Of a stretch of 64,000 bases of DNA, positions 1-64,000 are shown piece after piece. How positions within the stretch are numbered: the stretch's first letter is position 1; every line of letters starts with the position of its first letter. The position numbers and the translations under genes are program-made. Below the pieces are notes generated by a model. That model was not told where the DNA came from. It did not search any database and saw nothing but the letters and a program-made list of their open reading frames with translations. The DNA is from Chryseobacterium ureilyticum (GTDB taxonomy: Bacteria > Bacteroidota > Bacteroidia > Flavobacteriales > Weeksellaceae). Location: assembly GCF_900156735.1 (NCBI RefSeq), contig NZ_FTOL01000003.1, positions 62,001 to 126,000 on the forward strand, written 5' to 3'.

Positions 1-266
1 TTTGATTTTAATGTAAAAGAATAAGTTTTCTTAATATCAGGATCTTCAACTTTTAATATATAATTTCCTGCAGGAATATTATTAAACCTATAAAAGCCAT
101 TATCATCAGTATAAACTTCCGCTTCTCCATTATTCAAAATAACCTTCACCGCCGAAAGTGGCTCCTTTTGAGAGTTTACAACCTTTCCGGTAATCTGCGA
201 AGTACTTTGCGCCCACATAATAGCCGGAAAAAGCAATACCGGAAAAAGGAATCTGTTCTTATTCAT
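1..266 (-). CDS. TonB-dependent receptor or related outer-membrane protein, N-terminal part (runs off window)
   Basis: Read on the minus strand from an ATG at 264-266, the partial product has a signal peptide (MNKNRFLFPVLLFPAIMWA, then QSTSQ) followed by a carboxypeptidase-regulatory-like beta-sandwich (ITGKVV, then a strand ending NIPAGNYILKV). This N-terminal domain is typical of Bacteroidota TonB-dependent receptors; the plug and barrel would lie beyond base 1, so the substrate cannot be read. A -7 element TAATTTTG lies upstream on the minus strand (306-313). The gene is divergent from an AraC-family regulator 97 bp away, an arrangement common for siderophore or heme receptors and their PchR-like activators. 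The receptor identity is inferred from this domain alone; another protein carrying the same domain is possible. Confidence 0.75.
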   Translation of the reverse strand, partial: MNKNRFLFPVLLFPAIMWAQSTSQITGKVVNSQKEPLSAVKVILNNGEAEVYTDDNGFYRFNNIPAGNYILKVEDPDIKKTYSFTLKS

Positions 267-363
267 AATTGTTATTTAGAATTAGTTTAATTAAATTTAC
301 GCTGGCAAAATTAGCGGTTCCCATTAGGAAATACTTTTGAGCTTAGGATAAATACTTTAGATT

Positions 364-1350
364 TTGGGAGAGACTGTACCGGAAAATACAATAGCAAGAC
401 AGATTTTAGATTTTTTTGGGGAGAATCATCGCGGTAGTGTGCCCGAAATATTCATCAATGAACTTGGGAAATTTGAAACCCTGACGTTGTATGAAGGAGA
501 TGAGTTTTTGGTCAAAGAATATCAGTTCTCGTATGCTGAAGATTATACCATGAAGTTCAGGACTGAAGCTGTAAAATATATTGAGCTAGCCTTCTTTCTT
601 GATGGAGCAGAGGTTATCCAGGATTTAGTGGGTGAAAAAAAAGGAGAATATAAACTCTTTCACCATTATATCTATTTTACGCCTGAAAATGCTGATGTGG
701 AAATTTATTTTCAAAAAGAAACCAGTTACAAAAATCTGGATATATATGTATCAAAAGATTATTTTCATCAACTGGCTGGGAGCAATACAACATTACAAAA
801 CTTCATCAATAAAATCGACCAGAACACAGCAGCTAGCCTGTTTCCGGAAGGGCTTCCTATAACACCGCAAATGATGAGCATTTTATTGGAAATAAAAAAA
901 TGTAACTTAGAGGGTTTTTACAGAGATTATTTCATAAAGAGTAAGATTCTTAATCTATTATTCCTCATTTTTGAATTCACAAAAAGCACACAAAATGAAA
1001 CGGTAACTAAATCCAGGCTTTCCATCAACACTTATGAAGTTCATCAATTGATGGAAGTGAAAAAATTTATAGAAGATAATCTGAAATCATTTTATACTAT
1101 TGAACAGCTCTCCATAAAGTTTGGCATTAATGAATTTAAACTGAAAAATGGTTTTAAGGAACTGTTTGGGGATGGTGTTTTTCATTATGCCTCCAAACTT
1201 AGGATGAAAGAGGCGCTTTATCTGCTTAAAAACTCTGATTTCTCTATAAAAGAGATTGCTTATCATCTGGGATATGCCTCGCCTTCTTCTTTTAGCGTTG
1301 CTTTTAAAAATGAGCTAGGAATGGGACCGAGCTATTACAGAAAGAATTAA
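364..1350 (+). CDS. AraC-family transcriptional regulator (PchR-like)
   Basis: A 328-residue DNA-binding regulator. The C-terminal ~100 residues form the AraC/XylS double helix-turn-helix: FYTIEQLSIKFGINEFKLK makes the first helix pair and FSIKEIAYHLGYASPSSFSVAFK the second, with the usual GxxPSYYRK-like end. The N-terminal ~200 residues have no recognisable cupin motif and match the variable sensor region of PchR-type regulators. The start appears to be TTG at 364, because an in-frame TAG lies at 358-360 and the first internal ATG would remove much of the sensor region. It is divergent from a probable TonB receptor, which it may activate. The ligand is unknown. Confidence 0.85.
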   Translation: MGETVPENTIARQILDFFGENHRGSVPEIFINELGKFETLTLYEGDEFLVKEYQFSYAEDYTMKFRTEAVKYIELAFFLDGAEVIQDLVGEKKGEYKLFHHYIYFTPENADVEIYFQKETSYKNLDIYVSKDYFHQLAGSNTTLQNFINKIDQNTAASLFPEGLPITPQMMSILLEIKKCNLEGFYRDYFIKSKILNLLFLIFEFTKSTQNETVTKSRLSINTYEVHQLMEVKKFIEDNLKSFYTIEQLSIKFGINEFKLKNGFKELFGDGVFHYASKLRMKEALYLLKNSDFSIKEIAYHLGYASPSSFSVAFKNELGMGPSYYRKN

Positions 1351-1403
1351 GCTGAATACAATTATCATAATTCAAAAAATAATTTTTAATCTATAACTAT
1401 TTT

Positions 1404-1441
1404 AAAAACAAAAAACCCTCCGTATTCAAAATACAGAGGGT
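1404..1441 (-). terminator. Rho-independent terminator of second tRNA cassette
   Basis: On the minus strand, downstream of tRNA-Leu(TAA), ACCCTCTGTAT pairs with ATACGGAGGGT around a short loop (1415-1441) and is followed by a T-rich tract. An almost identical hairpin follows the other cassette at 1761-1797. Confidence 0.85.
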
Positions 1442-1445
1442 CTTG

Positions 1446-1529
1446 TACCCCAGACGGGACTTGAACCCGTACGTCCTTGCGGACACAGGATTTTAAGTCC
1501 TGCGTGTCTACCAGTTCCACCACCAGGGC
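1446..1529 (-). tRNA. tRNA-Leu (anticodon TAA), copy 2
   Basis: An 84-nt class II tRNA with a long variable arm. The anticodon stem CAGGA/TCCTG encloses the loop CTTAAAA, giving anticodon TAA (reads UUA). The T loop carries the GTTCAAGTCC form. The 3' CCA is not encoded. The sequence looks the same as the tRNA at 1802-1885, so the two come from a tandem duplication. Confidence 0.93.
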
Positions 1530-1540
1530 ATGGTGTAGAC

Positions 1541-1592
1541 ACGAAAATAGATTTGAATAAATCTTATGCTCTATCAGCTGAGCTATTTTCGC
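1541..1592 (-). pseudogene. Degenerate tRNA-Gly lacking its anticodon arm
   Basis: This lies where tRNA-Gly(GCC) sits in the sister cassette. The first ~27 nt (acceptor strand and D arm, GCGAAAATAGCTCAGC onward) match the intact tRNA at 1892-1967 with two differences. The anticodon arm and variable region are missing. A remnant resembling the T arm (AGATTTATTCAAATCT) and a 3' acceptor strand CTATTTTCGT remain. The remnant can still fold: the first ten bases GCGAAAATAG pair with CTATTTTCGT with one G-U. It cannot decode. It is best called a tRNA pseudogene, although the pairing may keep the transcript processable. Confidence 0.8.
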
Positions 1593-1596
1593 ATTG

Positions 1597-1678
1597 TGCG
1601 GATGAAGGGACTCGAACCCCCACGCCTCGCGGCACCAGATCCTAAGTCTGGCGTGGCTACCAATTACACCACATCCGC
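1597..1678 (-). tRNA. tRNA-Leu (anticodon TAG), copy 2
   Basis: An 82-nt class II tRNA with acceptor GCGGATG/CATCCGC and discriminator A. The anticodon stem CCAGA/TCTGG encloses CTTAGGA, giving anticodon TAG (reads CUA). It differs from the copy at 1972-2053 by one visible base in the variable arm (GCCGCGAGGC against GCCGTGAGGC). The CCA is not encoded. Confidence 0.93.
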
Positions 1679-1723
1679 TGATATATTATTCTGCTTTCGC
1701 AGATTTTGTTGATGATTCTTTTA

Positions 1724-1731
1724 CAAATATA
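1724..1731 (-). promoter_or_regulatory. Possible -7 promoter element of the second tRNA cassette
   Basis: TATATTTG on the minus strand matches the Bacteroidota -7 consensus TAnnTTTG, 45 bp upstream of tRNA-Leu(TAG) copy 2. The expected -33 position reads GTTC rather than TTTG, so this promoter would be weaker than the one at 2105-2135, or the cassette may depend on read-through. Confidence 0.35.
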
Positions 1732-1760
1732 AGAATCTTTATTTAATGAACACTCTCTAT

Positions 1761-1797
1761 AAAAACAAAAAACCCTCCGTAACGAAATACAGAGGGT
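1761..1797 (-). terminator. Rho-independent terminator of first tRNA cassette
   Basis: ACCCTCTGTA pairs with TACGGAGGGT (1772-1797), followed on the minus strand by a T-rich run. It is the sister of the hairpin at 1404-1441, showing that the duplication included the terminator. Confidence 0.85.
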
Positions 1798-1801
1798 CTT
1801 G

Positions 1802-1885
1802 TACCCCAGACGGGACTTGAACCCGTACGTCCTTGCGGACACAGGATTTTAAGTCCTGCGTGTCTACCAGTTCCACCACCAGGGC
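1802..1885 (-). tRNA. tRNA-Leu (anticodon TAA), copy 1
   Basis: An 84-nt tRNA with anticodon loop CTTAAAA, hence TAA. It is the last gene of the promoter-proximal cassette transcribed from the promoter near 2105-2135, and it matches the copy at 1446-1529. Confidence 0.93.
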
Positions 1886-1891
1886 ATGGTG

Positions 1892-1967
1892 TGGAGCGAA
1901 AAACGGGATTCGAACCCGCGACCCCAACCTTGGCAAGGTTGTGCTCTACCAGCTGAGCTATTTTCGC
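1892..1967 (-). tRNA. tRNA-Gly (anticodon GCC)
   Basis: A 76-nt tRNA including an encoded CCA. It starts GCGAAAATAGCTCAGCTGG, the anticodon stem CAACC/GGTTG encloses TTGCCAA (anticodon GCC), and the T arm is GCGGG-TTCGAAT-CCCGT. It is the only intact tRNA-Gly in the window; its duplicate at 1541-1592 is broken. Confidence 0.95.
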
Positions 1968-1971
1968 ATAG

Positions 1972-2053
1972 TGCGGATGAAGGGACTCGAACCCCCACGC
2001 CTCACGGCACCAGATCCTAAGTCTGGCGTGGCTACCAATTACACCACATCCGC
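1972..2053 (-). tRNA. tRNA-Leu (anticodon TAG), copy 1
   Basis: An 82-nt class II tRNA with anticodon loop CTTAGGA (TAG). It is the first gene of the cassette after the promoter at 2105-2135. Only 4 bp separate its 3' end from tRNA-Gly. Confidence 0.94.
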
Positions 2054-2104
2054 TGGTTTTTTTGTATTGTAAGTTTTAAAGAGCTTGCTTCGTTTTTGTG
2101 AGTG

Positions 2105-2135
2105 CAAATATAGGACAATTTCCTTTACCTCCAAA
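2105..2135 (-). promoter_or_regulatory. Bacteroidota-type promoter of the tRNA cluster
   Basis: Read on the minus strand, TTTG (2132-2135), 19 bases, then TATATTTG (2105-2112). This fits the Bacteroidota primary sigma consensus TTTG-N19-TAnnTTTG exactly. Transcription would begin near base 2100, about 47 bp before tRNA-Leu(TAG). Confidence 0.75.
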
Positions 2136-2232
2136 CTTTTTCTCGAAAAAAATTAAAATTTCCAGATTTTTTTTCTGTGGCACCTATTATTACATTTCAT
2201 TTTCTTACTTTTACAACGTTAATAATTACGAT

Positions 2233-2610
2233 ATGGAATTACAAGGAACGGTAAAGAAACTTTTTGAAACTCAAACATTTGCAAGTGGATTTCAAAAAAG
2301 AGAATTGGTTATTTTGACCCAGGAACAGTATCCACAGCCGATAAACATAGAGTTTTTGTCTGATAAGATTAGTTTATTAGATAATCTTAAAGAAGGAGAA
2401 AACGTAAAGATAGGAATCAACATCAGAGGAAGAGAATGGGTTTCTCCACAAGGTGAAACTAAATATTTCAACTCTATTACAGGGTGGAGAGTAGAGAAAG
2501 TTTTTGATAATGGTTCAGAACCTACTCAGGCTATGCCTCAGCAATCAGCTTCTCCAGTTTCTAATGAGAATCCGTTTGCCGGAGACGACGACGATGATTT
2601 ACCTTTCTAA
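2233..2610 (+). CDS. DUF3127 family protein with SSB-like acidic tail
   Basis: A 125-residue protein, taken from the ATG at 2233 (MELQGTVKKLFETQTF). An upstream in-frame start at 2098 adds only low-complexity sequence. Residues 1-~90 form the DUF3127 domain (MELQGTVKKL, FASGFQKRELVI, GWRVEKV), which is thought to be OB-fold-like. A flexible Gln/Ser/Pro-rich linker follows, and the protein ends NPFAGDDDDDLPF. That tail resembles the acidic C-terminus of single-stranded-DNA-binding protein (DDDxPF), which docks repair and replication enzymes. A role in single-stranded nucleic-acid metabolism is inferred; the biochemical function is not established. Confidence 0.85.
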   Translation: MELQGTVKKLFETQTFASGFQKRELVILTQEQYPQPINIEFLSDKISLLDNLKEGENVKIGINIRGREWVSPQGETKYFNSITGWRVEKVFDNGSEPTQAMPQQSASPVSNENPFAGDDDDDLPF

Positions 2611-2672
2611 TTAAAGAATTAAGATCAAATATAAATCCTGCTTTCTTAAAAGTGGGATTTTTTTTCTAAAAA

Positions 2673-3326
2673 ATGGTCCGATTAGACGAAAACGAGATAT
2701 CATTTCCTGATCCTGAAGTATATGACGGACACGATGGGCTTATTGCCTTTGGTGGAGACCTGTCTGTAGAACGGATCTGGTTTGCTTATCAATTGGGTAT
2801 TTTCCCCTGGTACAATCCTGGAGAAGAAATATTATGGTGGTGTCCGGACCCGAGGTTTGTTCTCCTTCCTGATGAAATAAAGGTATCAAAATCTATGAGA
2901 AAGATATTAAACAGAAATGTTTTTACCTTTTCAGAGAACAGAAATTTCAGGGAAGTGATCAAAAATTGCCAGCAATCTGAGCGAAAAGGTCAATCCGGAA
3001 CATGGCTTTCCGATGAACTAATGGATTCTTTCATCCAACTTCATGAATATGGTTTAGCAAAAAGTATTGAAGTGTGGCAGGAGGAAGAACTTGTAGGTGG
3101 TTTTTACGGTTTGCAGATCGGAAATGTTTTCTGTGGCGAAAGTATGTTTGCCAAAGTAAGCAATGCTTCGAAAGCTGGGTTTATTCATTTTGTGGAAAGC
3201 AATAGAAACCAACTAGAGTTAATTGATTGTCAGTCTCATACTGAGCACTTGGAAAGCTTGGGAGCAAAGATGATTCCTAAAAAAGAATTTTTAAAAATCC
3301 TACACGAAAACAATGAACGCAGATAG
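2673..3326 (+). CDS. aat: Leucyl/phenylalanyl-tRNA--protein transferase
   Basis: A 217-residue enzyme that transfers Leu or Phe from aminoacyl-tRNA to proteins with N-terminal Arg or Lys, marking them for ClpAP degradation (bacterial N-end rule). The family signature is clear: FPDPE near residue 11, GLIAFGGDLSVERIWFAYQLGIFPWY, then WWCPDPRFVL, and a GNAT-like core with GGFYGLQIGNVFCGESMF. Length is normal. It overlaps the following transporter gene by 14 bp, so the two are probably co-transcribed. The N-terminal methionine precedes the expected sequence directly. Confidence 0.96.
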   Translation: MVRLDENEISFPDPEVYDGHDGLIAFGGDLSVERIWFAYQLGIFPWYNPGEEILWWCPDPRFVLLPDEIKVSKSMRKILNRNVFTFSENRNFREVIKNCQQSERKGQSGTWLSDELMDSFIQLHEYGLAKSIEVWQEEELVGGFYGLQIGNVFCGESMFAKVSNASKAGFIHFVESNRNQLELIDCQSHTEHLESLGAKMIPKKEFLKILHENNERR

Positions 3327-4191
3327 AGAAAAATGGCTTCTTTTGATTATCCTGAGCATTATTTGGGGATCTTCTTTTATTTTGATCAAGAAATCACTGG
3401 AACATTTTAATCCGTTTCAGGTGGGTTCTTTAAGAGTACTTATTGCAGGGATTATTTTACTGCCTATTGCCATTTCAAACTATAAACTTTTTCCTAAAAA
3501 ACATTTAAAGTGGCTCATTTTAGCCGCTTTTACCGGAAATTTCATCCCAATGTTTCTATTTCCGATTGCAGAAACGGAAGTAAGCAGCAGTGTTGCAGGA
3601 ATCATCAATTCAATGATGCCGATTTTTGTTATTATTGTAGGAGCACTGGTCTGGAAATTTGAAACAACCAAGAAGCAAATCATAGGAATATTGGTAAGTT
3701 TTACCGGGGTTTGTATTCTTGCTTTTGGAGGTGGAGATAGTGGAACATTCAAGATGATTCCCATCTTACTCCTATTACTTGCCACTTTATGTTATGCTCT
3801 GAGTACCACAACAGTAAAATCAAAGCTCATGGAGGTTTCTTCTACTGTTTTATCTGCTTTTATTTTCTCATTTGTTTTATTTTTTCCTTCTCTTATTGCA
3901 TTAACGAGCACTGGATTTTTCTCTGAATTCAGTTTTTCAAAAGATAATCTTCTGGGGTTAATGTTTGTGAGTATTTTATCTATTTTCGGAACCGGGCTTG
4001 CCATGATGATGAACTACCGTCTACTGAAAGTTTCTTCACCCCTTTTTGCATCAACAGTTACTTTAGTAATGCCTATTGTTGCAATTATCTGGGGGATCAT
4101 TGATGGTGAAAAGCTTACCTATCTTCAATTCATTGGTGCCGGAGTTATTATTGGTGGGTTAATATTTTTAAGAACAAAACAAAAAAAATAA
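3313..4191 (+). CDS. EamA/DMT-family transporter
   Basis: A 292-residue membrane protein with about ten hydrophobic segments arranged as two EamA repeats: IIWGSSFILIKKSLEHFNPFQVGSLR opens the first, and LCYALSTTTVKSK the second. Drug/metabolite transporters of this type usually export amino acids or other small metabolites; the substrate cannot be read from the sequence. It overlaps the 3' end of aat by 14 bp. The C-terminus ends in a short Lys-rich tail (RTKQKK), as is usual for cytoplasmic tails. Confidence 0.9.
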   Translation: MNADREKWLLLIILSIIWGSSFILIKKSLEHFNPFQVGSLRVLIAGIILLPIAISNYKLFPKKHLKWLILAAFTGNFIPMFLFPIAETEVSSSVAGIINSMMPIFVIIVGALVWKFETTKKQIIGILVSFTGVCILAFGGGDSGTFKMIPILLLLLATLCYALSTTTVKSKLMEVSSTVLSAFIFSFVLFFPSLIALTSTGFFSEFSFSKDNLLGLMFVSILSIFGTGLAMMMNYRLLKVSSPLFASTVTLVMPIVAIIWGIIDGEKLTYLQFIGAGVIIGGLIFLRTKQKK

Positions 4192-4238
4192 GTTTGTTTT
4201 ATAAATTAAATTATATTTGATTGATTTAATTTATAACC

Positions 4239-5105
4239 ATGAACAAAATTTTACTATTCGGTGCAATTTCCGTATTCTCCCTTTCCTGTTCGTCATCTAA
4301 TGATGACAATCCTTTCGATAATAGTGACCCTACCATTCAAAATGTAGTACTTCCTGTGAAAGTAACGAATGAAGGAGTCACCATGAAAGTGAATTATAAC
4401 GGAACAAAAATCATCAGCTTAATCAGTACTACCAGCCCAGGATTCAGGATTGAATTCTCATATACGGATGATTACATCACCAATATTAAACATTATTACA
4501 ATAATATTCTTGATACCTCCATTGACTATACCTATTCTAGCGGACGTCTGGCAACAGCGGTGAACAAAGAATATTCTGATTCAGGAGTGATCCAGGCAAC
4601 GGTAACGTATACCTATACTCATGTAAGCACAACTCAGATCAATGTAAAGAAACAGGCAATTCTAGGTCCTAATACAAACTATACTATGAACAATGTATAT
4701 ACGTACAACAGCAACGGAAACATGGTAAGTTCAACAGGAACCGGAACTGGAGTTACCAGTGGAAATTCAGTAAATTACACTCAAAACGGGACTTATATTC
4801 ACACGGAAAAAAATTATGCCTTTAAAAATGTAAAGGGGCTTGATAAAATCATCTTTAACGGAGATACCGATGATAATGTATCCATTCTATTTTCAAACAT
4901 TAAAAACAGTTTAGGGACTTTTAAGAGCTCAATTGTTTCTACCACTGCCGGCGGAACGGGAAATGTGTTCTTAAATTATAAGTATACCACTACATTTAAC
5001 CCAACTGGATATCCTTCTATAGAAAGCAGACAGGAACTGGATAGCAGTGGAAATCCCACAGCTACTCCTCCGGACCAATTCATCTACGAATACAATTATC
5101 AATAA
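4239..5105 (+). CDS. Putative lipoprotein of unknown function
   Basis: A 288-residue protein with a lipoprotein signal peptide (MNKILLFGAISVFSLSCSSS; the lipobox Cys is at about residue 17), then an Asp/Asn-rich flexible stretch. The body is rich in Tyr, Thr, Asn and Ser with repeated patterns such as YTYSSGR, VTYTYTHVS and NVYTYNSNGN, resembling the beta-strand repeats of YD/RHS-like surface proteins. No catalytic motif is visible. It has its own terminator just downstream and is not overlapped by its neighbours. It is probably anchored in the outer membrane. Confidence 0.75.
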   Translation: MNKILLFGAISVFSLSCSSSNDDNPFDNSDPTIQNVVLPVKVTNEGVTMKVNYNGTKIISLISTTSPGFRIEFSYTDDYITNIKHYYNNILDTSIDYTYSSGRLATAVNKEYSDSGVIQATVTYTYTHVSTTQINVKKQAILGPNTNYTMNNVYTYNSNGNMVSSTGTGTGVTSGNSVNYTQNGTYIHTEKNYAFKNVKGLDKIIFNGDTDDNVSILFSNIKNSLGTFKSSIVSTTAGGTGNVFLNYKYTTTFNPTGYPSIESRQELDSSGNPTATPPDQFIYEYNYQ

Positions 5106-5107
5106 AA

Positions 5108-5134
5108 AAAACCTGCATTTCTGCAGGTTTTTTT
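5108..5134. terminator. Bidirectional terminator
   Basis: AACCTGCA-TTTC-TGCAGGTT is flanked by A-rich and T-rich runs on both sides. It can end the lipoprotein gene on the plus strand and the TPR gene (ending at 5153) on the minus strand. Confidence 0.9.
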
Positions 5135-5152
5135 GTTATTTCAAGTGATATT

Positions 5153-6553
5153 TTAGTTCTTTTTCTTCACTTTACTTACTTTTACTTTTTTTACTTCATC
5201 CTTAATAAATGGATATTTTTTTTGCATATCCTTAACTAAAGACGGGTCTAATTCTAAAGCTTTCTGAAGTGATTCTATTCCTTTGTCCTGATCTTTAAGA
5301 TTAAAGAAACAATTGCTTAACTGATAAAACAATTCTGCTCTGTGATGTTTCTTAACAGCGGCATTCAAAACAGTTATTGCTTCTTCATATTCTCCTACGA
5401 GCATTAATACTTCTGAATAGGCATACCAATTGTAAAATCTTGAGGGTTCAGCATCTACAAGTTTTTTCAAACATGAAAGACTTTCTTCAAATTTACCTGA
5501 ATCAATGAATAAGAATGCTAATCTTTTCTGATAATCAAGATTATTTTCGTTCAATTGGGTTGCTTCTTTGGCAAAGTATAATGCTTCAGACATTCCACCC
5601 ATTTCCTCATACAGGTATGATTGTTCCATCATAGCAAGATAAAACTGAGGATCTTCTCTCAGTGATTTCTGAAAAGAATTTAATGCTAAGATAGGTTGTT
5701 TTAATGCTTTATTGCACAATCCAATTTTATAGAATGTAAATGCTTTGGTATATTCCAGCTCAAGCATTTCTTCATAGGTATTGATTGCTTTTTGATATTG
5801 CCCTAAAGCTTCATAACAAGCTGCTTTATTGGCATATACTCCTACAGAGCTTGAATTGATTGCCAATAAATAATCATATCCTTTTATTGCTTCTTCGTAG
5901 TTCTTTCTGTTGAAGTAGAACTGACCATATTCTGACCAAGCGATCTCAGAATAAGGAAATTCATCTAAATATTCATTAAGAAAGGCAATAGCCTCCTCAC
6001 TCTTATTCAAATCACTAAAGCACACCATAGCGTTCTCTAATGAATATTCATCAGTAGGGTCTTCTTTAAGTGCCTTTTTGTAATGCTTAAGAGCGTTAAA
6101 AGGATCTCCAAGATTTACATATTCATCTGCAATAAAGTTGTGAAGGAAATTTTCTTCTTCCTCCAGAGTAAGGGCTTTTTTACAAATTTCAATGGCTTTT
6201 CTAGGATTTCCCAGGTTCGAATAATACTTAGCATAGCAAACCAAAAAGTCTGTATTTTCCATGGAGGAACCTTTCAGCTCATTGATAAGATCTTTCGCCG
6301 TATTATATTCTTCCCATTCCAAAAGAATTTCAAGTCTTTTAATCTTGATATCTAATGAATTAGGATGAAGCTTCAGTCCGTAATTAACAGCCATATCGGC
6401 ATAGTTAAAATCACCAAGCTCCAAATAATAAACAATGATATCTTCTAATTCTTCTGTATCGAAGTAGAATTCCTCATTGTTTTCCATCATTTCCTCGAAC
6501 TTTTTTACAAGTTCATTTCCAAAATACTCTTCCAATAGTGTCCTCTTTGTCAA
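5153..6553 (-). CDS. Tetratricopeptide-repeat protein
   Basis: A 466-residue soluble protein built almost entirely of 34-residue TPR helix pairs, about ten in tandem (for example NPRKAIEICKKALTLEEEE, DPFNALKHYKKALKEDP, QYQKAINTYEEMLELE, QDKGIESLQKALELDPS). The N-terminus (MTKRTLLEEYFG) is acidic and has no signal peptide. The C-terminus is Lys-rich. TPR arrays act as protein-binding scaffolds; no enzymatic domain is present and the partner is unknown. Similar proteins are widespread in Flavobacteriia. It stands alone, facing the lipoprotein gene across a shared terminator. Confidence 0.88.
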   Translation of the reverse strand: MTKRTLLEEYFGNELVKKFEEMMENNEEFYFDTEELEDIIVYYLELGDFNYADMAVNYGLKLHPNSLDIKIKRLEILLEWEEYNTAKDLINELKGSSMENTDFLVCYAKYYSNLGNPRKAIEICKKALTLEEEENFLHNFIADEYVNLGDPFNALKHYKKALKEDPTDEYSLENAMVCFSDLNKSEEAIAFLNEYLDEFPYSEIAWSEYGQFYFNRKNYEEAIKGYDYLLAINSSSVGVYANKAACYEALGQYQKAINTYEEMLELEYTKAFTFYKIGLCNKALKQPILALNSFQKSLREDPQFYLAMMEQSYLYEEMGGMSEALYFAKEATQLNENNLDYQKRLAFLFIDSGKFEESLSCLKKLVDAEPSRFYNWYAYSEVLMLVGEYEEAITVLNAAVKKHHRAELFYQLSNCFFNLKDQDKGIESLQKALELDPSLVKDMQKKYPFIKDEVKKVKVSKVKKKN

Positions 6554-6743
6554 CCCGATGTCTGAATTTACTTACAAACCTCGGCAAACGTTTAATTAAT
6601 TAATATATCTGAAACTGATATTCGAATATTTATGCAAAGTTGCAACTTTTTTTTGAATTATCCATTTCATAAATTTCTATTATAAAAATAGTAAAAAAAG
6701 AAAACCAATAAAAGGATTGTGGATAAAAAAATGGAAATTGGGG

Positions 6744-7715
6744 TTAAATTCTTATTACAAGCCTTTTTCCGGTTTGTATCTCTGCATTCCACGCTGATTC
6801 GATATTTTTAATATCAACATCTTCTGTTTCTATTTTAAGCTTTCCATCGATGGCAGCCTGAAACATTTCAGGAATAATTTCTGAGAATAAAAGTGCAGAT
6901 TCTTCTTTTGTCCAACTTCCCAATCCAGACCCTGAAATTTGTATATCTGTTGCTCTGAGAATCTGTGAAGACAGTTGAATAGTATCTCCACTCATTCCGC
7001 CTATGGTAATCAGTTTTGTTTTGTGAGAAAATGTTCCGTCCCCTTTAAATGCAGATAAGATCATTTCTACAGAATGCCCCCAGATATAGTCTACAATAAT
7101 ATCTATAGGTGTTTCATTATGAATTCCTTTTATCTTACTTTGAAAATCTTGATCATTCAAATGCAGGGAAACAGCCTCATCGGCACCCAATTCAAGAAGT
7201 GACTGTAAAGATTCTTCATTTCTTCCTGTGACAATAATTTTCTTAGCTCCATAGACTTTAGCAATCTGAACTGCTATTCTTCCGGTAATTCCTGTTGCTC
7301 CATTGACTAATACTACATTTCCTGGTTGTACCCTAGCCTTGAACTTTAATGCCATTGCAGATCCCATAACGGCGTTGGGTAACGCTGCTGCGGTAGAAAA
7401 ATCAAGTTGCTCAGGAATTCTCACTATCTTATTCTTATCTACAACTGCTTTTTCTGCAACGGTTCCTTTTTTGCTGAAGAAATAGACTTTTGTTCCATCT
7501 TCTAGAAATCCTACCCCGTCCGAACCTACAATTGTAGGCTGATGAATTTCATTTTCGGTAGAATAGTGGTTTCCACTTGCTCTTGCTTTATCCAGATTTT
7601 TAATAGATGCTGCTTTTACAGACACTAAGATTTCATTTTCTTGCGTTACTTCCGGTTCCTGGAAGTCTGCATATTGAGGAGCATTTCCTTTTTCAAAAAC
7701 GACTGCTGCTTTCAT
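6744..7715 (-). CDS. Zinc-independent MDR-family NAD(P)-dependent oxidoreductase (quinone reductase-like)
   Basis: A 323-residue medium-chain dehydrogenase/reductase. The N-terminal GroES-like domain (MKAAVVFEKGNAPQYADFQEPEV, VGSDGVGFL) lacks the catalytic-zinc Cys/His set. The Rossmann core carries VLVNGATGITGRIAVQIAKVYGAKKIIVTGRN (about residues 133-163), with the MDR glycine pattern for NADPH. This places it with quinone oxidoreductases rather than alcohol dehydrogenases. A Crp-like regulator lies 294 bp upstream in the same orientation and may control it, though the gap holds other sequence. The substrate is unknown. Confidence 0.87.
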   Translation of the reverse strand: MKAAVVFEKGNAPQYADFQEPEVTQENEILVSVKAASIKNLDKARASGNHYSTENEIHQPTIVGSDGVGFLEDGTKVYFFSKKGTVAEKAVVDKNKIVRIPEQLDFSTAAALPNAVMGSAMALKFKARVQPGNVVLVNGATGITGRIAVQIAKVYGAKKIIVTGRNEESLQSLLELGADEAVSLHLNDQDFQSKIKGIHNETPIDIIVDYIWGHSVEMILSAFKGDGTFSHKTKLITIGGMSGDTIQLSSQILRATDIQISGSGLGSWTKEESALLFSEIIPEMFQAAIDGKLKIETEDVDIKNIESAWNAEIQTGKRLVIRI

Positions 7716-8009
7716 TGTTTTATATTTTTAAACAAAGGTATGAGCTGATAGGATGGTCGGACGATAACATTTGTTATCAGTTTGGATGATGGGGGATATA
7801 GAAAACAACGTAAAGATCGCAAGAGTTAAATTTATTATGTTTTATCTTTCGTTCGCAAGTGCACTTCGTCCAGCTAGGAGGGTAATCATTGCTGAGTGAA
7901 ACGTCTTTGCGAACGTATAGCCACCATAATGAAAATTCTTTGCGTTTTCTGCGTTAAAAATTCAATACAATCTACCTCAAGCTGTCTATCATTTAAGATG
8001 CTTCCCACC
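7716..8009. other. Gene-free spacer with probable dispersed-repeat remnants
   Basis: No coding sequence was found in these 294 bp. The stretch 7800-7975 holds several short related words (AACGTAAAGATCGCAAGAG, TCTTTGCGAACG, TTTGCGTTTTCTGCGTT) of the kind found as dispersed non-coding repeats in Bacteroidota genomes. Their presence elsewhere in this genome cannot be tested here. Confidence 0.35.
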
Positions 8010-8591
8010 TTAAGAAAGTTTTTCTTTCAGTATTTTACTCTTTATCCTGCTCAGATGTACAGTTGTAATTCCTAAATAGGACGCAATATAATGTTGGGGA
8101 ACTCTTTTGATAATGTCTGGTTTTTGTTGTGCAAGCTGGATATATCGTTGTTGTGGTGTGTCTTTTATAAATGAAAAGAAATGTTTCATATAGTCAAACA
8201 TTCTTTCAAAAAGAGCATCCATAAATAAAGTTCTTAGCTCCGGATTTTCATACACCTCTTCCAAAAATGCTTCAGCATCAGGTTTTTTAATCTTATATAA
8301 GACACAAGGTTCTATCGTTTCAAAGGAAACCATACTTGGTAATCCTTTTTTGAAGCTTTCCAGTGAAGAAAACATGGTATTTTCCAGAAAAAATTGAAAT
8401 GTAGCATCTTTACCATCATTATTATACCATGCTCTGACAACTCCTTTTTCCAGATAGAAAGCGTTATTTGACACGTCTCCTTCTTTTAAAAGTAAAGTTT
8501 TGGCAGGCACTTCCATTTTTTCAAAGCTGCTTATAAATTTTCGCCATTTTTCTTTTGGGAAAGGGAATCTGTTTTTTATATGTTCAAACAT
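8010..8591 (-). CDS. Crp/Fnr-family transcriptional regulator
   Basis: A 193-residue regulator. Residues ~20-120 form the cyclic-nucleotide-binding-like jelly roll (VPAKTLLLKEGDVSNNAFYLEKGVVRAWY), and the C-terminal ~55 residues a helix-turn-helix (QHYIASYLGITTVHLSRIKSK). The phosphate-binding Arg/Ser cassette typical of cAMP binding is not evident, so the effector may be something else. Proteins of this short type in Bacteroidota often control nearby oxidoreductases, and one is encoded just downstream. A terminator separates it from glmM upstream, so it has its own promoter. Confidence 0.87.
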   Translation of the reverse strand: MFEHIKNRFPFPKEKWRKFISSFEKMEVPAKTLLLKEGDVSNNAFYLEKGVVRAWYNNDGKDATFQFFLENTMFSSLESFKKGLPSMVSFETIEPCVLYKIKKPDAEAFLEEVYENPELRTLFMDALFERMFDYMKHFFSFIKDTPQQRYIQLAQQKPDIIKRVPQHYIASYLGITTVHLSRIKSKILKEKLS

Positions 8592-8599
8592 ATTGTATA

Positions 8600-8628
8600 A
8601 AAAAAGAACGGAGCTTTGTCCGTTCTTA
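8600..8628 (-). terminator. Rho-independent terminator of glmM
   Basis: AAGAACGGACAAAGCTCCGTTCTT on the minus strand forms a 9-10 bp stem followed by a T run, between the glmM stop (8638) and the Crp-like start (8591). Confidence 0.88.
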
Positions 8629-8637
8629 TATTTTATT

Positions 8638-10020
8638 TTAAATTAAACTTTTAATTTTAGCAATGATATCATCTCCCAATTTATCAGCTTCTTCCTGGGA
8701 TTTAGCTTCTGTATAAATTCTGATGATAGGTTCAGTATTGGATTTTCTAAGGTGAACCCAGTTGTTTTCAAAGTCTATTTTAACACCATCTACGGTAGAA
8801 ACTTCTTCGTTCTCATATTCTTTCTCCATTTTGCTTAAGATAGCATCTACATCAATTTCGGGAGTTAATTCTATTTTCTTTTTCCCCATGAAGTAGCTTG
8901 GATATCCTGCTCTAAGTTCAGAAACTGTTTTATTTTCTTTTGCTAAGTGAGTCAGGAATAATGCTACTCCCACCAAAGAGTCTCTTCCGTAGTGAAGATC
9001 AGGGTAAATAATTCCTCCGTTCCCTTCACCACCGATCACAGCATTTTTCTCTTTCATTAAAGTAACCACATTCACTTCCCCTACAGCACTTGCAAAGTAT
9101 TCTGAATTGTGAGTTTGTGCTACATCTCTCAAAGCACGGCTAGAAGAAAGGTTAGAAACAGCGACTCCATTTTTATGTTTTAAAAGGTAATCTGCAACTG
9201 CCACCAATGTATATTCTTCACCGAACATTTCTCCTTTTTCATCAATTAAGGCTAATCTGTCTACATCCGGATCTACTACAACTCCAAAGTCTGCGTTTTC
9301 TTTTTTTACCAGTTCGCAGATGTCTCCCAAATGTTCTTTCAAAGGTTCAGGATTGTGAGGGAAATGACCTGTAGGTTCACAATATAATTTAATGGTTTCA
9401 CAACCTAATTTGTCTAATAGCATTGGAATCGCGATTCCTCCTGTAGAGTTTACCGCGTCTAGTACTACTTTGAAATTTTTAGCTTTAATTGCTTCAGCAT
9501 CTACCATTGGTAAATCAAGGATCTGCTGTATGTGAATATCAAAAGCATCATCTCTTGTTTCATATTTTCCAAGATCATCTACTTCAGCATAGTTGAAGTC
9601 TTCACTTTCTGCCAAAGCAAGAACTTCAGCTCCGTTTTCACCGTTTATAAATTCTCCTTTGTCATTTAAAAGCTTAAGAGCATTCCATTGTTTTGGATTG
9701 TGGGATGCAGTAAGGATGATTCCTCCATCTGCTTTTAATTCAGGAACCATTATTTCTACGGTAGGAGTTGTAGAAAGTCCTAAATCTACCACGTTTATCC
9801 CTAATCCCTGTAATGTTGCTGTAACAAGGGAAGACACCATTTGTCCAGAGATTCTTGCGTCTCTTCCGATGATAAGGGTTAAATCTTTTTTATTTTTATT
9901 GTTCTGAAGCCAGGTTCCGAATGCGGAAGCAAATTTTACGACATCCAGCGGTGTTAAATTATCATTTACTTTTCCGCCAATAGTTCCGCGAATTCCTGAA
10001 ATAGATTTTATTAACGACAT
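8638..10020 (-). CDS. glmM: Phosphoglucosamine mutase
   Basis: A 460-residue enzyme of the alpha-D-phosphohexomutase family, converting glucosamine-6-P to glucosamine-1-P for UDP-GlcNAc synthesis. Visible motifs are the phosphoserine loop TASHNP (104-109, Ser106), the Mg2+ loop DPDVDR (250-255), the sugar loop GGEGNGG and the phosphate-binding RKSNTEPIIRIY near the C-terminus. The ATG at 10020 (MSLIKSISGIRGTIGG) is chosen because the family begins with IxGIRG; the upstream extension to 10065 is not conserved in character. It is monocistronic with its own terminator. A phosphomannomutase role is the main alternative. Confidence 0.9.
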   Translation of the reverse strand: MSLIKSISGIRGTIGGKVNDNLTPLDVVKFASAFGTWLQNNKNKKDLTLIIGRDARISGQMVSSLVTATLQGLGINVVDLGLSTTPTVEIMVPELKADGGIILTASHNPKQWNALKLLNDKGEFINGENGAEVLALAESEDFNYAEVDDLGKYETRDDAFDIHIQQILDLPMVDAEAIKAKNFKVVLDAVNSTGGIAIPMLLDKLGCETIKLYCEPTGHFPHNPEPLKEHLGDICELVKKENADFGVVVDPDVDRLALIDEKGEMFGEEYTLVAVADYLLKHKNGVAVSNLSSSRALRDVAQTHNSEYFASAVGEVNVVTLMKEKNAVIGGEGNGGIIYPDLHYGRDSLVGVALFLTHLAKENKTVSELRAGYPSYFMGKKKIELTPEIDVDAILSKMEKEYENEEVSTVDGVKIDFENNWVHLRKSNTEPIIRIYTEAKSQEEADKLGDDIIAKIKSLI

Positions 10021-10087
10021 TATGTTTTTATATTTCTTTGTTAGTATAATAAATTGTCGAAACAAAGATACTTAAAAAGACTTTACG

Positions 10088-11104
10088 TTATAAAACAGGA
10101 ATCTTTTTTTGAACTTTGTCATACGTGTCTTTTACCACTTTTGGAGGTGCAAAACGATAACCCACATATAATAAGCCATAGAGATTGTTGTTCTCAATCG
10201 TCTGATTCTTTGTCTGTTCATAAGCGTAGGCATTAAAATTCATTCTTCCGCCAAACAGAAAACGATCGGTATTATATCCCACATGCAGCCCTCCTTCCAT
10301 TCGGATTGTTATGTACTGAGCTGTTTCCTTTGAGTTTCCGTTCTGAATATTACGATAACTTGAAAATTTTCCTCCGACACCTAAAGTCAGGTAAGGAGAA
10401 ATATTTACATTCTTCCCAATAACCCAATTATAGAAATAGCCAATGTTTCCTCCTATTTTGTATTGAAACTCTTTGGTTTTTATATTGTCAATCTTATTTC
10501 TGAAAATCGTAAGGTCATAATCAAGAAACGGAACCCAGCTCCCGCTGCTTTTTCTCTGCCATTCTCCTTGGGTGTAGATAGTTCTGGCTGAAAAATCTTT
10601 ATTAAGAATATAAGAAGTGGTTCCTCCAAAACTTTGGACTCTAAGGTCCGGGAATTGGATATGAGGATCTTTACCTTCCTGCCAGTTTGGAAAAAGGTCT
10701 TTCATATTTTCAATATAAAACCCTCTTACATTCTTGTAATAAACATTCTGAATGAATCTTTTTGGGAAGAACCTGAAACTAAAGTCAGTATAAGAACTGC
10801 TTCCTTTCAATGCATCATCATCATTACCGTTAAAAAATTTAGGAGCAAATGATAATGTGGCACTTATGATTTTATAATCGATGGAAACGGAGGTTTTCGT
10901 TTTGTTGTTTATTGACAGTACTGTCTGTTGTGCATTTTCTTCTTTACCTTGTGTAAAAACATAGCTTTCGATATTGGTATCCAGATTCACACGGATCATT
11001 ACCTGATCTGCGTAGGATTTGGTATTAATGGTATCAGATTGAGCTTTGCTACAAGTCGCAAATAAAGAAAATAAAAGAACTGATCCTGCTTTAAAGAAGT
11101 TCAA
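10088..11104 (-). CDS. DUF4421 family outer-membrane protein
   Basis: A 338-residue protein with a signal peptide (MNFFKAGSVLLFSLFATCSKAQS). The body shows alternating amphipathic strands and the family words VSIDYKIISATLSFAPKFF, TDFSFRFFPKRFIQNVYYKNVRGFY, GGTTSYILNKDFSARTIYTQGEWQRKSSGSWVPFLDYDL and YVGYRFAPP, which match DUF4421. These are predicted small beta-barrels of the Bacteroidota outer membrane with no assigned function. It lies downstream of the feo operon in the same orientation, with a 65-bp gap to the Cys-rich gene, so read-through is possible. Confidence 0.8.
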   Translation of the reverse strand: MNFFKAGSVLLFSLFATCSKAQSDTINTKSYADQVMIRVNLDTNIESYVFTQGKEENAQQTVLSINNKTKTSVSIDYKIISATLSFAPKFFNGNDDDALKGSSSYTDFSFRFFPKRFIQNVYYKNVRGFYIENMKDLFPNWQEGKDPHIQFPDLRVQSFGGTTSYILNKDFSARTIYTQGEWQRKSSGSWVPFLDYDLTIFRNKIDNIKTKEFQYKIGGNIGYFYNWVIGKNVNISPYLTLGVGGKFSSYRNIQNGNSKETAQYITIRMEGGLHVGYNTDRFLFGGRMNFNAYAYEQTKNQTIENNNLYGLLYVGYRFAPPKVVKDTYDKVQKKIPVL

Positions 11105-11169
11105 AACGAATAATTTAAATTAAAAAATGAAAATACTCATTTTTTTTCAATTATCCGTTGAAGGCTATG

Positions 11170-11322
11170 TTAAGAACAACCACAGTCTTTATCGCAGCCC
11201 GATCTTTTAGAACTGAACTTACTGGGTGCAAAATTCTTTTTAAGTACTTTGTACAGAGAGTAGCAAGCAAATGCTACAATTAATGCAATAAGTACGTATT
11301 GAAAAATTAATGATGAGTCCAT
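11170..11322 (-). CDS. FeoB-associated Cys-rich membrane protein
   Basis: A 50-residue protein with one membrane helix (LIFQYVLIALIVAFACYSLYKVL, residues ~5-27) and a short basic cytoplasmic tail ending CDKDCGCS, a possible metal site. The start at 11322 shares one base with the feoB stop codon (TAATG), which shows translational coupling; a longer upstream reading would lie inside feoB. Small proteins of this type follow feoB in many bacteria and are proposed to replace FeoC, but the mechanism is not settled. Confidence 0.85.
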   Translation of the reverse strand: MDSSLIFQYVLIALIVAFACYSLYKVLKKNFAPSKFSSKRSGCDKDCGCS

Positions 11323-13355
11323 TACTTTAAAATTTGATATACTATCATCGACACAAAATATGCCAAACCTGTCATCATTGCCACCTGAAAGCCAGTCCAT
11401 TTCCAGCTTTTGGTTTCTCTGTAGACTACTGCAAGTGTAGAAACACACTGCATTGCAAATGCATAGAATAAAAGTACTGAGATTCCTGTTGCAAAACTGA
11501 AGACTTTTTCTCCATTTGGTTTTACATCTCTTCTCATTTTATCAATCACTTTTATTTCAGGAGCATCATCTTCAAGGCTGTAAAGCGTTGACATCGTCCC
11601 CACAAATACTTCTCTTGCTACGAAGCTGGTAAGAATCCCTACTCCCATTTTCCAATCGTAACCTAAAGGAGCAATCACAGGTTCTATTCCTTTACCCATT
11701 TTGGCAAGGTAAGAATGATCAAGTTCTACATTGGAAGCTACAAATTCATTCGGTTGTTGTTTTGGACCGAAATAACTTAAAACCCAAATAATAATACTTA
11801 CGATGAAAATGATTTTCCCGGCTCCGGTAATGAATTCCCATACTTTACCTAAAACCATTTTTAAATCATATCCGAAAAGTGGTTTTTTATAGGCAGGAAG
11901 GTCCATTACCAAATAGGTTTTTCCTTTATCTTTAATAAATTTCTTAAGAATAGCTGCTGAAAATAGTGCCACTAAAAAACCTAGCAGGTACATTCCCATT
12001 AATACAAGAGCTTTATATTTTATTCCTAAGAATGATCCTTCTGAAATGATCAGTCCGATGATGATACTGTATACCGGAAGCCTTGCTGAGCAGGTCATAA
12101 ACGGCGTTACCAATATCGTCAGTAATCTTTCTTTAACGTTCTCAATGTTTCTCGTGGAAATAACTGCTGGAATAGCGCATGCCGTTCCTGAAACAAGCGG
12201 AACGATACTTTTTCCGTTAAGCCCGAATGGACGAAGAAGTCTGTCCATCAAGAAAACCACTCTTGCCATGTATCCTGAGTCTTCCAAAAGATAAAGGAAG
12301 TATAAAAGAATTCCGATCTGTGGTGCAAAAACTACAATCCCTCCTATTCCCGGAATAATCCCATTGGAAACTAGTGAATTGATAGGTCCTTCAGGTAAAT
12401 GCTCATTGGTAAATGCAGAGAACCATGAGAAAAACTCTTCAATCCAGTTCATTGGATATTCTGCCAGGAAGAAAACACTTTGGAAGATCACCAATAAGAT
12501 CAATAAGAAAACCACATATCCCCAGAATTTATGAACTAAAACTTTATCCAGTTTTTCTGTCAACAATTCTTTGAACTGAGGTTTTTTGGAGATCACATTC
12601 TCCAATATTTTATCTACATTCTGATATCGCCTAACAGTTTCCTGAACCTGCAATCTCTTAGGTACTAAACTTTTAGCTTGAGAATCATTGATTTGATCCA
12701 TTACGGATTCCAACTTACCTAGATCTGTCCCCATAGAAAGACTCATCCAAGCCTTGTATTCATTATCAAAGCCTTTATGATCAATGATTTTTTGAATAAA
12801 ATCTTTGTGCTCTCCAGGAGTTTCAAATGAAGCTTTATCCGTTTTCACAAATTCATTATTGAAAACAGCTTCTCTCACTTCATTGATACCAATTTGCTCT
12901 TTGGCATTGGTCTGAATAATTTTAATTCCCAGTGCTTCTGAGAATTTTTGAATATCGATGGTGATTCCTCTCCTTTCAGCCTGGTCAATCTGATTGACAA
13001 TCAAAATCATTGGAATACCAAGATCCTGAATCTGCTGAAATAAAAGAAGTCCTCTTTTTAAACTTAATGCTTCAAGAATATAAACAACTCCCGCGTAGTT
13101 TTTTTGTTCCTCGATAAGGTATTTTGAGAAAATAGCCTCATCCTCCGAACTTGGATACACACTGTATGATCCCGGAAGGTCAATCACTTCAACGTCCTCA
13201 TTTTTGTATGCATAGTTCCCCGAATGGCTTGCAACGGTAACACCAGCATAGTTTCCGGTTTTCTGCTTTTTGTTACAAAGCGCATTAAAAACCGTTGACT
13301 TCCCTACATTAGGATTCCCTACTAAAAGTATCTGTTTTTTCTTGTTTGCCTGCAT
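11322..13355 (-). CDS. feoB: Ferrous iron transport protein B
   Basis: A 677-residue inner-membrane Fe(II) transporter. The N-terminal G domain has GNPNVGKS (13-20), DLPGSYS (59-65) and NQID (121-124). A linker of ~100 residues follows, then a C-terminal membrane region with Gate domains (PAVISTRNIENVKERLLTILVTPFMTCSARLPVY, and SFVAREVFVGTM). Length fits the shorter Bacteroidota FeoB. It overlaps feoA by one base upstream and the Cys-rich gene by one base downstream, forming a tightly coupled feoA-feoB-small-protein operon. Confidence 0.96.
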   Translation of the reverse strand: MQANKKKQILLVGNPNVGKSTVFNALCNKKQKTGNYAGVTVASHSGNYAYKNEDVEVIDLPGSYSVYPSSEDEAIFSKYLIEEQKNYAGVVYILEALSLKRGLLLFQQIQDLGIPMILIVNQIDQAERRGITIDIQKFSEALGIKIIQTNAKEQIGINEVREAVFNNEFVKTDKASFETPGEHKDFIQKIIDHKGFDNEYKAWMSLSMGTDLGKLESVMDQINDSQAKSLVPKRLQVQETVRRYQNVDKILENVISKKPQFKELLTEKLDKVLVHKFWGYVVFLLILLVIFQSVFFLAEYPMNWIEEFFSWFSAFTNEHLPEGPINSLVSNGIIPGIGGIVVFAPQIGILLYFLYLLEDSGYMARVVFLMDRLLRPFGLNGKSIVPLVSGTACAIPAVISTRNIENVKERLLTILVTPFMTCSARLPVYSIIIGLIISEGSFLGIKYKALVLMGMYLLGFLVALFSAAILKKFIKDKGKTYLVMDLPAYKKPLFGYDLKMVLGKVWEFITGAGKIIFIVSIIIWVLSYFGPKQQPNEFVASNVELDHSYLAKMGKGIEPVIAPLGYDWKMGVGILTSFVAREVFVGTMSTLYSLEDDAPEIKVIDKMRRDVKPNGEKVFSFATGISVLLFYAFAMQCVSTLAVVYRETKSWKWTGFQVAMMTGLAYFVSMIVYQILK

Positions 13356-13609
13356 TAATTCAATTCTTCAACAATGATATAATCTCCTTCTTCCTCACGA
13401 AGAGCTATTCGGCTTTTTTCTGCTCCAAATTCCACGTACATAGGTCCATTGAACGGAGCCTGGTACAAAATCCTGAAAACGGTTTCTGGGAGGAGTCCCA
13501 TCTCAATGATTTTATTGGGCATTTTCAGATGATCATTATCATACCCCAATATCTTTCCCATTTTATTTTTAGGAAATCCACTTAATTTATGTAATTCTTT
13601 CTCTTTCAA
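13355..13609 (-). CDS. feoA: Ferrous iron transport protein A
   Basis: An 84-residue SH3-like protein that binds the FeoB G domain and is needed for iron uptake. Family features are a small beta-barrel with LGYDNDHLKMPNKIIEMGLLPETVFRILYQAPFNGPMYVEFGAEKSRIALREEE; the MGLLPGxxV-like strand is diagnostic. Its stop overlaps the feoB start by one base. A Bacteroidota -7 element and a Fur-like palindrome lie immediately upstream. Confidence 0.92.
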   Translation of the reverse strand: MKEKELHKLSGFPKNKMGKILGYDNDHLKMPNKIIEMGLLPETVFRILYQAPFNGPMYVEFGAEKSRIALREEEGDYIIVEELN

Positions 13610-13628
13610 AGCCTAAATTTTTGTGATG

Positions 13629-13658
13629 CAAATATACGCTATTTAAATTTAATCTAAA
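13629..13658 (-). promoter_or_regulatory. feo promoter element with Fur-like palindrome
   Basis: On the minus strand TATATTTG (13629-13636) fits the -7 consensus. Just upstream, TTTAGAT-TAA-ATTTAAA (13642-13658) is a 7-3-7 inverted repeat with one mismatch, in the -33 to -7 interval. Its position before an iron-uptake operon suggests an iron-responsive repressor site. AT-rich palindromes arise easily, so this is tentative. Confidence 0.45.
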
Positions 13659-13672
13659 TAACACTTCCACCA

Positions 13673-13715
13673 TAAAAGAAATCACCCCAAATACATTTCT
13701 GTAGCTGGGGTGATT
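13673..13715 (-). terminator. Terminator of the GLPGLI gene
   Basis: ATCACCCC (13681-13688 on the plus strand) pairs with GGGGTGAT (13707-13714) around an 18-base loop, 29 bp beyond the stop at 13744. The following T run on the minus strand is short. Confidence 0.7.
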
Positions 13716-13743
13716 CGGAATATAATTTAGTTGATATGAATGC

Positions 13744-14643
13744 TTATTTTTTCTTCTTGTCGGAAGGTTGTTGTTTTTCTATAGGATTATCATTGGATTC
13801 AAAGAAATCTTTCACCTGTTTTTCCATTCTTTTCATAAAATCACCGACGGTTCCATCCGTTCCAGGCATCGATTTACTCATGGTCTCAGCTGTCATGTAT
13901 GGACGAGATTCAGCAAAAGGATCTGCTTTAAAGGCATCAAATGACTTCTGGAATTTTTCTTTCGTAGTTGGAGTTACTGTATTACTAGACATTCCCATCT
14001 TCGCATTAATCTTATCGGCATAAGACACTTCATCATAGTTTTCTATTTTTTTATTTCCACTTAATAACCATGAATAATTTTTATCAGCGTCTTCAATTTT
14101 TACAATCAACCCTGGAAGTCCATAAAATTTATACGGTCCATCCTGAAAAGGAATATCTGAACTGAACCAAGCTGTCCATTTTCTTCCCCCGAATTCTGTA
14201 GTAGCTTTTTGAGTGTTATAGGTTCCTATTTTTTGTTTTTCAGGTAAAATATTCCATTGTAATTTTACATTATCATCATAAGAGAAAAAGTTTCTACTAA
14301 TCTTATCCACATACTGCACTTTCATTTCAGGATAGTTCTTAAGAATCTTGTATGAAAACTTAGGCCATTTTATCATTTTACTCATGTCCTTAAATGACTT
14401 GGTTTTTTCCATCTCTTCTACCCGAACTTGAATAATGGAATCTTGGGCTGGCATTGTAAAATCCTGATAAATTGATTTTTTTGGAGTAATATCCAAAATA
14501 GTGATAAGCTTATCCAATCTTGCAGAATCTTTTTTAGGCTTAAAAGTCAGCTCATAAAAGAATCGGTTTGCCGTTTCTTTAGTATCCTGTGCATTAGCAA
14601 ATGCAAAAAGCGTAATAAGAAATATAGAAAATAACTTTTTCAT
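13744..14643 (-). CDS. GLPGLI family secreted protein
   Basis: A 299-residue protein with a signal peptide (MKKLFSIFLITLFAFANAQ). The name-giving motif GLPGLI lies at residues 175-180 in the context PYKFYGLPGLIVKIEDADKNYSW. The C-terminus is Lys/Gln-rich. The family is Bacteroidota-specific, of unknown function, and commonly sits beside TonB-dependent receptors. Here a receptor gene of the same strand lies 775 bp upstream, but a DinB-family gene on the opposite strand sits between them. Confidence 0.88.
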   Translation of the reverse strand: MKKLFSIFLITLFAFANAQDTKETANRFFYELTFKPKKDSARLDKLITILDITPKKSIYQDFTMPAQDSIIQVRVEEMEKTKSFKDMSKMIKWPKFSYKILKNYPEMKVQYVDKISRNFFSYDDNVKLQWNILPEKQKIGTYNTQKATTEFGGRKWTAWFSSDIPFQDGPYKFYGLPGLIVKIEDADKNYSWLLSGNKKIENYDEVSYADKINAKMGMSSNTVTPTTKEKFQKSFDAFKADPFAESRPYMTAETMSKSMPGTDGTVGDFMKRMEKQVKDFFESNDNPIEKQQPSDKKKK

Positions 14644-14868
14644 TTCTCAAGTTTTATTAATTAGTAATTACATGAACAGATTTGTTACAGTTTTTCTTCA
14701 ATTTATTTTCTAACAAATTATTTAAAGTAAGCTACACAAGGCGAAATAATCTATTTTTCAAACACTTAACTCTATTCAAAAACAATACAAGAGATAAAAA
14801 TTATGATTTTATTAAAACATTTTCAGGTTTAATTTTTTTAACTTTAGTCTTCCCAAAAACAAAATATT

Positions 14869-15366
14869 ATGGACACTTTATCACAATTTAAAAATGAGCT
14901 GGAAGCCGAATATCAAACTACCAGAAAGTTTTTCGAAGCTTATCCTGAGGAAAAAAATGATTATGCTCCGCATGAAAAAAGCATGAAAATGTTACCTCTT
15001 GCCACCCATATTGCTGAAATTTTCGAATGGCCAAATACAATGCTGAAAACCTCTGAACTTGATTTCGCCAATGGAGATTATCAACCTAAGCAATTATCTA
15101 CCCGTGAAGATCTTCTTCAAACGCTTGATCAAAATTTTAAATCCGGTAAAGAAGCGCTTGAAAATGCTCAGGAAAACGACCTTAATGCAAGCTGGGCATT
15201 GAAAAATGACGGACAGGAACTGGCAAAATGGTCAAAATATGAATCTATTCGCCATGCGTTGAACCAGATCACTCATCACAGGGCACAATTGGGAGTGTAT
15301 TACAGGATCAATGATATTCCTTTACCGGGAAGCTATGGTCCTTCTGCCGATCAGCAAAGCTTTTAA
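14869..15366 (+). CDS. DinB-family protein
   Basis: A 165-residue four-helix-bundle protein. The likely metal-binding histidines are in LATHIAEI (about residue 47) and in the final helix ALNQITHHRAQLGVYYR, whose HHRxQL segment is the DinB hallmark. DinB/YfiT-like proteins include metal-dependent thiol transferases and many uncharacterised stress proteins; no thiol specificity can be read here. It is monocistronic and convergent with the downstream TonB receptor across a shared terminator. The ATG at 14869 directly precedes the conserved first helix. Confidence 0.88.
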   Translation: MDTLSQFKNELEAEYQTTRKFFEAYPEEKNDYAPHEKSMKMLPLATHIAEIFEWPNTMLKTSELDFANGDYQPKQLSTREDLLQTLDQNFKSGKEALENAQENDLNASWALKNDGQELAKWSKYESIRHALNQITHHRAQLGVYYRINDIPLPGSYGPSADQQSF

Positions 15367-15384
15367 ATCACTATATATCTCAAC

Positions 15385-15415
15385 AAAAAACCAATCCCTA
15401 GGGATTGGTTTTTAT
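15385..15415. terminator. Bidirectional terminator
   Basis: AACCAATCCCTAGGGATTGGTT is a near-perfect palindromic stem with A-rich and T-rich flanks. It ends the DinB gene on the plus strand. The receptor gene on the minus strand stops 3 bp before it. Confidence 0.9.
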
Positions 15416-15417
15416 TT

Positions 15418-18117
15418 TTATTTAAAGTTGAATTTTACACTTAACATCACCTGGCTTGGGCGGAGCTGCATCGTTGTCTGTTCAATGGTTGCATCCCTTA
15501 CGTTGATCCTTTCAAATACTTTTCTGTTGGAAATATTCATCCATTTTAATTCAAAGTCTACTTTTTTCTTGGTCCAACTGAACTGATAGGATACATCAAA
15601 GAATCCATTGTTAAATTTTGTATTTCCCATTTTAGAGTTGATCTGATCCCAGTAAAAACCTATGGTATGGCTTTCCAATGGATAGAAGAACACATTCAGA
15701 TTATGATTATAGCTTTCACTTTTCCCTAAATCTCCCGTCGTGTAAATATTAGATTGTTTATTCCAGGATTTTGTCACATTGAAATCTACACTCATCCATG
15801 AGAAATAGGTATTGTTAAATTTAAATCCTAATGTATTTCCATCTGTCTTGGTATCAAATAAATCATCATTTCTCATCATCTGAGATTTTGATACGGTATT
15901 GTTGTAAGAAAATGAGGCGTTGGTTTTAAATTTTGGAAAATATTTTCCAATTTCTGCATAATAACTATTATTCGTTCTTTTATTTTCAAGCTCAATGTAT
16001 TGGATAACACTAAAACCTGATGGGTTTACTACACTTGAAGCTAAGAGGTTATTTTTAGCATCGCTTAATCTATATCCTACATTGAAGAAAAGGTTATTCA
16101 AAGGGTTTCTGTATTCCAATCTTACTCCTCCATTTTTTGTAGTAGTTTCAGGAATTGGATTTTTAGGATCCATCACACTGAATCCTCCAGGGCTTGTTAA
16201 AATAGATCCGGCATAAGCCGTCTGTATATCTCCGAAGTTATTGCTGATACCTCCGCTTACACTTGCTTTAAAGAAAGAGGCAAAAGAATATTGCGCAAAA
16301 AGATTCGGAGTAAATGTAACTTTATTTAAAGATTTTGAAACATTTCTGAATGCATCTTCAGCTTTCATGCTGTTAAAATTCACTGGAAAACTTGAAAATA
16401 AGCTCCATGCTTCAGATTTATAATTAATTCCTACAGATGCAGATGGATTTACTTTCGTGAATTTCAAATCATTTTCATATGTTAAACTATTGAAATCAGG
16501 CTTGTTGTCATCCGTAATTCCGTCAAAATTGGTTATTAACCTATCTGATGAAAAATCGATTCCAACTTGCGGCGTGAAGGTCCAGCCTTTTGTAGAGAAG
16601 CTGATATTTGCAGAATGTGAAGTATCTAAGCTTTTAATTCTTAAACTCTGTAAAGCTGTAGTTCCCGGTGTAAATTTAATGGTTGTAAATTTAGTATCAT
16701 CTGGGTCTTTATAAGGAAACTTTAAATAATCAGCTGGAGAAATTTCCAATACCTGCTTATCGTTTTGGTAGCTTATATATGATTTAAAATTAACCATTTT
16801 TTCTTTCCACGGAATGATTGTACTTAAAGAGTTCTGAAATGAAGAAGTAGGAGATTCCAAAGCTTCATTCCCGATTGAGCCCGCTCTTTCCGCCAAAGCT
16901 CTATCTGCGTTCCAGAATTGAGAGAACGTGGTTGTATTTTTGAAGAATCCTTTTTTAGCATTTTTAGTAAAAATCAATTCTCCTTTTAATTTATCTGTAT
17001 AAAAATTATTAAGAAATCTGGTATTAAACTGGGTTCCCTGCTGGATATCTCTGGTGAGTGTATTAGACTCTCTTTCAACTGCATTATTCGTATAATTGGC
17101 GTTTGCTTTTAGTTCCCATTCTTTTTTCTTATCAATATTTGTCAGGTAATTGGCAGACAAATAGTGAACATTATTCAACAAGTATCTCTTTACCGGAAGG
17201 TTAGGAACTTCAGCATTTTCTACACTCAGCCAGTTATTTTGGGAAACATTTCCTCTTCTTCCTTCCCATGAGCTTCCAAACGCCAGAATATTTCCTTCAT
17301 TTTCCACCTGTTCACCCATATTGTTGGTTTTATAATTAACCACCCACTGGCTTTTCTGTCCGAAAAACATTGGAGTCAATTTTACATTCCATAGCCATGG
17401 ATCTCCAAAACCAGATCCTACTTCACCACGACCTGTCATGGTTACAGCGTTCTTAAGTTTAATATTAATAGCCGCTTGATCCGAAGGAACTTTATCCTGA
17501 AGAATCTTTACCGGTTGATGGTTTTCAAGAACTTCCACTTTTTGAACGGCATCTTTTGGCAACGAATTATTGATGGTACCGTAACCTCCTTCCATAAGGT
17601 CTTTTCCGTTAACATAGAATTTATTGATGGCATTTCCCTGATACTTGATGGTTCCGTCTGTACTGACTTCAATTCCTGGAATTTTTTTCATTACATCGGC
17701 AAGAGTTCTATCATTTTTACTGTTAAAAGCTTTCAGATCATAAGAAATAGTGTCTCCTCTTGCGGTGATCATTTTAGTTTTCAGCTGTACTTCCTTTATT
17801 TCCGTAGCTTCAGACTGCATTGTAAAATTCAATGTCTGGTCACTATTGCTGACTTGTTTGGTAAGAGGTTTCTGATTGAATGCTTTTACTTTAAGGTCAA
17901 CATTCGATTCCGAAGAGGTAAAAGTTACTTTATATTCTCCTTTGGAATTGGTAATTCCATATGCAAGAATAGCATCTTTACCCGGTTCCTCAATGGTGAC
18001 ACTTGCACTTGGTATTGCTATTCCGTCAGTATCCGTGACTTTTCCGGAGACCGTCTTCTGAGCAAAGGTAAGAACCGTAAAAAAAAGCATCAGAAATAAG
18101 GAAATATTTTTTTTCAT
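15418..18117 (-). CDS. TonB-dependent receptor-like outer-membrane beta-barrel protein
   Basis: An 899-residue outer-membrane protein: signal peptide (MKKNISLFLMLFFTVLTFA), carboxypeptidase-regulatory-like domain (~20-110, VSGKVTDTDGIAIPSASVTIEE), plug region (NDRTLADVMKKIPGIEVSTDGTIKYQGNAINKFYVNGKDLM), then a long barrel ending VMLSVKFNFK with a terminal aromatic residue. No clear TonB box was seen. This is the 'outer membrane beta-barrel family' often paired with GLPGLI proteins; a GLPGLI gene lies on the same strand after the DinB gene. The substrate is unknown and may be a peptide, a metal complex or another ligand. Confidence 0.88.
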   Translation of the reverse strand: MKKNISLFLMLFFTVLTFAQKTVSGKVTDTDGIAIPSASVTIEEPGKDAILAYGITNSKGEYKVTFTSSESNVDLKVKAFNQKPLTKQVSNSDQTLNFTMQSEATEIKEVQLKTKMITARGDTISYDLKAFNSKNDRTLADVMKKIPGIEVSTDGTIKYQGNAINKFYVNGKDLMEGGYGTINNSLPKDAVQKVEVLENHQPVKILQDKVPSDQAAINIKLKNAVTMTGRGEVGSGFGDPWLWNVKLTPMFFGQKSQWVVNYKTNNMGEQVENEGNILAFGSSWEGRRGNVSQNNWLSVENAEVPNLPVKRYLLNNVHYLSANYLTNIDKKKEWELKANANYTNNAVERESNTLTRDIQQGTQFNTRFLNNFYTDKLKGELIFTKNAKKGFFKNTTTFSQFWNADRALAERAGSIGNEALESPTSSFQNSLSTIIPWKEKMVNFKSYISYQNDKQVLEISPADYLKFPYKDPDDTKFTTIKFTPGTTALQSLRIKSLDTSHSANISFSTKGWTFTPQVGIDFSSDRLITNFDGITDDNKPDFNSLTYENDLKFTKVNPSASVGINYKSEAWSLFSSFPVNFNSMKAEDAFRNVSKSLNKVTFTPNLFAQYSFASFFKASVSGGISNNFGDIQTAYAGSILTSPGGFSVMDPKNPIPETTTKNGGVRLEYRNPLNNLFFNVGYRLSDAKNNLLASSVVNPSGFSVIQYIELENKRTNNSYYAEIGKYFPKFKTNASFSYNNTVSKSQMMRNDDLFDTKTDGNTLGFKFNNTYFSWMSVDFNVTKSWNKQSNIYTTGDLGKSESYNHNLNVFFYPLESHTIGFYWDQINSKMGNTKFNNGFFDVSYQFSWTKKKVDFELKWMNISNRKVFERINVRDATIEQTTMQLRPSQVMLSVKFNFK

Positions 18118-18769
18118 GTTTATTATTTGATTAATTAGTTAATCATTCTATTCTTTCGTTACACTTTTAAAGATATGATTTAAACTTAAAAGTTAAACTC
18201 TATCACTATAACAACCGTTATATATTTATTATTCAGTAATTAAAATTGCCTTCATGGTACATTTTATTCATAATTAAAGATGATAAATAAACAACCCATC
18301 ATAAAACATTTACATTGGCAAAATAATTATGAACATCATATTAAGGCATCCTTAAAGTATATATAATAAATATGTGTTTTTATTTTTGATTCAGAAAACA
18401 TTTACAGTTTTTAATTTTTATTTAAAATCTTAAAAATATCTCTCTTTTATTTGAATTAAATTAGTATAAGTATTTTTTCCTTCTTTATTTAATAACTTCA
18501 AGAAGCATTTTCTTTGTTAACTAAAATAATTATCAGTGATAAAATCGATTTTCCTTCCCTGGGATCATGTTTTTGTTCTGAAACAAATGAACTACACAAT
18601 TTATTTTCATTTTTTAATAAAAAATATAAAAGCTTTATTAATAATAATAATTCCCAATTTTTTTATTTAGTCTAAATAGTAACATTACATTTAAATCATG
18701 GATTAAAAAAAAATTAAAAACAGGTACATAAATATTTATTTAATAATTTTGTAACATAAAATTTATAAA
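18118..18769. other. AT-rich gene-free spacer between divergent genes
   Basis: These 652 bp between the receptor gene and the cupin gene have no reading frame of coding character and no tRNA-like fold. They are very AT-rich with A and T runs. A -7-like element TAATTTTG (18744-18751) lies 19 bp before the cupin start without a clear -33 partner. Both divergent promoters must lie here; the rest is unexplained. Confidence 0.5.
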
Positions 18770-19651
18770 ATGGGAATTATTTTAAAGCCTATAGATGTTG
18801 TAGATGATATTTCTAAAGAAGATTTCTACGAAAAATATCTAAAGCCAAGAAGGCCCGTTGTCATCAAAAATATGGCAAAGAAATGGCCTGCTTACCAAAA
18901 ATGGACGATGGAATATATGAAGGAGGTCGTAGGAGATGTGGAAGTTCCGCTATATGACAGTTCAAAAGCAGATCCTTCTGCTCCCATCAATGCTTCAGCA
19001 GCCCAAATGAAATTCGGTGATTATATAGATCTTATTCAGAAAGAGCCTACTGATCTTAGAATTTTCTTATTTGATCCTATAAAATATGCCCCTAAACTTC
19101 TTGAAGACTATATTTCTCCAAAGGAACTGATGGGCGGATTTCTTGATAAGTATCCTAATATGTTCTTTGGTGGAAAAGGATCGGTAACGTTCCTTCACTT
19201 TGACATTGATATGGCTCACATTTTCCATACTCATTTTAACGGAAGAAAGCATATTCTTCTTTTTGATTATAAATGGAGAGAGAGATTGTACCAAATTCCT
19301 TATGCAACTTATGCGTTGGAAGATTACGATATTGAAAATCCTGATTTCACGAAATTCCCTGCACTGGATGGTGTAGAAGGTATTGAGTGTTTCCTTGAAC
19401 ATGGTGATACTTTGTTTATGCCTACAGGATGGTGGCACTGGATGAAGTACCTTGACGGTTCTTTCTCTATTTCCTTAAGGGCTTGGGATAAATCATGGGC
19501 GGTAAAAGCTCATTCTTTATGGAATCTTACTGTACAACGTAAGTTTGACGATGTTATGAAGTCTAATTTTAAGAATAAATATATGGACTGGAAAGAAAAA
19601 GTGGCCATCAAACGAGCGGAAATCGCTTTAAAAAGAGGTTTGCCAAGATAA
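18770..19651 (+). CDS. Cupin-like (JmjC-type) Fe(II)/2-oxoglutarate oxygenase family protein
   Basis: A 293-residue protein of the cupin_8 family. The metal-binding facial triad is visible as His143-x-Asp145 (HFDID) and His223 (TGWWHWMKYL). The 2-oxoglutarate-binding region would be KHILLFDY (160-167). The N-terminus has the family word RRPVVIKNMAKKWPAYQKWT. Related enzymes hydroxylate proteins such as ribosomal proteins or act on small molecules; the target is unknown. It has its own spacer and terminator, so it is monocistronic. Confidence 0.87.
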   Translation: MGIILKPIDVVDDISKEDFYEKYLKPRRPVVIKNMAKKWPAYQKWTMEYMKEVVGDVEVPLYDSSKADPSAPINASAAQMKFGDYIDLIQKEPTDLRIFLFDPIKYAPKLLEDYISPKELMGGFLDKYPNMFFGGKGSVTFLHFDIDMAHIFHTHFNGRKHILLFDYKWRERLYQIPYATYALEDYDIENPDFTKFPALDGVEGIECFLEHGDTLFMPTGWWHWMKYLDGSFSISLRAWDKSWAVKAHSLWNLTVQRKFDDVMKSNFKNKYMDWKEKVAIKRAEIALKRGLPR

Positions 19652-19655
19652 AGAC

Positions 19656-19687
19656 AAAAGACGTTTCAAATGAAACGTCTTTTTTTA
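19656..19687 (+). terminator. Rho-independent terminator of the cupin gene
   Basis: AAAGACGTTTCAAATGAAACGTCTTT forms an 11-bp stem followed by a T run, 5 bp after the stop codon. Confidence 0.92.
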
Positions 19688-19711
19688 GTTTAGTAATTAA
19701 TTTTAAAATAC

Positions 19712-21445
19712 TTACAGCACCCTATACACTGGATACTGTCTGAATGTTTTCTCTTCAAAATAAGGAGAATGCCTATAGACCCAATCCAGTTGTGCTTCAC
19801 CGTCTTCTGAAATTTTTTTGTCTGATTTTTTTGCTGCTTCAAAGGCTTCTTTTAGTTTTTTGTCCGTTTTCAACAGTTCTGCAGCAGTATCTTCAAAGAT
19901 ATAAGCTGAATAATATTCTTTTTGTGCCAGAATTCCATCAAAAAAGTTCCAGTTGAAGAAAGAGTCTAATGCCTCAGGTTCAAGGGTTTCAATAATATAT
20001 TTTACTCCATGCTGACTGGTAGAAACAAGATAATCTCCAGCAGCAAAGGATTGGTTTTTATTTGTTCTATCTACCGTTGTTTCATAATGCACATAATGTC
20101 CTTCATAAGGGTTTTTTACAGTTTTAAAGTCTTTAATTTTATAGGATTCTACTGCTATTGTGCTGTCCTTTTGAATTGGTTTCATCTGAATACCGTTTCT
20201 TTTGAATTCTTCAATCACTCTGTATTGCGACTGTGGAATTACATAATATTTCGGAATGGTGATATATCCTGTCGGAACTGCTGTAGTAAACAGTTTTATA
20301 TTTTTTGTAAAAGGTTTATTTCTGTCATAATATAATCTTGGTTTTCCGGAAATTTCACTCGGTTTGTATTGACCTTCATATCCTTTGAAATCCATCGTTG
20401 TATACTTTGTGGAATCTATTTTCCATCGAATTCCGTATTGTTTTCCTGCCTGATATTGTTTTAAGTTTTCAATACGCAGCTGTTTTATTTTCTGATAGTC
20501 TTTATCAAGGTTTTGCAGATTAACCAGCATATATTTATAGGTAGCGTCTACTCTTTTATCATAAGGCTTTAGCATATGCGTTTCCGGAACTGTTCCCAGT
20601 GAGTTGAAGAGGGTTGTATATCCTGTTGAATATCTTGGGGAGTCTTCGAAAGAGGCAAATCCAACCTCGGGAATATCTCCATGAATATTCACATAAGGAG
20701 TGCTTTCATAGCCTAGTTTCTTCATATCATCAAGATTTTTAGCCTGATAATCATTGTAAAAATATGATCCTAAAACATTGCCTAAGCGTTCTTTAAAAGT
20801 TGAAATGTAAGTAAATGTATATTGATAATCTGCTCCGTTACTGACATGGTTATCAATAAAAACATCCGGTTTAAGCCATTGATAGATTTCCTGGAAGCTT
20901 CTGGCATTTTTGGAATCTGCTTTGATGAAATCTCTGTTGAGATCGTAGTTTCTTGCATTGCCTCGGAAACCATACTGTTCAGGACCGTTTTGATTGGCTC
21001 TTGAATGGGAACCTCTGTTCAGCATTCCACTTATATTGTAGGCAGAAATGGCAGCTATGATAAAGTTTTGAGGTGTTTTAATTTTTTTAGTTGCCAGGTC
21101 TCTCATAAGCATCATGGTGGCATCAATTCCGTCGGGTTCTCCGGGATGAATTCCGTTGTTGACAAACAAGATTGCTTTATCTTTTCTCAGATTTTCAATA
21201 TTTTTTTCAGGAAAAGGGTTATAAACTACAACATAAATAGGTTTTCCGTTATCATCTTCTCCTTTTTTAAGATATTGAATGGTATTAAAGTTCTTTGCGA
21301 GATCCTGGTAATAGACATTCATTTCATCGTAAGTAACGGTTTGATTACCATTCCCTTTTTCAAAAGGTGTCTGAAATGTTTTTTGAGCCCAAACAAAAGA
21401 CGAACATAGGGTAAGGAAGAGGTATTTCAATTTCATGGAGGTCAT
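19712..21445 (-). CDS. M14-family zinc carboxypeptidase, secreted
   Basis: A 577-residue peptidase with a signal peptide (KLKYLFLTLCSSFVWA). The zinc ligands of the M14 fold are visible: H100-x-x-E103 (HPGEPDG) and His200 (DNHVSNG). The substrate-binding Arg is in NYDLNRDF (~171). The C-terminal 250 residues form an additional beta-rich domain. The start may be ATG 21445 (MTSMKLK) or 21436 (MKLKYL); the latter gives a more typical signal peptide. It probably trims peptides in the periplasm or outside the cell. It is not overlapped by neighbours. Confidence 0.88.
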   Translation of the reverse strand: MTSMKLKYLFLTLCSSFVWAQKTFQTPFEKGNGNQTVTYDEMNVYYQDLAKNFNTIQYLKKGEDDNGKPIYVVVYNPFPEKNIENLRKDKAILFVNNGIHPGEPDGIDATMMLMRDLATKKIKTPQNFIIAAISAYNISGMLNRGSHSRANQNGPEQYGFRGNARNYDLNRDFIKADSKNARSFQEIYQWLKPDVFIDNHVSNGADYQYTFTYISTFKERLGNVLGSYFYNDYQAKNLDDMKKLGYESTPYVNIHGDIPEVGFASFEDSPRYSTGYTTLFNSLGTVPETHMLKPYDKRVDATYKYMLVNLQNLDKDYQKIKQLRIENLKQYQAGKQYGIRWKIDSTKYTTMDFKGYEGQYKPSEISGKPRLYYDRNKPFTKNIKLFTTAVPTGYITIPKYYVIPQSQYRVIEEFKRNGIQMKPIQKDSTIAVESYKIKDFKTVKNPYEGHYVHYETTVDRTNKNQSFAAGDYLVSTSQHGVKYIIETLEPEALDSFFNWNFFDGILAQKEYYSAYIFEDTAAELLKTDKKLKEAFEAAKKSDKKISEDGEAQLDWVYRHSPYFEEKTFRQYPVYRVL

Positions 21446-21604
21446 ATTTTTCGGATTTAAAATTAGGTAATATGATTGGGGCAGAAAAACGAAATTTTAC
21501 TCTTTAGTATATAAAATAGAACCTCACAAGTTTTGGAAACCAGTGAGGTTGTGTGCCTGAAAGCAAATATTTGCTTATCATTATTGATTAATTATTATTT
21601 ACAC

Positions 21605-22336
21605 TTATTTATTTCTTCCTTTTTCATCAGGATATAGAGACGGAAGCGGGTCGCTTTGCCAGAATTCCTTAGTATCGATATCCATCACGGATAAAGCTCC
21701 GGTAAAGGCTGCCCCTGTATCCAGATTCCAGATATTGGCTTTATTTGCAGGTGTAGTCATTCCAATATCCAAGGTTGGAGTATGCCCGATAAAGATTTCA
21801 CTGTAAAGAAGTAGTCTTTTAGGGTACAATTCTGAGTTCTTTTGAAGTTTACTATCCATTGCCACTGCGGTTTCCCAAAGGGTTCTGTCCCAGCGGTAAT
21901 TGCTGGAATAGACTTCTTTCTCAGGACCATGCATCGAAGAATATCCTGCATGAATAAACAGACGGTTTTGTTCATCAATGTGATAAGGCTTCATCCTTTG
22001 AAAAAATACAAGATGGTTTTCCAGCTCTTCCAAAGAATAATCTTTATAGCTTTCTACGGTACTTTTTCCACCATTGAAAAGCCAGATATCAGGTCCTTGT
22101 TCAAATGACAACCAATCTTCGCACCAGACATCGTGGTTTCCTTTGATAAAAATACATTCCTGTTTTTCGGAAATTTCTATTAAAAACTCGATGATCTGTG
22201 AAGATTCGCTCCATCCGTCTACGTAATCTCCAAGGAAAATCAATTTGTCTTTTTCAGTAACCTCGGCACGTTCAAAAGCTTGCTGTAATGCTTTAAACCC
22301 ACCGTGAATGTCTCCTATTGCTAATGTTCTGCTCAT
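21605..22336 (-). CDS. Metallophosphoesterase (PPP-like), last gene of the ADP-ribose operon
   Basis: A 243-residue calcineurin-like phosphoesterase with the full metal-binding set: GDIHGG (8-13), GDYVDGW (~36-42), GNHDVW, FIHAGY and IGHTP. The fold includes protein phosphatases, diadenosine-tetraphosphatases and phosphodiesterases. Its start shares one base with the preceding stop (TAATG), so it belongs to the operon with KptA, DraG and Sir2. By context it may act on a nucleotide or cyclic phosphate such as ADP-ribose 1'',2''-cyclic phosphate, as the metallophosphoesterase ADPRibase-Mn does; that is inference. Confidence 0.88.
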   Translation of the reverse strand: MSRTLAIGDIHGGFKALQQAFERAEVTEKDKLIFLGDYVDGWSESSQIIEFLIEISEKQECIFIKGNHDVWCEDWLSFEQGPDIWLFNGGKSTVESYKDYSLEELENHLVFFQRMKPYHIDEQNRLFIHAGYSSMHGPEKEVYSSNYRWDRTLWETAVAMDSKLQKNSELYPKRLLLYSEIFIGHTPTLDIGMTTPANKANIWNLDTGAAFTGALSVMDIDTKEFWQSDPLPSLYPDEKGRNK

Positions 22337-22545
22337 TAATTTTTTCCAAATCTTTTATGATAATTGGGGCAGGTATCTACAATTTTTTTTGCTTCTGTCA
22401 ACCCACACCTCTTATGCTCAATTATAAAATACAATACGTGAACTAGACCAGCTCCTTTTGCAAATAAGTCATTTACCTTATCTGTTAAGTTGTCTTTTTC
22501 AGGAGCAAAAGTTATTACTTCTTTTTCAAATTCTTCGAATGTCAT
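22336..22545 (-). CDS. Small protein of unknown function in the ADP-ribose operon
   Basis: A 69-residue protein (MTFEEFEKEVITFAPEKDN). The start at 22545 gives an ATGA overlap with the kptA stop; a longer reading from 22584 would lie deeper inside kptA. The second half, GLVHVLYFIIEHKRCGLTEAKKIVD, resembles the helix-turn-helix of ribosomal-L7/L12 C-terminal-like domains (xLREETGLGLKEAKxLVD), which suggests a small protein- or RNA-binding module. Its stop overlaps the phosphoesterase start. Function unknown. Confidence 0.7.
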   Translation of the reverse strand: MTFEEFEKEVITFAPEKDNLTDKVNDLFAKGAGLVHVLYFIIEHKRCGLTEAKKIVDTCPNYHKRFGKN

Positions 22546-23084
22546 TTTGAAATGTATTTCGGATCTACAAATTCTGTCAGCCATACTCCATTGGCAGACT
22601 GAAAGAAAGCAATTCCATCCTGATGCATTTTTCCGGTTCTGATCGTCAGAATCATTGGTTTCCCGTGTCTCATTCCCACCTTTGTAGCAGTCTCTTTATC
22701 AGTACTTAAGTGTACATGCTGACGTGTTCTTTTTTCAATTCCGGTTTCAAAAATAGAATGGATATTGGCTTCTGCTGTTCCATGATAAAGAAAATCAGGA
22801 GGCTGCACTGTTTCTAAAGCTAAGTTTATGTCAATAGAGTGTCCCTGACTGGCTCTGATTCTGGTTTTATCTTCATTGAAGGCAAATCTTTTTTTATTAT
22901 TGGTTTCTACCACCTCATCCAGTTCTTTCATTGTGAAATGTGTTCTTCTTTTGGCTGATTTTGCGATCAGTTCTTCTACATCTGCCCAACCGTTTTCATC
23001 TAATTTGAGCCCTATAATTTCGGGCTGGTGCCTTAAAATAAGGCTTAAAAATTTACTTATTCTTTTTGTTTCTATTTCGTTCAT
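22542..23084 (-). CDS. kptA: RNA 2'-phosphotransferase (Tpt1/KptA)
   Basis: A 180-residue enzyme. The family transfers an RNA 2'-phosphate to NAD+, releasing nicotinamide and ADP-ribose 1'',2''-cyclic phosphate. The N-terminal winged-helix part has SKFLSLILRHQPEIIGLKLDENGWADVEELI. The C-terminal ART-like part has YHGT, RQHVHLS and GMRHGKPMILTI. The ATG at 23084 (MNEIETKRISK) is preferred over a TTG further upstream. It sits in the middle of a polycistron of ADP-ribose enzymes, including a macro domain and a Nudix protein that could process its unusual product. Confidence 0.93.
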   Translation of the reverse strand: MNEIETKRISKFLSLILRHQPEIIGLKLDENGWADVEELIAKSAKRRTHFTMKELDEVVETNNKKRFAFNEDKTRIRASQGHSIDINLALETVQPPDFLYHGTAEANIHSIFETGIEKRTRQHVHLSTDKETATKVGMRHGKPMILTIRTGKMHQDGIAFFQSANGVWLTEFVDPKYISK

Positions 23085-23095
23085 GGTGTGTTGTA

Positions 23096-23578
23096 TTAAC
23101 AATTATAATATTCGGGGAGAAAGGTAACGGGCAAGTTTGTCACTTTTGATATTTCATCTGCATATTCATCAAAGCTATATTCGCCTGCTTCTGCAATTTC
23201 GCACGACTTACCATTGGCAAAGCATACTAAAATCCAGGAACCTCCGCCTCCTTTTGCCGGTAACATATTTTGTATTTCAAATCCTGTGACTTCACTTAAA
23301 ATAAATAGTTTGCTTCTTTGTTCATTTGAGTATCCAAGCAAATCATTTTTTACATCTATCCATAATAAGTTCCTTTTATTTAAAATTTTCAATATTTCAT
23401 CCGGCGTCTTAAACTGAAAATATTGTGATTTTTCTACTACAATATATTTAAATTCCATATACTTATCGACTTCTATTTTGCCATTGTATACGGGTAAATT
23501 TTCTTCAGGAATTTTCTCCTGTTTCTTCTTTTCTTTTGGAGAGAAAAGGGTTGTAATTATTTTAATTAAGCTTTTCAT
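23096..23578 (-). CDS. Protein of unknown function
   Basis: A 160-residue protein from ATG 23578 (MKSLIKIITTLFSPKEKKKQEKIPEEN): a short hydrophobic or amphipathic N-terminus, a charged linker, then a folded part with SEVTGFEIQNMLPAKGGGGSWILVCFANGKSCEIAEAGEYSFDEYADEISKVTNLPVTF. No family was recognised. Its start lies inside the 3' end of the ADP-ribosylglycohydrolase gene (17-bp overlap), so it is translated with the operon. It is more AT-rich than kptA or the DraG gene, perhaps a later acquisition. It might be membrane-associated through its N-terminus. Confidence 0.7.
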   Translation of the reverse strand: MKSLIKIITTLFSPKEKKKQEKIPEENLPVYNGKIEVDKYMEFKYIVVEKSQYFQFKTPDEILKILNKRNLLWIDVKNDLLGYSNEQRSKLFILSEVTGFEIQNMLPAKGGGGSWILVCFANGKSCEIAEAGEYSFDEYADEISKVTNLPVTFLPEYYNC

Positions 23579-24521
23579 CTTCACCAGATAATTGATTTTG
23601 TAATTTCTCACAAACAGCTATAATGTCATCCTTTCTCACAAGTACTGAAACCCACTCCTGAGGAATATTTTCAAATCCATAATAAATTCCTGCAAGTCCA
23701 CCGGTAATAGCTGCTGTAGTATCTGTATCTTCTCCTAAGTTGACTGCTTTCAATACTGATTCTGAATAATTTTCTGAGTTTAAGAAGCACCATAAAGAAG
23801 CCTCCAGACTGTGTAGCACATAGCCACTTGCTCTGATTTCATCTTCGGGATAAACTGAAATATCATTTTTTAAAATTCTTTGAAAAAGTCCGACTTCACT
23901 TGGGTTAAACCCTTGTAGTTCTGCATATTCTAAGGCTAACTTTTGCATGTGTACGTATGCTTCCTTTTTACTTTTACCTTTTATTAACTGAATTGCAAAG
24001 ATGATATAGATAAAACAGGCAAAAACAGATCTAAAATGACCATGTGTAATTGCTGAAACTTCCTTTACAGTCTGATATAACTTCTGAATATCATCTTCAT
24101 TTTCAAGATAAAAAGCTAAAGGAATAATTCTCATTAAAGAACCATTCCCGTTATCTTCTTCAAAAATATTTCCTGAAAATCTAGCGCTCTCTCCTTTTAT
24201 CAATCTTGCAATAGAATGTCTTGTTGTTCCACCAATATCGAAAAGTCTTCCATGAGCGGTCCAATGCCCATATTTATTCCACTGCACAAAGCTTTGCCCT
24301 ATTTTTTCTAAATCATAGCCTTTTGTAAGTACCTCAGCAAGGCAGAGCGTTAAAGAACTGTCATCACTCCAGGTACCTTTAGGTTGGTTCCAGGACATAT
24401 ATTCCAACATTCCCGTTACCGGAGATTTTTTCAAATCTTCTCTTTTTTTAAACTCTACAGGAACTCCAAGGGCATCACCGATGCATATTCCCATAATTCC
24501 TGCTTTTACTTTATTTTCCAT
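23562..24521 (-). CDS. ADP-ribosylglycohydrolase (DraG-like)
   Basis: A 319-residue enzyme of the DraG/ARH family, which removes ADP-ribose from arginine or related acceptors, or cleaves O-acetyl-ADP-ribose. The di-metal site is visible: GICIGDALGVPVEF near the N-terminus, GTWSDDSSL (~49-57), and GEDTDTTAAITGGLAGIYYG near the C-terminus. Full length. Its start shares a base with the sirtuin stop. It is one of several ADP-ribose-removing activities in the operon (with NADAR, macro and PARG-like), which suggests different chemical linkages or products. Confidence 0.93.
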   Translation of the reverse strand: MENKVKAGIMGICIGDALGVPVEFKKREDLKKSPVTGMLEYMSWNQPKGTWSDDSSLTLCLAEVLTKGYDLEKIGQSFVQWNKYGHWTAHGRLFDIGGTTRHSIARLIKGESARFSGNIFEEDNGNGSLMRIIPLAFYLENEDDIQKLYQTVKEVSAITHGHFRSVFACFIYIIFAIQLIKGKSKKEAYVHMQKLALEYAELQGFNPSEVGLFQRILKNDISVYPEDEIRASGYVLHSLEASLWCFLNSENYSESVLKAVNLGEDTDTTAAITGGLAGIYYGFENIPQEWVSVLVRKDDIIAVCEKLQNQLSGEDEKLN

Positions 24522-25207
24522 CAGGCAAGATTTACCAGTTTATCAAATAAAAGTTTCATTCCCTGCGTTGCTGTCTCTTTCATCACTACAGCTCTCTGTC
24601 CGTAACCAAAGCCTGTTTCATTAGGATTAATAACGATTAAAAGACAATCATCTTTAATATCATGAATCAAACCAGCTGCTGGGTAAACCTGTAAAGAAGT
24701 TCCAATAACCAGGAGTATATCTGCTTCCTGTACCATTTTTCTTGCATCATGCAGTAATGGAACATCTTCTCCAAACCAAACGATAAAAGGTCTTAATTGA
24801 GCTCCATCTTCTGCTTTGTCACCAATATTGATGTCTCCTTTTTGTTCGTAAACAAGTTTTTTATTGTTACATGAACAAGACTTGAACAATTCTCCGTGAA
24901 TGTGAAGGATATTTGTAGAACCGGCTCTTTCGTGAAGGTCATCGATATTTTGGGTAATGATCTGAACATCGAAATGCTTTTCAAGTTCTGCTAATAATTG
25001 ATGGGCTTCATTAGGTTGTACTTCATGAAGCTGGCGTCTTCTCTGGTTATAAAATTCCAATACCAAAGCTCTGTCTTTTCTCCAGCCTTCCGGGCTTGCA
25101 ACATCTGTTACGTTATGATTTTCCCAAAGTCCGTCTCCATCTCTGAATGTTTGTATTCCGCTTTCGGCACTGATTCCTGCGCCGCTTAATATGGTTAGTT
25201 TTTTCAT
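24521..25207 (-). CDS. Sir2-family NAD-dependent deacylase (CobB-like)
   Basis: A 228-residue sirtuin that consumes NAD+ to remove acyl groups from lysine, giving O-acyl-ADP-ribose. Motifs are GAGISAESGIQTFRDGDGLW (9-28), TQNIDDLHERAG (85-96), catalytic His104 (HIHGE), VWFGE and GTSLQVYPAAGL. Tyr53 and Arg56 in EFYNQRRRQL match the YxxR pair of desuccinylase/demalonylase sirtuins. Only CSC of the zinc tetrad is present and the second Cys pair is absent, as I recall for the Bacteroidota branch. It overlaps DUF2971 upstream (ATGA) and DraG downstream. Confidence 0.93.
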   Translation of the reverse strand: MKKLTILSGAGISAESGIQTFRDGDGLWENHNVTDVASPEGWRKDRALVLEFYNQRRRQLHEVQPNEAHQLLAELEKHFDVQIITQNIDDLHERAGSTNILHIHGELFKSCSCNNKKLVYEQKGDINIGDKAEDGAQLRPFIVWFGEDVPLLHDARKMVQEADILLVIGTSLQVYPAAGLIHDIKDDCLLIVINPNETGFGYGQRAVVMKETATQGMKLLFDKLVNLA

Positions 25208-26244
25208 TGGTTTTTTAATATTTCATAGTATTCTGTATCCTTACATGGATTATAAATTCCTGCTTCTTGCCAATTATCACAAACTGTAATTATTGAATTA
25301 GCATAATCAATGTATTCTTTATTTTTTTTAGGATAAATATCTATTAGTTGCTTTATTTCTCGATTATCAAAAATATAAAGACTATTATTCTCTTTAATAA
25401 AATAAGCTTCTCTAAATGCTGAAATAAATTCTTTTATTTCAGACTCTGCTTTTTTACTTTTATAAAAAACATAATATGATTCATGAGCTAAATCTAATCG
25501 ATGTTTCAGAATTTCAAAATCAAATTTATTGATATCATACTTCAATTTCCTTTTTGTCTCATAAATTAATTTAAAATCTAGTTCAAAATTTGAAGGAAAA
25601 ACCTCATAAAATTTTACATCATTATTTTCAAACAGCTTATAAAATGTCTCTTTGACTATTTCTGGTGTCTTAATTCCAAAATAGATTCCAGTAATTGCTG
25701 ATGGGTGAAATTTTTTCATCCCATACTTATCAAAAATCAATCGAACTTCCTTCTCATGCTTCCACGCAGATTTCTTTGTTGCAAACATTTTTTGAATAAA
25801 GCTACTGCTTAGATTTGACATATCTTCAATCCCCAATGTAGGTACACTTTCTTTGTAATCAACCTTAAATTTATATTGAAAATCAAAATTTTGTTCTTTA
25901 TCAATTAATATGTCCAAATCATACTCTATACAATATCCTGAATAAGAACTCGCATAATAAGCCCATAATTGTTCATTTAAAAAATCCGTACTCAAACAAT
26001 AGATTCCAATTTTCTCTTTAAAATCTAAAACTTCCCCAAGACATTTTTTAAAATTATCCAATTCTGCAAAAGGAAATAAAATCTTTAAAAGATCTACTGA
26101 GTGAGATATTTCTTCATTAAAGTAAATATCAAAAGGATCGTTCAAAGCACTATAATTTGATGAATAAAAGGAATTCTCCTTAAGAGTTTTAATATCTCTA
26201 TCAAAAATGTCCTTTTCTATTGATCGGTATTTATATACTTTCAT
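25204..26244 (-). CDS. DUF2971 domain protein in the ADP-ribose operon
   Basis: A 346-residue protein with the DUF2971 pattern: VYKYRS (3-8), FYSSNYSALNDPFD (26-39), GIYCLSTDFLNEQLWAYYASSYSGYCIEYD (80-109) and W-KHEKEVRLIF (~160-170). A C-terminal ~120-residue extension is Lys/Tyr/Glu-rich and unmatched. DUF2971 proteins are of unknown function and often occur in mobile or defence contexts. The gene is distinctly more AT-rich than its neighbours, suggesting separate acquisition, yet its stop overlaps the sirtuin start by 4 bp. The YR...W..E.E.R pattern is a reason to test for an ADP-ribosyltransferase-like fold. Confidence 0.82.
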   Translation of the reverse strand: MKVYKYRSIEKDIFDRDIKTLKENSFYSSNYSALNDPFDIYFNEEISHSVDLLKILFPFAELDNFKKCLGEVLDFKEKIGIYCLSTDFLNEQLWAYYASSYSGYCIEYDLDILIDKEQNFDFQYKFKVDYKESVPTLGIEDMSNLSSSFIQKMFATKKSAWKHEKEVRLIFDKYGMKKFHPSAITGIYFGIKTPEIVKETFYKLFENNDVKFYEVFPSNFELDFKLIYETKRKLKYDINKFDFEILKHRLDLAHESYYVFYKSKKAESEIKEFISAFREAYFIKENNSLYIFDNREIKQLIDIYPKKNKEYIDYANSIITVCDNWQEAGIYNPCKDTEYYEILKNQ

Positions 26245-26276
26245 AAATCTATCTTTTTATTTACTATTAATCAGTT

Positions 26277-27092
26277 TTATATTATTTCTTCAAACGGTTT
26301 CAGCATCTCTTCTTTCTTTGTAAGTACGGCAAAAACCACTCTTTTAAATTTATTTTTATATTTTCCCTGAAGATGTTTTTTGAACAGACCTGCAATTTCT
26401 TTCGGATCATTTTTGAAAACTCCACAGCCCCAAGCTCCTAAAATTAAGGTTTCATTTCCTTGATGTAAGGCTAGTGAAAGCATTTTATCTGTCCGGATAT
26501 CCATGGTTTCCAGAATCTCATTTTCTCTCTGAGGTTCCTGTCGTTTTACTACGCCTGCATTTACTGCCGGAGAAGTAATGAAATTACACAGTACCGGTTT
26601 TGGCAGTAATTCTCCTTTATCTTTTCTGAAAACAGGAACTTTCGGACTGTAAATCATGGTATCTGTGTAAAAACAAGAGGTCATACTACGGTGTAATGTG
26701 TAATAATCTTCTGCCATTAACAGGCTTTCATATAATCCTGAAGTTCTGGCAAGGCTTTCTTCCTGTGCTTCTGCTCCATTGATAAATCCTCCACCCGGAT
26801 TTTTTGCGGATGCAAAGTTCAGACACATTATTTTTCCCTGATCTTCTTGTTCTGCTAATTGTAAAATAGCTTTAAGAGAACTACATCGCCAGGTTTCAAA
26901 TTGAGTTTCAAAATGAGTTTCCGGCATTGAAGTCGCTATGAGCTCAGAGAGCTGTTCAGGGTTGAAAAGAACGGTTCCTTTTTTACTGGTTTCCAGTTCT
27001 TTTTCGATATCTATTCTCTGGTGTTCTGTATTTATATAATATTTATTGGCTAGGATATCTAATGTATCTTTTGCCATTTCTTTATTGGTCAT
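26277..27092 (-). CDS. TIGR02452/microbial PARG-like protein
   Basis: A 271-residue protein of the bacterial poly(ADP-ribose) glycohydrolase-like family, a macro-domain variant. The signature NFASAKNPGGGFINGAEAQEESLARTSGLYESL (~102-125) contains the GGG loop and the adjacent catalytic Glu pair (E111, E112). Further on are YSPKVPVFR and LGAWGCGVFKNDP, the second ADP-ribose-contacting loop. It is expected to hydrolyse ADP-ribose polymers or terminal O-glycosidic links. It lies between the DUF2971 and J1-family genes with gaps of 32 and 45 bp. Confidence 0.9.
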   Translation of the reverse strand: MTNKEMAKDTLDILANKYYINTEHQRIDIEKELETSKKGTVLFNPEQLSELIATSMPETHFETQFETWRCSSLKAILQLAEQEDQGKIMCLNFASAKNPGGGFINGAEAQEESLARTSGLYESLLMAEDYYTLHRSMTSCFYTDTMIYSPKVPVFRKDKGELLPKPVLCNFITSPAVNAGVVKRQEPQRENEILETMDIRTDKMLSLALHQGNETLILGAWGCGVFKNDPKEIAGLFKKHLQGKYKNKFKRVVFAVLTKKEEMLKPFEEII

Positions 27093-27137
27093 AATTTTTG
27101 TGTTTTAGCCACGAATGCACGAATTTTTTTTACAATC

Positions 27138-27563
27138 TTATGAATTCGCGGTGGTGTTTAAAGTATTTACAAGGCTTTCTATATTTTTATTGGCAGCCTT
27201 TTTAAAATCGTTCCCGACAAATACTTTTATAATTTCTATTTTTCCTACAATTGCCTGATTAAATGTTTCAAGCTCTTCTGAAGGTACCCACAGTTCATTA
27301 TGGTTTCTGGCTCCTACATTCTGAGCTGGATATTGATTGGCTATTTCTTCCAAAACATCAAACTGGGTTACAAAACCAAGATAATTTCCAAACTCATCCC
27401 TCGTATTCCACTTTTCTGCAATTTCTGATGCGTAGTCTTCATCCAAAACAGGATAGAATATAGGCTGCCATTCTAATCTTGGAGGAAATTTTTGATATCC
27501 ACTCTCCATGATCAGAACCATTTCTTTTTCTCCTACAGGTCTGTATAGTTTTGTTGTTTTCAT
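27138..27563 (-). CDS. 'ADP-ribosylation/crystallin J1' family small protein
   Basis: A 141-residue protein from ATG 27563 (MKTTKLYRPVGEKEMVLI). It has the conserved layout TKLYRPVGEKE, FPPRLEWQPIFYPVLDEDYASEIAEKWN, GYxGFVTQF-like, VGARNHNELWVPSEELETFNQAIVGKIEVI. Databases commonly label such proteins 'ADP-ribosylation/crystallin J1', a name carried over from gene neighbours rather than from biochemistry. The order Arg-Tyr (strand 1), FYPV..Y and Glu in NELWVP recalls ADP-ribosyltransferase R/H-Y-E triads, so it could be a transferase; this is inference only. It lies between the macro-domain and PARG-like genes. Confidence 0.75.
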   Translation of the reverse strand: MKTTKLYRPVGEKEMVLIMESGYQKFPPRLEWQPIFYPVLDEDYASEIAEKWNTRDEFGNYLGFVTQFDVLEEIANQYPAQNVGARNHNELWVPSEELETFNQAIVGKIEIIKVFVGNDFKKAANKNIESLVNTLNTTANS

Positions 27564-27638
27564 TCTTTTAATTTTTAATCTTATTATTGGCAATTTCAGG
27601 ATAAATAATGATCTCGTTTCAGGTGTTTCTATTATTTG

Positions 27639-28115
27639 CTATTCAAAATCATATATAAAAACCTCAACATTTTTGTTCAGTAATGTTCTCTCAATAATAG
27701 GTTCTATTTCTGTCCATTTTCCACCTGCCAATCCACATCCGATTCTCGGCATATGAATGCTTGCATTGAGTGATAAAGCTTCATTTGATAAAGTTTCCAG
27801 ACATTTTTCAATAGCTTCATATCGAACGGGAACGCCGTTACTTCCGGTTTTTATTCCTTTTTGTCCAATCATATTGGCTACATATATATATTTTTCTACC
27901 TGTATGATCTGAATTTCTCCTAAAGCAAAATTATTTTTACTTCTGAAGCGATGCCAGTTCCGATATTCTTTTTCAGGTGCTTCCCATCTTTTGGAAACGG
28001 CAAGTACAAAACCTTTTCCCCAACCACCAATATCATTACAGATATGGGCAATTATTTTTATTCCTTTTGTCTGCGGAACCGTAGCATCACCTTTTATATA
28101 TTGTATCGTTTTCAT
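27639..28115 (-). CDS. Macro-domain protein (ADP-ribose phosphatase-like)
   Basis: A 158-residue stand-alone macro domain. ADP-ribose-binding loops are visible: GDAT (9-12), HICNDIGGWGKGF (24-36) and RIGCGLAGGKW (~125-135). The CGLAGG loop and overall order resemble Poa1p/ALC1-type macro domains, which include ADP-ribose 1''-phosphate phosphatases and O-acetyl-ADP-ribose deacylases. Both activities fit here: the sirtuin makes O-acyl-ADP-ribose and KptA makes ADP-ribose 1'',2''-cyclic phosphate. Confidence 0.93.
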   Translation of the reverse strand: MKTIQYIKGDATVPQTKGIKIIAHICNDIGGWGKGFVLAVSKRWEAPEKEYRNWHRFRSKNNFALGEIQIIQVEKYIYVANMIGQKGIKTGSNGVPVRYEAIEKCLETLSNEALSLNASIHMPRIGCGLAGGKWTEIEPIIERTLLNKNVEVFIYDFE

Positions 28116-28166
28116 TGTTTTTAATTCTTAATCATTATCATCATTTCCGTCCACAATAAAAGTAAA

Positions 28167-29237
28167 TTAAAAAAGCTTTTTAAAGTCTTCTGAATAAGGA
28201 GAAAATGATCCGTAAACAGTTTTAAATGTTATATCCAGCTTATCTAAATTCATTTCTTTATCAATCTGATCCAGACAAGTAATTACAAGATTCTTTTTTG
28301 TTGAATGTGTGTAAGCTGCGTCTAATTTTAAAGCATAATTCAGCAGTTTATCGTCTAAATCTCCTACTCTCAACTCTTTCTGATATTCATTAAAGATACA
28401 GGTTTCCTCTTCATTGTTTTTTAAAATAATCTCTTTTTCATTGCTCATCCAGCCATTTCCGTGACGGGTTGCATAGCTTCTTGTCACATAATACATTTCA
28501 ATATCTTCAATATTAAGCTGTTTACATATTTCAGATGCGTTCTTTGAGGTGGTGTGAGCATACGTTACATTCGGAAAGACTCCATGATCCATATCTAGGA
28601 AAATTCCCTGGCTTCCTTCAAAAATGAGGTTATCAAATGATTTAAGATACTCATAATCATCTATTTTCCAATCTATCTGATCAATTGCTTCTAAAAAAGA
28701 TTTCAAATGTTCTTTAATCTGATTTTCCTCTAAAAAACCGTAGTAATAAGCAATTCTTTTCAGTTTTTCCAACAGCATTTCTTTGGGTGCAATAAGATCA
28801 ATTGCAAATAGTTTATAAGGGCTTTCATTTCGCTTCATTGTAGCTCCTACTCCTTTTCCGCAGGTTCCATGTTCCAGATTTTTTGAATTTGTTCTGTTTT
28901 CCCAGACATCAAACGGCGTTGTTATCTTTGCCAATGGATGGATATGAAGCTCTATATTACCATTCTGAGACTTTAATTCTTCTCTTTCATTCAATAAAAA
29001 TTCCGGATGAATGGTACAATGTTCCGTAAAATAGGATGGTAATCCACGAAGCGCACCGCTTGCAAAGCTGGAATGAACATGTTTTCTATCATCAATCATT
29101 ACCGTATGAGCTGCCTGCTGTCCTCCTGAAAATCTTATGACCACAGAATCCGGGTTCTGACTGGCAAGAAAGTCTGTTGTGATTCCTTTTCCTTCATCAC
29201 CAAAGCCTAATCCTATAACTATTTGCGCCTTTTTCAT
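28167..29237 (-). CDS. Divergent adenylosuccinate synthetase (PurA) paralog
   Basis: A 356-residue protein, shorter than housekeeping PurA (~430). It keeps the P-loop GFGDEGKG with catalytic Asp14, a His44 in GGQQAAHTV (GGNNAGHT in PurA), HGTCGKGVGA, the switch FEGSQGIFLDMDHG and TRSYATRHGNG. It lacks the usual C-terminal Arg-rich TGRxRRCGWFD segment, reading ELRVGDLDDKLLNYALKLD instead. It may ligate aspartate or another amine to an IMP-like or hypoxanthine-containing nucleotide. It lies 5 bp after the VWA gene in the ADP-ribose operon, so it is unlikely to be the purine-pathway enzyme. Confidence 0.85.
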   Translation of the reverse strand: MKKAQIVIGLGFGDEGKGITTDFLASQNPDSVVIRFSGGQQAAHTVMIDDRKHVHSSFASGALRGLPSYFTEHCTIHPEFLLNEREELKSQNGNIELHIHPLAKITTPFDVWENRTNSKNLEHGTCGKGVGATMKRNESPYKLFAIDLIAPKEMLLEKLKRIAYYYGFLEENQIKEHLKSFLEAIDQIDWKIDDYEYLKSFDNLIFEGSQGIFLDMDHGVFPNVTYAHTTSKNASEICKQLNIEDIEMYYVTRSYATRHGNGWMSNEKEIILKNNEEETCIFNEYQKELRVGDLDDKLLNYALKLDAAYTHSTKKNLVITCLDQIDKEMNLDKLDITFKTVYGSFSPYSEDFKKLF

Positions 29238-29242
29238 AATCT

Positions 29243-30097
29243 TTAAAGCATTTGTACCTTATCTAATCCTTCTGAATCTGTATTTGTGTATGTTTTATTT
29301 TTAAACTTTTCACAAATAATTTTCTTAATAACATCCGGTATTTCCTTATGATCTTTTATCGATATACAGTTTTCTCCTAATAGTTCCATCCAATCCCTGT
29401 TTGCTCTCATTGCCTGATCTGAGTGAAGAACGTTGATATGGTATATTTCATAACGTTTCTTCGCTTCTTCCAAGAGATCATAATGAGTATAAGTTTGTTG
29501 CCCTGAACCCATAATTTCCCTGATTGCAGATGCCGGAAGTACTTTTAAGCAAGGTTCGTCTCCTACTGTGAACAGAATTCCTTTCTGATTTCTTTTTTCA
29601 AAAGCATCTGTTCTTGTATGAAAAGCGGCAAAATACCAAGCCAATAAATAGCTTTCTCCGGCATTTCCCCCACCTCCGGATTCTATATACGTACGGGTAA
29701 GCCACATATCCAGTTCTTCGTCTCCTGATTCAAATTGCCCTACCTGTAATGGGTAGCTGTCACACTCGTGATCTCCGATTCCCAGGAAAAGTAATGCCGG
29801 ATCCTGTACTCCGCCTTGGATAATTCCCCCCATCAGTTTAGGCAGTCCTTCTCTGATTAATTCATGAGGAATGTGTCCCATGCTTCCTGTCACATCAAGT
29901 CCTAAGATAATAGGAACCGTGTTTGGATGTACTTCAGAATCTCTAGATTCCCTAAATGAAACTCCATTAGGAATCATTGCTTTATGTGCTTTTCTTTTGG
30001 CATTCTGAGTGAAAATGTCACTTGCGGATTTTGTTCCGTAACCTGCTTTGCTTGCTCTGTCATAACGAGCGTCTATATCGTATCTTGTGCTTCCCAT
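29243..30097 (-). CDS. VWA-domain protein
   Basis: A 284-residue protein with a von Willebrand factor A fold. The metal-ion-dependent adhesion site is DxTGS (Asp68, Thr70, Ser72) in VPIILGLDVTGSMGHIP. Further MIDAS-region elements are GGGGNAGESYLLAWYFAAFHT and FTVGDEP. There is no signal peptide or membrane segment, so it acts in the cytoplasm, probably as a metal-dependent scaffold. It follows the preceding coiled-coil gene by 2 bp. Unlike many VWA systems there is no MoxR ATPase nearby; its partner may be another product of this operon. Confidence 0.87.
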   Translation of the reverse strand: MGSTRYDIDARYDRASKAGYGTKSASDIFTQNAKRKAHKAMIPNGVSFRESRDSEVHPNTVPIILGLDVTGSMGHIPHELIREGLPKLMGGIIQGGVQDPALLFLGIGDHECDSYPLQVGQFESGDEELDMWLTRTYIESGGGGNAGESYLLAWYFAAFHTRTDAFEKRNQKGILFTVGDEPCLKVLPASAIREIMGSGQQTYTHYDLLEEAKKRYEIYHINVLHSDQAMRANRDWMELLGENCISIKDHKEIPDVIKKIICEKFKNKTYTNTDSEGLDKVQML

Positions 30098-30099
30098 GA

Positions 30100-30435
30100 T
30101 TAAAATGTTTTTCCAAATAAATATTCATATCGTTTTTGGGTAACTTCTAGCTGAATATTCAGATTTCTGATTGTTAATGATAATTCCATGTCTTTCTGAA
30201 CGAATGCTTCGGGATTAAAATCCGCAAAAGTCAAACTGTTTCTATCCAAAGGACTGATATCAATAAGTCCTTCCTGCTCCCGTTCAAGCCTCTTTATCTT
30301 GAGTTCAATGTCTTCTACCTTGCGTCTGTAGATCAATTCTGAATCTTCTCCGATCGTTCGCGCCCGGTCTTCTCTGATCTGATCATTATTTCTCTGTAAT
30401 GATTCGATAAATCTTGGTTTTAATTCATCTTCCAT
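30100..30435 (-). CDS. Coiled-coil protein of unknown function, first gene of the 12-gene operon
   Basis: A 111-residue, highly charged, probably helical protein (MEDELKPRFIESLQRNNDQIREDRARTIGEDSELIYRRKVEDIELKIKRLEREQEGLIDI). Heptad-like spacing around VEDIELKIKRLEREQE predicts a coiled coil. No family was recognised. It begins the main operon, 13 bp from an NrtR-like operator, and is followed after 2 bp by the VWA gene; the two may form a complex. The ATG at 30435 is the only sensible start. Confidence 0.75.
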   Translation of the reverse strand: MEDELKPRFIESLQRNNDQIREDRARTIGEDSELIYRRKVEDIELKIKRLEREQEGLIDISPLDRNSLTFADFNPEAFVQKDMELSLTIRNLNIQLEVTQKRYEYLFGKTF

Positions 30436-30448
30436 ATCTGATCATTTT

Positions 30449-30469
30449 TTTGTGTTATTATTACGCTAA
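30449..30469. promoter_or_regulatory. NrtR-type operator candidate 1 (12-gene operon)
   Basis: TTTGTGT-N7-ACGCTAA, a 7-7-7 inverted repeat 13 bp upstream of the first gene of the operon. It has the same spacing and arms as the sites at 31213, 31267 and 32246. Confidence 0.72.
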
Positions 30470-30669
30470 TTAAAAAAGGCATAATTATCCAATAATCCTG
30501 CATTTATTTTAACAGGAAGCCATTACATCTGTTCTTTAAATTTTTATCCTTGTAATAAAACGATTTATTCTTAGTTTTCAGTCTTTAAAAGAGAATCCTC
30601 AATCAAAAAAATCTATGGGTAGAGTTTTGTTTTTTCATGATTAATATTTTGTGTTTGGTTAGTCTGTTT

Positions 30670-31212
30670 TTACCCTCTCAATTCATCCCTTACTTCCATC
30701 AAAGCAAATCCTAAAAGGTTTTCTCCGTTCCATAATAAAGGATTTTCTGCTCTTGAATCTGTTTCCAACATTCCTATTCCCCAGATCGTATCATAAGGAC
30801 TTGCCTCTACCAGAATCTTATCATTTGTAGATAAAAGAAAGTCTTTAAACTTTTTATTCTGAGAAAATTTTAAAAAGTTTCCTTGTTTTACGATCTGATA
30901 CTTATGATCATTCCAGACAACCGGATCAAAGTTTTTAACTTTTCTTCCTAAACTTTTTACCTGATTAGGGCTTGGTGATTGTAGTATTTTTTCCAGTGTT
31001 TCAGGATCATTAAACAATCGGACTTTCCCAGCCATCATATAATGTTCTGCTGTTTTATATACAATCCCACTCTCTTCAAAATTACCTGAAAACCACTGAC
31101 TAAAACATGATTTGGTAATTTCATCTTTTACAGTATGCCCCCAGAAAAACAAAAATTTTATCCTTTGCTTTTTTTGAAATTTGTCTTTAATATTTTGTAT
31201 GGTGTATTTCAT
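30670..31212 (-). CDS. NADAR-family protein (YbiA-like)
   Basis: A 180-residue NADAR domain. Family words are FLFFWGH near the N-terminus, CFSQWFSGNFEESGIVYKTAEHYMMAGKVRLF, NQVKSLGRKVKNFDPVVW, ASPYDTIWGIGM, and the C-terminal NLLGFALMEVRDEL. NADAR proteins are N-glycosidases: some remove ADP-ribose from guanine in nucleic acid (the DarG side of DarTG1), and YbiA-type members act on riboflavin intermediates. The ADP-ribose neighbourhood favours the first role. It is transcribed separately from the 12-gene operon, with two operator-like repeats directly upstream. Confidence 0.92.
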   Translation of the reverse strand: MKYTIQNIKDKFQKKQRIKFLFFWGHTVKDEITKSCFSQWFSGNFEESGIVYKTAEHYMMAGKVRLFNDPETLEKILQSPSPNQVKSLGRKVKNFDPVVWNDHKYQIVKQGNFLKFSQNKKFKDFLLSTNDKILVEASPYDTIWGIGMLETDSRAENPLLWNGENLLGFALMEVRDELRG

Positions 31213-31233
31213 ATTGTGTTATTTCTACGCAAA
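31213..31233. promoter_or_regulatory. NrtR-type operator candidate 2 (NADAR gene, proximal)
   Basis: ATTGTGT-N7-ACGCAAA directly abuts the ATG of the NADAR gene. The left arm differs from the perfect site at 32246 at two positions; the spacing is the same. A site here would block initiation of transcription or translation. Confidence 0.68.
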
Positions 31234-31266
31234 TGTAAAGCAATATCAATTTATCTTCCAAATTTA

Positions 31267-31287
31267 TTTGTGTCAATTTTACGCTAA
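31267..31287. promoter_or_regulatory. NrtR-type operator candidate 3 (NADAR gene, distal)
   Basis: TTTGTGT-N7-ACGCTAA, with the same arms as the site at 30449 and 54 bp upstream of the proximal NADAR site, that is about five helical turns, which would suit cooperative binding or looping. Confidence 0.7.
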
Positions 31288-31359
31288 TAACCATAATTAA
31301 TTGATTACCAATGATAAAATTTTATTATTATAATTACAAATGATACTAACATATTAGGT

Positions 31360-31425
31360 TTCGGCTGAAGCCAATGGAATTTTTGTCCATAAAAAAAACG
31401 GGCTAAAGCCCGTTTCTATTGAATG
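31360..31425. repeat. REP-like palindromic element
   Basis: A short unit with two nested hairpins: GGCTGAAGCC (31363-31372) and AAACGGGCTAAAGCCCGTTT (31396-31415). This wording resembles non-coding palindromes I recall as dispersed in Chryseobacterium and related genomes. It lies between the NADAR and Nudix genes and could also act as a terminator or mRNA-stability element for the Nudix transcript. Confidence 0.5.
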
Positions 31426-31542
31426 TATTTTCCTTGATATTTATTTGTATAATATATTTTAATATGAACTATTCTATTAGCATCTAGCATAGAAATTTGT
31501 GATTATTCGTGAAAAATATTTGTTTCATTTGTGTTTAAGAAA

Positions 31543-32238
31543 CTATTTGATCTCGAAGTAAAATCCTTGTTCTTCCAACTCTTTATATTTTTCCTGATTG
31601 AAAGTGAATAGTTTACCTGGTCTTCCGCTTCCTTCTTTTTTAACATTATTGGTTTCATTAAGCAATCCATAGCTCATGATCTTTTTACGGAAATTTCTAC
31701 GGTCTATTTCCTGTCCTACAATGGTTTTATAAAGATTCTCAAGGTCTGAGAAAGGGAATTCTTCATTCAGAAGGTTGAAACCGATAGGCTGGTATTGGAT
31801 CTTGGTACGAAGTCTTTTTAAAGCAATATCAATAATTCCTTTATGATCAAAAGCTACAGTGGGAAGATTGTTGATACTGAACCACTGTGCATCATCCGCA
31901 TCGGAGTCTGCAAAGAGTTCGTGATAAGAAGGGTTTACAAGCCCCAAATAAGCTACAGAAACTACTCTATTCCTCGGATCTCGACCAACGTTACCAAATG
32001 TATAGAGTTGTTCCAAAAAGTCAGGTTTTATGCCTGCTTCTTCATGCAGCTCCCTTTTTACAGCATCATCGAGATTTTCATCATCGAGAACCAGCCCACC
32101 CGGAAGAGCCCACCCTCCTTTAAAAGGTTCTATATTTCTTTTGATCAAAAGGATTTGAAGATCTTTTTTATCGAAATATCCAAAAATAACGGCATCTACC
32201 GCTACTTTGATATCCTGTAATTTTCTTGGAGACTCCAT
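31543..32238 (-). CDS. NrtR-family Nudix/winged-helix transcriptional regulator
   Basis: A 231-residue protein. The N-terminal Nudix domain has an intact box, GX5EX7REUXEEXGU at residues 48-70 (VKRELHEEAGI), so it may still hydrolyse ADP-ribose-like compounds. The C-terminal ~90 residues form a winged helix (FRKKIMSYGLLNETNNV...GRPGKLFTF) as in NrtR, the ADP-ribose-responsive repressor of NAD metabolism, and in AraR of Bacteroides. The ATG at 32238 is preferred because the upstream TTG at 32265 lies inside a perfect operator palindrome. Probable autorepressor of the whole cluster. Confidence 0.9.
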   Translation of the reverse strand: MESPRKLQDIKVAVDAVIFGYFDKKDLQILLIKRNIEPFKGGWALPGGLVLDDENLDDAVKRELHEEAGIKPDFLEQLYTFGNVGRDPRNRVVSVAYLGLVNPSYHELFADSDADDAQWFSINNLPTVAFDHKGIIDIALKRLRTKIQYQPIGFNLLNEEFPFSDLENLYKTIVGQEIDRRNFRKKIMSYGLLNETNNVKKEGSGRPGKLFTFNQEKYKELEEQGFYFEIK

Positions 32239-32245
32239 AAATTTA

Positions 32246-32266
32246 TTTGCGTTATGAATACGCAAA
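32246..32266. promoter_or_regulatory. NrtR-type operator candidate 4 (autoregulatory, perfect palindrome)
   Basis: TTTGCGT-N7-ACGCAAA, a perfect 7-7-7 inverted repeat 7 bp upstream of the regulator ATG and 31 bp before the divergent lipoprotein gene. It is the best-matching of four sites and may also affect the lipoprotein promoter. Confidence 0.8.
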
Positions 32267-32297
32267 ATTATGAATAAATATTTAGTATTTTTACTAA

Positions 32298-33065
32298 ATG
32301 ATTAAAAAGCTGCTTTACTTTAGTCTTATTCTTGGGCTTTTCTCATGTAAAAAAGAATCTTCATTTGCAGACTCTATCATTTTACATCATGAAAAAAATG
32401 AGAAATTAACCTTCCAAAAGTTTAATGAAGGCCTTGGAGAAACTGGAACAGGAGTTATTTATATTGGAAAAGAAACCTCACATATAAATATAAAATATTT
32501 TCAAACCATGATGGCTCTGCCCCCGCCACCTCCAGGTTTTAAAATACAACAGGATTTGGTAAGAGATTATATTCTTTCGAAATATTTTTATCCCTCTTTC
32601 GACAAGACTTTTTTTTCCGACAAAAACATCGTTTACGATTCGCTAAGCTCGGAAAATTTAAAAATACTAGCTAAAGCACAAGATACGATTCCTAAATATG
32701 CATATAATTTTGAAACAAAGACATTAAAGAAATATAAATCATTTCCTGTATTTATAAAAAATATTTCTGGTCGTAAACTTATTTTACCAGAGTTTAAAAA
32801 CTTATTTCCTTTTATTTTAAATGACAAGAAAAAATGGCAGTTAATACAGAATGATAATGCAATGGTTTGTGGAGATCCAGGATGGAATCGTATTTACTGG
32901 GAACTCGGACCTGGTGAAATTATAGTTGCTTCTGTAAATTTCCTCCCTGGAAAAGATAAGGGAGAGTTTAAATTATCTTTTGGTAGTGCTACATCAGAGC
33001 CATTTACAATGAATTATGATAAGAGAATAATCAAAGATCAAAACATCTATTTTGAAATTAAATAA
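32298..33065 (+). CDS. Putative lipoprotein of unknown function
   Basis: A 255-residue protein with a lipoprotein signal (MIKKLLYFSLILGLFSCKKES; lipobox LFSC, Cys17). The mature part has YIGKETSHINIKYFQTMMALPPPPPGF, and the central and C-terminal parts look beta-rich with scattered aromatics. No known domain was recognised. It is divergent from the Nudix regulator, and the perfect operator palindrome lies in the shared 59-bp promoter region, so it may be co-regulated although it does not look like an ADP-ribose protein. Its own terminator follows. Confidence 0.72.
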   Translation: MIKKLLYFSLILGLFSCKKESSFADSIILHHEKNEKLTFQKFNEGLGETGTGVIYIGKETSHINIKYFQTMMALPPPPPGFKIQQDLVRDYILSKYFYPSFDKTFFSDKNIVYDSLSSENLKILAKAQDTIPKYAYNFETKTLKKYKSFPVFIKNISGRKLILPEFKNLFPFILNDKKKWQLIQNDNAMVCGDPGWNRIYWELGPGEIIVASVNFLPGKDKGEFKLSFGSATSEPFTMNYDKRIIKDQNIYFEIK

Positions 33066-33068
33066 AAA

Positions 33069-33102
33069 AGAGACCGTCTCAAAAGTGAGATGGTCTCTTT
33101 TT
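33069..33102. terminator. Bidirectional terminator
   Basis: AAGAGACCGTCTC and GAGATGGTCTCTT form a ~13-bp stem with one mismatch or wobble, flanked by A and T runs. It ends the lipoprotein gene and, on the other strand, lepA (stop at 33120). Confidence 0.9.
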
Positions 33103-33119
33103 ATTTTTATTGTTGATGA

Positions 33120-34916
33120 TTAATCATTCAGCTTTAATACAGCCATGAACGCGGATTGCGGTACTTCTACTCTACCAATCTGCTTCATTTTCTTCTTACC
33201 TTCTTTCTGCTTTTCCAATAGCTTACGCTTTCTGGAAATATCTCCTCCGTAACATTTTGCGGTAACGTCTTTTCTTAATGCCTTGATGGTTTCTCTGGCA
33301 ATAACCTTCGTTCCCAATGCTGCCTGAACAGCAATATCAAACTGTTGTCTAGGGATCAGTTCACGAAGCTTTTCACACATTCTCTTTCCAATATAGTAAG
33401 CATTAGAATCGTGAATCAATGATGAAAGAGCATCTACCATATCACCATTGATCAGGATATCCATTTTTACAAGCTTGGAAGCTCTGAATCCGATTGGGTG
33501 ATAATCGAATGATGCATATCCTTTAGAGATAGATTTTAGTCTGTCATAGAAGTCGAAAACAACCTCAGCAAGAGGCATATTGAAAATCAACTCTACTCTT
33601 TCTGATGTTAAATAACTTTGGTTAACGATCTCTCCTCTTTTCTCGATACATAGAGTCATTACCGCTCCAACGAAGTCAGATTTTGTAATGATAGAAGCCT
33701 TAATGAAAGGTTCTTCTACTCTATCCATTGTGGAAGGATCCATCATTTCAGATGGGTTATTGATCAAAATCGGAACTTCAGGTTCTTTTTTAGTATATCC
33801 AAAATAAGAAACGTTCGGTACCGTTGTGATCACGTTCATATTGAACTCTCTGTCAAGACGTTCCTGAACAATTTCCATGTGAAGCATTCCTAAAAATCCG
33901 CAACGGAAACCAAAACCAAGAGCTGCTGAACTTTCCGGCTCGAATACTAAAGAAGCATCATTCAATCTTAATTTTTCAAGAGAGAATCTCAATTCTTCAA
34001 AATCCTCAGAGTCAATTGGATAAATTCCGGCAAATACCATTGGTTTTACTTCTTCGAATCCATCAATCGGACCGTCTGCGGGTTTTTCAAAAGAAGTAAT
34101 TGTATCTCCTACTTTTACTTCACGGGCATCTTTAATCCCTGAAACCAAATATCCTACATCTCCACACTGAATCGTTTTCTTTGGAACCTGCTTCAGTTTT
34201 AGGGTACCTACCTCATCTGCTCCATATTCTTTTCCAGTAGCAAAGAATTTAATTTTTTCATTTTTAGTGATGCTTCCGTTTACCACTTTGAAATAAGCTT
34301 CAATTCCTCTGAACGGGTTGTATACAGAGTCAAAGATCAAAGCCTGAAGCGGACCATCAGGATTCCCTACAGGTGCAGGAATTCTTTCTACGATTTGTTC
34401 TAATAAATTGTGAACCCCTTCTCCAGTCTTTCCTGAAACTCTCAAAACATCTTCATATTCGCATCCGATAAGATTCATGATCTCATCAGTTACTTCTTCA
34501 GGATTCGCAGATGGAAGGTCAATTTTATTTAGAATAGGAATAATCGTTAAATCATTTTCCAGGGCTAAATATAAATTACTGATCGTTTGTGCCTGAATAC
34601 TTTGAGCCGCGTCTACAATAAGAAGAGCTCCTTCACAGGCAGCAATTGAACGGGAAACTTCATAAGAGAAGTCAACGTGTCCCGGTGTATCAATCAGGTT
34701 TAAAATATATTTTTCTCCTTTATACTCATAATCCATTTGAATCGCGTGAGATTTAATAGTAATCCCGCGTTCTTTCTCCAAATCCATATCATCAAGCGTC
34801 TGAGACTGTAATTCTCTTTGGGTAACGGTATTCGTGTACTCCAAAAGACGGTCTGCCAGGGTACTTTTACCGTGGTCGATATGAGCGATTATGCAAAAAT
34901 TTCGTATGTTTTTCAT
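33120..34916 (-). CDS. lepA: Elongation factor 4 (LepA)
   Basis: A 598-residue translational GTPase that acts on stalled or back-translocating ribosomes. The G domain is visible at the N-terminus: [23 protein letters not shown] and NKIDLP. The C-terminal LepA signature is present: [27 protein letters not shown]. Length is normal. It is transcribed alone, with the next gene upstream about 128 bp away on the same strand. Confidence 0.97.
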
Positions 34917-35044
34917 TTAAGAATCTTGTAATTTGCAAAGATAAAAAAAAGCGAGAGATTATTGTCTTTCATAATCTTAATGTATGAATTTATTTAAAAT
35001 TACTCTCAGAATTTAGAATATAGTTAAGTACCCGTTTCGTTTTT

Positions 35045-36067
35045 TTAATCAAAAATATACTTCCCTGTTAAAGAATCCAGATATACATTCGGCATCTCTG
35101 AAGTATCCGTATTACTAGGTCTTCTGGCTGGGGAACCGGAATCAATAGCCGCACCGATAAGAGCTCCTACAATTCCTCCCGCCATAGCACCAATCATAAC
35201 ACCGTTTCCGCCAGACGTGTTTACTCCGTAAAGCTCTCCTTTTGTTGCCACTACAAAAAAGCCTTTATCATCTTTTGTCATTTCTAAATATCCTACAGGA
35301 GTTAGCTTGTATGCCTTCCCTCCTTCTACATACCCAAATACATTTTCATTTGAAACAATTTCATCTCTGTATTTAACTCTTAAAACAAATCCTTTTTTAT
35401 TCTTTTCTGTATAATATCCAAATTCCGGTTTCTGAGTATAAAATGATTTAAAATCTTTATATACTCCTTCTTTTAATTCCGTAGTATTATAAGCCTGAAT
35501 TTTTTTGTTCAGGTAATTCTCGTAGTTCATTAGCTCACTTTCAGGAATTGCATCAGCAATAGGTAAACTCGTGTAGGATTCTTTAATAAGACCTGAAATT
35601 GAACTTGAAATATTATTCGCAATATTTTTGGGTACATTAGGAGTCAACTTTGGTTCAGAAGTAAAAACATTATTAATTCTATTCAGGAAATAATACTTGT
35701 CATTTCTCTTAATAAAACTTGAAAGCTTAATTTTGGTCTTTCCAATAGAATTTTTATTTTCCCTTTCTATATTACCAACCTTCAGCTCTTCCAGTAATAT
35801 TACAATATCATTATTTCCTTTTGTTTTATTATCATCCTGAAACCAGTTTTCAATATGATTTTTGAGATCCTCATTAGCAAATTTGATGTCAACCGTCTCC
35901 TTATTATAAATTACCGTCCCTATTTCTTTATCAGGTCTGCTATCTATAAATGTTATTGATTTTGTAGTTCCTTTTTTATCCTTAATATTTTGCTTAAGTT
36001 CTACTAATTCTGTTCTCTGAGCAGATAATAAAGCACTCATCATTAGAAATAAAAATATTTTTCTCAT
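35045..36067 (-). CDS. Secreted protein of unknown function, paralog B
   Basis: A 340-residue protein with a signal peptide (MRKIFLFLMMSALLSAQ). It aligns along its whole length with the neighbouring 341-residue protein at 36195-37220: RTELVELKQNIKDKKGTTKSITFIDSRPDKEIG, EDLKNHIENWF, EGVYKDFKSF, and a Gly-rich hydrophobic stretch VMIGAMAGGIVGALIGAAID followed by LDSLTGKYIFD. The Gly-rich stretch resembles Gly-zipper or membrane-inserting segments. Identity to the paralog appears to be about a third by eye. Function unknown; probably envelope-associated. Confidence 0.78.
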   Translation of the reverse strand: MRKIFLFLMMSALLSAQRTELVELKQNIKDKKGTTKSITFIDSRPDKEIGTVIYNKETVDIKFANEDLKNHIENWFQDDNKTKGNNDIVILLEELKVGNIERENKNSIGKTKIKLSSFIKRNDKYYFLNRINNVFTSEPKLTPNVPKNIANNISSSISGLIKESYTSLPIADAIPESELMNYENYLNKKIQAYNTTELKEGVYKDFKSFYTQKPEFGYYTEKNKKGFVLRVKYRDEIVSNENVFGYVEGGKAYKLTPVGYLEMTKDDKGFFVVATKGELYGVNTSGGNGVMIGAMAGGIVGALIGAAIDSGSPARRPSNTDTSEMPNVYLDSLTGKYIFD

Positions 36068-36102
36068 TGATTATTTTTTCGCAAAAATATACATTTAAGG
36101 CT

Positions 36103-36193
36103 ATAATTAAACGGCTCTCACAAAAAGATTTGTAAGAGCCGTCCAACATTAAAAAAATAAACTATTATGGGTTTTGTTTAGGTCCCGTAGCAT
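36103..36193 (-). repeat. 91-bp direct repeat, copy 1 (gene tail plus terminator)
   Basis: It matches 37254-37344 at 90 of 91 positions by eye. It contains a terminator hairpin (GGCTCTTAC...GTGAGAGCC on the minus strand) and the last codons (...GPKQNP-stop) of the 37316 gene, here detached from any gene body. It shows that a duplication joined the end of that gene to the end of paralog A. Confidence 0.9.
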
Positions 36194-36194
36194 A

Positions 36195-37220
36195 TTACTT
36201 TAATCTACCAAAATTTTCTGGTAAAATATATTCCCCAGTGAGAGCATCAATTCCCACTCTATAGTACTTTGCATTCTGCTTACGGGCTTTTGAGGAAGCA
36301 GCATCTATTACAGCACCTATTAAACCGCCTATTAAACCAAAAGCTGCTGCTCCTGTAATGGTCATTGCATTATTCTGTGGAAATAGCTCCTCTTCAGATA
36401 CCATTATAAAGAAACCATTATTATCTTTTTCAATTTCAATAATACTTGTTGGGATTTTTTTATAGGCAATTCCATTATCGACAACTGCAAAAACTTCTTT
36501 GTTTAAATTATCATAATCATCAACTCTTTTCACCCCTTTAATTACTCCATCTTTATTCTTTTTTACCACAAGCTCCTTATCCGGATTTTGTTCCGCAAAT
36601 GATTTATAATCTCTATAAACACCATCTGTAAAAGGCGCTGATCTAAAAATCGGTAGCTGTTCAGATATTACCTTTTCATAATTTTCTATTTCCATCTCAG
36701 AAAGTGGAATATTAAATTCTTTTATATCGTAAGAATCTTTTATAATACTAGATAATTCTGATGATATATTGGCGGCTATTGCCCTTGTAATATAAGCGTG
36801 ATCTTTCTGATGATAGTCTTTTGAAATTCTATTCTTTTTAAGAAAATAGTATTGATTATTTTTTTTGAGAAAAGTTGATGCCCGCATATCCAAATGCCCT
36901 TTAACGGATCTTTCTGTTGGTACATCTTCAACTTTTAAATATTCTAGCATACAGAAATATTGATTATTTCCGCGCTCTTTATTATATTCTATAAACCAGT
37001 CTGAAAATAATTTTTCAAGGTCTTCCTTTTCAAATTTTACTTCATAAGGATCTTTTCTATGAGATACAATTCCTATAAACTTATCTTCTCTTCTGTCTAG
37101 TAAAGTAAGAGATTTAGCATGATGATTTTTATCTTTTATACTTTTTCTGAGTTCGATAAATTGATATTTTTGGGCAGAAATAAATAGAGGAAATAGGAAA
37201 AATAACAGTTTTATTTTCAT
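36195..37220 (-). CDS. Secreted protein of unknown function, paralog A
   Basis: A 341-residue protein with a signal peptide (MKIKLLFFLFPLFISAQ). It shares IELRKSIKDKNHHAKSLTLLDRREDKFIG, EKLFSDWFIEYNKERGNN, TDGVYRDYKSF and the Gly-rich ITGAAAFGLIGGLIGAVID with the downstream paralog, plus LTGEYI near the C-terminus. It is flanked exactly by two 91-bp direct repeats; its stop codon lies 2 bp from one of them. It follows the sigma/anti-sigma/periplasmic operon on the same strand, past a terminator. Function unknown. Confidence 0.78.
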   Translation of the reverse strand: MKIKLLFFLFPLFISAQKYQFIELRKSIKDKNHHAKSLTLLDRREDKFIGIVSHRKDPYEVKFEKEDLEKLFSDWFIEYNKERGNNQYFCMLEYLKVEDVPTERSVKGHLDMRASTFLKKNNQYYFLKKNRISKDYHQKDHAYITRAIAANISSELSSIIKDSYDIKEFNIPLSEMEIENYEKVISEQLPIFRSAPFTDGVYRDYKSFAEQNPDKELVVKKNKDGVIKGVKRVDDYDNLNKEVFAVVDNGIAYKKIPTSIIEIEKDNNGFFIMVSEEELFPQNNAMTITGAAAFGLIGGLIGAVIDAASSKARKQNAKYYRVGIDALTGEYILPENFGRLK

Positions 37221-37253
37221 AGGTGTTTTTTACAAAATTAAAAAATCTTATAA

Positions 37254-37344
37254 ATAATTAAACGGCTCTCACAAAAAAATTTGTAAGAGCCGTCCAACAT
37301 TAAAAAAATAAACTATTATGGGTTTTGTTTAGGTCCCGTAGCAT
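37254..37344 (-). repeat. 91-bp direct repeat, copy 2 (functional gene tail plus terminator)
   Basis: The genuine 3' end of the 37316 gene with its terminator. The hairpin AACGGCTCTCACAAA...TTTGTAAGAGCCGTC lies at 37261-37292 with a T-rich flank on the minus strand. See the copy at 36103-36193. Confidence 0.9.
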
Positions 37345-37825
37345 TATTGTTTCCGTGAGGTTTTCTTTCGTTCATTTTATCTCTCATCATACCCTCAGAC
37401 TGAAACAGCTTCAGAACTTTCTGGCAGGGAATTACCTGCTGCATTTTTTCTGCATATTTTTTTCTGTTATCCAAAAGCTTCTGCCCTATTTCAAAGCTTT
37501 GTTGCAGCTTAGCTTTGGCTTCATCATCTGATAACGTTTCAGGATTAAAGCCTGGATCAAATTGACTTTTTATCTGCTTCTGACTATCAAGATATTCATT
37601 ATAAAGCTGTGTAAATTCAACTTTATCACCGGGATCTACATTCAGATTATCCATAATCATATTATTCCTGAATTTCTTAAGCAGTTCTTTTCTTTCTTCA
37701 GGCGAAAGATTATTGATGACCTCCTTTCTTTGTTTAGGATCCATCTTTTTCCAGTCATAATCTGTTCTCTGAGCATTTAAGCCAAAGCCATAAATAATAA
37801 AAAACGTCAATATTATCTTTTTCAT
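37316..37825 (-). CDS. Periplasmic helical protein (Spy/sensor-like)
   Basis: A 169-residue protein with a signal peptide (MKKIILTFFIIYGFGLNAQ). The mature part is helical, Lys/Asp/Gln-rich and Met-containing (MDPKQRKEVINNLSPEERKELLKKFRNNM, LQQSFEIGQKLLDNRKKYAEKMQQVI), resembling the LTxxQ/Spy-CpxP-type periplasmic chaperones or sensors found in sigma-factor operons. The C-terminus is a flexible NNNATGPKQNP. It starts 9 bp after the anti-sigma-like gene and is the third gene of that operon. Confidence 0.72.
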   Translation of the reverse strand: MKKIILTFFIIYGFGLNAQRTDYDWKKMDPKQRKEVINNLSPEERKELLKKFRNNMIMDNLNVDPGDKVEFTQLYNEYLDSQKQIKSQFDPGFNPETLSDDEAKAKLQQSFEIGQKLLDNRKKYAEKMQQVIPCQKVLKLFQSEGMMRDKMNERKPHGNNNATGPKQNP

Positions 37826-37834
37826 CTTTCTTTA

Positions 37835-38383
37835 TTAATTATATAAATCCAAATAAACGTCCTGAGTTGAATTGCTTGCCAATTCTGCAATTTCAGAATT
37901 AGTAAACGAATCCAGATATTCATTCATCCTGGTTTCTTCTTTTTTCTTTACAGGTTTTACAACACTTTGTGAAACTGTTTCCTTTTCATTCCCGCTATTA
38001 TCTCTCAATGTAACTTCAGTGTTATTTTTCTGATTTACAAATGTTTGATTATTATTTTCAACAGAAGTTAAATCTGCCTTCAATGTTTCATATGCAATCT
38101 CTCCGTCCGTTTTAGGTTCTCCTTTATTTATAGCATATGTCTCTTTAGAATTCAATCCGTTTTGAATAGAATCATTATTGGAATTGAACACAAAAATTAC
38201 TCCAAAGATCAGAGCCACTGATGCAGCTACGGCATACATCCAGTTTAATTTAAAGACGGGTGCCGGTGCTTTTTCCTCTGTCTTTATGTCATTCATAACC
38301 CTCTCCTGAATATTTTCAAACAAATTATCAGGGACTGTGTAAATGTTTTTACGTTCTAGTTTTTCAATATCGAACTCTTTCAT
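37835..38383 (-). CDS. Putative anti-sigma factor, single-pass membrane protein
   Basis: A 182-residue protein with a ~48-residue cytoplasmic N-terminus (MKEFDIEKLERKNIYTVPDNLFENIQERVM), one membrane helix (WMYAVAASVALIFGVIFVF, ~48-66) and a periplasmic Asn/Glu/Lys-rich segment that ends EIAELASNSTQDVYLDLYN. It lacks the zinc HxxxCxxC motif, so it is a ZAS-negative type. It lies 16 bp after the ECF sigma gene and should hold that sigma factor at the membrane until a signal is received. Confidence 0.75.
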   Translation of the reverse strand: MKEFDIEKLERKNIYTVPDNLFENIQERVMNDIKTEEKAPAPVFKLNWMYAVAASVALIFGVIFVFNSNNDSIQNGLNSKETYAINKGEPKTDGEIAYETLKADLTSVENNNQTFVNQKNNTEVTLRDNSGNEKETVSQSVVKPVKKKEETRMNEYLDSFTNSEIAELASNSTQDVYLDLYN

Positions 38384-38399
38384 CTTTGTTTCGTCAAAA

Positions 38400-38951
38400 T
38401 TATCTTTCGTAATTTTCCTTTATATAATCTTCTATTTTCTGCTTGGCATAGTGATAATTCGTTTTTAAAGTCCCTACAGACATATCTACAATTTTGGATA
38501 TCTCTTCATAGGGTAAATCATCATAATACCTCATCATAAATACAAGCTTCTGCTTTTCCGGCAGGCTTTGTATGGCATTCTGCAATAAAATCTGTATTTC
38601 TTCGGCATCTTCTCCCGCATTATCGGCAACAAGATTCTGCATATGGTACTCCGGATCTTCATCCGTCTTCTGCATTTTCTTTAATTTGTTAACCTGCTGT
38701 AGTGCTTCGTTGGTAGCGATTCTGTACAGCCAGGTATACAACTGGCTATCGTTTTTGAACTGGTGAAAATTCTGATAAGCTTTAATAAAAGTATCCTGCA
38801 AAGTATCCTGAGCAAGATCTCCGTCTACAATTATTCTTCGTATGTGCCAGTACAATCTGCTTTGATAGGCATCCATCAAGGCACGAACACCTTTATCCTG
38901 TGTCCGTGGATTCTGCATCAACGAAATAATTTCCGCGTCCTTAATCTTCAT
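38400..38951 (-). CDS. ECF-family RNA polymerase sigma factor
   Basis: A 183-residue extracytoplasmic-function sigma factor. Region 2 is seen in RALMDAYQSRLYWHIRRIIVDGDLAQDTLQDTFIKAYQNFHQF...YTWLYRIATNEAL, and region 4 in LPEKQKLVFMMRYYDDLPYEEISKIVDMSVGTLKTNYHYAKQKIEDYI. It is the first gene of the operon with the anti-sigma and the periplasmic protein. The regulon is unknown. Confidence 0.94.
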   Translation of the reverse strand: MKIKDAEIISLMQNPRTQDKGVRALMDAYQSRLYWHIRRIIVDGDLAQDTLQDTFIKAYQNFHQFKNDSQLYTWLYRIATNEALQQVNKLKKMQKTDEDPEYHMQNLVADNAGEDAEEIQILLQNAIQSLPEKQKLVFMMRYYDDLPYEEISKIVDMSVGTLKTNYHYAKQKIEDYIKENYER

Positions 38952-39133
38952 AAGATGCCTTTCATTGTTTTGGATTACAAAAATAACTGAAAGTTAAATT
39001 AATTCTTCAATTTTCAATGTAAATATTAAAAATAATATGAGACAGTTACGCAATAAACGTGCCTATATTGATCTTAGAATTTTCTGCATCCCGCTTCCTT
39101 TCCCGCTTCAGCTTAAAATCTTATATTTGTTAT

Positions 39134-39886
39134 ATGCAAATTGTAATTATCGGTTCCGGAAATGTTGCCTATCACATGGCAAAAGCATTCACTAAGAATG
39201 GGATTTCTCCAATCCATATTTTTGGGAGAAACGAAAAAGAACTAAGTAGAATTTCTGAAGAGCTCCATATTCCCTATTCTACAGATCATTTGAAAGATGC
39301 AGATTTATATATTATCTGTGTAAGTGATAATTCTGTAGAAGAAGTTTCGAAAATGATCACCAAAGAAAATTGTCTTGTGGCTCATACTTCGGGTTCTCTT
39401 CCTAAAGAAGTTCTTACAGGATCATATAGAAAAGCAAGCTTTTATCCACTACAGACTTTTTCAAAATCAAAGGAGCTGGATTACGGAAAAATTCCTTTTT
39501 TCATTGAAACAGAAAATGAGGAAGATAAAAAACTACTTTTTGAACTCGCTTCCCAAGTTTCATCAAACGTAATGGAAAGCGATCATGAAAAAAGAAAGTA
39601 CATTCATCTGACAGCTGTTTTTGCCTGTAATTTTGTGAACCATCTCTTCTCAAGGGCTAAGGAAATTTCTGATTCTCAAGAGATTCCTTTTGATTATTTT
39701 TTACCCCTGATTGATGAAACCGTTCAAAAGATTCATGAAATAGAACCCAAACAGGCGCAAACTGGACCTGCTGTAAGAAATGATCTTAGAATTTTACAAT
39801 TACATGAGCAGTTAATAAAAGACGAAGAAAGTCTTGAAATTTATAAGACAATGAATCATTCAATTCAAAAAATGTATGAGTTATAA
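39134..39886 (+). CDS. Rossmann-like DUF2520 protein
   Basis: A 250-residue protein from ATG 39134 (MQIVIIGSGNVAYHMAKAF), which begins with the dinucleotide-binding strand and glycine loop GSGNVA; an upstream reading from 39059 precedes the Rossmann start. The C-terminal half is the helical DUF2520 domain (HLTAVFACNFVNHLF, ETVQKIHEIEPKQAQTGPAVRNDLRIL). It resembles pyrroline-5-carboxylate or ketopantoate reductase architecture but the substrate is unknown. A -7 element TATATTTG at 39122-39129 ends 4 bp before the ATG, so the mRNA may have almost no leader. It overlaps kdsC by 11 bp. Confidence 0.88.
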   Translation: MQIVIIGSGNVAYHMAKAFTKNGISPIHIFGRNEKELSRISEELHIPYSTDHLKDADLYIICVSDNSVEEVSKMITKENCLVAHTSGSLPKEVLTGSYRKASFYPLQTFSKSKELDYGKIPFFIETENEEDKKLLFELASQVSSNVMESDHEKRKYIHLTAVFACNFVNHLFSRAKEISDSQEIPFDYFLPLIDETVQKIHEIEPKQAQTGPAVRNDLRILQLHEQLIKDEESLEIYKTMNHSIQKMYEL

Positions 39887-40394
39887 AGAGAAATTAAAGG
39901 ATATAAAGGCATTTGTATTTGATGTAGACGGAGTTTTCACAGATGGAAGCGTATATCTTATGCCAGGAGGAAATATGTCCAGGGTAATGAATGTTCTGGA
40001 TGGCTATGCAGTAGTTAAAGCATTAAAAAACAATTATTTAATCGGTGTTATTACCGGTGGTAATGATGAAATGGTAAAACACAGGATCAATTACCTTGGA
40101 ATTCAGGATTATTACCCAAAGTCTCACAACAAAATAGAAGATTTCGAGGACTTCAAAAAGAAGTATAATCTTAAGAATGAAGAAATTCTGACAATGGGAG
40201 ATGATCTTCCGGACATCCATATCCTGGAAAGTTCTGCTATTGCCACATGTCCAGAGAATGCAGTACCGGAAGTGAAAGGCGTATCAGATTATATCTCGCC
40301 GAAAAAGGGTGGCAGTGGTGCTGTTCGCGACGTTATTGAACAAGTGATGAAGGTACAGGGCAACTGGCATGATGATAACACTCAATCTATATAA
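39876..40394 (+). CDS. kdsC: KdsC-like HAD phosphatase (3-deoxy-D-manno-octulosonate 8-phosphate phosphatase)
   Basis: A 172-residue phosphatase of the C0-cap HAD subfamily. Motif I is FVFDVDGVFTDGS (~13-25), motif II VITGGNDE and motif III TMGDDLPDI. Tetrameric KdsC dephosphorylates KDO-8-P in lipopolysaccharide synthesis. It overlaps the DUF2520 gene by 11 bp and precedes maf by 10 bp, giving a short three-gene operon. Confidence 0.88.
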   Translation: MSYKEKLKDIKAFVFDVDGVFTDGSVYLMPGGNMSRVMNVLDGYAVVKALKNNYLIGVITGGNDEMVKHRINYLGIQDYYPKSHNKIEDFEDFKKKYNLKNEEILTMGDDLPDIHILESSAIATCPENAVPEVKGVSDYISPKKGGSGAVRDVIEQVMKVQGNWHDDNTQSI

Positions 40395-40404
40395 TTGATA
40401 GATT

Positions 40405-40968
40405 ATGAAATTACTTTTAGCTTCACAATCACCCAGAAGAAAAGAACTTCTTTCAAGTTTGGGTTTTGAATTCGATGTTGTAAAAATTGACTGCGAAGAA
40501 ATTCTTCCTGAAAATATAAAAATAGAAGATGCAGCAGCTTATTTATCTGAATTAAAAGCAGATGCTTTCAGAAATTTAGCTAGTGATGAAGTTTTACTGA
40601 CCGCTGATACTGTGGTTGCCATTGACAATCAGATACTGGGAAAACCGAAGGATAAAACGGATGCTCAAAATATGCTTCGAAGTCTTTCCGGAAGAACCCA
40701 TCAGGTTTATACAGGAATCACCATTAAAACTACTGATAAAATTTTTACAGAGACTGATGTTGCAGATGTAACGTTGGATCAGATGAGTGATGAAGAAATC
40801 CATTATTATATTGAAAATTATAAGCCTTTCGACAAAGCAGGAAGCTACGGCATCCAAGAATGGCTTGGAATGGCAAAAATCACGAAGATGACAGGAAGTT
40901 TTTATACAATAATGGGACTTCCAACTCATATTGTTTATAAAATATTGAAAGAATCTTCTTTAATTTAG
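40405..40968 (+). CDS. maf: Maf-family nucleotide pyrophosphatase
   Basis: A 187-residue protein with SQSPRRKELLSSLG at the N-terminus, LTADTVV and GKPKDKTDAQNMLRSLSGRTHQVYTGI in the middle. Maf proteins hydrolyse dTTP, UTP or modified nucleotides and can affect septation; the GKPKDKxDAxxMLxxLSGxxHxVxTG motif fits the YhdE class. It closes the DUF2520-kdsC-maf run. Confidence 0.92.
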   Translation: MKLLLASQSPRRKELLSSLGFEFDVVKIDCEEILPENIKIEDAAAYLSELKADAFRNLASDEVLLTADTVVAIDNQILGKPKDKTDAQNMLRSLSGRTHQVYTGITIKTTDKIFTETDVADVTLDQMSDEEIHYYIENYKPFDKAGSYGIQEWLGMAKITKMTGSFYTIMGLPTHIVYKILKESSLI

Positions 40969-41117
40969 ATAATAATGAAATTTTATGATATCTATTTAAG
41001 AAGAAATAAAATGTTTCTTAAAGAAATATAAATATTATTCATTATAAAATTTTATTATTTTTACAAAATCATCAAACTGCCGATAATAAAAAGCAGATTA
41101 GCGAGTTATATTGAATA

Positions 41118-43709
41118 ATGAAAAAGAATATTTTATTCCTTTTAGTGATCTTTCTTGTTGCTTCCTGTGCTACCAAAACAAAAAAGCCAGAACAGCGATC
41201 AAAGCTTCTGAAGGGGTTTTCTACATACTACAACACTCTTTTTAATGCAAAAGACGCATTAAACAGTGAGTTTACATCAAGAGATAAAGGACACAAGGAC
41301 AATTTTTATGCTCCTTATATTCCTATTCTTACTTTTGAAGACCAGCCTTTAGGAAGTGATCTTGGGCAAACTGCTGCTTTTGCTGAAAACTCTATGAAGA
41401 TGGCTGAAGTGGCGAACAGACCTTCCTCCAGAAACAATTCCGGTATTCCTAATATGCAGGGACCTCCTGGAAATAATCAGACGAATTCCGATGGTAATTC
41501 ATTAAGTAAAGGAGCTACAACACTGGAAATTGCTGAAGCAAAAGCTTTAAAAGCGATTAACAAATATTCTGTTACCAGAAACGGTGAGGAAAAAAATAAG
41601 CAGATTTTTGATGCTTATATGATTCTTGTACAGTCAAGGATCTATCAAAACAAACCTTTGGAAGCTTTAGATGCTCTTAACCCTGTGTTTACCCGCATGA
41701 AAGATGACAAAAGAATTCCATTGGCGAGAATTTATCAGGGAGTTGCTTATGATAAAATCAAGGATTATCACAGAGCGCATGAAACTTTTGCTAAACTTAG
41801 AGGGGAGAAGATTAATAAGACTTATGCTAAACTTTTAAGTATTTATTATGCTGAATCTCTTTTAGATGCGGGGAAAACTGAAGATGCAGCAAAGGAACTT
41901 GATCTGGCTTTTGAATTGAATTCCAACAGGAAATTAAAGAGTAGAATTGCTTATCTGAGAGGTCAGGTGTATGAAAATTTAGGACAGAATGACAAAGCGA
42001 GAGAGAGTTATGCGTCTGCCTATAAGTATTCTAATGATTTCGAATTTGAAGTAAAATCACAGATTGCCATCGCAAAAACCTTTAATGGAAAAGGAGATTA
42101 TAACGGAGCAAAAAATTATCTGGAAAGTATCAGTAAAAAAGGGACGTATGGTTCCAGAAAGAATGAATTCTACTATGCTTTAGGCTTGATGGCGAATAAG
42201 GCTGGAAAGAAAGATGAAGCACAGCAGTTTTTCAGAAAGTCTTTATTCGAGAAAGTTTCGGATCCTCAGGTTCGTGGTTTGGCATACTATGAAATAGGGA
42301 AGAGCTACCTTGAAAAAAACGATTATATCGGAGCGGGAAGTTATTATGATTCAGCGCTTGCTGTAATGACTTATCAACCTTCAAAAATATTATTACAGGA
42401 TCAATCTGCCTACATCAAGAAAATCTCTAAAAACTATTATCTGATCAAAAAGAACGACAGTATTCTTTCCCTGGCAAAGATGAATGACGGGCAGAGACAG
42501 GATTTTTTCTCAAAATATATTGCTAAGCTAAAAATCAAAGAAGAAAAAGAGGAGCAGGAGAGAAGAAGAGCTGAAAGGAGTAAAGGATTTGATACCGGAG
42601 ATTATAATGCCAATTCACTTTTTGCGAAAAGTGGTAATGCATTTGAAGATTTTGGAGTGACTACGAAAGGCTTTTATTTCAGTAATACGGGTACCATAAG
42701 CAAAGGTACGTCCTCATTTAAGCAGATTTGGGGCGACAGAGCGCTTTCAGATAACTGGCGTTTTTCCAAGAAAATGGCTTCTCTTGACGATATGAAGAAT
42801 GAAGCTTTGGGAGTAACATCAGCACCTAACCCAAGACGTTTTGAACCAGCTTATTATATTGAACAAATCCCTACAGATCAGGGAAGATTATCACAGCTGA
42901 AAAAGGATAGAGATACAGCTTCTCTCGGTCTTGGTATCATGTATCAGAATTACTTTACCAATACACCTTTGGCAACGAAAACCCTTTATGATCTTGTAGA
43001 TGTAAAACCGGAAGAAAAGGTAATGCTGCAAGCTTTGTATGAGATCTTTGCCATGAACTATGAAAAGAGCCCTCAGGCATCGGAACGGGCAAAACAGATC
43101 CTTATGACTGATTATCCTTATACTTCTTATGCTGAATTTGCAAGAAATCCTAAAAACACATCATTTGTAAAATCTTCAGAAGATGTAGAGAGTGAGTACA
43201 AAAAAGCCTATGCTTTGTACGAATCGGAAAAGTTTGCGGAAAGTAAAGCTGTGATTGATCAGGCACTTCAGAAATATCCAAAGGATGCATTAGTTCCGAA
43301 ATTGAACCTTTTAAATGCCTTTAATACCGGAAAATCGAGTGGGAAAGAGGTAATGATCCTTCAGCTTGAACAAATCGCTTTAAGCTATGCGAAAACGCCT
43401 GAAGGTATACGAGCAAAGGAAATGCTGAATTATCTGAAAAGTGATCTGGGCTTCCAGCCAACAGACAACAAAGGAAATCCTGTTATTCAGCAGCCAGCTT
43501 CCCCAATTCAGCAAGGAAACCAAAATAACAATCAGCCAATGATGAATAATGGGACTCTTAAAAAACCTGGCAGTTTAAATAATAGTCAGACTTTGGAAAT
43601 GACCCAGCCTCAGAATCCTATTAACAATGCAGGGCAACAAATGGGAACAGGAATAGGACAAAAACCAAAATCAAATGTTCCGGCAGGTGGTCCGGGTGAC
43701 TCTAAATAA
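41118..43709 (+). CDS. porW: Type IX secretion system periplasmic lipoprotein PorW/SprE
   Basis: An 863-residue lipoprotein: signal peptide ending in a lipobox (LLVIFLVASCATK, Cys17), a characteristic SKLLKGFSTYYNTLFNAKDALNSE, then many TPR-like helical repeats (DAYMILVQSRIYQNKPLEALDAL, AYLRGQVYENLGQNDKARESYA). The C-terminus is Gln/Asn/Pro-rich. This is the PorW/SprE protein, needed for gliding and type IX secretion in Flavobacteriia. It stands alone with its own terminator. Confidence 0.9.
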   Translation: MKKNILFLLVIFLVASCATKTKKPEQRSKLLKGFSTYYNTLFNAKDALNSEFTSRDKGHKDNFYAPYIPILTFEDQPLGSDLGQTAAFAENSMKMAEVANRPSSRNNSGIPNMQGPPGNNQTNSDGNSLSKGATTLEIAEAKALKAINKYSVTRNGEEKNKQIFDAYMILVQSRIYQNKPLEALDALNPVFTRMKDDKRIPLARIYQGVAYDKIKDYHRAHETFAKLRGEKINKTYAKLLSIYYAESLLDAGKTEDAAKELDLAFELNSNRKLKSRIAYLRGQVYENLGQNDKARESYASAYKYSNDFEFEVKSQIAIAKTFNGKGDYNGAKNYLESISKKGTYGSRKNEFYYALGLMANKAGKKDEAQQFFRKSLFEKVSDPQVRGLAYYEIGKSYLEKNDYIGAGSYYDSALAVMTYQPSKILLQDQSAYIKKISKNYYLIKKNDSILSLAKMNDGQRQDFFSKYIAKLKIKEEKEEQERRRAERSKGFDTGDYNANSLFAKSGNAFEDFGVTTKGFYFSNTGTISKGTSSFKQIWGDRALSDNWRFSKKMASLDDMKNEALGVTSAPNPRRFEPAYYIEQIPTDQGRLSQLKKDRDTASLGLGIMYQNYFTNTPLATKTLYDLVDVKPEEKVMLQALYEIFAMNYEKSPQASERAKQILMTDYPYTSYAEFARNPKNTSFVKSSEDVESEYKKAYALYESEKFAESKAVIDQALQKYPKDALVPKLNLLNAFNTGKSSGKEVMILQLEQIALSYAKTPEGIRAKEMLNYLKSDLGFQPTDNKGNPVIQQPASPIQQGNQNNNQPMMNNGTLKKPGSLNNSQTLEMTQPQNPINNAGQQMGTGIGQKPKSNVPAGGPGDSK

Positions 43710-43712
43710 AAT

Positions 43713-43748
43713 AAAAAAAAGCGAAGAATAAATCTTCGCTTTTTTTTA
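43713..43748. terminator. Bidirectional terminator
   Basis: AAAAGCGAAGA-TTAAA-like loop-TCTTCGCTTTT is flanked by A and T runs. It separates porW (plus) from tsaB (minus, stop at 43772). Confidence 0.9.
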
Positions 43749-43771
43749 TGTGATTATTTTTGATCAAATTC

Positions 43772-44446
43772 TTATGTCCCTTTTTTCTTTACACCATGGA
43801 AATCCTTCAGGTAGAAAGGTTCAAAATAAGCCATATCTTCAAAATCTTTGTTTTCTATTTTCTCAAGAGTCTTTTTGATCAGATACTGTGCAGAAGGATA
43901 TATATCATCTTTAAAATCAGCATTCGGAAGGTTCAAAATATCTTTTGCTTTCTTGGCGCCATCTCCTACAAAAATTACTTTTTTATCTTTAAATTCTTCA
44001 AAAGAGGTTTCATCAAGAATTTTGGCTTCGGTCTGAGACAACTCTTCTCCTGTAGAACCGTCATAAACGGCTGTATAAACCTCCATTCTCCTTGCATCGA
44101 TCAATGGAACTACCAAATCATAGTTAGTGCCTAAAAAAGGCTCTATCATGCTTTCAAGAGAATTTACAGCTATGAACGGCACTTTCAATCCATAGCAAAA
44201 GCCTTTTGCTGAAGAAGCACCAATCCTTAAGCCAGTATAGGAACCAGGTCCTTTTCCCAGAGAAACAGCTTCAATGTCCTTAAGTGAAATTCCAGCTCCT
44301 TCCAATGCCCATTCAACATAGGTATGAAGGCTTTCAGATTGTTTATAGTTTTCAGAAACTTCTTCACACAGACACAATAACTTTTCATTATCTGATACGG
44401 CTACTGAACAGTTTTTAGAAGATGTTTCAAGATATAGAATTTTCAT
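43772..44446 (-). CDS. tsaB: tRNA threonylcarbamoyladenosine biosynthesis protein TsaB
   Basis: A 224-residue ASKHA-fold protein that with TsaC, D and E makes the t6A modification of tRNAs reading ANN codons. Family motifs are LYLETSSKNCSVAVS at the N-terminus and LGKGPGSYTGLRIGASSAKGFCYGL (~62-86). Length is normal. It is transcribed alone on the minus strand, converging with porW. Confidence 0.93.
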   Translation of the reverse strand: MKILYLETSSKNCSVAVSDNEKLLCLCEEVSENYKQSESLHTYVEWALEGAGISLKDIEAVSLGKGPGSYTGLRIGASSAKGFCYGLKVPFIAVNSLESMIEPFLGTNYDLVVPLIDARRMEVYTAVYDGSTGEELSQTEAKILDETSFEEFKDKKVIFVGDGAKKAKDILNLPNADFKDDIYPSAQYLIKKTLEKIENKDFEDMAYFEPFYLKDFHGVKKKGT

Positions 44447-44529
44447 TTTCTTATTTTAAGCTAAACTGCAAGATTGCTAAAGGCAAAATCGCTTTTAATA
44501 TTCTGCAAATTTAATCCTTTATTTTGATA

Positions 44530-45279
44530 CTATTTTTTGTAAATGGTTCTTGGTTCTGCCTGAGCGCTTGGGTAAATGCACATATCGGCGATGGTAACAT
44601 GTTTGGGGGCATTTACACAATATGCAATGGCATCTGCAATGTCTTCCGCTTTCAAGGCATCGTAACCCGCGTATACCGTTGCAGCTTTTTCACTGTCTCC
44701 TTTGAATCTTATTAAAGAAAAATCTGTTTCTACTGCTCCCGGCTGAATGTTTGTAACCTTAATACCGAATTCAGTAAGCTCCAGTCTCATTCCTTCAGAA
44801 ATAACATCCACTGCCTTTTTCGTTGCACAGTATACAACTCCGTTTGCATAGGTTTGCCTTGCTGCAACTGAACTAATGTTTACAATATGACCTGAATTTT
44901 TAGTTTTCATAGCAGGGATGATCATTTTAGAAACATACAAAAGTCCTTTTACATTTCCATCAATCATAGAATCCCAATCGTCTGTCTTACCAGATGAAAG
45001 AGGATCAAGTCCATGAGCATTGCCTGCATTATTAATCAGAACATCAATATCTTTCCATTCTTCCGGAAGCGAATTAATCGCTGTCTCTACCTCTTCCAGA
45101 TTCCTAACATCAAATGTTAAACTAAATATTTCGGTAAATTGAGATAATTCAATATTTAAAGTTTTCAGTACTTCGCTTCTTCTTCCACAAATAATGATTC
45201 TATTACCTTGTTTTGCCAAAAGCTCAGCAGTAGATTTGCCAATTCCGGAAGTAGCTCCTGTGATTAATATTGTCTTCAT
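44530..45279 (-). CDS. Short-chain dehydrogenase/reductase (SDR), YdfG-like
   Basis: A 249-residue classical SDR. The NADP(H)-binding loop TGATSGIGKST (7-17), LINNAGNAHGLDPL, the catalytic SSVA...YCATKK (Tyr-x3-Lys) and PGAVETDF are present. This arrangement resembles the YdfG group acting on L-allo-threonine, serine or 3-hydroxypropionate, but the substrate cannot be fixed from sequence. Its upstream region holds a long inverted repeat (45306-45378). Confidence 0.92.
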   Translation of the reverse strand: MKTILITGATSGIGKSTAELLAKQGNRIIICGRRSEVLKTLNIELSQFTEIFSLTFDVRNLEEVETAINSLPEEWKDIDVLINNAGNAHGLDPLSSGKTDDWDSMIDGNVKGLLYVSKMIIPAMKTKNSGHIVNISSVAARQTYANGVVYCATKKAVDVISEGMRLELTEFGIKVTNIQPGAVETDFSLIRFKGDSEKAATVYAGYDALKAEDIADAIAYCVNAPKHVTIADMCIYPSAQAEPRTIYKK

Positions 45280-45305
45280 AAAATTGATTATTTATTTAAT
45301 GTAAC

Positions 45306-45378
45306 AATGTATCAATTTAATAATTTCCCAATGTCTGATATATATTGTCACATCGGTAGATTATTAAATTGATACATT
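45306..45378. repeat. Long inverted repeat in the SDR/YraN spacer
   Basis: Two perfect 19-bp arms (45306-45324 and 45360-45378; AATGTATCAATTTAATAAT and its complement) enclose 35 bp. The inner part extends the pairing imperfectly. It could be a MITE-like remnant or a large operator. It is too AT-rich and T-tract-poor for an ordinary terminator. Confidence 0.65.
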
Positions 45379-45399
45379 TCATTATTATATATTGTATGG

Positions 45400-45771
45400 T
45401 TAATTTGCATCAAATGCCTGAAATGCATCGATAATATGATCAATCATTAAATTTTTTTGTTCATCAGGAAGAACGGATATAATATCAAATCTCACTTCAT
45501 TCTGCCGGTTAAATTCTTCTAAATAATAATTAGCCGCAGAAACAATAGACTTAATCTTTGTTTTGGTCACAGCCTCCTGAGGCAGCATAAATATATCGGT
45601 AGACCTTGCTTTTACTTCTACAATAATTATAAAGTCATCTTTTTCAGCAATGATATCTACTTCAGCCTTTTGAAACCGGAAATTTCTGGACAGTACCTTA
45701 TAGCCATTTTTCTGAAGATAATTTGCTGCAAGGTCTTCTGCTATTTTTCCAAAGTCATTATGATTCGCCAT
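45400..45771 (-). CDS. YraN/UPF0102 family protein
   Basis: A 123-residue protein with a restriction-endonuclease-like fold (AEVDIIAEKDDFIIIVEVKARS), the D-x-n-EVK nuclease core. YraN-like proteins are widespread, and a nucleic-acid or Holliday-junction role has been proposed without proof. It sits between the SDR gene, 120 bp downstream, and the LD-carboxypeptidase gene, 41 bp upstream. Confidence 0.88.
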   Translation of the reverse strand: MANHNDFGKIAEDLAANYLQKNGYKVLSRNFRFQKAEVDIIAEKDDFIIIVEVKARSTDIFMLPQEAVTKTKIKSIVSAANYYLEEFNRQNEVRFDIISVLPDEQKNLMIDHIIDAFQAFDAN

Positions 45772-45812
45772 ATTATTTGCTTGAGTATATGATAACCGGA
45801 GCGTAGTTTTAC

Positions 45813-46742
45813 TTAAAAATCGATTTTTACTTTATCTCCAATCTTTACCCTAGCTGTACCACCAATTACAAGAGGTCTATTGTCTTTGATGTGTCCATTT
45901 GGAAAGCCAAATACTACTGGGAATTTATATTTTGAAATTCTTTCAGCAATCAGTTTGTAAGCAAATCCGTCAAAGCTTGCTTCATAATCTTTATTGTCTT
46001 TTTCATCACCCATATTGGTCATTCCACCTACAATAAGTCCTTTGATTTTATTAAAAACTCCGGCAAGTTCCAGACTCATAATCATTCGGTCAAGAGCGTA
46101 GAAATTTTCTCCGATATCTTCAATGAATAAAATTTTATCTTTAAAATCGAAAGAATATTTGGTTCCCAGAAGGGCATAAATAAGGGCTAAATTCCCTCCA
46201 ATCAGTTCTCCTTCAATATCCCCTTTTTTATTTAATTTGTGAGATTTTAAGCTATACTTAGGCGTTTTTCCTTTTAAAAGATCAAAAATAAGTTCATAGC
46301 TTTCATCAGTAACTCCGAAACTGGAAGTTTTAATAGTTTGTCCGTGAATGGAAGCAAATCCTTTTTTCAGCAGATAGCTTTGTATAACTGTATTATCGGA
46401 ATATCCGATGTACCATTTCGGGTTTTGTATAAAGTTTTTAAGATTCAGATGCTGGATCAGGTGCTGGCATCCATAACCGCCTCTTGATGCCCAGATTGCT
46501 CCAATTTCTTTATCATTTAAAGCCCAATTAATATCTTTTATTCTTTCCTTTTCTGTTCCGGCATAATTATAACCGTTTGAAAATTTACTGTAAAGATGTT
46601 CTCCTAAAACAGGTTCAAATCCTTTACTTTTAATTAATTTTATTCCCTTTTCCAGTTGAGTGGTGTCTACGGCTCCGGCAGGGGAAATAACAGCAATTTT
46701 AGCTCCTTTTTTCAAGGGTTTTGGAAAGATAACTTTTTTCAT
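45813..46742 (-). CDS. LD-carboxypeptidase (S66 family)
   Basis: A 309-residue Ser-Glu-His peptidase removing the terminal D-alanine of tetrapeptide peptidoglycan stems during murein recycling. The nucleophile-containing GYSDNTVIQSYL (~117-128) and the region GAIWASRGGYGCQHLIQHL fit S66. It overlaps the LysE-type gene by 4 bp (ATGA), so both belong to one operon. Confidence 0.9.
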   Translation of the reverse strand: MKKVIFPKPLKKGAKIAVISPAGAVDTTQLEKGIKLIKSKGFEPVLGEHLYSKFSNGYNYAGTEKERIKDINWALNDKEIGAIWASRGGYGCQHLIQHLNLKNFIQNPKWYIGYSDNTVIQSYLLKKGFASIHGQTIKTSSFGVTDESYELIFDLLKGKTPKYSLKSHKLNKKGDIEGELIGGNLALIYALLGTKYSFDFKDKILFIEDIGENFYALDRMIMSLELAGVFNKIKGLIVGGMTNMGDEKDNKDYEASFDGFAYKLIAERISKYKFPVVFGFPNGHIKDNRPLVIGGTARVKIGDKVKIDF

Positions 46743-47425
46743 TTCGTTTTTTGGTATTTTACTTCTTTTTTCTCGGCTTCTTCCAGCTGTCTTTCAAACT
46801 GATTGAACTTTTTAAAGCTCTGTAGGAAGATAAAGAAACTAAATATAATAAGAATTACGCCAACAACTCTTCTGATCTGATTGGCTAATTTTTGAGTAAG
46901 TTTATCATGAAACTGTTTTGCAAGAAAAATCTTGGCAAGATCAATACAAAGATAGGTGGCTATCACAATGCCTATGTATAAAATAAAACTGCTGGTGTCC
47001 GGATATTGATTCCTTACGGAAATCACCGTTACCAGCCAGAAAAGGATGACCCCAACATTTAAAAGATTAAAGAAAAAACCATTAAAAAACGTCTTAATAT
47101 AATTTTGACTAATGATCTTTTCTTCACCAGGCATATGCATTTTGGTTTTTGTTACCAACATTACAATCCCGTAAATAAAAATCAGGATAGAAGTGATCCT
47201 GTAAAAACCGGGATGTTTATCAATTAAAGTAACAATATCTGCACTGGCATAGTAAGCTGCTACAATACATAGTAAATCTGCAGTAATCACACCAAGATCC
47301 AATGATAAAGCATGCTTTGGTCCTCTAGAGAAACTGGTCTCAATTAACAGGAAAAATATCGGTCCTATAAAAACCAGACTCAACATGAATCCTAATATGA
47401 CAGCAGATAGTACAAGTTCAAGCAT
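46739..47425 (-). CDS. LysE/RhtB-family exporter
   Basis: A 228-residue membrane protein with six predicted helices (LVLSAVILGFMLSLVFIGPIFFLLIETSF, ALSLDLGVITADLLCIVAAYYA, ITSILIFIYGIVMLVT, and others), typical of small amino-acid exporters. Substrate unknown. Its stop overlaps the LD-carboxypeptidase start. Confidence 0.88.
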   Translation of the reverse strand: MLELVLSAVILGFMLSLVFIGPIFFLLIETSFSRGPKHALSLDLGVITADLLCIVAAYYASADIVTLIDKHPGFYRITSILIFIYGIVMLVTKTKMHMPGEEKIISQNYIKTFFNGFFFNLLNVGVILFWLVTVISVRNQYPDTSSFILYIGIVIATYLCIDLAKIFLAKQFHDKLTQKLANQIRRVVGVILIIFSFFIFLQSFKKFNQFERQLEEAEKKEVKYQKTK

Positions 47426-47595
47426 TTAATAAATTTTAAAATGAAAAAAATTCATTCCGTTTTATACAAAGTTATACTTTATGATTTAATTATTCAATAA
47501 AGATGTGATATATCAACTTTTATTTTAGCAACTATTTGGACTTAATTTTTTGAGTAGAAGCGATAAAAGAAAATCCATTAAGCCAGAGCAGACAA

Positions 47596-47627
47596 ATAAA
47601 AAATCCCCGTTACAAAGAACGAGGATA
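47596..47627 (-). terminator. Terminator of the small gene at 47633
   Basis: On the minus strand ATCCTCGTT and AACGGGGAT pair around CTTTGT, followed by a T run. The same hairpin recurs at 48136-48166 after the decayed copy, so it was duplicated with the gene. Confidence 0.8.
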
Positions 47628-47632
47628 TAAAT

Positions 47633-48004
47633 TTAATTTTCAATTCGCTTGCTATATTCTTCCCAGTCAAACTCAAAGCCTAAGTGTTTGGTTACATAAT
47701 CAAATATTTCATCAAAATCAGGCTCGTGCTCTTTGGCAAAATCATACCATCCTTTAGAAAACTCTGAGTATTCATCTCCTAAAGCTTCACCTTGTGTACG
47801 CATTCCTTTATGTGTACTTGCCAGCCAATATTTTTTCTTTTCATCAAAACTCATTTTGGGGTATTTTTCTTTCCAAAATTTATTCATTGAATTATCAAAT
47901 TCTTGAATTTCTTTTAAATGATTTACTTTTTTAGAAGAGCCTAATCCAGAAAGATATTCATTATATTCCTTCTCTATTTTTTTATTTAACTCTTCTAGAT
48001 TCAT
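47633..48004 (-). CDS. Small protein of unknown function, intact copy of a duplicated gene
   Basis: A 123-residue hydrophilic protein (MNLEELNKKIEKEYNEYLSGLGSSKKVNHLKEIQEF...FWKEKYPKMSFDEKKKYWLAS...GFEFDWEEYSKRIEN), rich in Lys, Glu and aromatic residues, with no signal peptide. No family was recognised. A broken copy lies immediately upstream at 48172-48469, matching along its C-terminal two-thirds and its terminator. Confidence 0.75.
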   Translation of the reverse strand: MNLEELNKKIEKEYNEYLSGLGSSKKVNHLKEIQEFDNSMNKFWKEKYPKMSFDEKKKYWLASTHKGMRTQGEALGDEYSEFSKGWYDFAKEHEPDFDEIFDYVTKHLGFEFDWEEYSKRIEN

Positions 48005-48135
48005 GTTAATATTTTTTTTAATTAGCTTTATCTCATAGACATTCCTGTAAGTCTAAGATATCCTTTTTTGAATTTTCTTCTTAATAATAACTTATCTTCA
48101 CTGTGGTCTATGATTTTATTACTGTCTTCAAAATT

Positions 48136-48166
48136 GAAAAAATCCCCGTTACAAAGAACGAGGATA
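48136..48166 (-). terminator. Duplicated terminator after the pseudogene
   Basis: The same hairpin as 47596-47627, ATCCTCGTT-CTTTGT-AACGGGGAT on the minus strand, followed by a T run. Confidence 0.75.
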
Positions 48167-48171
48167 TAAAT

Positions 48172-48469
48172 TTAATTTTCAATTCGCTTGTTATATTCTT
48201 CCCAGCCAAACTCAAAGCCTAAGTTTTTGGTTACATAATCAAATATTTCATCAAAATCAGGCTCATGCTCTTTGGCAAATCATACTATCCTCTAGAAAAC
48301 TCTGAGTATTAACCTCCTAAAGCTTCATCTTGTGTACGCATTCCTTTATGTGTACTTGCAAGCCTATATTTTTTCCTTTCATCAAAACTCATTTTGGGTA
48401 TTTTTCTTTCCAAAATTTTTTTTGATGATTTTCCAAATCTTCTATAAATTTACTGAAATTTGATTTCAT
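48172..48469 (-). pseudogene. Decayed duplicate of the 47633 gene
   Basis: A possible ATG at 48469 gives MKSNFSKFIEDLENHQKKFWKEKYPK and then a stop, because one C is missing compared with the intact gene. A second small deletion lies near 48280. Beyond the frameshift, nearly the same sequence as the intact copy continues to the stop and terminator (to 48136). The N-terminal part differs from the intact copy, so the duplication was partial or that end diverged. Confidence 0.88.
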
Positions 48470-48506
48470 AGAATTTATTTTCTGATTAGCTTTATTTCAT
48501 TGGTCA

Positions 48507-50660
48507 TTACTCAACAATCTTAAAGTCTAATTGCTTTTGGATAAGATTTGCTTTCACTACTTTAATTTGAACCTGATCTCCCAATTGGTATTTATTACCA
48601 TGTCTTACTCCATACACAGCGTGGGTTTTTGCATCATACATATATGAGTCGTCTACTAAATCTCTTAATTTAATAAGACCTTCAGCTCCGTTTTCAGGAA
48701 TTTCTACCCAGAATCCAAATTCTGCCACTCCGGAAATAACACCTGTAAATGTTTCTCCAAGATGTTTCTCCATGAATTTCACCTGCATGAACTTGATAGA
48801 ATCTCTTTCTGCATCAGCTGCCAGTCTTTCCATAGAACTGCAGTGTTTTGCTTTCTCTTCAAGTTCCGGTCTGTTTGGAGACTTTCCTCCATCCAGATAA
48901 TGCTGAAGAAGACGGTGAGCAAGTAAATCAGGATAACGGCGGATAGGAGAGGTGAAGTGGCTATAATAATCAAATCCAAGTCCATAGTGACCAATTGGCT
49001 CTGTAGAATATACCGCCTTACTCATACTTCTCATCGCAAGGGTTTCGATCATATTTTCTTCTCCTTTTCCTTTTACATCATGAAGAAGTTTATTCAGAGA
49101 TTCTGCAACCTTTTTGGTATTAGCAAGGTCCATTTTGTATCCGAAAGTAGAAACAAAGTCTCTTAGCGACTCCAGTTTTGCAGGATCCGGATCATCATGA
49201 ACTCTATAAATGAATGTATTTTGAGTAATTTCTCCTTTTCTTGTAAGAGATACAAATTCTGATACTTTCTTATTGGCTAACAGCATGAATTCTTCGATCA
49301 GGTGATTGGAATCTTTACTGATTTTAAAATAAACTCCGATAGGTTCATTATTTTCATCAAGATTAAATCTTACCTCACTTCTGTCAAACGTAATTGCTCC
49401 TTTTCTGATACGTTCGCTACGCATAATTTTCGCTAACCTGTCAAGAACATTAATTTCCTCAGCCAAATCTCCTTCGCCGGTTTCAATGCGTTCCTGAGCT
49501 TCTTCATAGGTAAATCTTCTGTCTGAATGAATCACTGTTCTTCCAAACCATTGTTTTTGGATTTCTGCCTGATCATTCAGTTCAAAAACCGCTGAGAAGG
49601 TATATTTATCTTCATGTGGACGAAGAGAACACACATCATTACTCAACACTTCAGGTAACATCGGCACCACTCTGTCTACCAAATACACTGAAGTTGCTCT
49701 CTTATATGCTTCATCATCAAGGATTGTTCCCGGAACTACATAGTGGGATACATCAGCAATGTGAACACCTATTTCCCAATTTCCGTTTTCCAGCTTTCTC
49801 ATGGATAAGGCATCATCAAAGTCTTTCGCATCCTTAGGATCAATGGTAAACGTACAAATATTACGCATATCCCAACGTTTTGCTACTTCTTCATCAGTAA
49901 TACTTCTGTCAATTTTATCTGCATCTAGCTCTACTTCCTGTGGAAATTCATAAGGTAAACCATATTCTGCAAGAATAGCGTGTATTTCTGTTTCATGCTC
50001 TCCTGGAGCACCTAATACCTGTGTGATTTCTCCTTCAGGATTTTTATCTCCAGGTTTCCATTCTGTCATCTTCACGATTACTTTATCTCCATCCTCTGCA
50101 TTATTGAATTTTGTCTTAGGAATAAAGATATCTGTATTGATTGATCTTTTATCACAAACCACAAACCCGAAATCCTTGTGAGCCACCTTCTGAAATGTTC
50201 CCACAAACTCTGTTCTTGTTCTTTCCAAAACCTCCAAAACAGACCCTTCCAGTTTCTTTCCTTTATAATGATAAGTTATAATAAGAACCTTATCTCCTTG
50301 TAAAGCATCCTTTACATTTTTAGCATGAATGAAGATATCGTCTTCCACTCCTTCAACACTTACGTAAGCATTTCCGCTTTGGTTGAAATCAATAATTCCA
50401 GTAAGAGTTCCTGCAATTTTTAGGTTCACAATATATTTTCCTCTTTCTACTTCTTTTATCTTTTCAGATCCTTGAAGTTTATGCAGTGCTTGGATCACAA
50501 GCTCTCTTTGTCTCGGATTTTTATAATCTATTCCGTCTGCGATCTGCTTATAATTATAAATTTTTGATGCGTTTGCATTCATGAAACGAAGGATCAATCT
50601 TCCGATCTCCATTAGTTTCAAATCATTTTTATGACTTATATATTTTCTTTTTTTTGGCAT
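48507..50660 (-). CDS. rnr: Ribonuclease R
   Basis: A 717-residue 3'-to-5' exoribonuclease that degrades structured RNA. It has an N-terminal winged helix, cold-shock-like OB domains (IDFNQSGNAYVSVEGVEDDIFIH), the RNB domain with the Mg2+-binding Asp cluster (IDPKDAKDFDDALS), HYGLGFDYYSHFTSPIRRYPDLLAHRLL and a C-terminal S1 domain (ETFTGVISGVAEFGFWVEIPENGAEGLI). It is read alone on the minus strand with a long AT-rich leader region upstream. Confidence 0.96.
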   Translation of the reverse strand: MPKKRKYISHKNDLKLMEIGRLILRFMNANASKIYNYKQIADGIDYKNPRQRELVIQALHKLQGSEKIKEVERGKYIVNLKIAGTLTGIIDFNQSGNAYVSVEGVEDDIFIHAKNVKDALQGDKVLIITYHYKGKKLEGSVLEVLERTRTEFVGTFQKVAHKDFGFVVCDKRSINTDIFIPKTKFNNAEDGDKVIVKMTEWKPGDKNPEGEITQVLGAPGEHETEIHAILAEYGLPYEFPQEVELDADKIDRSITDEEVAKRWDMRNICTFTIDPKDAKDFDDALSMRKLENGNWEIGVHIADVSHYVVPGTILDDEAYKRATSVYLVDRVVPMLPEVLSNDVCSLRPHEDKYTFSAVFELNDQAEIQKQWFGRTVIHSDRRFTYEEAQERIETGEGDLAEEINVLDRLAKIMRSERIRKGAITFDRSEVRFNLDENNEPIGVYFKISKDSNHLIEEFMLLANKKVSEFVSLTRKGEITQNTFIYRVHDDPDPAKLESLRDFVSTFGYKMDLANTKKVAESLNKLLHDVKGKGEENMIETLAMRSMSKAVYSTEPIGHYGLGFDYYSHFTSPIRRYPDLLAHRLLQHYLDGGKSPNRPELEEKAKHCSSMERLAADAERDSIKFMQVKFMEKHLGETFTGVISGVAEFGFWVEIPENGAEGLIKLRDLVDDSYMYDAKTHAVYGVRHGNKYQLGDQVQIKVVKANLIQKQLDFKIVE

Positions 50661-51276
50661 TTTAATTTTCTTTTAATTAAAAATAATCTTTATTTCTAAG
50701 ATTACTGTACTAGTTTTTTTAATCAATCATTATCTAAACATTAATAGATAATTTTTGTTTTTTTCAGGATACCTATCTTTAATATATATTATATGTAGGT
50801 CTCAGCTTCTATATTAAAAATACTTATTATTAATCGGTAAAGCTACGGATTAACATTCCATACTCATTATTAATTTTAATTTTGAAACTGAAATTTTATC
50901 CAATTTAATTTTTCTGTAGTTGTATTATATCAAAGTGATGATTTGAATACAACAAAATTCTATCCAAATCCTTATAATAAATAATTTTTCAATGGGAATT
51001 TTTATCTGTATTATTCATATATATTTTACTTAATTCCTCAGCCAGGAAATAATGTAAAAACAAATATAATAAAGCTTACAATTTATTTTTATATAGCATT
51101 TAACTAAATGAATAGTTTTTAATTTAAAACTTAAACTTTAGTTTAAATAAGTTTAATAAAAATATGGAGAAGAAAAGAAGGAGTCCTTCTATAAATATCA
51201 ATAAAATATTTAAAGGCTCTGGAATAGAATAGAGTGGTAACTTCTATTGGACATTGCAAATGTACGAATAAAAAAT
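50661..51276. other. AT-rich gene-free spacer upstream of rnr
   Basis: About 615 bp with no coding-like frame, tRNA or clear palindrome. By line-by-line counting, C outnumbers G modestly on the plus strand, in contrast to the G-over-C bias right of pgk. It forms the left flank of the proposed origin region. Confidence 0.45.
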
Positions 51277-51279
51277 AAA

Positions 51280-51309
51280 TAAGGTCTGCAATTCAAATTA
51301 CAGACCTTA
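51280..51309 (-). terminator. Terminator of rpiB
   Basis: TAAGGTCTG and CAGACCTTA form a 9-bp stem around a short loop, 7 bp after the rpiB stop codon, with a T-rich run on the minus strand. Confidence 0.88.
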
Positions 51310-51315
51310 GTATAT

Positions 51316-51750
51316 TTAGCAAACAGCAATTTTATCAACTCTGTTCTGGTGTCTTCCACCTTCAAATTCTGTTGAAAGAAATTTGTCAACAATTTCAATT
51401 GCCAGTTCCTTTGATATAAATCTTGCCGGCATTGAAATCATGTTCGCATCATTATGCAGTCTTGCCAGTGTTGCAATCTCCGGCATCCAGCAAAGTGCAC
51501 ATCTGATCTTCTGATGTTTGTTCGCAGTAATCTGAACTCCATTTCCGCTTCCACAGATCAAAATTCCAAGCTCATTTTCTCCGTTTTCCACAGAGGTTGC
51601 AGCAGGGTGCACAAAGTCTGGATAATCCACACTGTTTGTGGAAAACGTTCCAAAATCCTGAACCTCAAACTTTTCTGAAAGATAGTTCTTAACAATCTCC
51701 TTATATTCATAGCCTGCATGGTCCGCTGCGATAGCAATTTTTCTTTTCAT
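51316..51750 (-). CDS. rpiB: Ribose-5-phosphate isomerase B
   Basis: A 144-residue isomerase interconverting ribose-5-P and ribulose-5-P. Motifs are AADHAGYEYK (7-16; Asp9 and His10 bind substrate) and the catalytic-Cys region LICGSGNGVQITANKHQKIRCAL. Full length. It is the first gene left of the proposed replication origin and is read away from it. Confidence 0.95.
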   Translation of the reverse strand: MKRKIAIAADHAGYEYKEIVKNYLSEKFEVQDFGTFSTNSVDYPDFVHPAATSVENGENELGILICGSGNGVQITANKHQKIRCALCWMPEIATLARLHNDANMISMPARFISKELAIEIVDKFLSTEFEGGRHQNRVDKIAVC

Positions 51751-51779
51751 AATACTCTTATTAAGCTTTTTTAGATTTT

Positions 51780-52260
51780 ATTTCCTTACAAAGTTAAGAA
51801 TAATAACAATTAGTGTTAGTAAACCGTGAGTTAATTGTGAAAAGGTATGTTAATAACTGTGGAAAACTTTTTTCAACTTTCTATTTTTAAACCTGAATTT
51901 ATTTCGTAATAGAAAATCTTTCCGAAAGTTTTTCCCACAACTTTCCAGATCTTTTCTTTAGCTATCCCCAGGCTTTTCCATAATAAAATAACTAATAATC
52001 GTTTATTCTTAAAGTTATCAACAATTGTGAGTAAGTATGTGAATATACAGGTTTACAGTTGTTTATATTGTGAGTTAAATATGAATTGAGTACCAGTTGA
52101 GTATTATAAACTTTAAGCTAAAAACTTATCCCCGTTACTAACAATACATAACAACAACTACATTATTCTTTTTTTTAAAGAGAAAAGAAATGTTGATTAA
52201 TGGATGATTGGGTTCGGGGAAAGTTTTTGAAAACTTTTATTTTAATCAATCTGTTGAAAA
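51780..52260. other. Candidate chromosomal replication origin (oriC)
   Basis: Eight near-consensus DnaA boxes lie within 51836-52077. Four have one mismatch to TTATNCACA: TTATCAACA (52015-52023) and, on the minus strand, 51858-51866, 52026-52034 and 52038-52046. Weaker ones lie at 51836-51844, 51931-51939, 51974-51982 and 52069-52077. The region is AT-rich and gene-free. The plus strand is C-rich just before ~52010 and G-rich after it. mnmG and two parS sites lie 4-6 kb away, as often seen near origins. Confidence 0.65.
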
Positions 52261-52280
52261 AGTTTAAAACCTTACATTTG
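52254..52280 (+). promoter_or_regulatory. Probable pgk promoter
   Basis: TTG (52254-52256), 16 bases, then TACATTTG (52273-52280), a good -7 element (TAnnTTTG). Transcription would start near 52285, about 115 bases before the pgk ATG. Confidence 0.55.
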
Positions 52281-52398
52281 TGAAACGAAAAATCAAAGAA
52301 ATTTATGAAATTACTTCTGCCGGAATTTGATGAAAAGCAAACCCAGCTGCTCAGGGGATTTCATAAAAATGTCGAAAAAAATAAATCTAAATATGAAA

Positions 52399-53589
52399 AT
52401 GAAAACAATCAACGACTTCAATTTTAAAGATAAGAAAGCTCTTGTAAGAGTTGACTTCAATGTTCCACTTGATGACCAGTTTAATGTAACTGACAATACT
52501 AGAATTGTTGCGGTGAAACCAACCGTTGATAAAATTCTTAATGATGGTGGATCTGTTATTTTAATGACGCATCTTGGAAGACCAAAAGGAGAGTTTAAGG
52601 ATGAATTTTCTTTAAAACATATTGTTGAGGAAATTTCAAATGTTTTTGGACAGGAGGTGAAACTTGTTGAGGATTGTATTGGTGAAAAGGCTGAGCAGGC
52701 TGCTAAAGAACTTAAGCCAGGTGAAATTTTATTATTAGCCAATGTACGTTTTCATAATGAGGAAGAAAACGGAGATGAAGCTTTCGCTGAGAAATTATCT
52801 AAATTGGGAGATGCTTATGTGAATGATGCTTTTGGAACTGCGCATAGAGCCCACGCATCTACAGCCGTAATTGCAAAATTCTTTCCAGAAACTAAATTTT
52901 TCGGTTTACTGATGGCTAAAGAACTACAGGCAATAGATAAAGTTTTAAAGAGTGGTGAGAAGCCTATCACTGCAATTCTTGGTGGATCTAAAGTTTCAAC
53001 TAAGATAACTATTATAGAAAATATCCTTCCTGCTGTAGATAATCTGATCATTGGAGGTGGTATGGCATTTACATTTATTAAAGCTCTTGGAGGTAAAATT
53101 GGAAATTCATTAGTAGAAGAAGATAAGATTCCTTTAGCTCTTGAGATTTTAGGTAAGGCTAAAGAACATAAAGTAAAAGTTTATCTTCCTTCTGATGCAA
53201 TTATCGCTGAAAGTTTCAGTAACGATGTTGAAAGTAAAGAAGCAGATATTTATGCTATTCCTGAAGGATGGATGGGACTTGATGCTGGTCATAAATCAAG
53301 AGATTTGTTTAATGATGTATTGTTAAACTCAAGAACGATCCTTTGGAATGGTCCTATCGGAGTTTTTGAATTGTCAAATTTTGCTGGTGGAACCGTAGCA
53401 TTGGGTGACAGTATTGCTGAAGCAACAAGATTAGGTGCTTTCTCTTTAGTAGGAGGTGGAGATAGTGTTGCATTCGTTAAGCAATTTGGATATGCAGACA
53501 AGGTAAGTTATGTTTCTACAGGTGGTGGAGCAATGCTTGAAAGTCTAGAAGGACTTGAGCTTCCTGGTGTAGCTGCTATCAATAATTAA
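52399..53589 (+). CDS. pgk: Phosphoglycerate kinase
   Basis: A 396-residue glycolytic kinase that makes ATP from 1,3-bisphosphoglycerate. Signatures are ALVRVDFNVPLD at the N-terminus, THLGRPKG, NDAFGTAHRAHAS, ILGGSKVSTKI, and the nucleotide-binding GGGDSVAFV near the C-terminus. The ATG at 52399 (MKTINDFNFKDKKALVRVDF) fits the family length; an in-frame extension to 52327 has a different composition and is rejected. It is the only plus-strand gene between rnr and the end of tdk. Confidence 0.96.
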   Translation: MKTINDFNFKDKKALVRVDFNVPLDDQFNVTDNTRIVAVKPTVDKILNDGGSVILMTHLGRPKGEFKDEFSLKHIVEEISNVFGQEVKLVEDCIGEKAEQAAKELKPGEILLLANVRFHNEEENGDEAFAEKLSKLGDAYVNDAFGTAHRAHASTAVIAKFFPETKFFGLLMAKELQAIDKVLKSGEKPITAILGGSKVSTKITIIENILPAVDNLIIGGGMAFTFIKALGGKIGNSLVEEDKIPLALEILGKAKEHKVKVYLPSDAIIAESFSNDVESKEADIYAIPEGWMGLDAGHKSRDLFNDVLLNSRTILWNGPIGVFELSNFAGGTVALGDSIAEATRLGAFSLVGGGDSVAFVKQFGYADKVSYVSTGGGAMLESLEGLELPGVAAINN

Positions 53590-53612
53590 TAAGTATAAAA
53601 ATTCAATATTTT

Positions 53613-53646
53613 AAAGCCTGCTAATAAAATTAGCAGGCTTTTTTTT
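53613..53646 (+). terminator. Rho-independent terminator of pgk
   Basis: AAAGCCTGCTAAT-AAA-ATTAGCAGGCTTT followed by a long T run, 23 bp after the stop codon. Confidence 0.93.
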
Positions 53647-55071
53647 GCTGTATTTTTCATTGAGGAATCCTGAATTGATCGTAGTTTCTATTGTATTTTG
53701 ATATAACCTAAGGTTATAATTTGTTTAGGGGATTTGATTTACTGAATGTTACGTTTTCTTGTCATTTAGCACAGAGAAATTTAAGTTAATTTTCCTACTA
53801 AAATTGAAGAATTAATAGCATTTGGCTGATGGTTTTCTCTATTCAAAATTTATTATTATGTTTGAATTTTATAATTATTGGGTTGGCTTTAGGACTATAT
53901 TTTATAACTTCTATTTTGGATCTGTTCAAGAATATTTTATATATATCCAGCTAATTTTAGTATCTATATTTGAGAGTTATGATATCTTAAATTCATAGTT
54001 GTTATGCTTCATTTTTTCTAAATAGTAGTGTAAGCAGGATTAATTCTTGCTCAAAAAATAACTTTTTACTGTTTAATTATGAAGGTAAATTCTAATAAGT
54101 ATATTGATCTTTCTTTTGAGGCTTATTTTCTACATTTGCGAAGAAGTAGCTTATTCGAGAATCATTTATTGATGTACTTCTATAATGAAATAGAATCTCT
54201 GCTTTTATAATCTTACAATAGAGTGTTGTATGTTAATCACTTTTTTGTATTTAGGTTATGAAACTATGGATATAAAATTTTAAGATTACATTTTTATTCA
54301 ATTTTTAATAAGTATTTACATGAGTTAATATGTTGATTATTAGATTGTATTATCATAATATTTTATTTACACGTTTTATTTTCCAATAATCATTCAGAAA
54401 TTTCTCTTGTGGTTGATTTATTGTTTTAGCTATTTGATTTACAGTTAATAAGCTGGTTTTATTTATTGTTTTTAAATCTATAGATTTTGTGCAAACACTA
54501 TTGTTTTTTAATTTTTTTGAAGTTTTAATCACTTTTTACATCTAGGAACAGATTTGAGGATTCATGCAAAGTCAATTTTATATTCATGTTTTATATAGAA
54601 TTTTATTTTTTTGTAAAATGAAGATAAAATTTTTTACTTAAATTTTTTTAGTAATTGTTTAGGGTGACTTTGTGAGTTTTTTTAAACGAATGCATAATTT
54701 AAATTTAAAATTTTGTTTTTGGATAATTATTTGAAAAAGCCTAAAAATTGACTTTCAGAAATGGCTTAAAAATCAAAAAACTATAATTAATTATATATTT
54801 ATATGTAAAAAGAAATTAGACTTTTATACGGCGTGTTTTTGGGGGAATTATTGTTATTGAATTTATTTTTTTCCTTTTGAGAATGTCATGTACAGTTTTT
54901 TTATTAGGTAGAATGTTTTAATGATCTTGTCATGGTTTTTAGAAAGATCATTATTTTGCTTTTTAAGGAGTGGTGACTTATATGATAGAGTAGGGGACTG
55001 GAAGAAAAATTAAATTTTAAATGAGTGTTTACTAAACTCCTGATCGTTGTGCTGTTTATATTTTGGAAATA
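53647..55071. other. 1.4-kb gene-free, T- and G-biased region
   Basis: No coding-like frame, RNA gene or transposon was recognised. The plus strand is strongly T-rich and, in sampled lines, has G at about twice the frequency of C, a steady strand bias over the whole stretch. It lies to the right of the proposed origin, where the plus strand would be the leading strand. A 23-bp word at 54752-54774 recurs at 55136-55158. Confidence 0.45.
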
Positions 55072-55106
55072 AAAAAACTCAGAAGCAAATTTTCTGAGTT
55101 TTTTAA
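55072..55106. terminator. Terminator downstream of the methyltransferase gene
   Basis: AACTCAGAA-GCAAAT-TTTCTGAGTT, an ~8-9 bp stem with A and T runs on both sides, 59 bp past the stop at 55165. Confidence 0.8.
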
Positions 55107-55164
55107 ATTTTTTATTCTAAAATGCTAATTATTGGCTTTCAGAAATGGCTTAAAAATCGATTTT

Positions 55165-55986
55165 CTATCTTTTTTCGATAATATATATCAAACTTGAAAA
55201 TTCGTTCGAAAATGAGGCTTTTATGTTCGAAATTGTTCCGTAGATACTTGCTTTTAGCCAAAATAGAGGTGATTTTTTATATTTTTCGCTTAGCATAGAG
55301 ATATAGTATGAATCAAGGATCAATGGTTTAATCTTTCTCATTTTCCAATCTGATTTTTCTGAAATAAGATTTTCCATTCCATTTTTCGAAAAGTGGTAGA
55401 TGTGTCTAGGAACATCATAAGCTGCCCAATATTCTTTATAATGTTTTGCATCGTATGAAGTAGGGTTGGGAACTGCAATAATAAGAAGCCCTTTCTCTTT
55501 TAATTTCGAATGAAAAATATTTAACATTTCATCCTGATTGTCGATATGTTCAAAGACATGCCATAGGGTAATAGCGTCTAAGCTTTTGTCTTCAATCTTT
55601 TGAATATCATCCAGAATTTTAGCTTTTGCTATCTTACCTTGTGCTGCTTTTCTGGCATCTGCGTCAGGTTCAAAACCAAAAGTTTCAAAATCATTTTCTA
55701 TATACTTTACAAATTCTCCGGCACCACATCCATAGTCTAATACTTTTGATCCTTGTTGGATTCTTTCAACAAGAATATTTTTTTTGTACCGAAGATTAAA
55801 TGACTGAAGAAATTTATATAATTTTTCTTTCAGGCTTCCTGAATCCTGGTGATGGGAAATATAATCTTCGCTTTCGTAGTACTTGGAAATATTAGATGGG
55901 ATAGGGGTTGTTTTATACACACCCTGGGTTTCTGTTTCTTTAATTTCAAATATTTCCTGTGAAAGAAAATGATCTTTTATTTTCAT
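55165..55986 (-). CDS. Class I SAM-dependent methyltransferase
   Basis: A 273-residue protein with the methyltransferase core: motif I KVLDYGCGAGEFVKYIE (~84-100), then FGFEPDADARKAA, LDAITLWHVFEHI and LKEKGLLIIAVPNPTSYDAKHYKEYWAAYDVPRHIYHF. The VPRHIYHF pattern resembles small-molecule or polysaccharide methyltransferases of the Methyltransf_23 group, but the substrate is unknown. It lies near the origin with mnmG upstream on the same strand. Confidence 0.9.
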   Translation of the reverse strand: MKIKDHFLSQEIFEIKETETQGVYKTTPIPSNISKYYESEDYISHHQDSGSLKEKLYKFLQSFNLRYKKNILVERIQQGSKVLDYGCGAGEFVKYIENDFETFGFEPDADARKAAQGKIAKAKILDDIQKIEDKSLDAITLWHVFEHIDNQDEMLNIFHSKLKEKGLLIIAVPNPTSYDAKHYKEYWAAYDVPRHIYHFSKNGMENLISEKSDWKMRKIKPLILDSYYISMLSEKYKKSPLFWLKASIYGTISNIKASFSNEFSSLIYIIEKR

Positions 55987-56079
55987 TGAAGTCGAAATCT
56001 GTTATATTAAAAAATTAAGATATTCATCAACTTTAACAAGCTTAATAAATACCTTAATTTTCGTTTTTATTTTTATAAA

Positions 56080-56095
56080 TGTTTCACGTGAAACA
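56080..56095. promoter_or_regulatory. parS site 1 (ParB binding)
   Basis: TGTTTCACGTGAAACA, a perfect 16-bp palindrome identical to the conserved bacterial chromosomal parS sequence. It is 8 bp beyond the mnmG stop codon. ParB loads at such sites and spreads to organise the origin region. Confidence 0.92.
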
Positions 56096-56103
56096 TTTTC
56101 TTT

Positions 56104-57966
56104 TTAACGTCCTAAATACACTAGTAAAACGTTAATATCAGCTGGAGATACACCACTTATTCTTCCTGCCTGTGCAATTGTCTTAGGACGTACGTTAGTC
56201 ATCTTCTGTTTTGCTTCTGCAGAAAGACTTGAAAGCTTCATATAATCAAAATCTTCAGGGATTTTAATGTTTTCAAGGCGATTTAGCTTAGCTACATTTT
56301 CTTTTTCCTTTTCAATATACCCTTTATATTTGATATTGATTTCCGCTTGTTCTCTTACTTCGTCATTATATTGTGAGGAAGTTTCTTTAATAAAATCAAT
56401 CTCATCAAGTTTTTCTAAAGTGATATTAGGTCTTGTAAGAATTTGTGCTGCTCTATAAGCTTGATCTACAGGACTGCTTTCTACAGATGCCAGAACTGGG
56501 TTGATAACTCCTGGTTTTAAAGAAGTTTCTCGTAAAAACTCTTCAAGTTGCTGACTTTCAGTTATTTTGGTTTCTACTTTTCTTAATCTTTCTTCTTTTG
56601 CTAGTCCTAGCTTATATGCTTTCTCAGTTAATCTGATGTCTGCATTATCCTGTCGTAATAAAAGCCTGTATTCTGCACGTGAAGTAAACATTCTGTATGG
56701 CTCTTCTGTACCTTTTGTGATTAAGTCGTCAATCAGTACACCAATGTAAGCTTCATCTCTGTTAAGAATGAAATCTCCTTTTTCATGTACTTTATTGTGA
56801 GCATTGATTCCGGCAATCAGACCTTGACCTGCTGCTTCTTCATATCCTGTAGTACCATTGATCTGCCCAGCGAAATATAAATTGTCAATCAATTTTGTTT
56901 CCAGAGTATGCTTCAATTGGGTAGGAGGGAAGTAGTCATATTCGATTGCGTATCCCGGACGGAAAACTTTTACATTCTCAAATCCTGGAATATGTTTCAT
57001 TGCTTTGATTTGTACATCTTCTGGAAGAGATGAGCTAAATCCGTTTACATAGATCTCTACAGTTTTCCATCCTTCAGGTTCTACGAAAAGTTGGTGTCTG
57101 TTTCTTTCTGCAAAACGATTAATCTTATCTTCAATACTTGGACAGTATCTTGGACCTAAGCTTTGAATTGTTCCATTAAACATTGGGCTTCTATCAAAAC
57201 CTTCACGAAGAATATCGTGTACAGTTTCGTTAGTATATACAATATGACAGCTTAATTGTTTTGTTAATTTCGGAGTATCAAGGTAGCTGAACTTTTGAGG
57301 ATTTTCGTCTCCTTTTTGTTCTTCCATTTTTGAATAATCCAAACTTCTTCCGTCAACTCTTGGTGGAGTACCGGTTTTCATTCTTCCGGCTTCGAAACCT
57401 AAAGTTACCAATTGTTCGGTGATTCCAAATGCTCTTGGTTCACCCATTCTTCCACCACCTAATTGTTTGTCTCCAACGTGAATTAAACCGTTAAGAAAAG
57501 TTCCGTTTGTAAGTACAACTGATTTTGCTTTTATCTCAATTCCTAAAGAAGTAATTACTCCGGTTACTTTATTATTTTCAACAACCAGTTGTTTCACCAT
57601 ATCCTGAAAGAAATCAAGATTAGGAGTATTCTCTAATGCAAGTCGCCATTCTTCGGCAAAAAGCATTCTATCATTTTGGGTTCTTGGGGACCACATTGCA
57701 GGACCTTTTGAAAGATTCAGCATTTTAAATTGGATGGCAGATTTGTCTGCTACGATTCCGGAGTATCCACCCATTGCATCAATTTCTCTTACGATCTGTC
57801 CTTTTGCGATTCCACCCATTGCGGGGTTGCAACTCATCTGTCCGATGGTCTGCATATTCATTGTAATCAATAGTGTTTTTGAACCCAGGTTGGCTGCCGC
57901 TGCTGCTGCTTCACATCCTGCGTGTCCTGCACCTACTACGATCACGTCATATATTTCTGAAATCAT
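56104..57966 (-). CDS. mnmG: tRNA uridine-5-carboxymethylaminomethyl modification enzyme MnmG (GidA)
   Basis: A 620-residue FAD-dependent enzyme that with MnmE modifies the wobble uridine of tRNAs. It shows the FAD-binding GAGHAGCEAAAAAANLG (12-28), TNGTFLNGLIHVG, GGGRMGEPRAFGITEQL, and the C-terminal helical domain ending KTIAQAGRISGVSPADINVLLVYLGR. mnmG commonly lies beside the chromosomal origin, and here it is bracketed exactly by two parS sites. Confidence 0.97.
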   Translation of the reverse strand: MISEIYDVIVVGAGHAGCEAAAAAANLGSKTLLITMNMQTIGQMSCNPAMGGIAKGQIVREIDAMGGYSGIVADKSAIQFKMLNLSKGPAMWSPRTQNDRMLFAEEWRLALENTPNLDFFQDMVKQLVVENNKVTGVITSLGIEIKAKSVVLTNGTFLNGLIHVGDKQLGGGRMGEPRAFGITEQLVTLGFEAGRMKTGTPPRVDGRSLDYSKMEEQKGDENPQKFSYLDTPKLTKQLSCHIVYTNETVHDILREGFDRSPMFNGTIQSLGPRYCPSIEDKINRFAERNRHQLFVEPEGWKTVEIYVNGFSSSLPEDVQIKAMKHIPGFENVKVFRPGYAIEYDYFPPTQLKHTLETKLIDNLYFAGQINGTTGYEEAAGQGLIAGINAHNKVHEKGDFILNRDEAYIGVLIDDLITKGTEEPYRMFTSRAEYRLLLRQDNADIRLTEKAYKLGLAKEERLRKVETKITESQQLEEFLRETSLKPGVINPVLASVESSPVDQAYRAAQILTRPNITLEKLDEIDFIKETSSQYNDEVREQAEINIKYKGYIEKEKENVAKLNRLENIKIPEDFDYMKLSSLSAEAKQKMTNVRPKTIAQAGRISGVSPADINVLLVYLGR

Positions 57967-58011
57967 TTTTATCTCGCTTATTTAAGCTTTAAACCTTAAC
58001 TTTAACCTTGA

Positions 58012-58027
58012 TGTTTCACGTGAAACA
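58012..58027. promoter_or_regulatory. parS site 2 (ParB binding)
   Basis: A second perfect TGTTTCACGTGAAACA, 45 bp upstream of the mnmG start and 1.93 kb from the first site. It is in the mnmG leader, so ParB binding could also influence mnmG transcription. Confidence 0.92.
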
Positions 58028-58112
58028 TTTTTGAAGAATGCACTCTAGGTAAACATATATTGTTGCTAGAATTGAGTACTTTAGATATCGGACTTTAAGT
58101 GATTATTTAATT

Positions 58113-58532
58113 CTAATTCTTTAAATCGCTATATTTAGCTAAGTACAGATCCTCCATTCTTCGCATCTCTTTTTCCTCTTCTTCCGTCTTATCTTTATAG
58201 CCTGCAAGGTGTAAAATACCATGGGCTAAAACTCTTCTTAATTCATCTTCATAATCTCGGGAAAGGGTAGAGGCGTTGTCTGAAATGCGTTGCAAAGATA
58301 CGAAAATCTCAGCGCTTATTGTCTTACCTTTTACATAATCAAAAGTGATGATATCGGTATAATAATCATGCTGTAAATAATCCTGATTGATCTTCAAAAG
58401 ATATTCATCATCACAGAAAATGTAATTGATTTCTCCTAGTTTTTTCCCTTCTGAAAGAATAAGATCTTCCAGCCATTTTTTGTAATCTGTATCTACCGAT
58501 TCTGGTAAATTTTCGTAAAAGAATTGTATCAT
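58113..58532 (-). CDS. ybeY: Endoribonuclease YbeY
   Basis: A 139-residue metal-dependent RNase involved in 16S rRNA 3'-end maturation and ribosome quality control. The zinc motif is HGILHLAGYKD: two His as usual, but Asp in place of the third His (HxxxHxxxxxH in most bacteria), a form I recall in Bacteroidota. YxIxxFDY-like strand words (YYTDIITFDY) also fit. It is 4 bp from the patatin gene stop, so it is co-transcribed. Confidence 0.93.
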   Translation of the reverse strand: MIQFFYENLPESVDTDYKKWLEDLILSEGKKLGEINYIFCDDEYLLKINQDYLQHDYYTDIITFDYVKGKTISAEIFVSLQRISDNASTLSRDYEDELRRVLAHGILHLAGYKDKTEEEEKEMRRMEDLYLAKYSDLKN

Positions 58533-58536
58533 TGTA

Positions 58537-60693
58537 TTAAAACCAGTGCCCTAAAATAACACTGAATATGCCTTTTTGATTGTTTTTTAATGAGTGGCTG
58601 AAGTTTACTTTTATCTGCCCGAAAGGAGATTTGTAACCAGCCGTAAGTCCAAGCGAGCTGAAATTTACTTTAACTGCATCTTCGAATTTAATGTCATTTG
58701 AAAGGTTTGCAAAGCTAAAGTTTCCGCTGATAAAATAGTTTTTATTAAACCTAAACTGAAGATCATTGGATGCTAAAATCACGTTATTGGTATGAAGTTG
58801 GGCAAAATAAAATCCTGCGAAACTTTTAAAATTAATAATATTCTGCTCAAATAATCCCCCCAGTCTGAACTGATAATAGGGTGGAAGGTTCTCTCCAAGA
58901 GTTACTCCCCCAAATAAGTTTAAGCGGTAGGTAAATTGTTTTCCAAGAGGAATATTAATCTTTAAATCTGCTTTGATCTGAACTATTCGTTTTTCAACTT
59001 CGGATTTTAAGAGATCTATAACCTTTCCTTCTGCTGCGAAATACACACCTTTAGTGGGGAATTCCTTATCATCCTGCGTATCTGTTTTAAGAAATACATA
59101 TGGATTTAGAAAGCGGCTGTAGCGTCTATTATCGCCATTGATTTCCGCTTTAAAGTAATCATGGCTAATACCACCACCGATAGCGTATTTATCCTTCCAT
59201 ACAGACTGTATATAAGCCTCATTTCTCATCCATTCCCATTTATCAATAACATTATTATCTACATTCTTAAGATCAAAGCTCATTCCTGAAGAATAAATAC
59301 CGAATCCTGGAATATATCCGTTATCAATAAAATAGTTTAGATAATATCGAAGTTTATCACCAACGATGACATCCACCGAAAGGTTTGAATTTTTAAATAA
59401 TAGTCTCTTTGCTGAATAATTTAAAAGAAGCCCGGTTTTGAAAACTTCGTCATAATGAAGTCCGAATTTTAAGAAATGACGAGCATCATCTTCGGTCACA
59501 TAAAGCTTTAAATAATTAGCATCATTCTCCTGAACTATATCATAATTGATAAATTTATAGTTGTTGGTAGCAACAAGTTTATCAATCATTTTATTGATGC
59601 TTCCATAGGTCTGCAGAGAGGGAAGGCGTAGTCCCATTTTACCTAAAGTATAGTTTTTACCATAAATTTTACTTCCTTCTATAGAAATACTATCTATCTT
59701 ATATACGTTAGAGTATATGGGGTTTACACGTTGTCTGAGACGGTCAAAAGGACGCTTAGGTAATTGATCCAGTACTTGGGTATATTTTAAGCCTTCTACA
59801 TAGCCACTGTCGAGAATTTTCTTTTTGTCATCATAGCTTGTAGCAGACATTCCTTTAAGATTAGGCTTAATATTGATGTCTGTATATTTATATTGTTTTC
59901 TGGTGTCTCTTTTAATCCCAAAATCAATAACCTGATTAAGGATGGAAATAATGTTATTTAAATCTTCTCTTTTGGAAAGGTCCTGGTTAAGGTCTACACC
60001 GATGACAATATCAATTCCTTTGTCTTTTAAAGGCTTTGATGGATAATTTACTGTCATTGCTCCATCTATATAAATACTATCTCCAATTTTAACGGGGTCC
60101 ATTAAAGAAGGAAATGCTGAACTTGCCATAATAGATTGTACAAGATCGCCTTTTTCAAAGATCTGCATATTTCCACTTTCAAGGTTGGTGGCAACACATA
60201 AAAAAGGAATAGGCATCTTAGAAAAGTCCTCGATATTGGAAACATTTTTAAAAAGTTCTTTTAAAAGATAAACGTTTCTCTGTCCTGTACTGATGGAAGA
60301 GGGAAGTGTAATTTTCCCATTTTTTAAAGGAATAGATAAAAGATATTTGTCAACAGATTTATTAAAAAAGGTGGTTTCCTGTCTGGATTTTGGATCCATG
60401 ATCAAAGAATAGAAATCGGTGTCCATGACAATTTTTTCTATTTCTTTACCAGAGTATCCGGAAGCATACAGTCCGCCCACGATAGCTCCCATACTGGTTC
60501 CGGAAATATAATCTACTTTTACTCCCAAAGAATCTAATACTTTAAGCACTCCGACATGTGAAAAACCTTTAGCACCACCACCGGCAAGTGATAGTCCTAT
60601 TTTTGGGTTTTTGGGAATCACTAAATCTTTTCTTACCTGTGATTGAAACCACAGTAACTGGAATACGAAAAGAAGAATCAGGAGTTTTCTCAT
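58537..60693 (-). CDS. Patatin-like phospholipase fused to an outer-membrane barrel
   Basis: A 718-residue protein with a signal peptide (LLILLFVFQLLWFQSQ), an N-terminal patatin domain (GLSLAGGGAKGFSHVGVLKVLDSLG, oxyanion loop; GTSMG nucleophile motif ~65-69; DGAMTVNYP, the Asp partner), then a POTRA-like linker and a C-terminal BamA-type barrel ending VILGHWF. This is the PlpD-like type V architecture, an outer-membrane phospholipase. It lies between murF-alr and ybeY with gaps of 2 and 4 bp. Confidence 0.92.
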   Translation of the reverse strand: MRKLLILLFVFQLLWFQSQVRKDLVIPKNPKIGLSLAGGGAKGFSHVGVLKVLDSLGVKVDYISGTSMGAIVGGLYASGYSGKEIEKIVMDTDFYSLIMDPKSRQETTFFNKSVDKYLLSIPLKNGKITLPSSISTGQRNVYLLKELFKNVSNIEDFSKMPIPFLCVATNLESGNMQIFEKGDLVQSIMASSAFPSLMDPVKIGDSIYIDGAMTVNYPSKPLKDKGIDIVIGVDLNQDLSKREDLNNIISILNQVIDFGIKRDTRKQYKYTDINIKPNLKGMSATSYDDKKKILDSGYVEGLKYTQVLDQLPKRPFDRLRQRVNPIYSNVYKIDSISIEGSKIYGKNYTLGKMGLRLPSLQTYGSINKMIDKLVATNNYKFINYDIVQENDANYLKLYVTEDDARHFLKFGLHYDEVFKTGLLLNYSAKRLLFKNSNLSVDVIVGDKLRYYLNYFIDNGYIPGFGIYSSGMSFDLKNVDNNVIDKWEWMRNEAYIQSVWKDKYAIGGGISHDYFKAEINGDNRRYSRFLNPYVFLKTDTQDDKEFPTKGVYFAAEGKVIDLLKSEVEKRIVQIKADLKINIPLGKQFTYRLNLFGGVTLGENLPPYYQFRLGGLFEQNIINFKSFAGFYFAQLHTNNVILASNDLQFRFNKNYFISGNFSFANLSNDIKFEDAVKVNFSSLGLTAGYKSPFGQIKVNFSHSLKNNQKGIFSVILGHWF

Positions 60694-60695
60694 AG

Positions 60696-63140
60696 TTAAT
60701 CTTTTATATAGATCCGCTTCACCCGAGGTGAAATGGATGTTAATACTTCATAGGTTATAGTTTTGCAGTAATCTGCGAATTCTTTTAAACTTGGTTTTGC
60801 ATTAAATACGGTTACCATGTCACCTTCCTTTACATTAGGAACATGATCCACATTAAGCATCATCATATCCATACAGATATTTCCAACAATTGGAGCCAAT
60901 GTTTTGTTGACACCAAGGCTTCCAACCTGGTTGCCTATTAATCTTGGAATACCATCTGCGTATCCTACAGGAATGGTAGCAATCTTGGTAAGATGGTCTG
61001 TTTTAAATCTTCTGCTGTATCCTACAGATTCGCCGTCTTCTACCATTGATATCTGTGAAATTACGGTTTTAAAACTTACCACAGACTGTAATTGTTTTTG
61101 TATTTGAGGATTTGGTGATTCTCCAAGCATTCCTATACCAATTCTTACCATGTCATATTGGTGATCTGTGTAGCTTGTAATACCGGAAGAATTTAAAATA
61201 TGTCGGATAGGTGCATATCCTAATTTTTCAATCAGATAGCTTGAATTTTTATCAAATGTCTTTAATTGATTAAATGTAAATTCCTTTTCTTCAGGAACAT
61301 CAGATGATGACAAATGACTGAACATACTTTGAACTTTAAGATTTTTACTACTTAAAGTTTCACTTAGCTGATCCAATTCAAAACCTTTAAATCCAAGACG
61401 GTGCATTCCTGTCTCTAGTTTAATATGGATAGGGTATTTCTTATCATATCCTGATTTTTGTACAGCTTCATAGAATAATTCCAAAACTCTGAAGCTATAA
61501 ATTTCTGGTTCAAGATTGTATTCTATAATAGTCTGATAACTGTGTTGCTCAGGATTCATTACCACAATAGGAGTGGTGATTCCTTTTTTACGAAGTTCAA
61601 CACCTTCATCGGCAAAAGCTACTCCAAGATAATCGATATGATGATGTTGTAAAAATTCCGAAATTTCATAACTTCCCAAACCATAAGCATTAGCTTTTAC
61701 CATAGCCATCATTTTTGTCTGTGGCTTTAAAAGAGATTTATGGTAATTGATATTATGAAGAATAGCATTAAGATTAATCTCTAAAACGGTATCATGCTTT
61801 CTGAGCTCAAGAATATCTTTTAATTTTTCAATTTCAAATTTTCTCGCTCCTTTTAGAAGAATAATCTGATTTTCTATTTCAGACAAATGTTTACTTTCAA
61901 TAAGTTCTTTGGTATCTATGAAAGTATACGTTTTAGATTTGAATAATTCACTATATTTTGAAATTTCATCACCAATCAGAAATACAGAATCGAAATGTTG
62001 TTCATTGACAAGCTCCGAAACTTCTTCATACAATTCCTGAGAATTAGTACTCACCCCTACGATGTCTGTTAAGACCAAAGATTTTTTCGGTTTATTATAT
62101 TCATTCAAAAATTGAAGTGCAGTTTTCAAAGAATCGAGATCAAGATTGAAAGAATCGTTGATGACAATATTGCCTTTAATTCCTTCAATTGCTTCAAGCC
62201 TCATTTCGACGGCTTTTAAAAGATTGATTTTTTCGACGATCTTTTTATTTTCGACCTGTAACTCCTTTAGGACTGTAATAAGCGCTGTAGCATTGGTTAA
62301 CGTCGATTCGTCTCTTTGATGAGCAGGAAAACTGATTTCTTCGCCAAAATAGTCAACAATGATGTTTTCATCTTTCGTATTTTTTTTGATGAAGACCTGA
62401 TTTTTATTTTTAAGCCCGTAAGAGATCAGCTTTTTATCAGCGTATAATTTTTTTATTTTTTCTTCTACTAAAGAATGGTCACCATTATAGATGATCACTT
62501 CAGAATCTTTGAAAAGTTTAATTTTTTCATCGATCAGTTCTTCCTCAGAAGAAAAGTTGGCAGCATGTGCCGTTCCGATATGCGTTAATAGTCCAATTTG
62601 CGGATGGAAAATATTTTCAAGCTTTTCCATTTCATTCGGATGAGAAATTCCTACTTCAAAAATTCCCAGTTCATGAGAATCATTGATCTGAAGAAGAGAA
62701 AGCGGAAGTCCTATCTGAGAATTAAAACTTTTTGGGCTTTTTACCGTTGGAAATTCATTCCACAGACATTGATATAACCATTCCTTTAAAATAGTTTTTC
62801 CATTGCTTCCTGTGATTCCGATGGATCGTAAATGAGAATTTTCGAAGTGATGCTTTGCTAATTGTTGCAGAAAATCCACGGAATTCTTAACAATAATCCA
62901 AGTTATATTTTCAAACTGTGGATACTCATGTTCAGAAATAATAATATTAATTCCTCTGTCAATGGCAGCTTCAATGAACTTTTCACCAGAATTTTTATGT
63001 GTATTAATAGCTACAAAGGCAGTATTCTTAATTGAATAAATAATTCTGCTGTCATAAGCTATATTCTTAACCACTAGACTTTTGTCTCCAATAACCTGTG
63101 CATTGGTGATTTCTGTAATTTGTTGTACTGTATAGTTCAT
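60696..63140 (-). CDS. murF-alr: Bifunctional MurF (UDP-MurNAc-tripeptide:D-Ala-D-Ala ligase) / alanine racemase
   Basis: An 814-residue fusion. Residues ~1-440 are MurF, with the ATP-binding GITGSNGKTILKEWL (~107-121) and SFNSQIGLPLSLL. Residues ~450-814 are alanine racemase: the PLP lysine in MAMVKANAYGLGSYE, LETGMHRLGF, and the C-terminal GYSRRF and VGNICMDMMMLNVD (catalytic Tyr side). Alanine racemase makes D-Ala and MurF adds D-Ala-D-Ala to the peptidoglycan precursor, so the fusion joins two steps of one pathway. It is the usual form in Bacteroidota. Confidence 0.95.
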   Translation of the reverse strand: MNYTVQQITEITNAQVIGDKSLVVKNIAYDSRIIYSIKNTAFVAINTHKNSGEKFIEAAIDRGINIIISEHEYPQFENITWIIVKNSVDFLQQLAKHHFENSHLRSIGITGSNGKTILKEWLYQCLWNEFPTVKSPKSFNSQIGLPLSLLQINDSHELGIFEVGISHPNEMEKLENIFHPQIGLLTHIGTAHAANFSSEEELIDEKIKLFKDSEVIIYNGDHSLVEEKIKKLYADKKLISYGLKNKNQVFIKKNTKDENIIVDYFGEEISFPAHQRDESTLTNATALITVLKELQVENKKIVEKINLLKAVEMRLEAIEGIKGNIVINDSFNLDLDSLKTALQFLNEYNKPKKSLVLTDIVGVSTNSQELYEEVSELVNEQHFDSVFLIGDEISKYSELFKSKTYTFIDTKELIESKHLSEIENQIILLKGARKFEIEKLKDILELRKHDTVLEINLNAILHNINYHKSLLKPQTKMMAMVKANAYGLGSYEISEFLQHHHIDYLGVAFADEGVELRKKGITTPIVVMNPEQHSYQTIIEYNLEPEIYSFRVLELFYEAVQKSGYDKKYPIHIKLETGMHRLGFKGFELDQLSETLSSKNLKVQSMFSHLSSSDVPEEKEFTFNQLKTFDKNSSYLIEKLGYAPIRHILNSSGITSYTDHQYDMVRIGIGMLGESPNPQIQKQLQSVVSFKTVISQISMVEDGESVGYSRRFKTDHLTKIATIPVGYADGIPRLIGNQVGSLGVNKTLAPIVGNICMDMMMLNVDHVPNVKEGDMVTVFNAKPSLKEFADYCKTITYEVLTSISPRVKRIYIKD

Positions 63141-63333
63141 TGGTGCCCTTTCTGCTTTATTTTAAGGCGAAAAAGCAATAGGGTAAAATTGCCAAAAGAA
63201 TAATAGCTCTTATTGTTCAGCTAATTTTTTCATCTTGAAATTTTAGAATATTGCTTTCACGTTTTTCATTTATATTAAGTGAATATATTTTATGTTTGAT
63301 GCATTCAGCATTTACTGTGCGTCGTATTTATTA

Positions 63334-63921
63334 TTATTTCCTTTTTGAAAGCACTTCATCAATAAATACACGTCGGCTTACAGCTTCATAGCTTTCAGTT
63401 TCTCCCAGCTCTACCAGATCGTTTCCTTGGGAAGTTCTCATAGAATAGTTGGCAAGATTACCTGTTCTCTTGCAAATAGCATGCACTTTTGTAACATATT
63501 CTGCGGTAGCCATCAAATTGGGCATCGGTCCGAAAGGGCGACCCAGAAAATCCATGTCTAATCCTGCAATTACAACTCGTATTCCGCTATTGGCTAATTG
63601 GTTGGCAACATCTACAATGCTTTCATCAAAGAACTGTGCTTCATCTATTGCAACTACATCACAATTGGAAGCAAGCAGAAGAATCTCGTTCGGATTTTCT
63701 ACTGCAGTACTGCGAATTTTATTCTGATTATGAGAAACTACATCCTCTTCTGAATACCGGATATCCAGTTTCGGTTTAAAAATTTCCACATTCTGTCCTG
63801 CCATTTCTGCTCTACGCAATCTTCGGATCAACTCCTCGGTTTTACCCGAAAACATAGAGCCACAAATCACTTCCATCCAACCACTTTGTTTGGAATGATT
63901 AATTGTATTTTCTAAAAACAT
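63334..63921 (-). CDS. tdk: Thymidine kinase
   Basis: A 195-residue type II thymidine kinase: P-loop CGSMFSGKTEELIRRLRRAE (~20-39), DEAQFFDESIVDVANQLANSGIRVVIAGLDMDFLGRPFGPM (lasso and substrate region). The structural zinc site is reduced: AICKRTGNLANY has a single Cys instead of two in this half. It is transcribed alone from the right end of the window, in the same direction as murF-alr. Confidence 0.95.
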   Translation of the reverse strand: MFLENTINHSKQSGWMEVICGSMFSGKTEELIRRLRRAEMAGQNVEIFKPKLDIRYSEEDVVSHNQNKIRSTAVENPNEILLLASNCDVVAIDEAQFFDESIVDVANQLANSGIRVVIAGLDMDFLGRPFGPMPNLMATAEYVTKVHAICKRTGNLANYSMRTSQGNDLVELGETESYEAVSRRVFIDEVLSKRK

Positions 63922-63982
63922 TTGTTAAATTAGCCGTATATTTTCAACATCAAAAGTAAGCAATTTTAATAAGAATCTTATT

Positions 63983-64000
63983 ATGCAAAATATCCAAGAT
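63983..64000 (+). CDS. Possible gene start at the window edge
   Basis: ATG at 63983 opens a frame MQNIQD running off the window, divergent from tdk with a 61-bp AT-rich spacer. Six codons are too few to assign anything; this only marks where a plus-strand gene might begin. Confidence 0.3.

Follow-up and report, generated by a model that had tools for sequence, protein, structure and literature searches.

Some repressors of the NrtR family are known to be released from their operators by ADP-ribose (PMC4666351, PMC6800001). Among those treated in PMC4666351, the NrtR proteins of Shewanella and Synechocystis are released by ADP-ribose, as related there from earlier work, and family relatives bind other ligands, namely L-arabinose in BtAraR and NAD in NdnR. 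The same source describes the Nudix box as impaired in the NrtR proteins of NAD metabolism and the Nudix motif of AraR as not conserved, gives Arg34, Arg86 and His131 as the pentose contacts of BtAraR, and places tandem AraR sites 3 or 42 nt apart. The ARG-centric systems of PMC9503650 associate an ADP-ribosylglycohydrolase with a phosphatase, von Willebrand A, macro and NADAR proteins and a Nudix-HTH repressor, whose release by ADP-ribose is proposed in section 3.8 of that paper. Lastly, in the NARP1 pathway Adps makes ADP-ribose pyrophosphate, and Namat, which uses it, rebuilds NAD from ADP-ribose; the role of the pathway in bacteria was stated as open in 2026 (PMC12774641).

The island described here lies in a 64-kb window of Chryseobacterium DNA, the whole stretch that was analysed (Table 1). 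As in the NrtR family, there is a regulator with a Nudix domain and an NrtR winged helix, and there are palindromic predicted operators of the 21-23 bp size range, an autoregulatory site and NAD-salvage targets; unlike in that family, the main predicted target is an island for ADP-ribose removal and RNA repair, and the Nudix box is intact, in contrast to both the NrtR and the AraR proteins of PMC4666351. The BtAraR and XylR regulators of Bacteroides belong to the same family and likewise have 21-bp semipalindromic sites in tandem upstream of their targets, but these targets are arabinose or xylose genes and the proteins form a separate group in the tree. The island also contains the ADP-ribosylglycohydrolase, the Nudix (elsewhere WYL) repressor and the phosphatase by which ARG-centric systems are recognised. 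Those systems were, however, selected for having no coupled ARTs or sirtuins (PMC9503650), whereas the island operon encodes SIR2 and Tpt1/KptA, and section 3.8 of that paper gives no operators and no link to pncB or Namat and does not name Bacteroidetes among its lineages. Adps-like and Namat-like genes are found in the regulator neighbourhoods of the window's relatives in other families; within the genus itself no NARP1 homolog was found at E 1e-40 or better in 36 genomes, and pncB bears the motif there instead.

Table 1. Predicted operators, promoter elements and genes of the island, by position in the window.
Feature	Position	Strand	Remarks
Operator 1 (predicted)	32246..32266	-	TTTGCGTTATGAATACGCAAA; precedes regulator gene, ATG at 32238 7 bp away; predicted autoregulation
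Operator 2 (predicted, distal NADAR site)	31267..31287	-	TTTGTGTCAATTTTACGCTAA; 54 bp from operator 3
Operator 3 (predicted, proximal NADAR site)	31213..31233	-	ATTGTGTTATTTCTACGCAAA; abuts NADAR start codon
Operator 4 (predicted)	30449..30469	-	TTTGTGTTATTATTACGCTAA; 13 bp ahead of operon gene 1
-7 box of regulator promoter	32263..32270	-	TAATTTTG; overlaps operator 1
-7 box of NADAR promoter	31230..31237	-	TACATTTG; overlaps operator 3
-33-like TTTG of NADAR promoter	31259..31262	-	between operators 2 and 3
Regulator, 231 aa	31543..32238	-	Nudix domain and NrtR winged helix; Nudix box intact
NADAR-domain protein, 180 aa	30670..31212	-	Pfam PF08719 4.4e-55; NCBIfam TIGR02464
Operon gene 1, 111 aa	30100..30435	-	no family match
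Operon gene 2, 284 aa	29243..30097	-	von Willebrand A-like by eye (DVTGSMG); sole match phrog_2971 (unknown function)
Operon gene 3, adenylosuccinate-synthetase-like	28167..29237	-	Pfam PF00709 1.8e-45; under NCBIfam purA cut-offs
Operon gene 4, macro-domain-like	27639..28115	-	Pfam PF01661 2.6e-4, 21.3 bits, slightly under cut-off 22
Operon gene 5, unknown	27138..27563	-	start picked by eye; homolog in 27/35 genus loci
Operon gene 6, microbial-type PARG	26277..27092	-	TIGR02452
Operon gene 7, DUF2971	25204..26244	-	Pfam
Operon gene 8, sirtuin (SIR2)	24521..25207	-	profile match
Operon gene 9, ADP-ribosylglycohydrolase	23562..24521	-	profile match
Operon gene 10, unknown	23096..23578	-	start picked by eye
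Operon gene 11, RNA 2'-phosphotransferase Tpt1/KptA	22542..23087	-	Pfam PF01885 3.2e-55; above NCBIfam NF002014 cut-off
Operon gene 12, calcineurin-like phosphoesterase	21605..22336	-	Pfam PF00149 1.6e-16; sub-cut-off match to bacterial Pnkp TIGR04075

The first-pass annotation had reported four palindromes of the form TTTGYGT-N7-ACGCWAA, including a perfect inverted repeat ahead of the regulator and a closely spaced pair ahead of NADAR. All four are present in the sequence with the positions and letters reported, the 7-bp arms of operator 1 are exact reverse complements of each other, and the spacing of the pair follows from its coordinates. When one mismatch is allowed, the pattern occurs in the window at these four places only (5 matches on both strands), where 0.05 are expected and none of 100 shuffles equals 5 matches; the strict form WTDGYGT-N7-ACRCHAW likewise finds only the four sites (0.02 expected, 0/100 shuffles). 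Chance does not account for the four window sites, whose existence is confirmed. When three mismatches are allowed, the window holds no more matches than chance would give (16 observed, 19 expected), and this search was not used.

In the whole-genome search that had been proposed as a check (5.18 Mb), the strict form occurs at 6 places, against 3 for the reversed control. Four of the six are the island promoters, and the near-exact motif is therefore not widespread among unrelated places in the genome. The two remaining places, C8:916143 and C13:2396, both lie inside open frames and were rejected as background. Loosening the flanks to WWDGYGT-N7-ACRCHWW gives 8 places, the control also giving 8, and the two places gained are a site ahead of pncB and C12:260693, the latter overlying the first codons of a 124-aa open frame. 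At C16:26246 the core is missing from one arm. A two-mismatch search returned 66 places versus 107 in the control and was not used.

The distribution of the sites across the genus is more revealing of their targets. All 35 genus loci have the regulator-proximal site at an unchanged position, 33 have the pair with its spacing of about 54 bp, and 27 have the operon site, which is missing in strict form from the other 8; a NADAR gene could be found at 29 of the 33 pair-bearing loci and not at the remaining 4. Comparison also revealed a fifth and slightly weaker site outside the window, 2 bp ahead of the NAD-salvage gene pncB. Among 36 genus genomes, 33 keep this site along with a -7 box (the two overlapping at 33/33 pncB sites), and it is missing in G008 and G011 despite the presence of the regulator. 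On sequence comparison the putative pncB operator is singled out by this conservation and not by the genome-wide count alone. Thus, the sites proposed for the island hold, but the predicted regulon is larger than the island to which it had been confined. In G009 the NADAR gene and its site pair lie about 42 kb from the regulator, and therefore the sites travel with their targets; in G058 the regulator and a NADAR gene are on different contigs, and the latter has a site 19 bp ahead of it. One genome, G031, has no regulator ortholog, no NADAR and none of the sites, and retains an NrtR-family paralog.

The position of the sites relative to promoter elements suggests how they may act. The -7 box consensus TAnnTTTG (taken from PMC9723704) is formed with the first half-site of the regulator operator in 35 of 35 genus loci and overlaps the proximal site of the NADAR pair in 33 of 33, and repression is therefore predicted at both. 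Sites had been placed before every promoter of the island, and these positions stand; the two NADAR sites are, however, not equivalent, because the -7 box is overlapped by the proximal one, whereas the distal one is followed at short distance downstream by a -33-like TTTG. This TTTG precedes the TA of the box by 21 bp at 28 of the 33 pair loci and by 20 bp at 4 others. The operon site overlaps TAnnTTTG in none of 27 genus loci, and so the mode of repression there is less clear; a conserved CTATG about 10 bp upstream of it may be the -7 region of the operon. The operator and -7 box combined find a match in 58 of 60 genus genomes, the reversed control in 0/60.

The regulator itself has the architecture of the NrtR family, with an N-terminal NUDIX match (1.1e-19, 71.3 bits) and a C-terminal NrtR_WHD match (2.5e-22, 79.2 bits), both above cut-off, and the palindrome precedes its own gene as well as NAD-metabolism genes. 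Against the NCBIfam equivalog NF050029 (ADPR-responsive repressor), which is a single curated subgroup and does not define the NrtR family, the regulator scores 142.7 bits where the cut-off is 400, and it is a relative of that equivalog and not a member. Of the 35 genus loci, 34 encode an intact Nudix box, and the gene of the remaining one is broken. The earlier assignment to the NrtR type is thus upheld by the two domains, by the symmetric 21-bp motif, by the tracking of the regulator by its sites and by the NAD-metabolism genes under or beside the motif, and this neighbouring repressor very probably binds the four palindromes.

In the reading preferred here, whose binding, repression, ligand, Nudix hydrolysis and physiological trigger are predicted from sequence patterns, the palindromes are probably operators of the adjacent NrtR repressor on the regulator, NADAR, the operon and pncB, with release by ADP-ribose or a close derivative. 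In the unstressed cell, a repressor dimer on the operators would block its own promoter, the NADAR promoter (which would be enclosed by two operators), the 12-gene operon and pncB. The trigger would be the breakdown of NAD into ADP-ribose, whether this is due to ADP-ribosylating toxins, to NADases or to turnover, and binding of ADP-ribose or a close derivative to the Nudix domain would release the DNA. NADAR, PARG, the ADP-ribosylglycohydrolase and the macro-domain protein would then free proteins and nucleic acids of ADP-ribose, Tpt1 and perhaps also the phosphoesterase would repair RNA carrying 2'-phosphates, and PncB would restore NAD via nicotinate salvage. Because its Nudix box is intact, the repressor may also break down its own inducer and so reset the system. 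Against this reading stand the other ligands of family relatives and the phmmer comparison, in which the closest solved structure is BtAraR (173 bits) rather than Shewanella NrtR (115 bits).

Relatives of the regulator in other families bear on the nature of the signal. From 30 class-wide matches in 29 genomes, 5 were of the genus or already included and 20 of the remaining 25 were taken (G135, G098, G212, G283 and the second G280 match were left out). The core motif lies beside the regulator, often paired, in 15 of 18 other-family loci of at least 55% identity and is absent in L225, L230 and L232; the reversed motif is found in 0/18, with 0.23 expected. Many of the loci with the motif adjoin NAD-salvage genes, often Namat-like; genes resembling prs, nadV and, as judged by eye, nadM are among the neighbours. 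Of the NadV-like proteins encoded next to the regulator, 11 could be classified, and 8 of these have the aromatic helix signature of Namat; this typing covers proteins found by one signature regex, with the tblastn NadV matches of L234 and L236 left unclassed and two extra chance regex matches in L224 disregarded. More specifically, the Namat-like protein of L081 has all three clamp residues equivalent to R40, F392 and Y396, and the loop differs in L080. The Adps-like protein matches the phage family phrog_619 at 265 bits versus 130 bits for TIGR01251, the two scores coming from different libraries.

Alternatively, the regulator may sense a product of its own operon, either the cyclic phosphate of Tpt1 or the O-acetyl-ADP-ribose of the sirtuin, with RNA 2'-phosphate damage as the trigger, a reading that overlaps the preferred one. 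The presence of SIR2 in 32 and of Tpt1 in 30 of 35 genus loci is consistent with such a signal, as is Tpt1 beside the regulator in the other-family loci L082, L219, L231 and L234. It is nevertheless rather unlikely to be the specific signal, given that pncB and the Adps-, Namat- and nadV-like neighbours point to NAD or ADP-ribose in general and that Tpt1 was not seen within 6-11 kb at many class loci. The same operators and repressor could also respond to low NAD, with NAD as co-repressor and the regulon as an NAD-shortage response, as would fit both the pncB target and the NAD response of NdnR of Corynebacterium in the same family (PMC4666351). This must be considered unlikely, since many of the targets act in the removal or processing of ADP-ribose and not in NAD synthesis, and since the Namat-like protein that often neighbours the relatives would use ADP-ribose pyrophosphate as its substrate.

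The regulator also matches AraR_C (2.4e-14), and the genus has other NrtR-family genes. It is highly improbable, however, that the sites belong to such a sugar-type paralog (AraR/XylR) or to another regulator, with the neighbouring gene a bystander: G031 has a paralog yet no site, the core motif is absent in 6 of 7 paralog loci, the single match (L241) having flanks unlike those of the operators, and the regulator's tree group (21 rows, 96/87) stands apart from the group with BtAraR and the genus paralogs. The latter group also holds L234, L236 and L237, with motif-like sites and NAD-gene neighbours. A sugar-type (AraR) function of the regulator itself is rejected in view of its targets and tree position, neither sugar-gene targets nor a place in the AraR group being found for it. 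The residues equivalent to Arg34, Arg86 and His131 of BtAraR are identical in the regulator and in Shewanella NrtR (counted by eye in the phmmer alignment), and they therefore do not discriminate between the sugar and NAD types. That the palindromes are dispersed repeats or conserved promoter sequence rather than protein sites is scarcely credible, for although each promoter-proximal site partly coincides with a -7 box, conservation extends over the entire symmetric motif and so also over the arm that lies outside the box, neither the distal nor the operon site overlaps a box, and the genome holds no promoter copy of the strict motif beyond the island sites.

Thus, judging from its predicted targets, this NrtR regulon very probably places the removal of ADP-ribose, the repair of RNA 2'-phosphates and the recovery of NAD under one repressor, with Namat- and Adps-like genes beside the regulator in related families. 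What had been a loosely predicted "ADP-ribose conflict island" becomes a defined regulon whose predicted operators are exact, whose ligand can be tested and whose output can be measured. More tentatively, an NrtR that senses ADP-ribose and has an active Nudix domain may run a full salvage circuit throughout Bacteroidia. It would induce hydrolases releasing ADP-ribose from proteins, DNA and RNA, together with enzymes that make NAD again from the freed ADP-ribose (Adps-Namat, a bacterial NARP1) or from nicotinate (PncB), and would then destroy its inducer and so reset itself. If true, this circuit would supply bacterial NARP1 with a physiological setting, and a reporter placed on any of these predicted operators might read the ADP-ribose load live in cells.

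All four palindromes claimed in the first-pass annotation are present at the positions given in the table. They are the only copies in the window, both of the strict motif WTDGYGT-N7-ACRCHAW (0.02 matches expected by chance) and of near-exact forms with at most one mismatch (0.05 expected); loose matches occur there at chance level. Across the 5.18-Mb genome the strict motif is found at six places, the four window sites and two within open frames, as against three for the reversed control. With looser flanks (WWDGYGT-N7-ACRCHWW) motif and control each yield eight places genome-wide, and thus counting by itself proves nothing at that level.

Coordinates of the sites and genes under discussion (window positions unless a contig is named)
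Feature	Position	Strand	Remark
Regulator, Nudix and NrtR winged helix	31543-32238	minus	domain matches
Regulator site	32246-32266		
Predicted distal NADAR operator	31267-31287		
Predicted proximal NADAR operator	31213-31233		
Operon site	30449-30469		
AATCAAT block	31300-31311	minus	
Adenylosuccinate-synthetase-like gene	28167-29237		
Small open frame between Tpt1 and phosphoesterase	about 22348-22545	minus	by eye
pncB site, own genome	C12:574608		2 bp before pncB
Site with -7 box, genome G015 (L097)	C35:12274-12294		single genome
NADAR site, genome G058	C2:137483-137503		other family

Among 35 Chryseobacterium loci (the window and 34 further loci), the regulator site is kept in all, the NADAR-type pair in 33 (spacing 54 bp in 30, 53 bp in two and 55 bp in one) and the operon site in 27. 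A NADAR gene was identified at 29 of the 33 pair-bearing loci; in G012, G027, G008 and G011 it was found neither at the pair nor elsewhere in the genome. Of the two loci without a pair, that of G009 has NADAR and its pair about 42 kb away, and in that of G034 the contig ends there. The conserved blocks of the aligned NADAR promoter are the two sites, a -33-like TTTG, the -7 box and an upstream AATCAAT. This last block, which the genus alignment places about 12 bp farther upstream than the distal operator, lies within TTGGTAATCAAT (consensus CTGAAAATCAAT) and is possibly the site of another factor.

The first half-site forms TAnnTTTG, known from a flavobacterium as the sigma-A -7 consensus (PMC9723704), at all 35 regulator sites and at all 33 proximal members of the pair, but not at any of the 33 distal or 27 operon sites. 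Just downstream of the distal site is a TTTG, 21 bp from the TA of the -7 box in 28 of 33 loci and 20 bp in four. Because the proximal site forms the -7 box, a dimer bound there would cover both this box and the start, and the site positions would enclose the NADAR promoter between two operators spaced by some five turns of the helix. Such coverage and the enclosure by two predicted operators favour repression. We infer that the two NADAR operators act in co-operation.

The NrtR-type regulon proposed in the first-pass annotation is a sound finding, but its extent was understated, as the predicted regulon is larger than the island. A fifth site precedes pncB, which encodes nicotinate phosphoribosyltransferase (Pfam and NCBIfam matches over cut-off); it falls outside the strict pattern because it ends in CATA. 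Such a site precedes pncB in 33 of 36 genus genomes (the own genome and 35 others), forms TAnnTTTG in all 33, and is missing in G008, G011 and G031. The last of these is the sole genus genome of the set without a regulator ortholog (best match, a 42% paralog), and it has no strict motif match, no operator with a -7 box and no NADAR. The combined operator and -7 box pattern is matched in 58 of 60 genus genomes (reversed control, 0 of 60); judged by their letters, and with some of them inspected, the majority resemble NADAR or pncB promoters. In G015 an operator with a -7 box, TATATTTG, stands 4 bp upstream of the coding sequence for a protein that weakly matches (0.00065, below cut-off) the FRG domain, which belongs to the ART superfamily (PMC9503650). 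The pncB of G003 has stops or breaks in its matched stretch, as do the regulator genes of G013 (L083) and G167 (L222); the adjoining sites are kept in all three.

Downstream of the regulator lie NADAR and then the operon, whose members with a named family are adenylosuccinate-synthetase-like, macro-like, microbial PARG, DUF2971, SIR2, ADP-ribosylglycohydrolase, Tpt1/KptA and calcineurin-like phosphoesterase proteins; the others include gene 2, labelled vWA by eye. Across the 35 genus loci, SIR2 occurs in 32, Tpt1 in 30, the vWA-like and adenylosuccinate-synthetase-like genes in 28 each, phosphoesterase in 26, ADP-ribosylglycohydrolase in 25, PARG in 24, macro in 19 and DUF2971 in 9, counts that include three loci (L067, L069, L077) with little or none of the operon, owing in two cases to a contig end. 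The small open frame in the table could bring the gene count of the operon to 13. Short and scoring far below purA cut-offs, the adenylosuccinate-synthetase-like protein is among those kept in L081, L082 and L231 (another family). In L064, L072, L075, L096 and L222 the first gene after an operon-type site or pair encodes a protein beginning MFGF, SPFH-type-looking by eye.

The regulator is identical (100%) in Chryseobacterium artocarpi, and the best 80 of 117 regulator loci have at least 90% identity and are nearly all named Chryseobacterium, which assigns the window to this genus. Its Nudix box, a motif impaired in AraR and in NrtR regulators of NAD metabolism (PMC4666351), is intact in all but one of the 35 genus loci (the exception being a broken gene), two of four f3/f13 loci, 13 of 20 further class loci (one unreadable) and neither of the more distant L084 and L085. 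In the tree the regulator falls within a 21-row group (support 96/87), and BtAraR, a sugar-type member of the family, groups with genus paralogs, L234-L238, L084 and L085 in a separate 15-row group (98/95); L230 and L232 stand apart from both, and Shewanella NrtR forms a very long branch of unsure placement. The own genome encodes one further NrtR_WHD protein, and the core motif is absent from the 3.2 kb around it.

In the set of 59 relatives' genomes, four from outside the genus have regulator orthologs of 57-59% identity (56-59% by tblastn), each adjoining a motif pair (spacing 52 or 54 bp) before or between NAD-salvage genes. The L081 and L082 neighbourhoods hold homologs of genes 1 and 2, adenylosuccinate-synthetase-like, NADAR and ADP-ribosylglycohydrolase genes, with macro additionally in L081 and Tpt1 and phosphoesterase in L082. 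Ten of the 20 class loci have a pair (50-54 bp). Genes resembling prs and nadV are among the neighbours in the class loci, as are, judged by eye, nadM-like genes in L220 and L237. In L219 and L231 prs-like genes accompany PARG, ADP-ribosylglycohydrolase, macro and Tpt1, or SIR2, Tpt1, phosphoesterase and genes 1-3; L234 unites prs, NADAR, Tpt1, phosphoesterase and nadV, and L237 NADAR and nadV. In L230 and L232 the core motif is absent and the divergent neighbour is NAD-synthetase-looking by eye. At identities of at least 55% the core motif lies beside the regulator in 15 of 18 loci (reversed control 0, expected 0.23), and below 55% in three of six (control one of six); it was not found at L084 and L085. 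In G058 a site lies 19 bp upstream of NADAR, on a contig other than the regulator's.

The NadV-like protein of L081 scores 617 bits against 9w5x/9w5w, entries titled nicotinamide phosphoribosyltransferase, versus 240 against human-type NAMPT entries. These entries are taken as SpbetaL1 Namat because R40, F392 and Y396, residues named for Namat (PMC12774641), match identical L081 residues in their numbering. By helix signature, eight of 11 classifiable proteins are Namat-like and three NAMPT-like. Within the relatives set a homolog occurs only in the four genomes outside the genus that have regulator orthologs, and in none of the 36 genus genomes. The role of bacterial NARP1 (Adps and Namat) has been called open, with NAD/ADP-ribose balance suggested (PMC12774641), and the regulator neighbourhoods point the same way.

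Nudix-HTH repressors released by ADP-ribose were predicted over ADP-ribosylglycohydrolase systems (PMC9503650, section 3.8). NADAR is reported to reverse guanosine RNA ADP-ribosylation and bacterial PARG that at the 2'-OH (PMC11833690, whose main text does not mention NrtR). Among the matches listed, titles and abstract starts named neither these operators nor a Chryseobacterium NrtR, nor control of NARP1 by NrtR, which is weak evidence of absence since most subscription literature lay outside the search. The NrtR family is already known; what is unusual is the target set together with an intact Nudix box. On sequence evidence, the predicted NrtR regulon would link the removal of ADP-ribose and the repair of RNA with the recovery of NAD.
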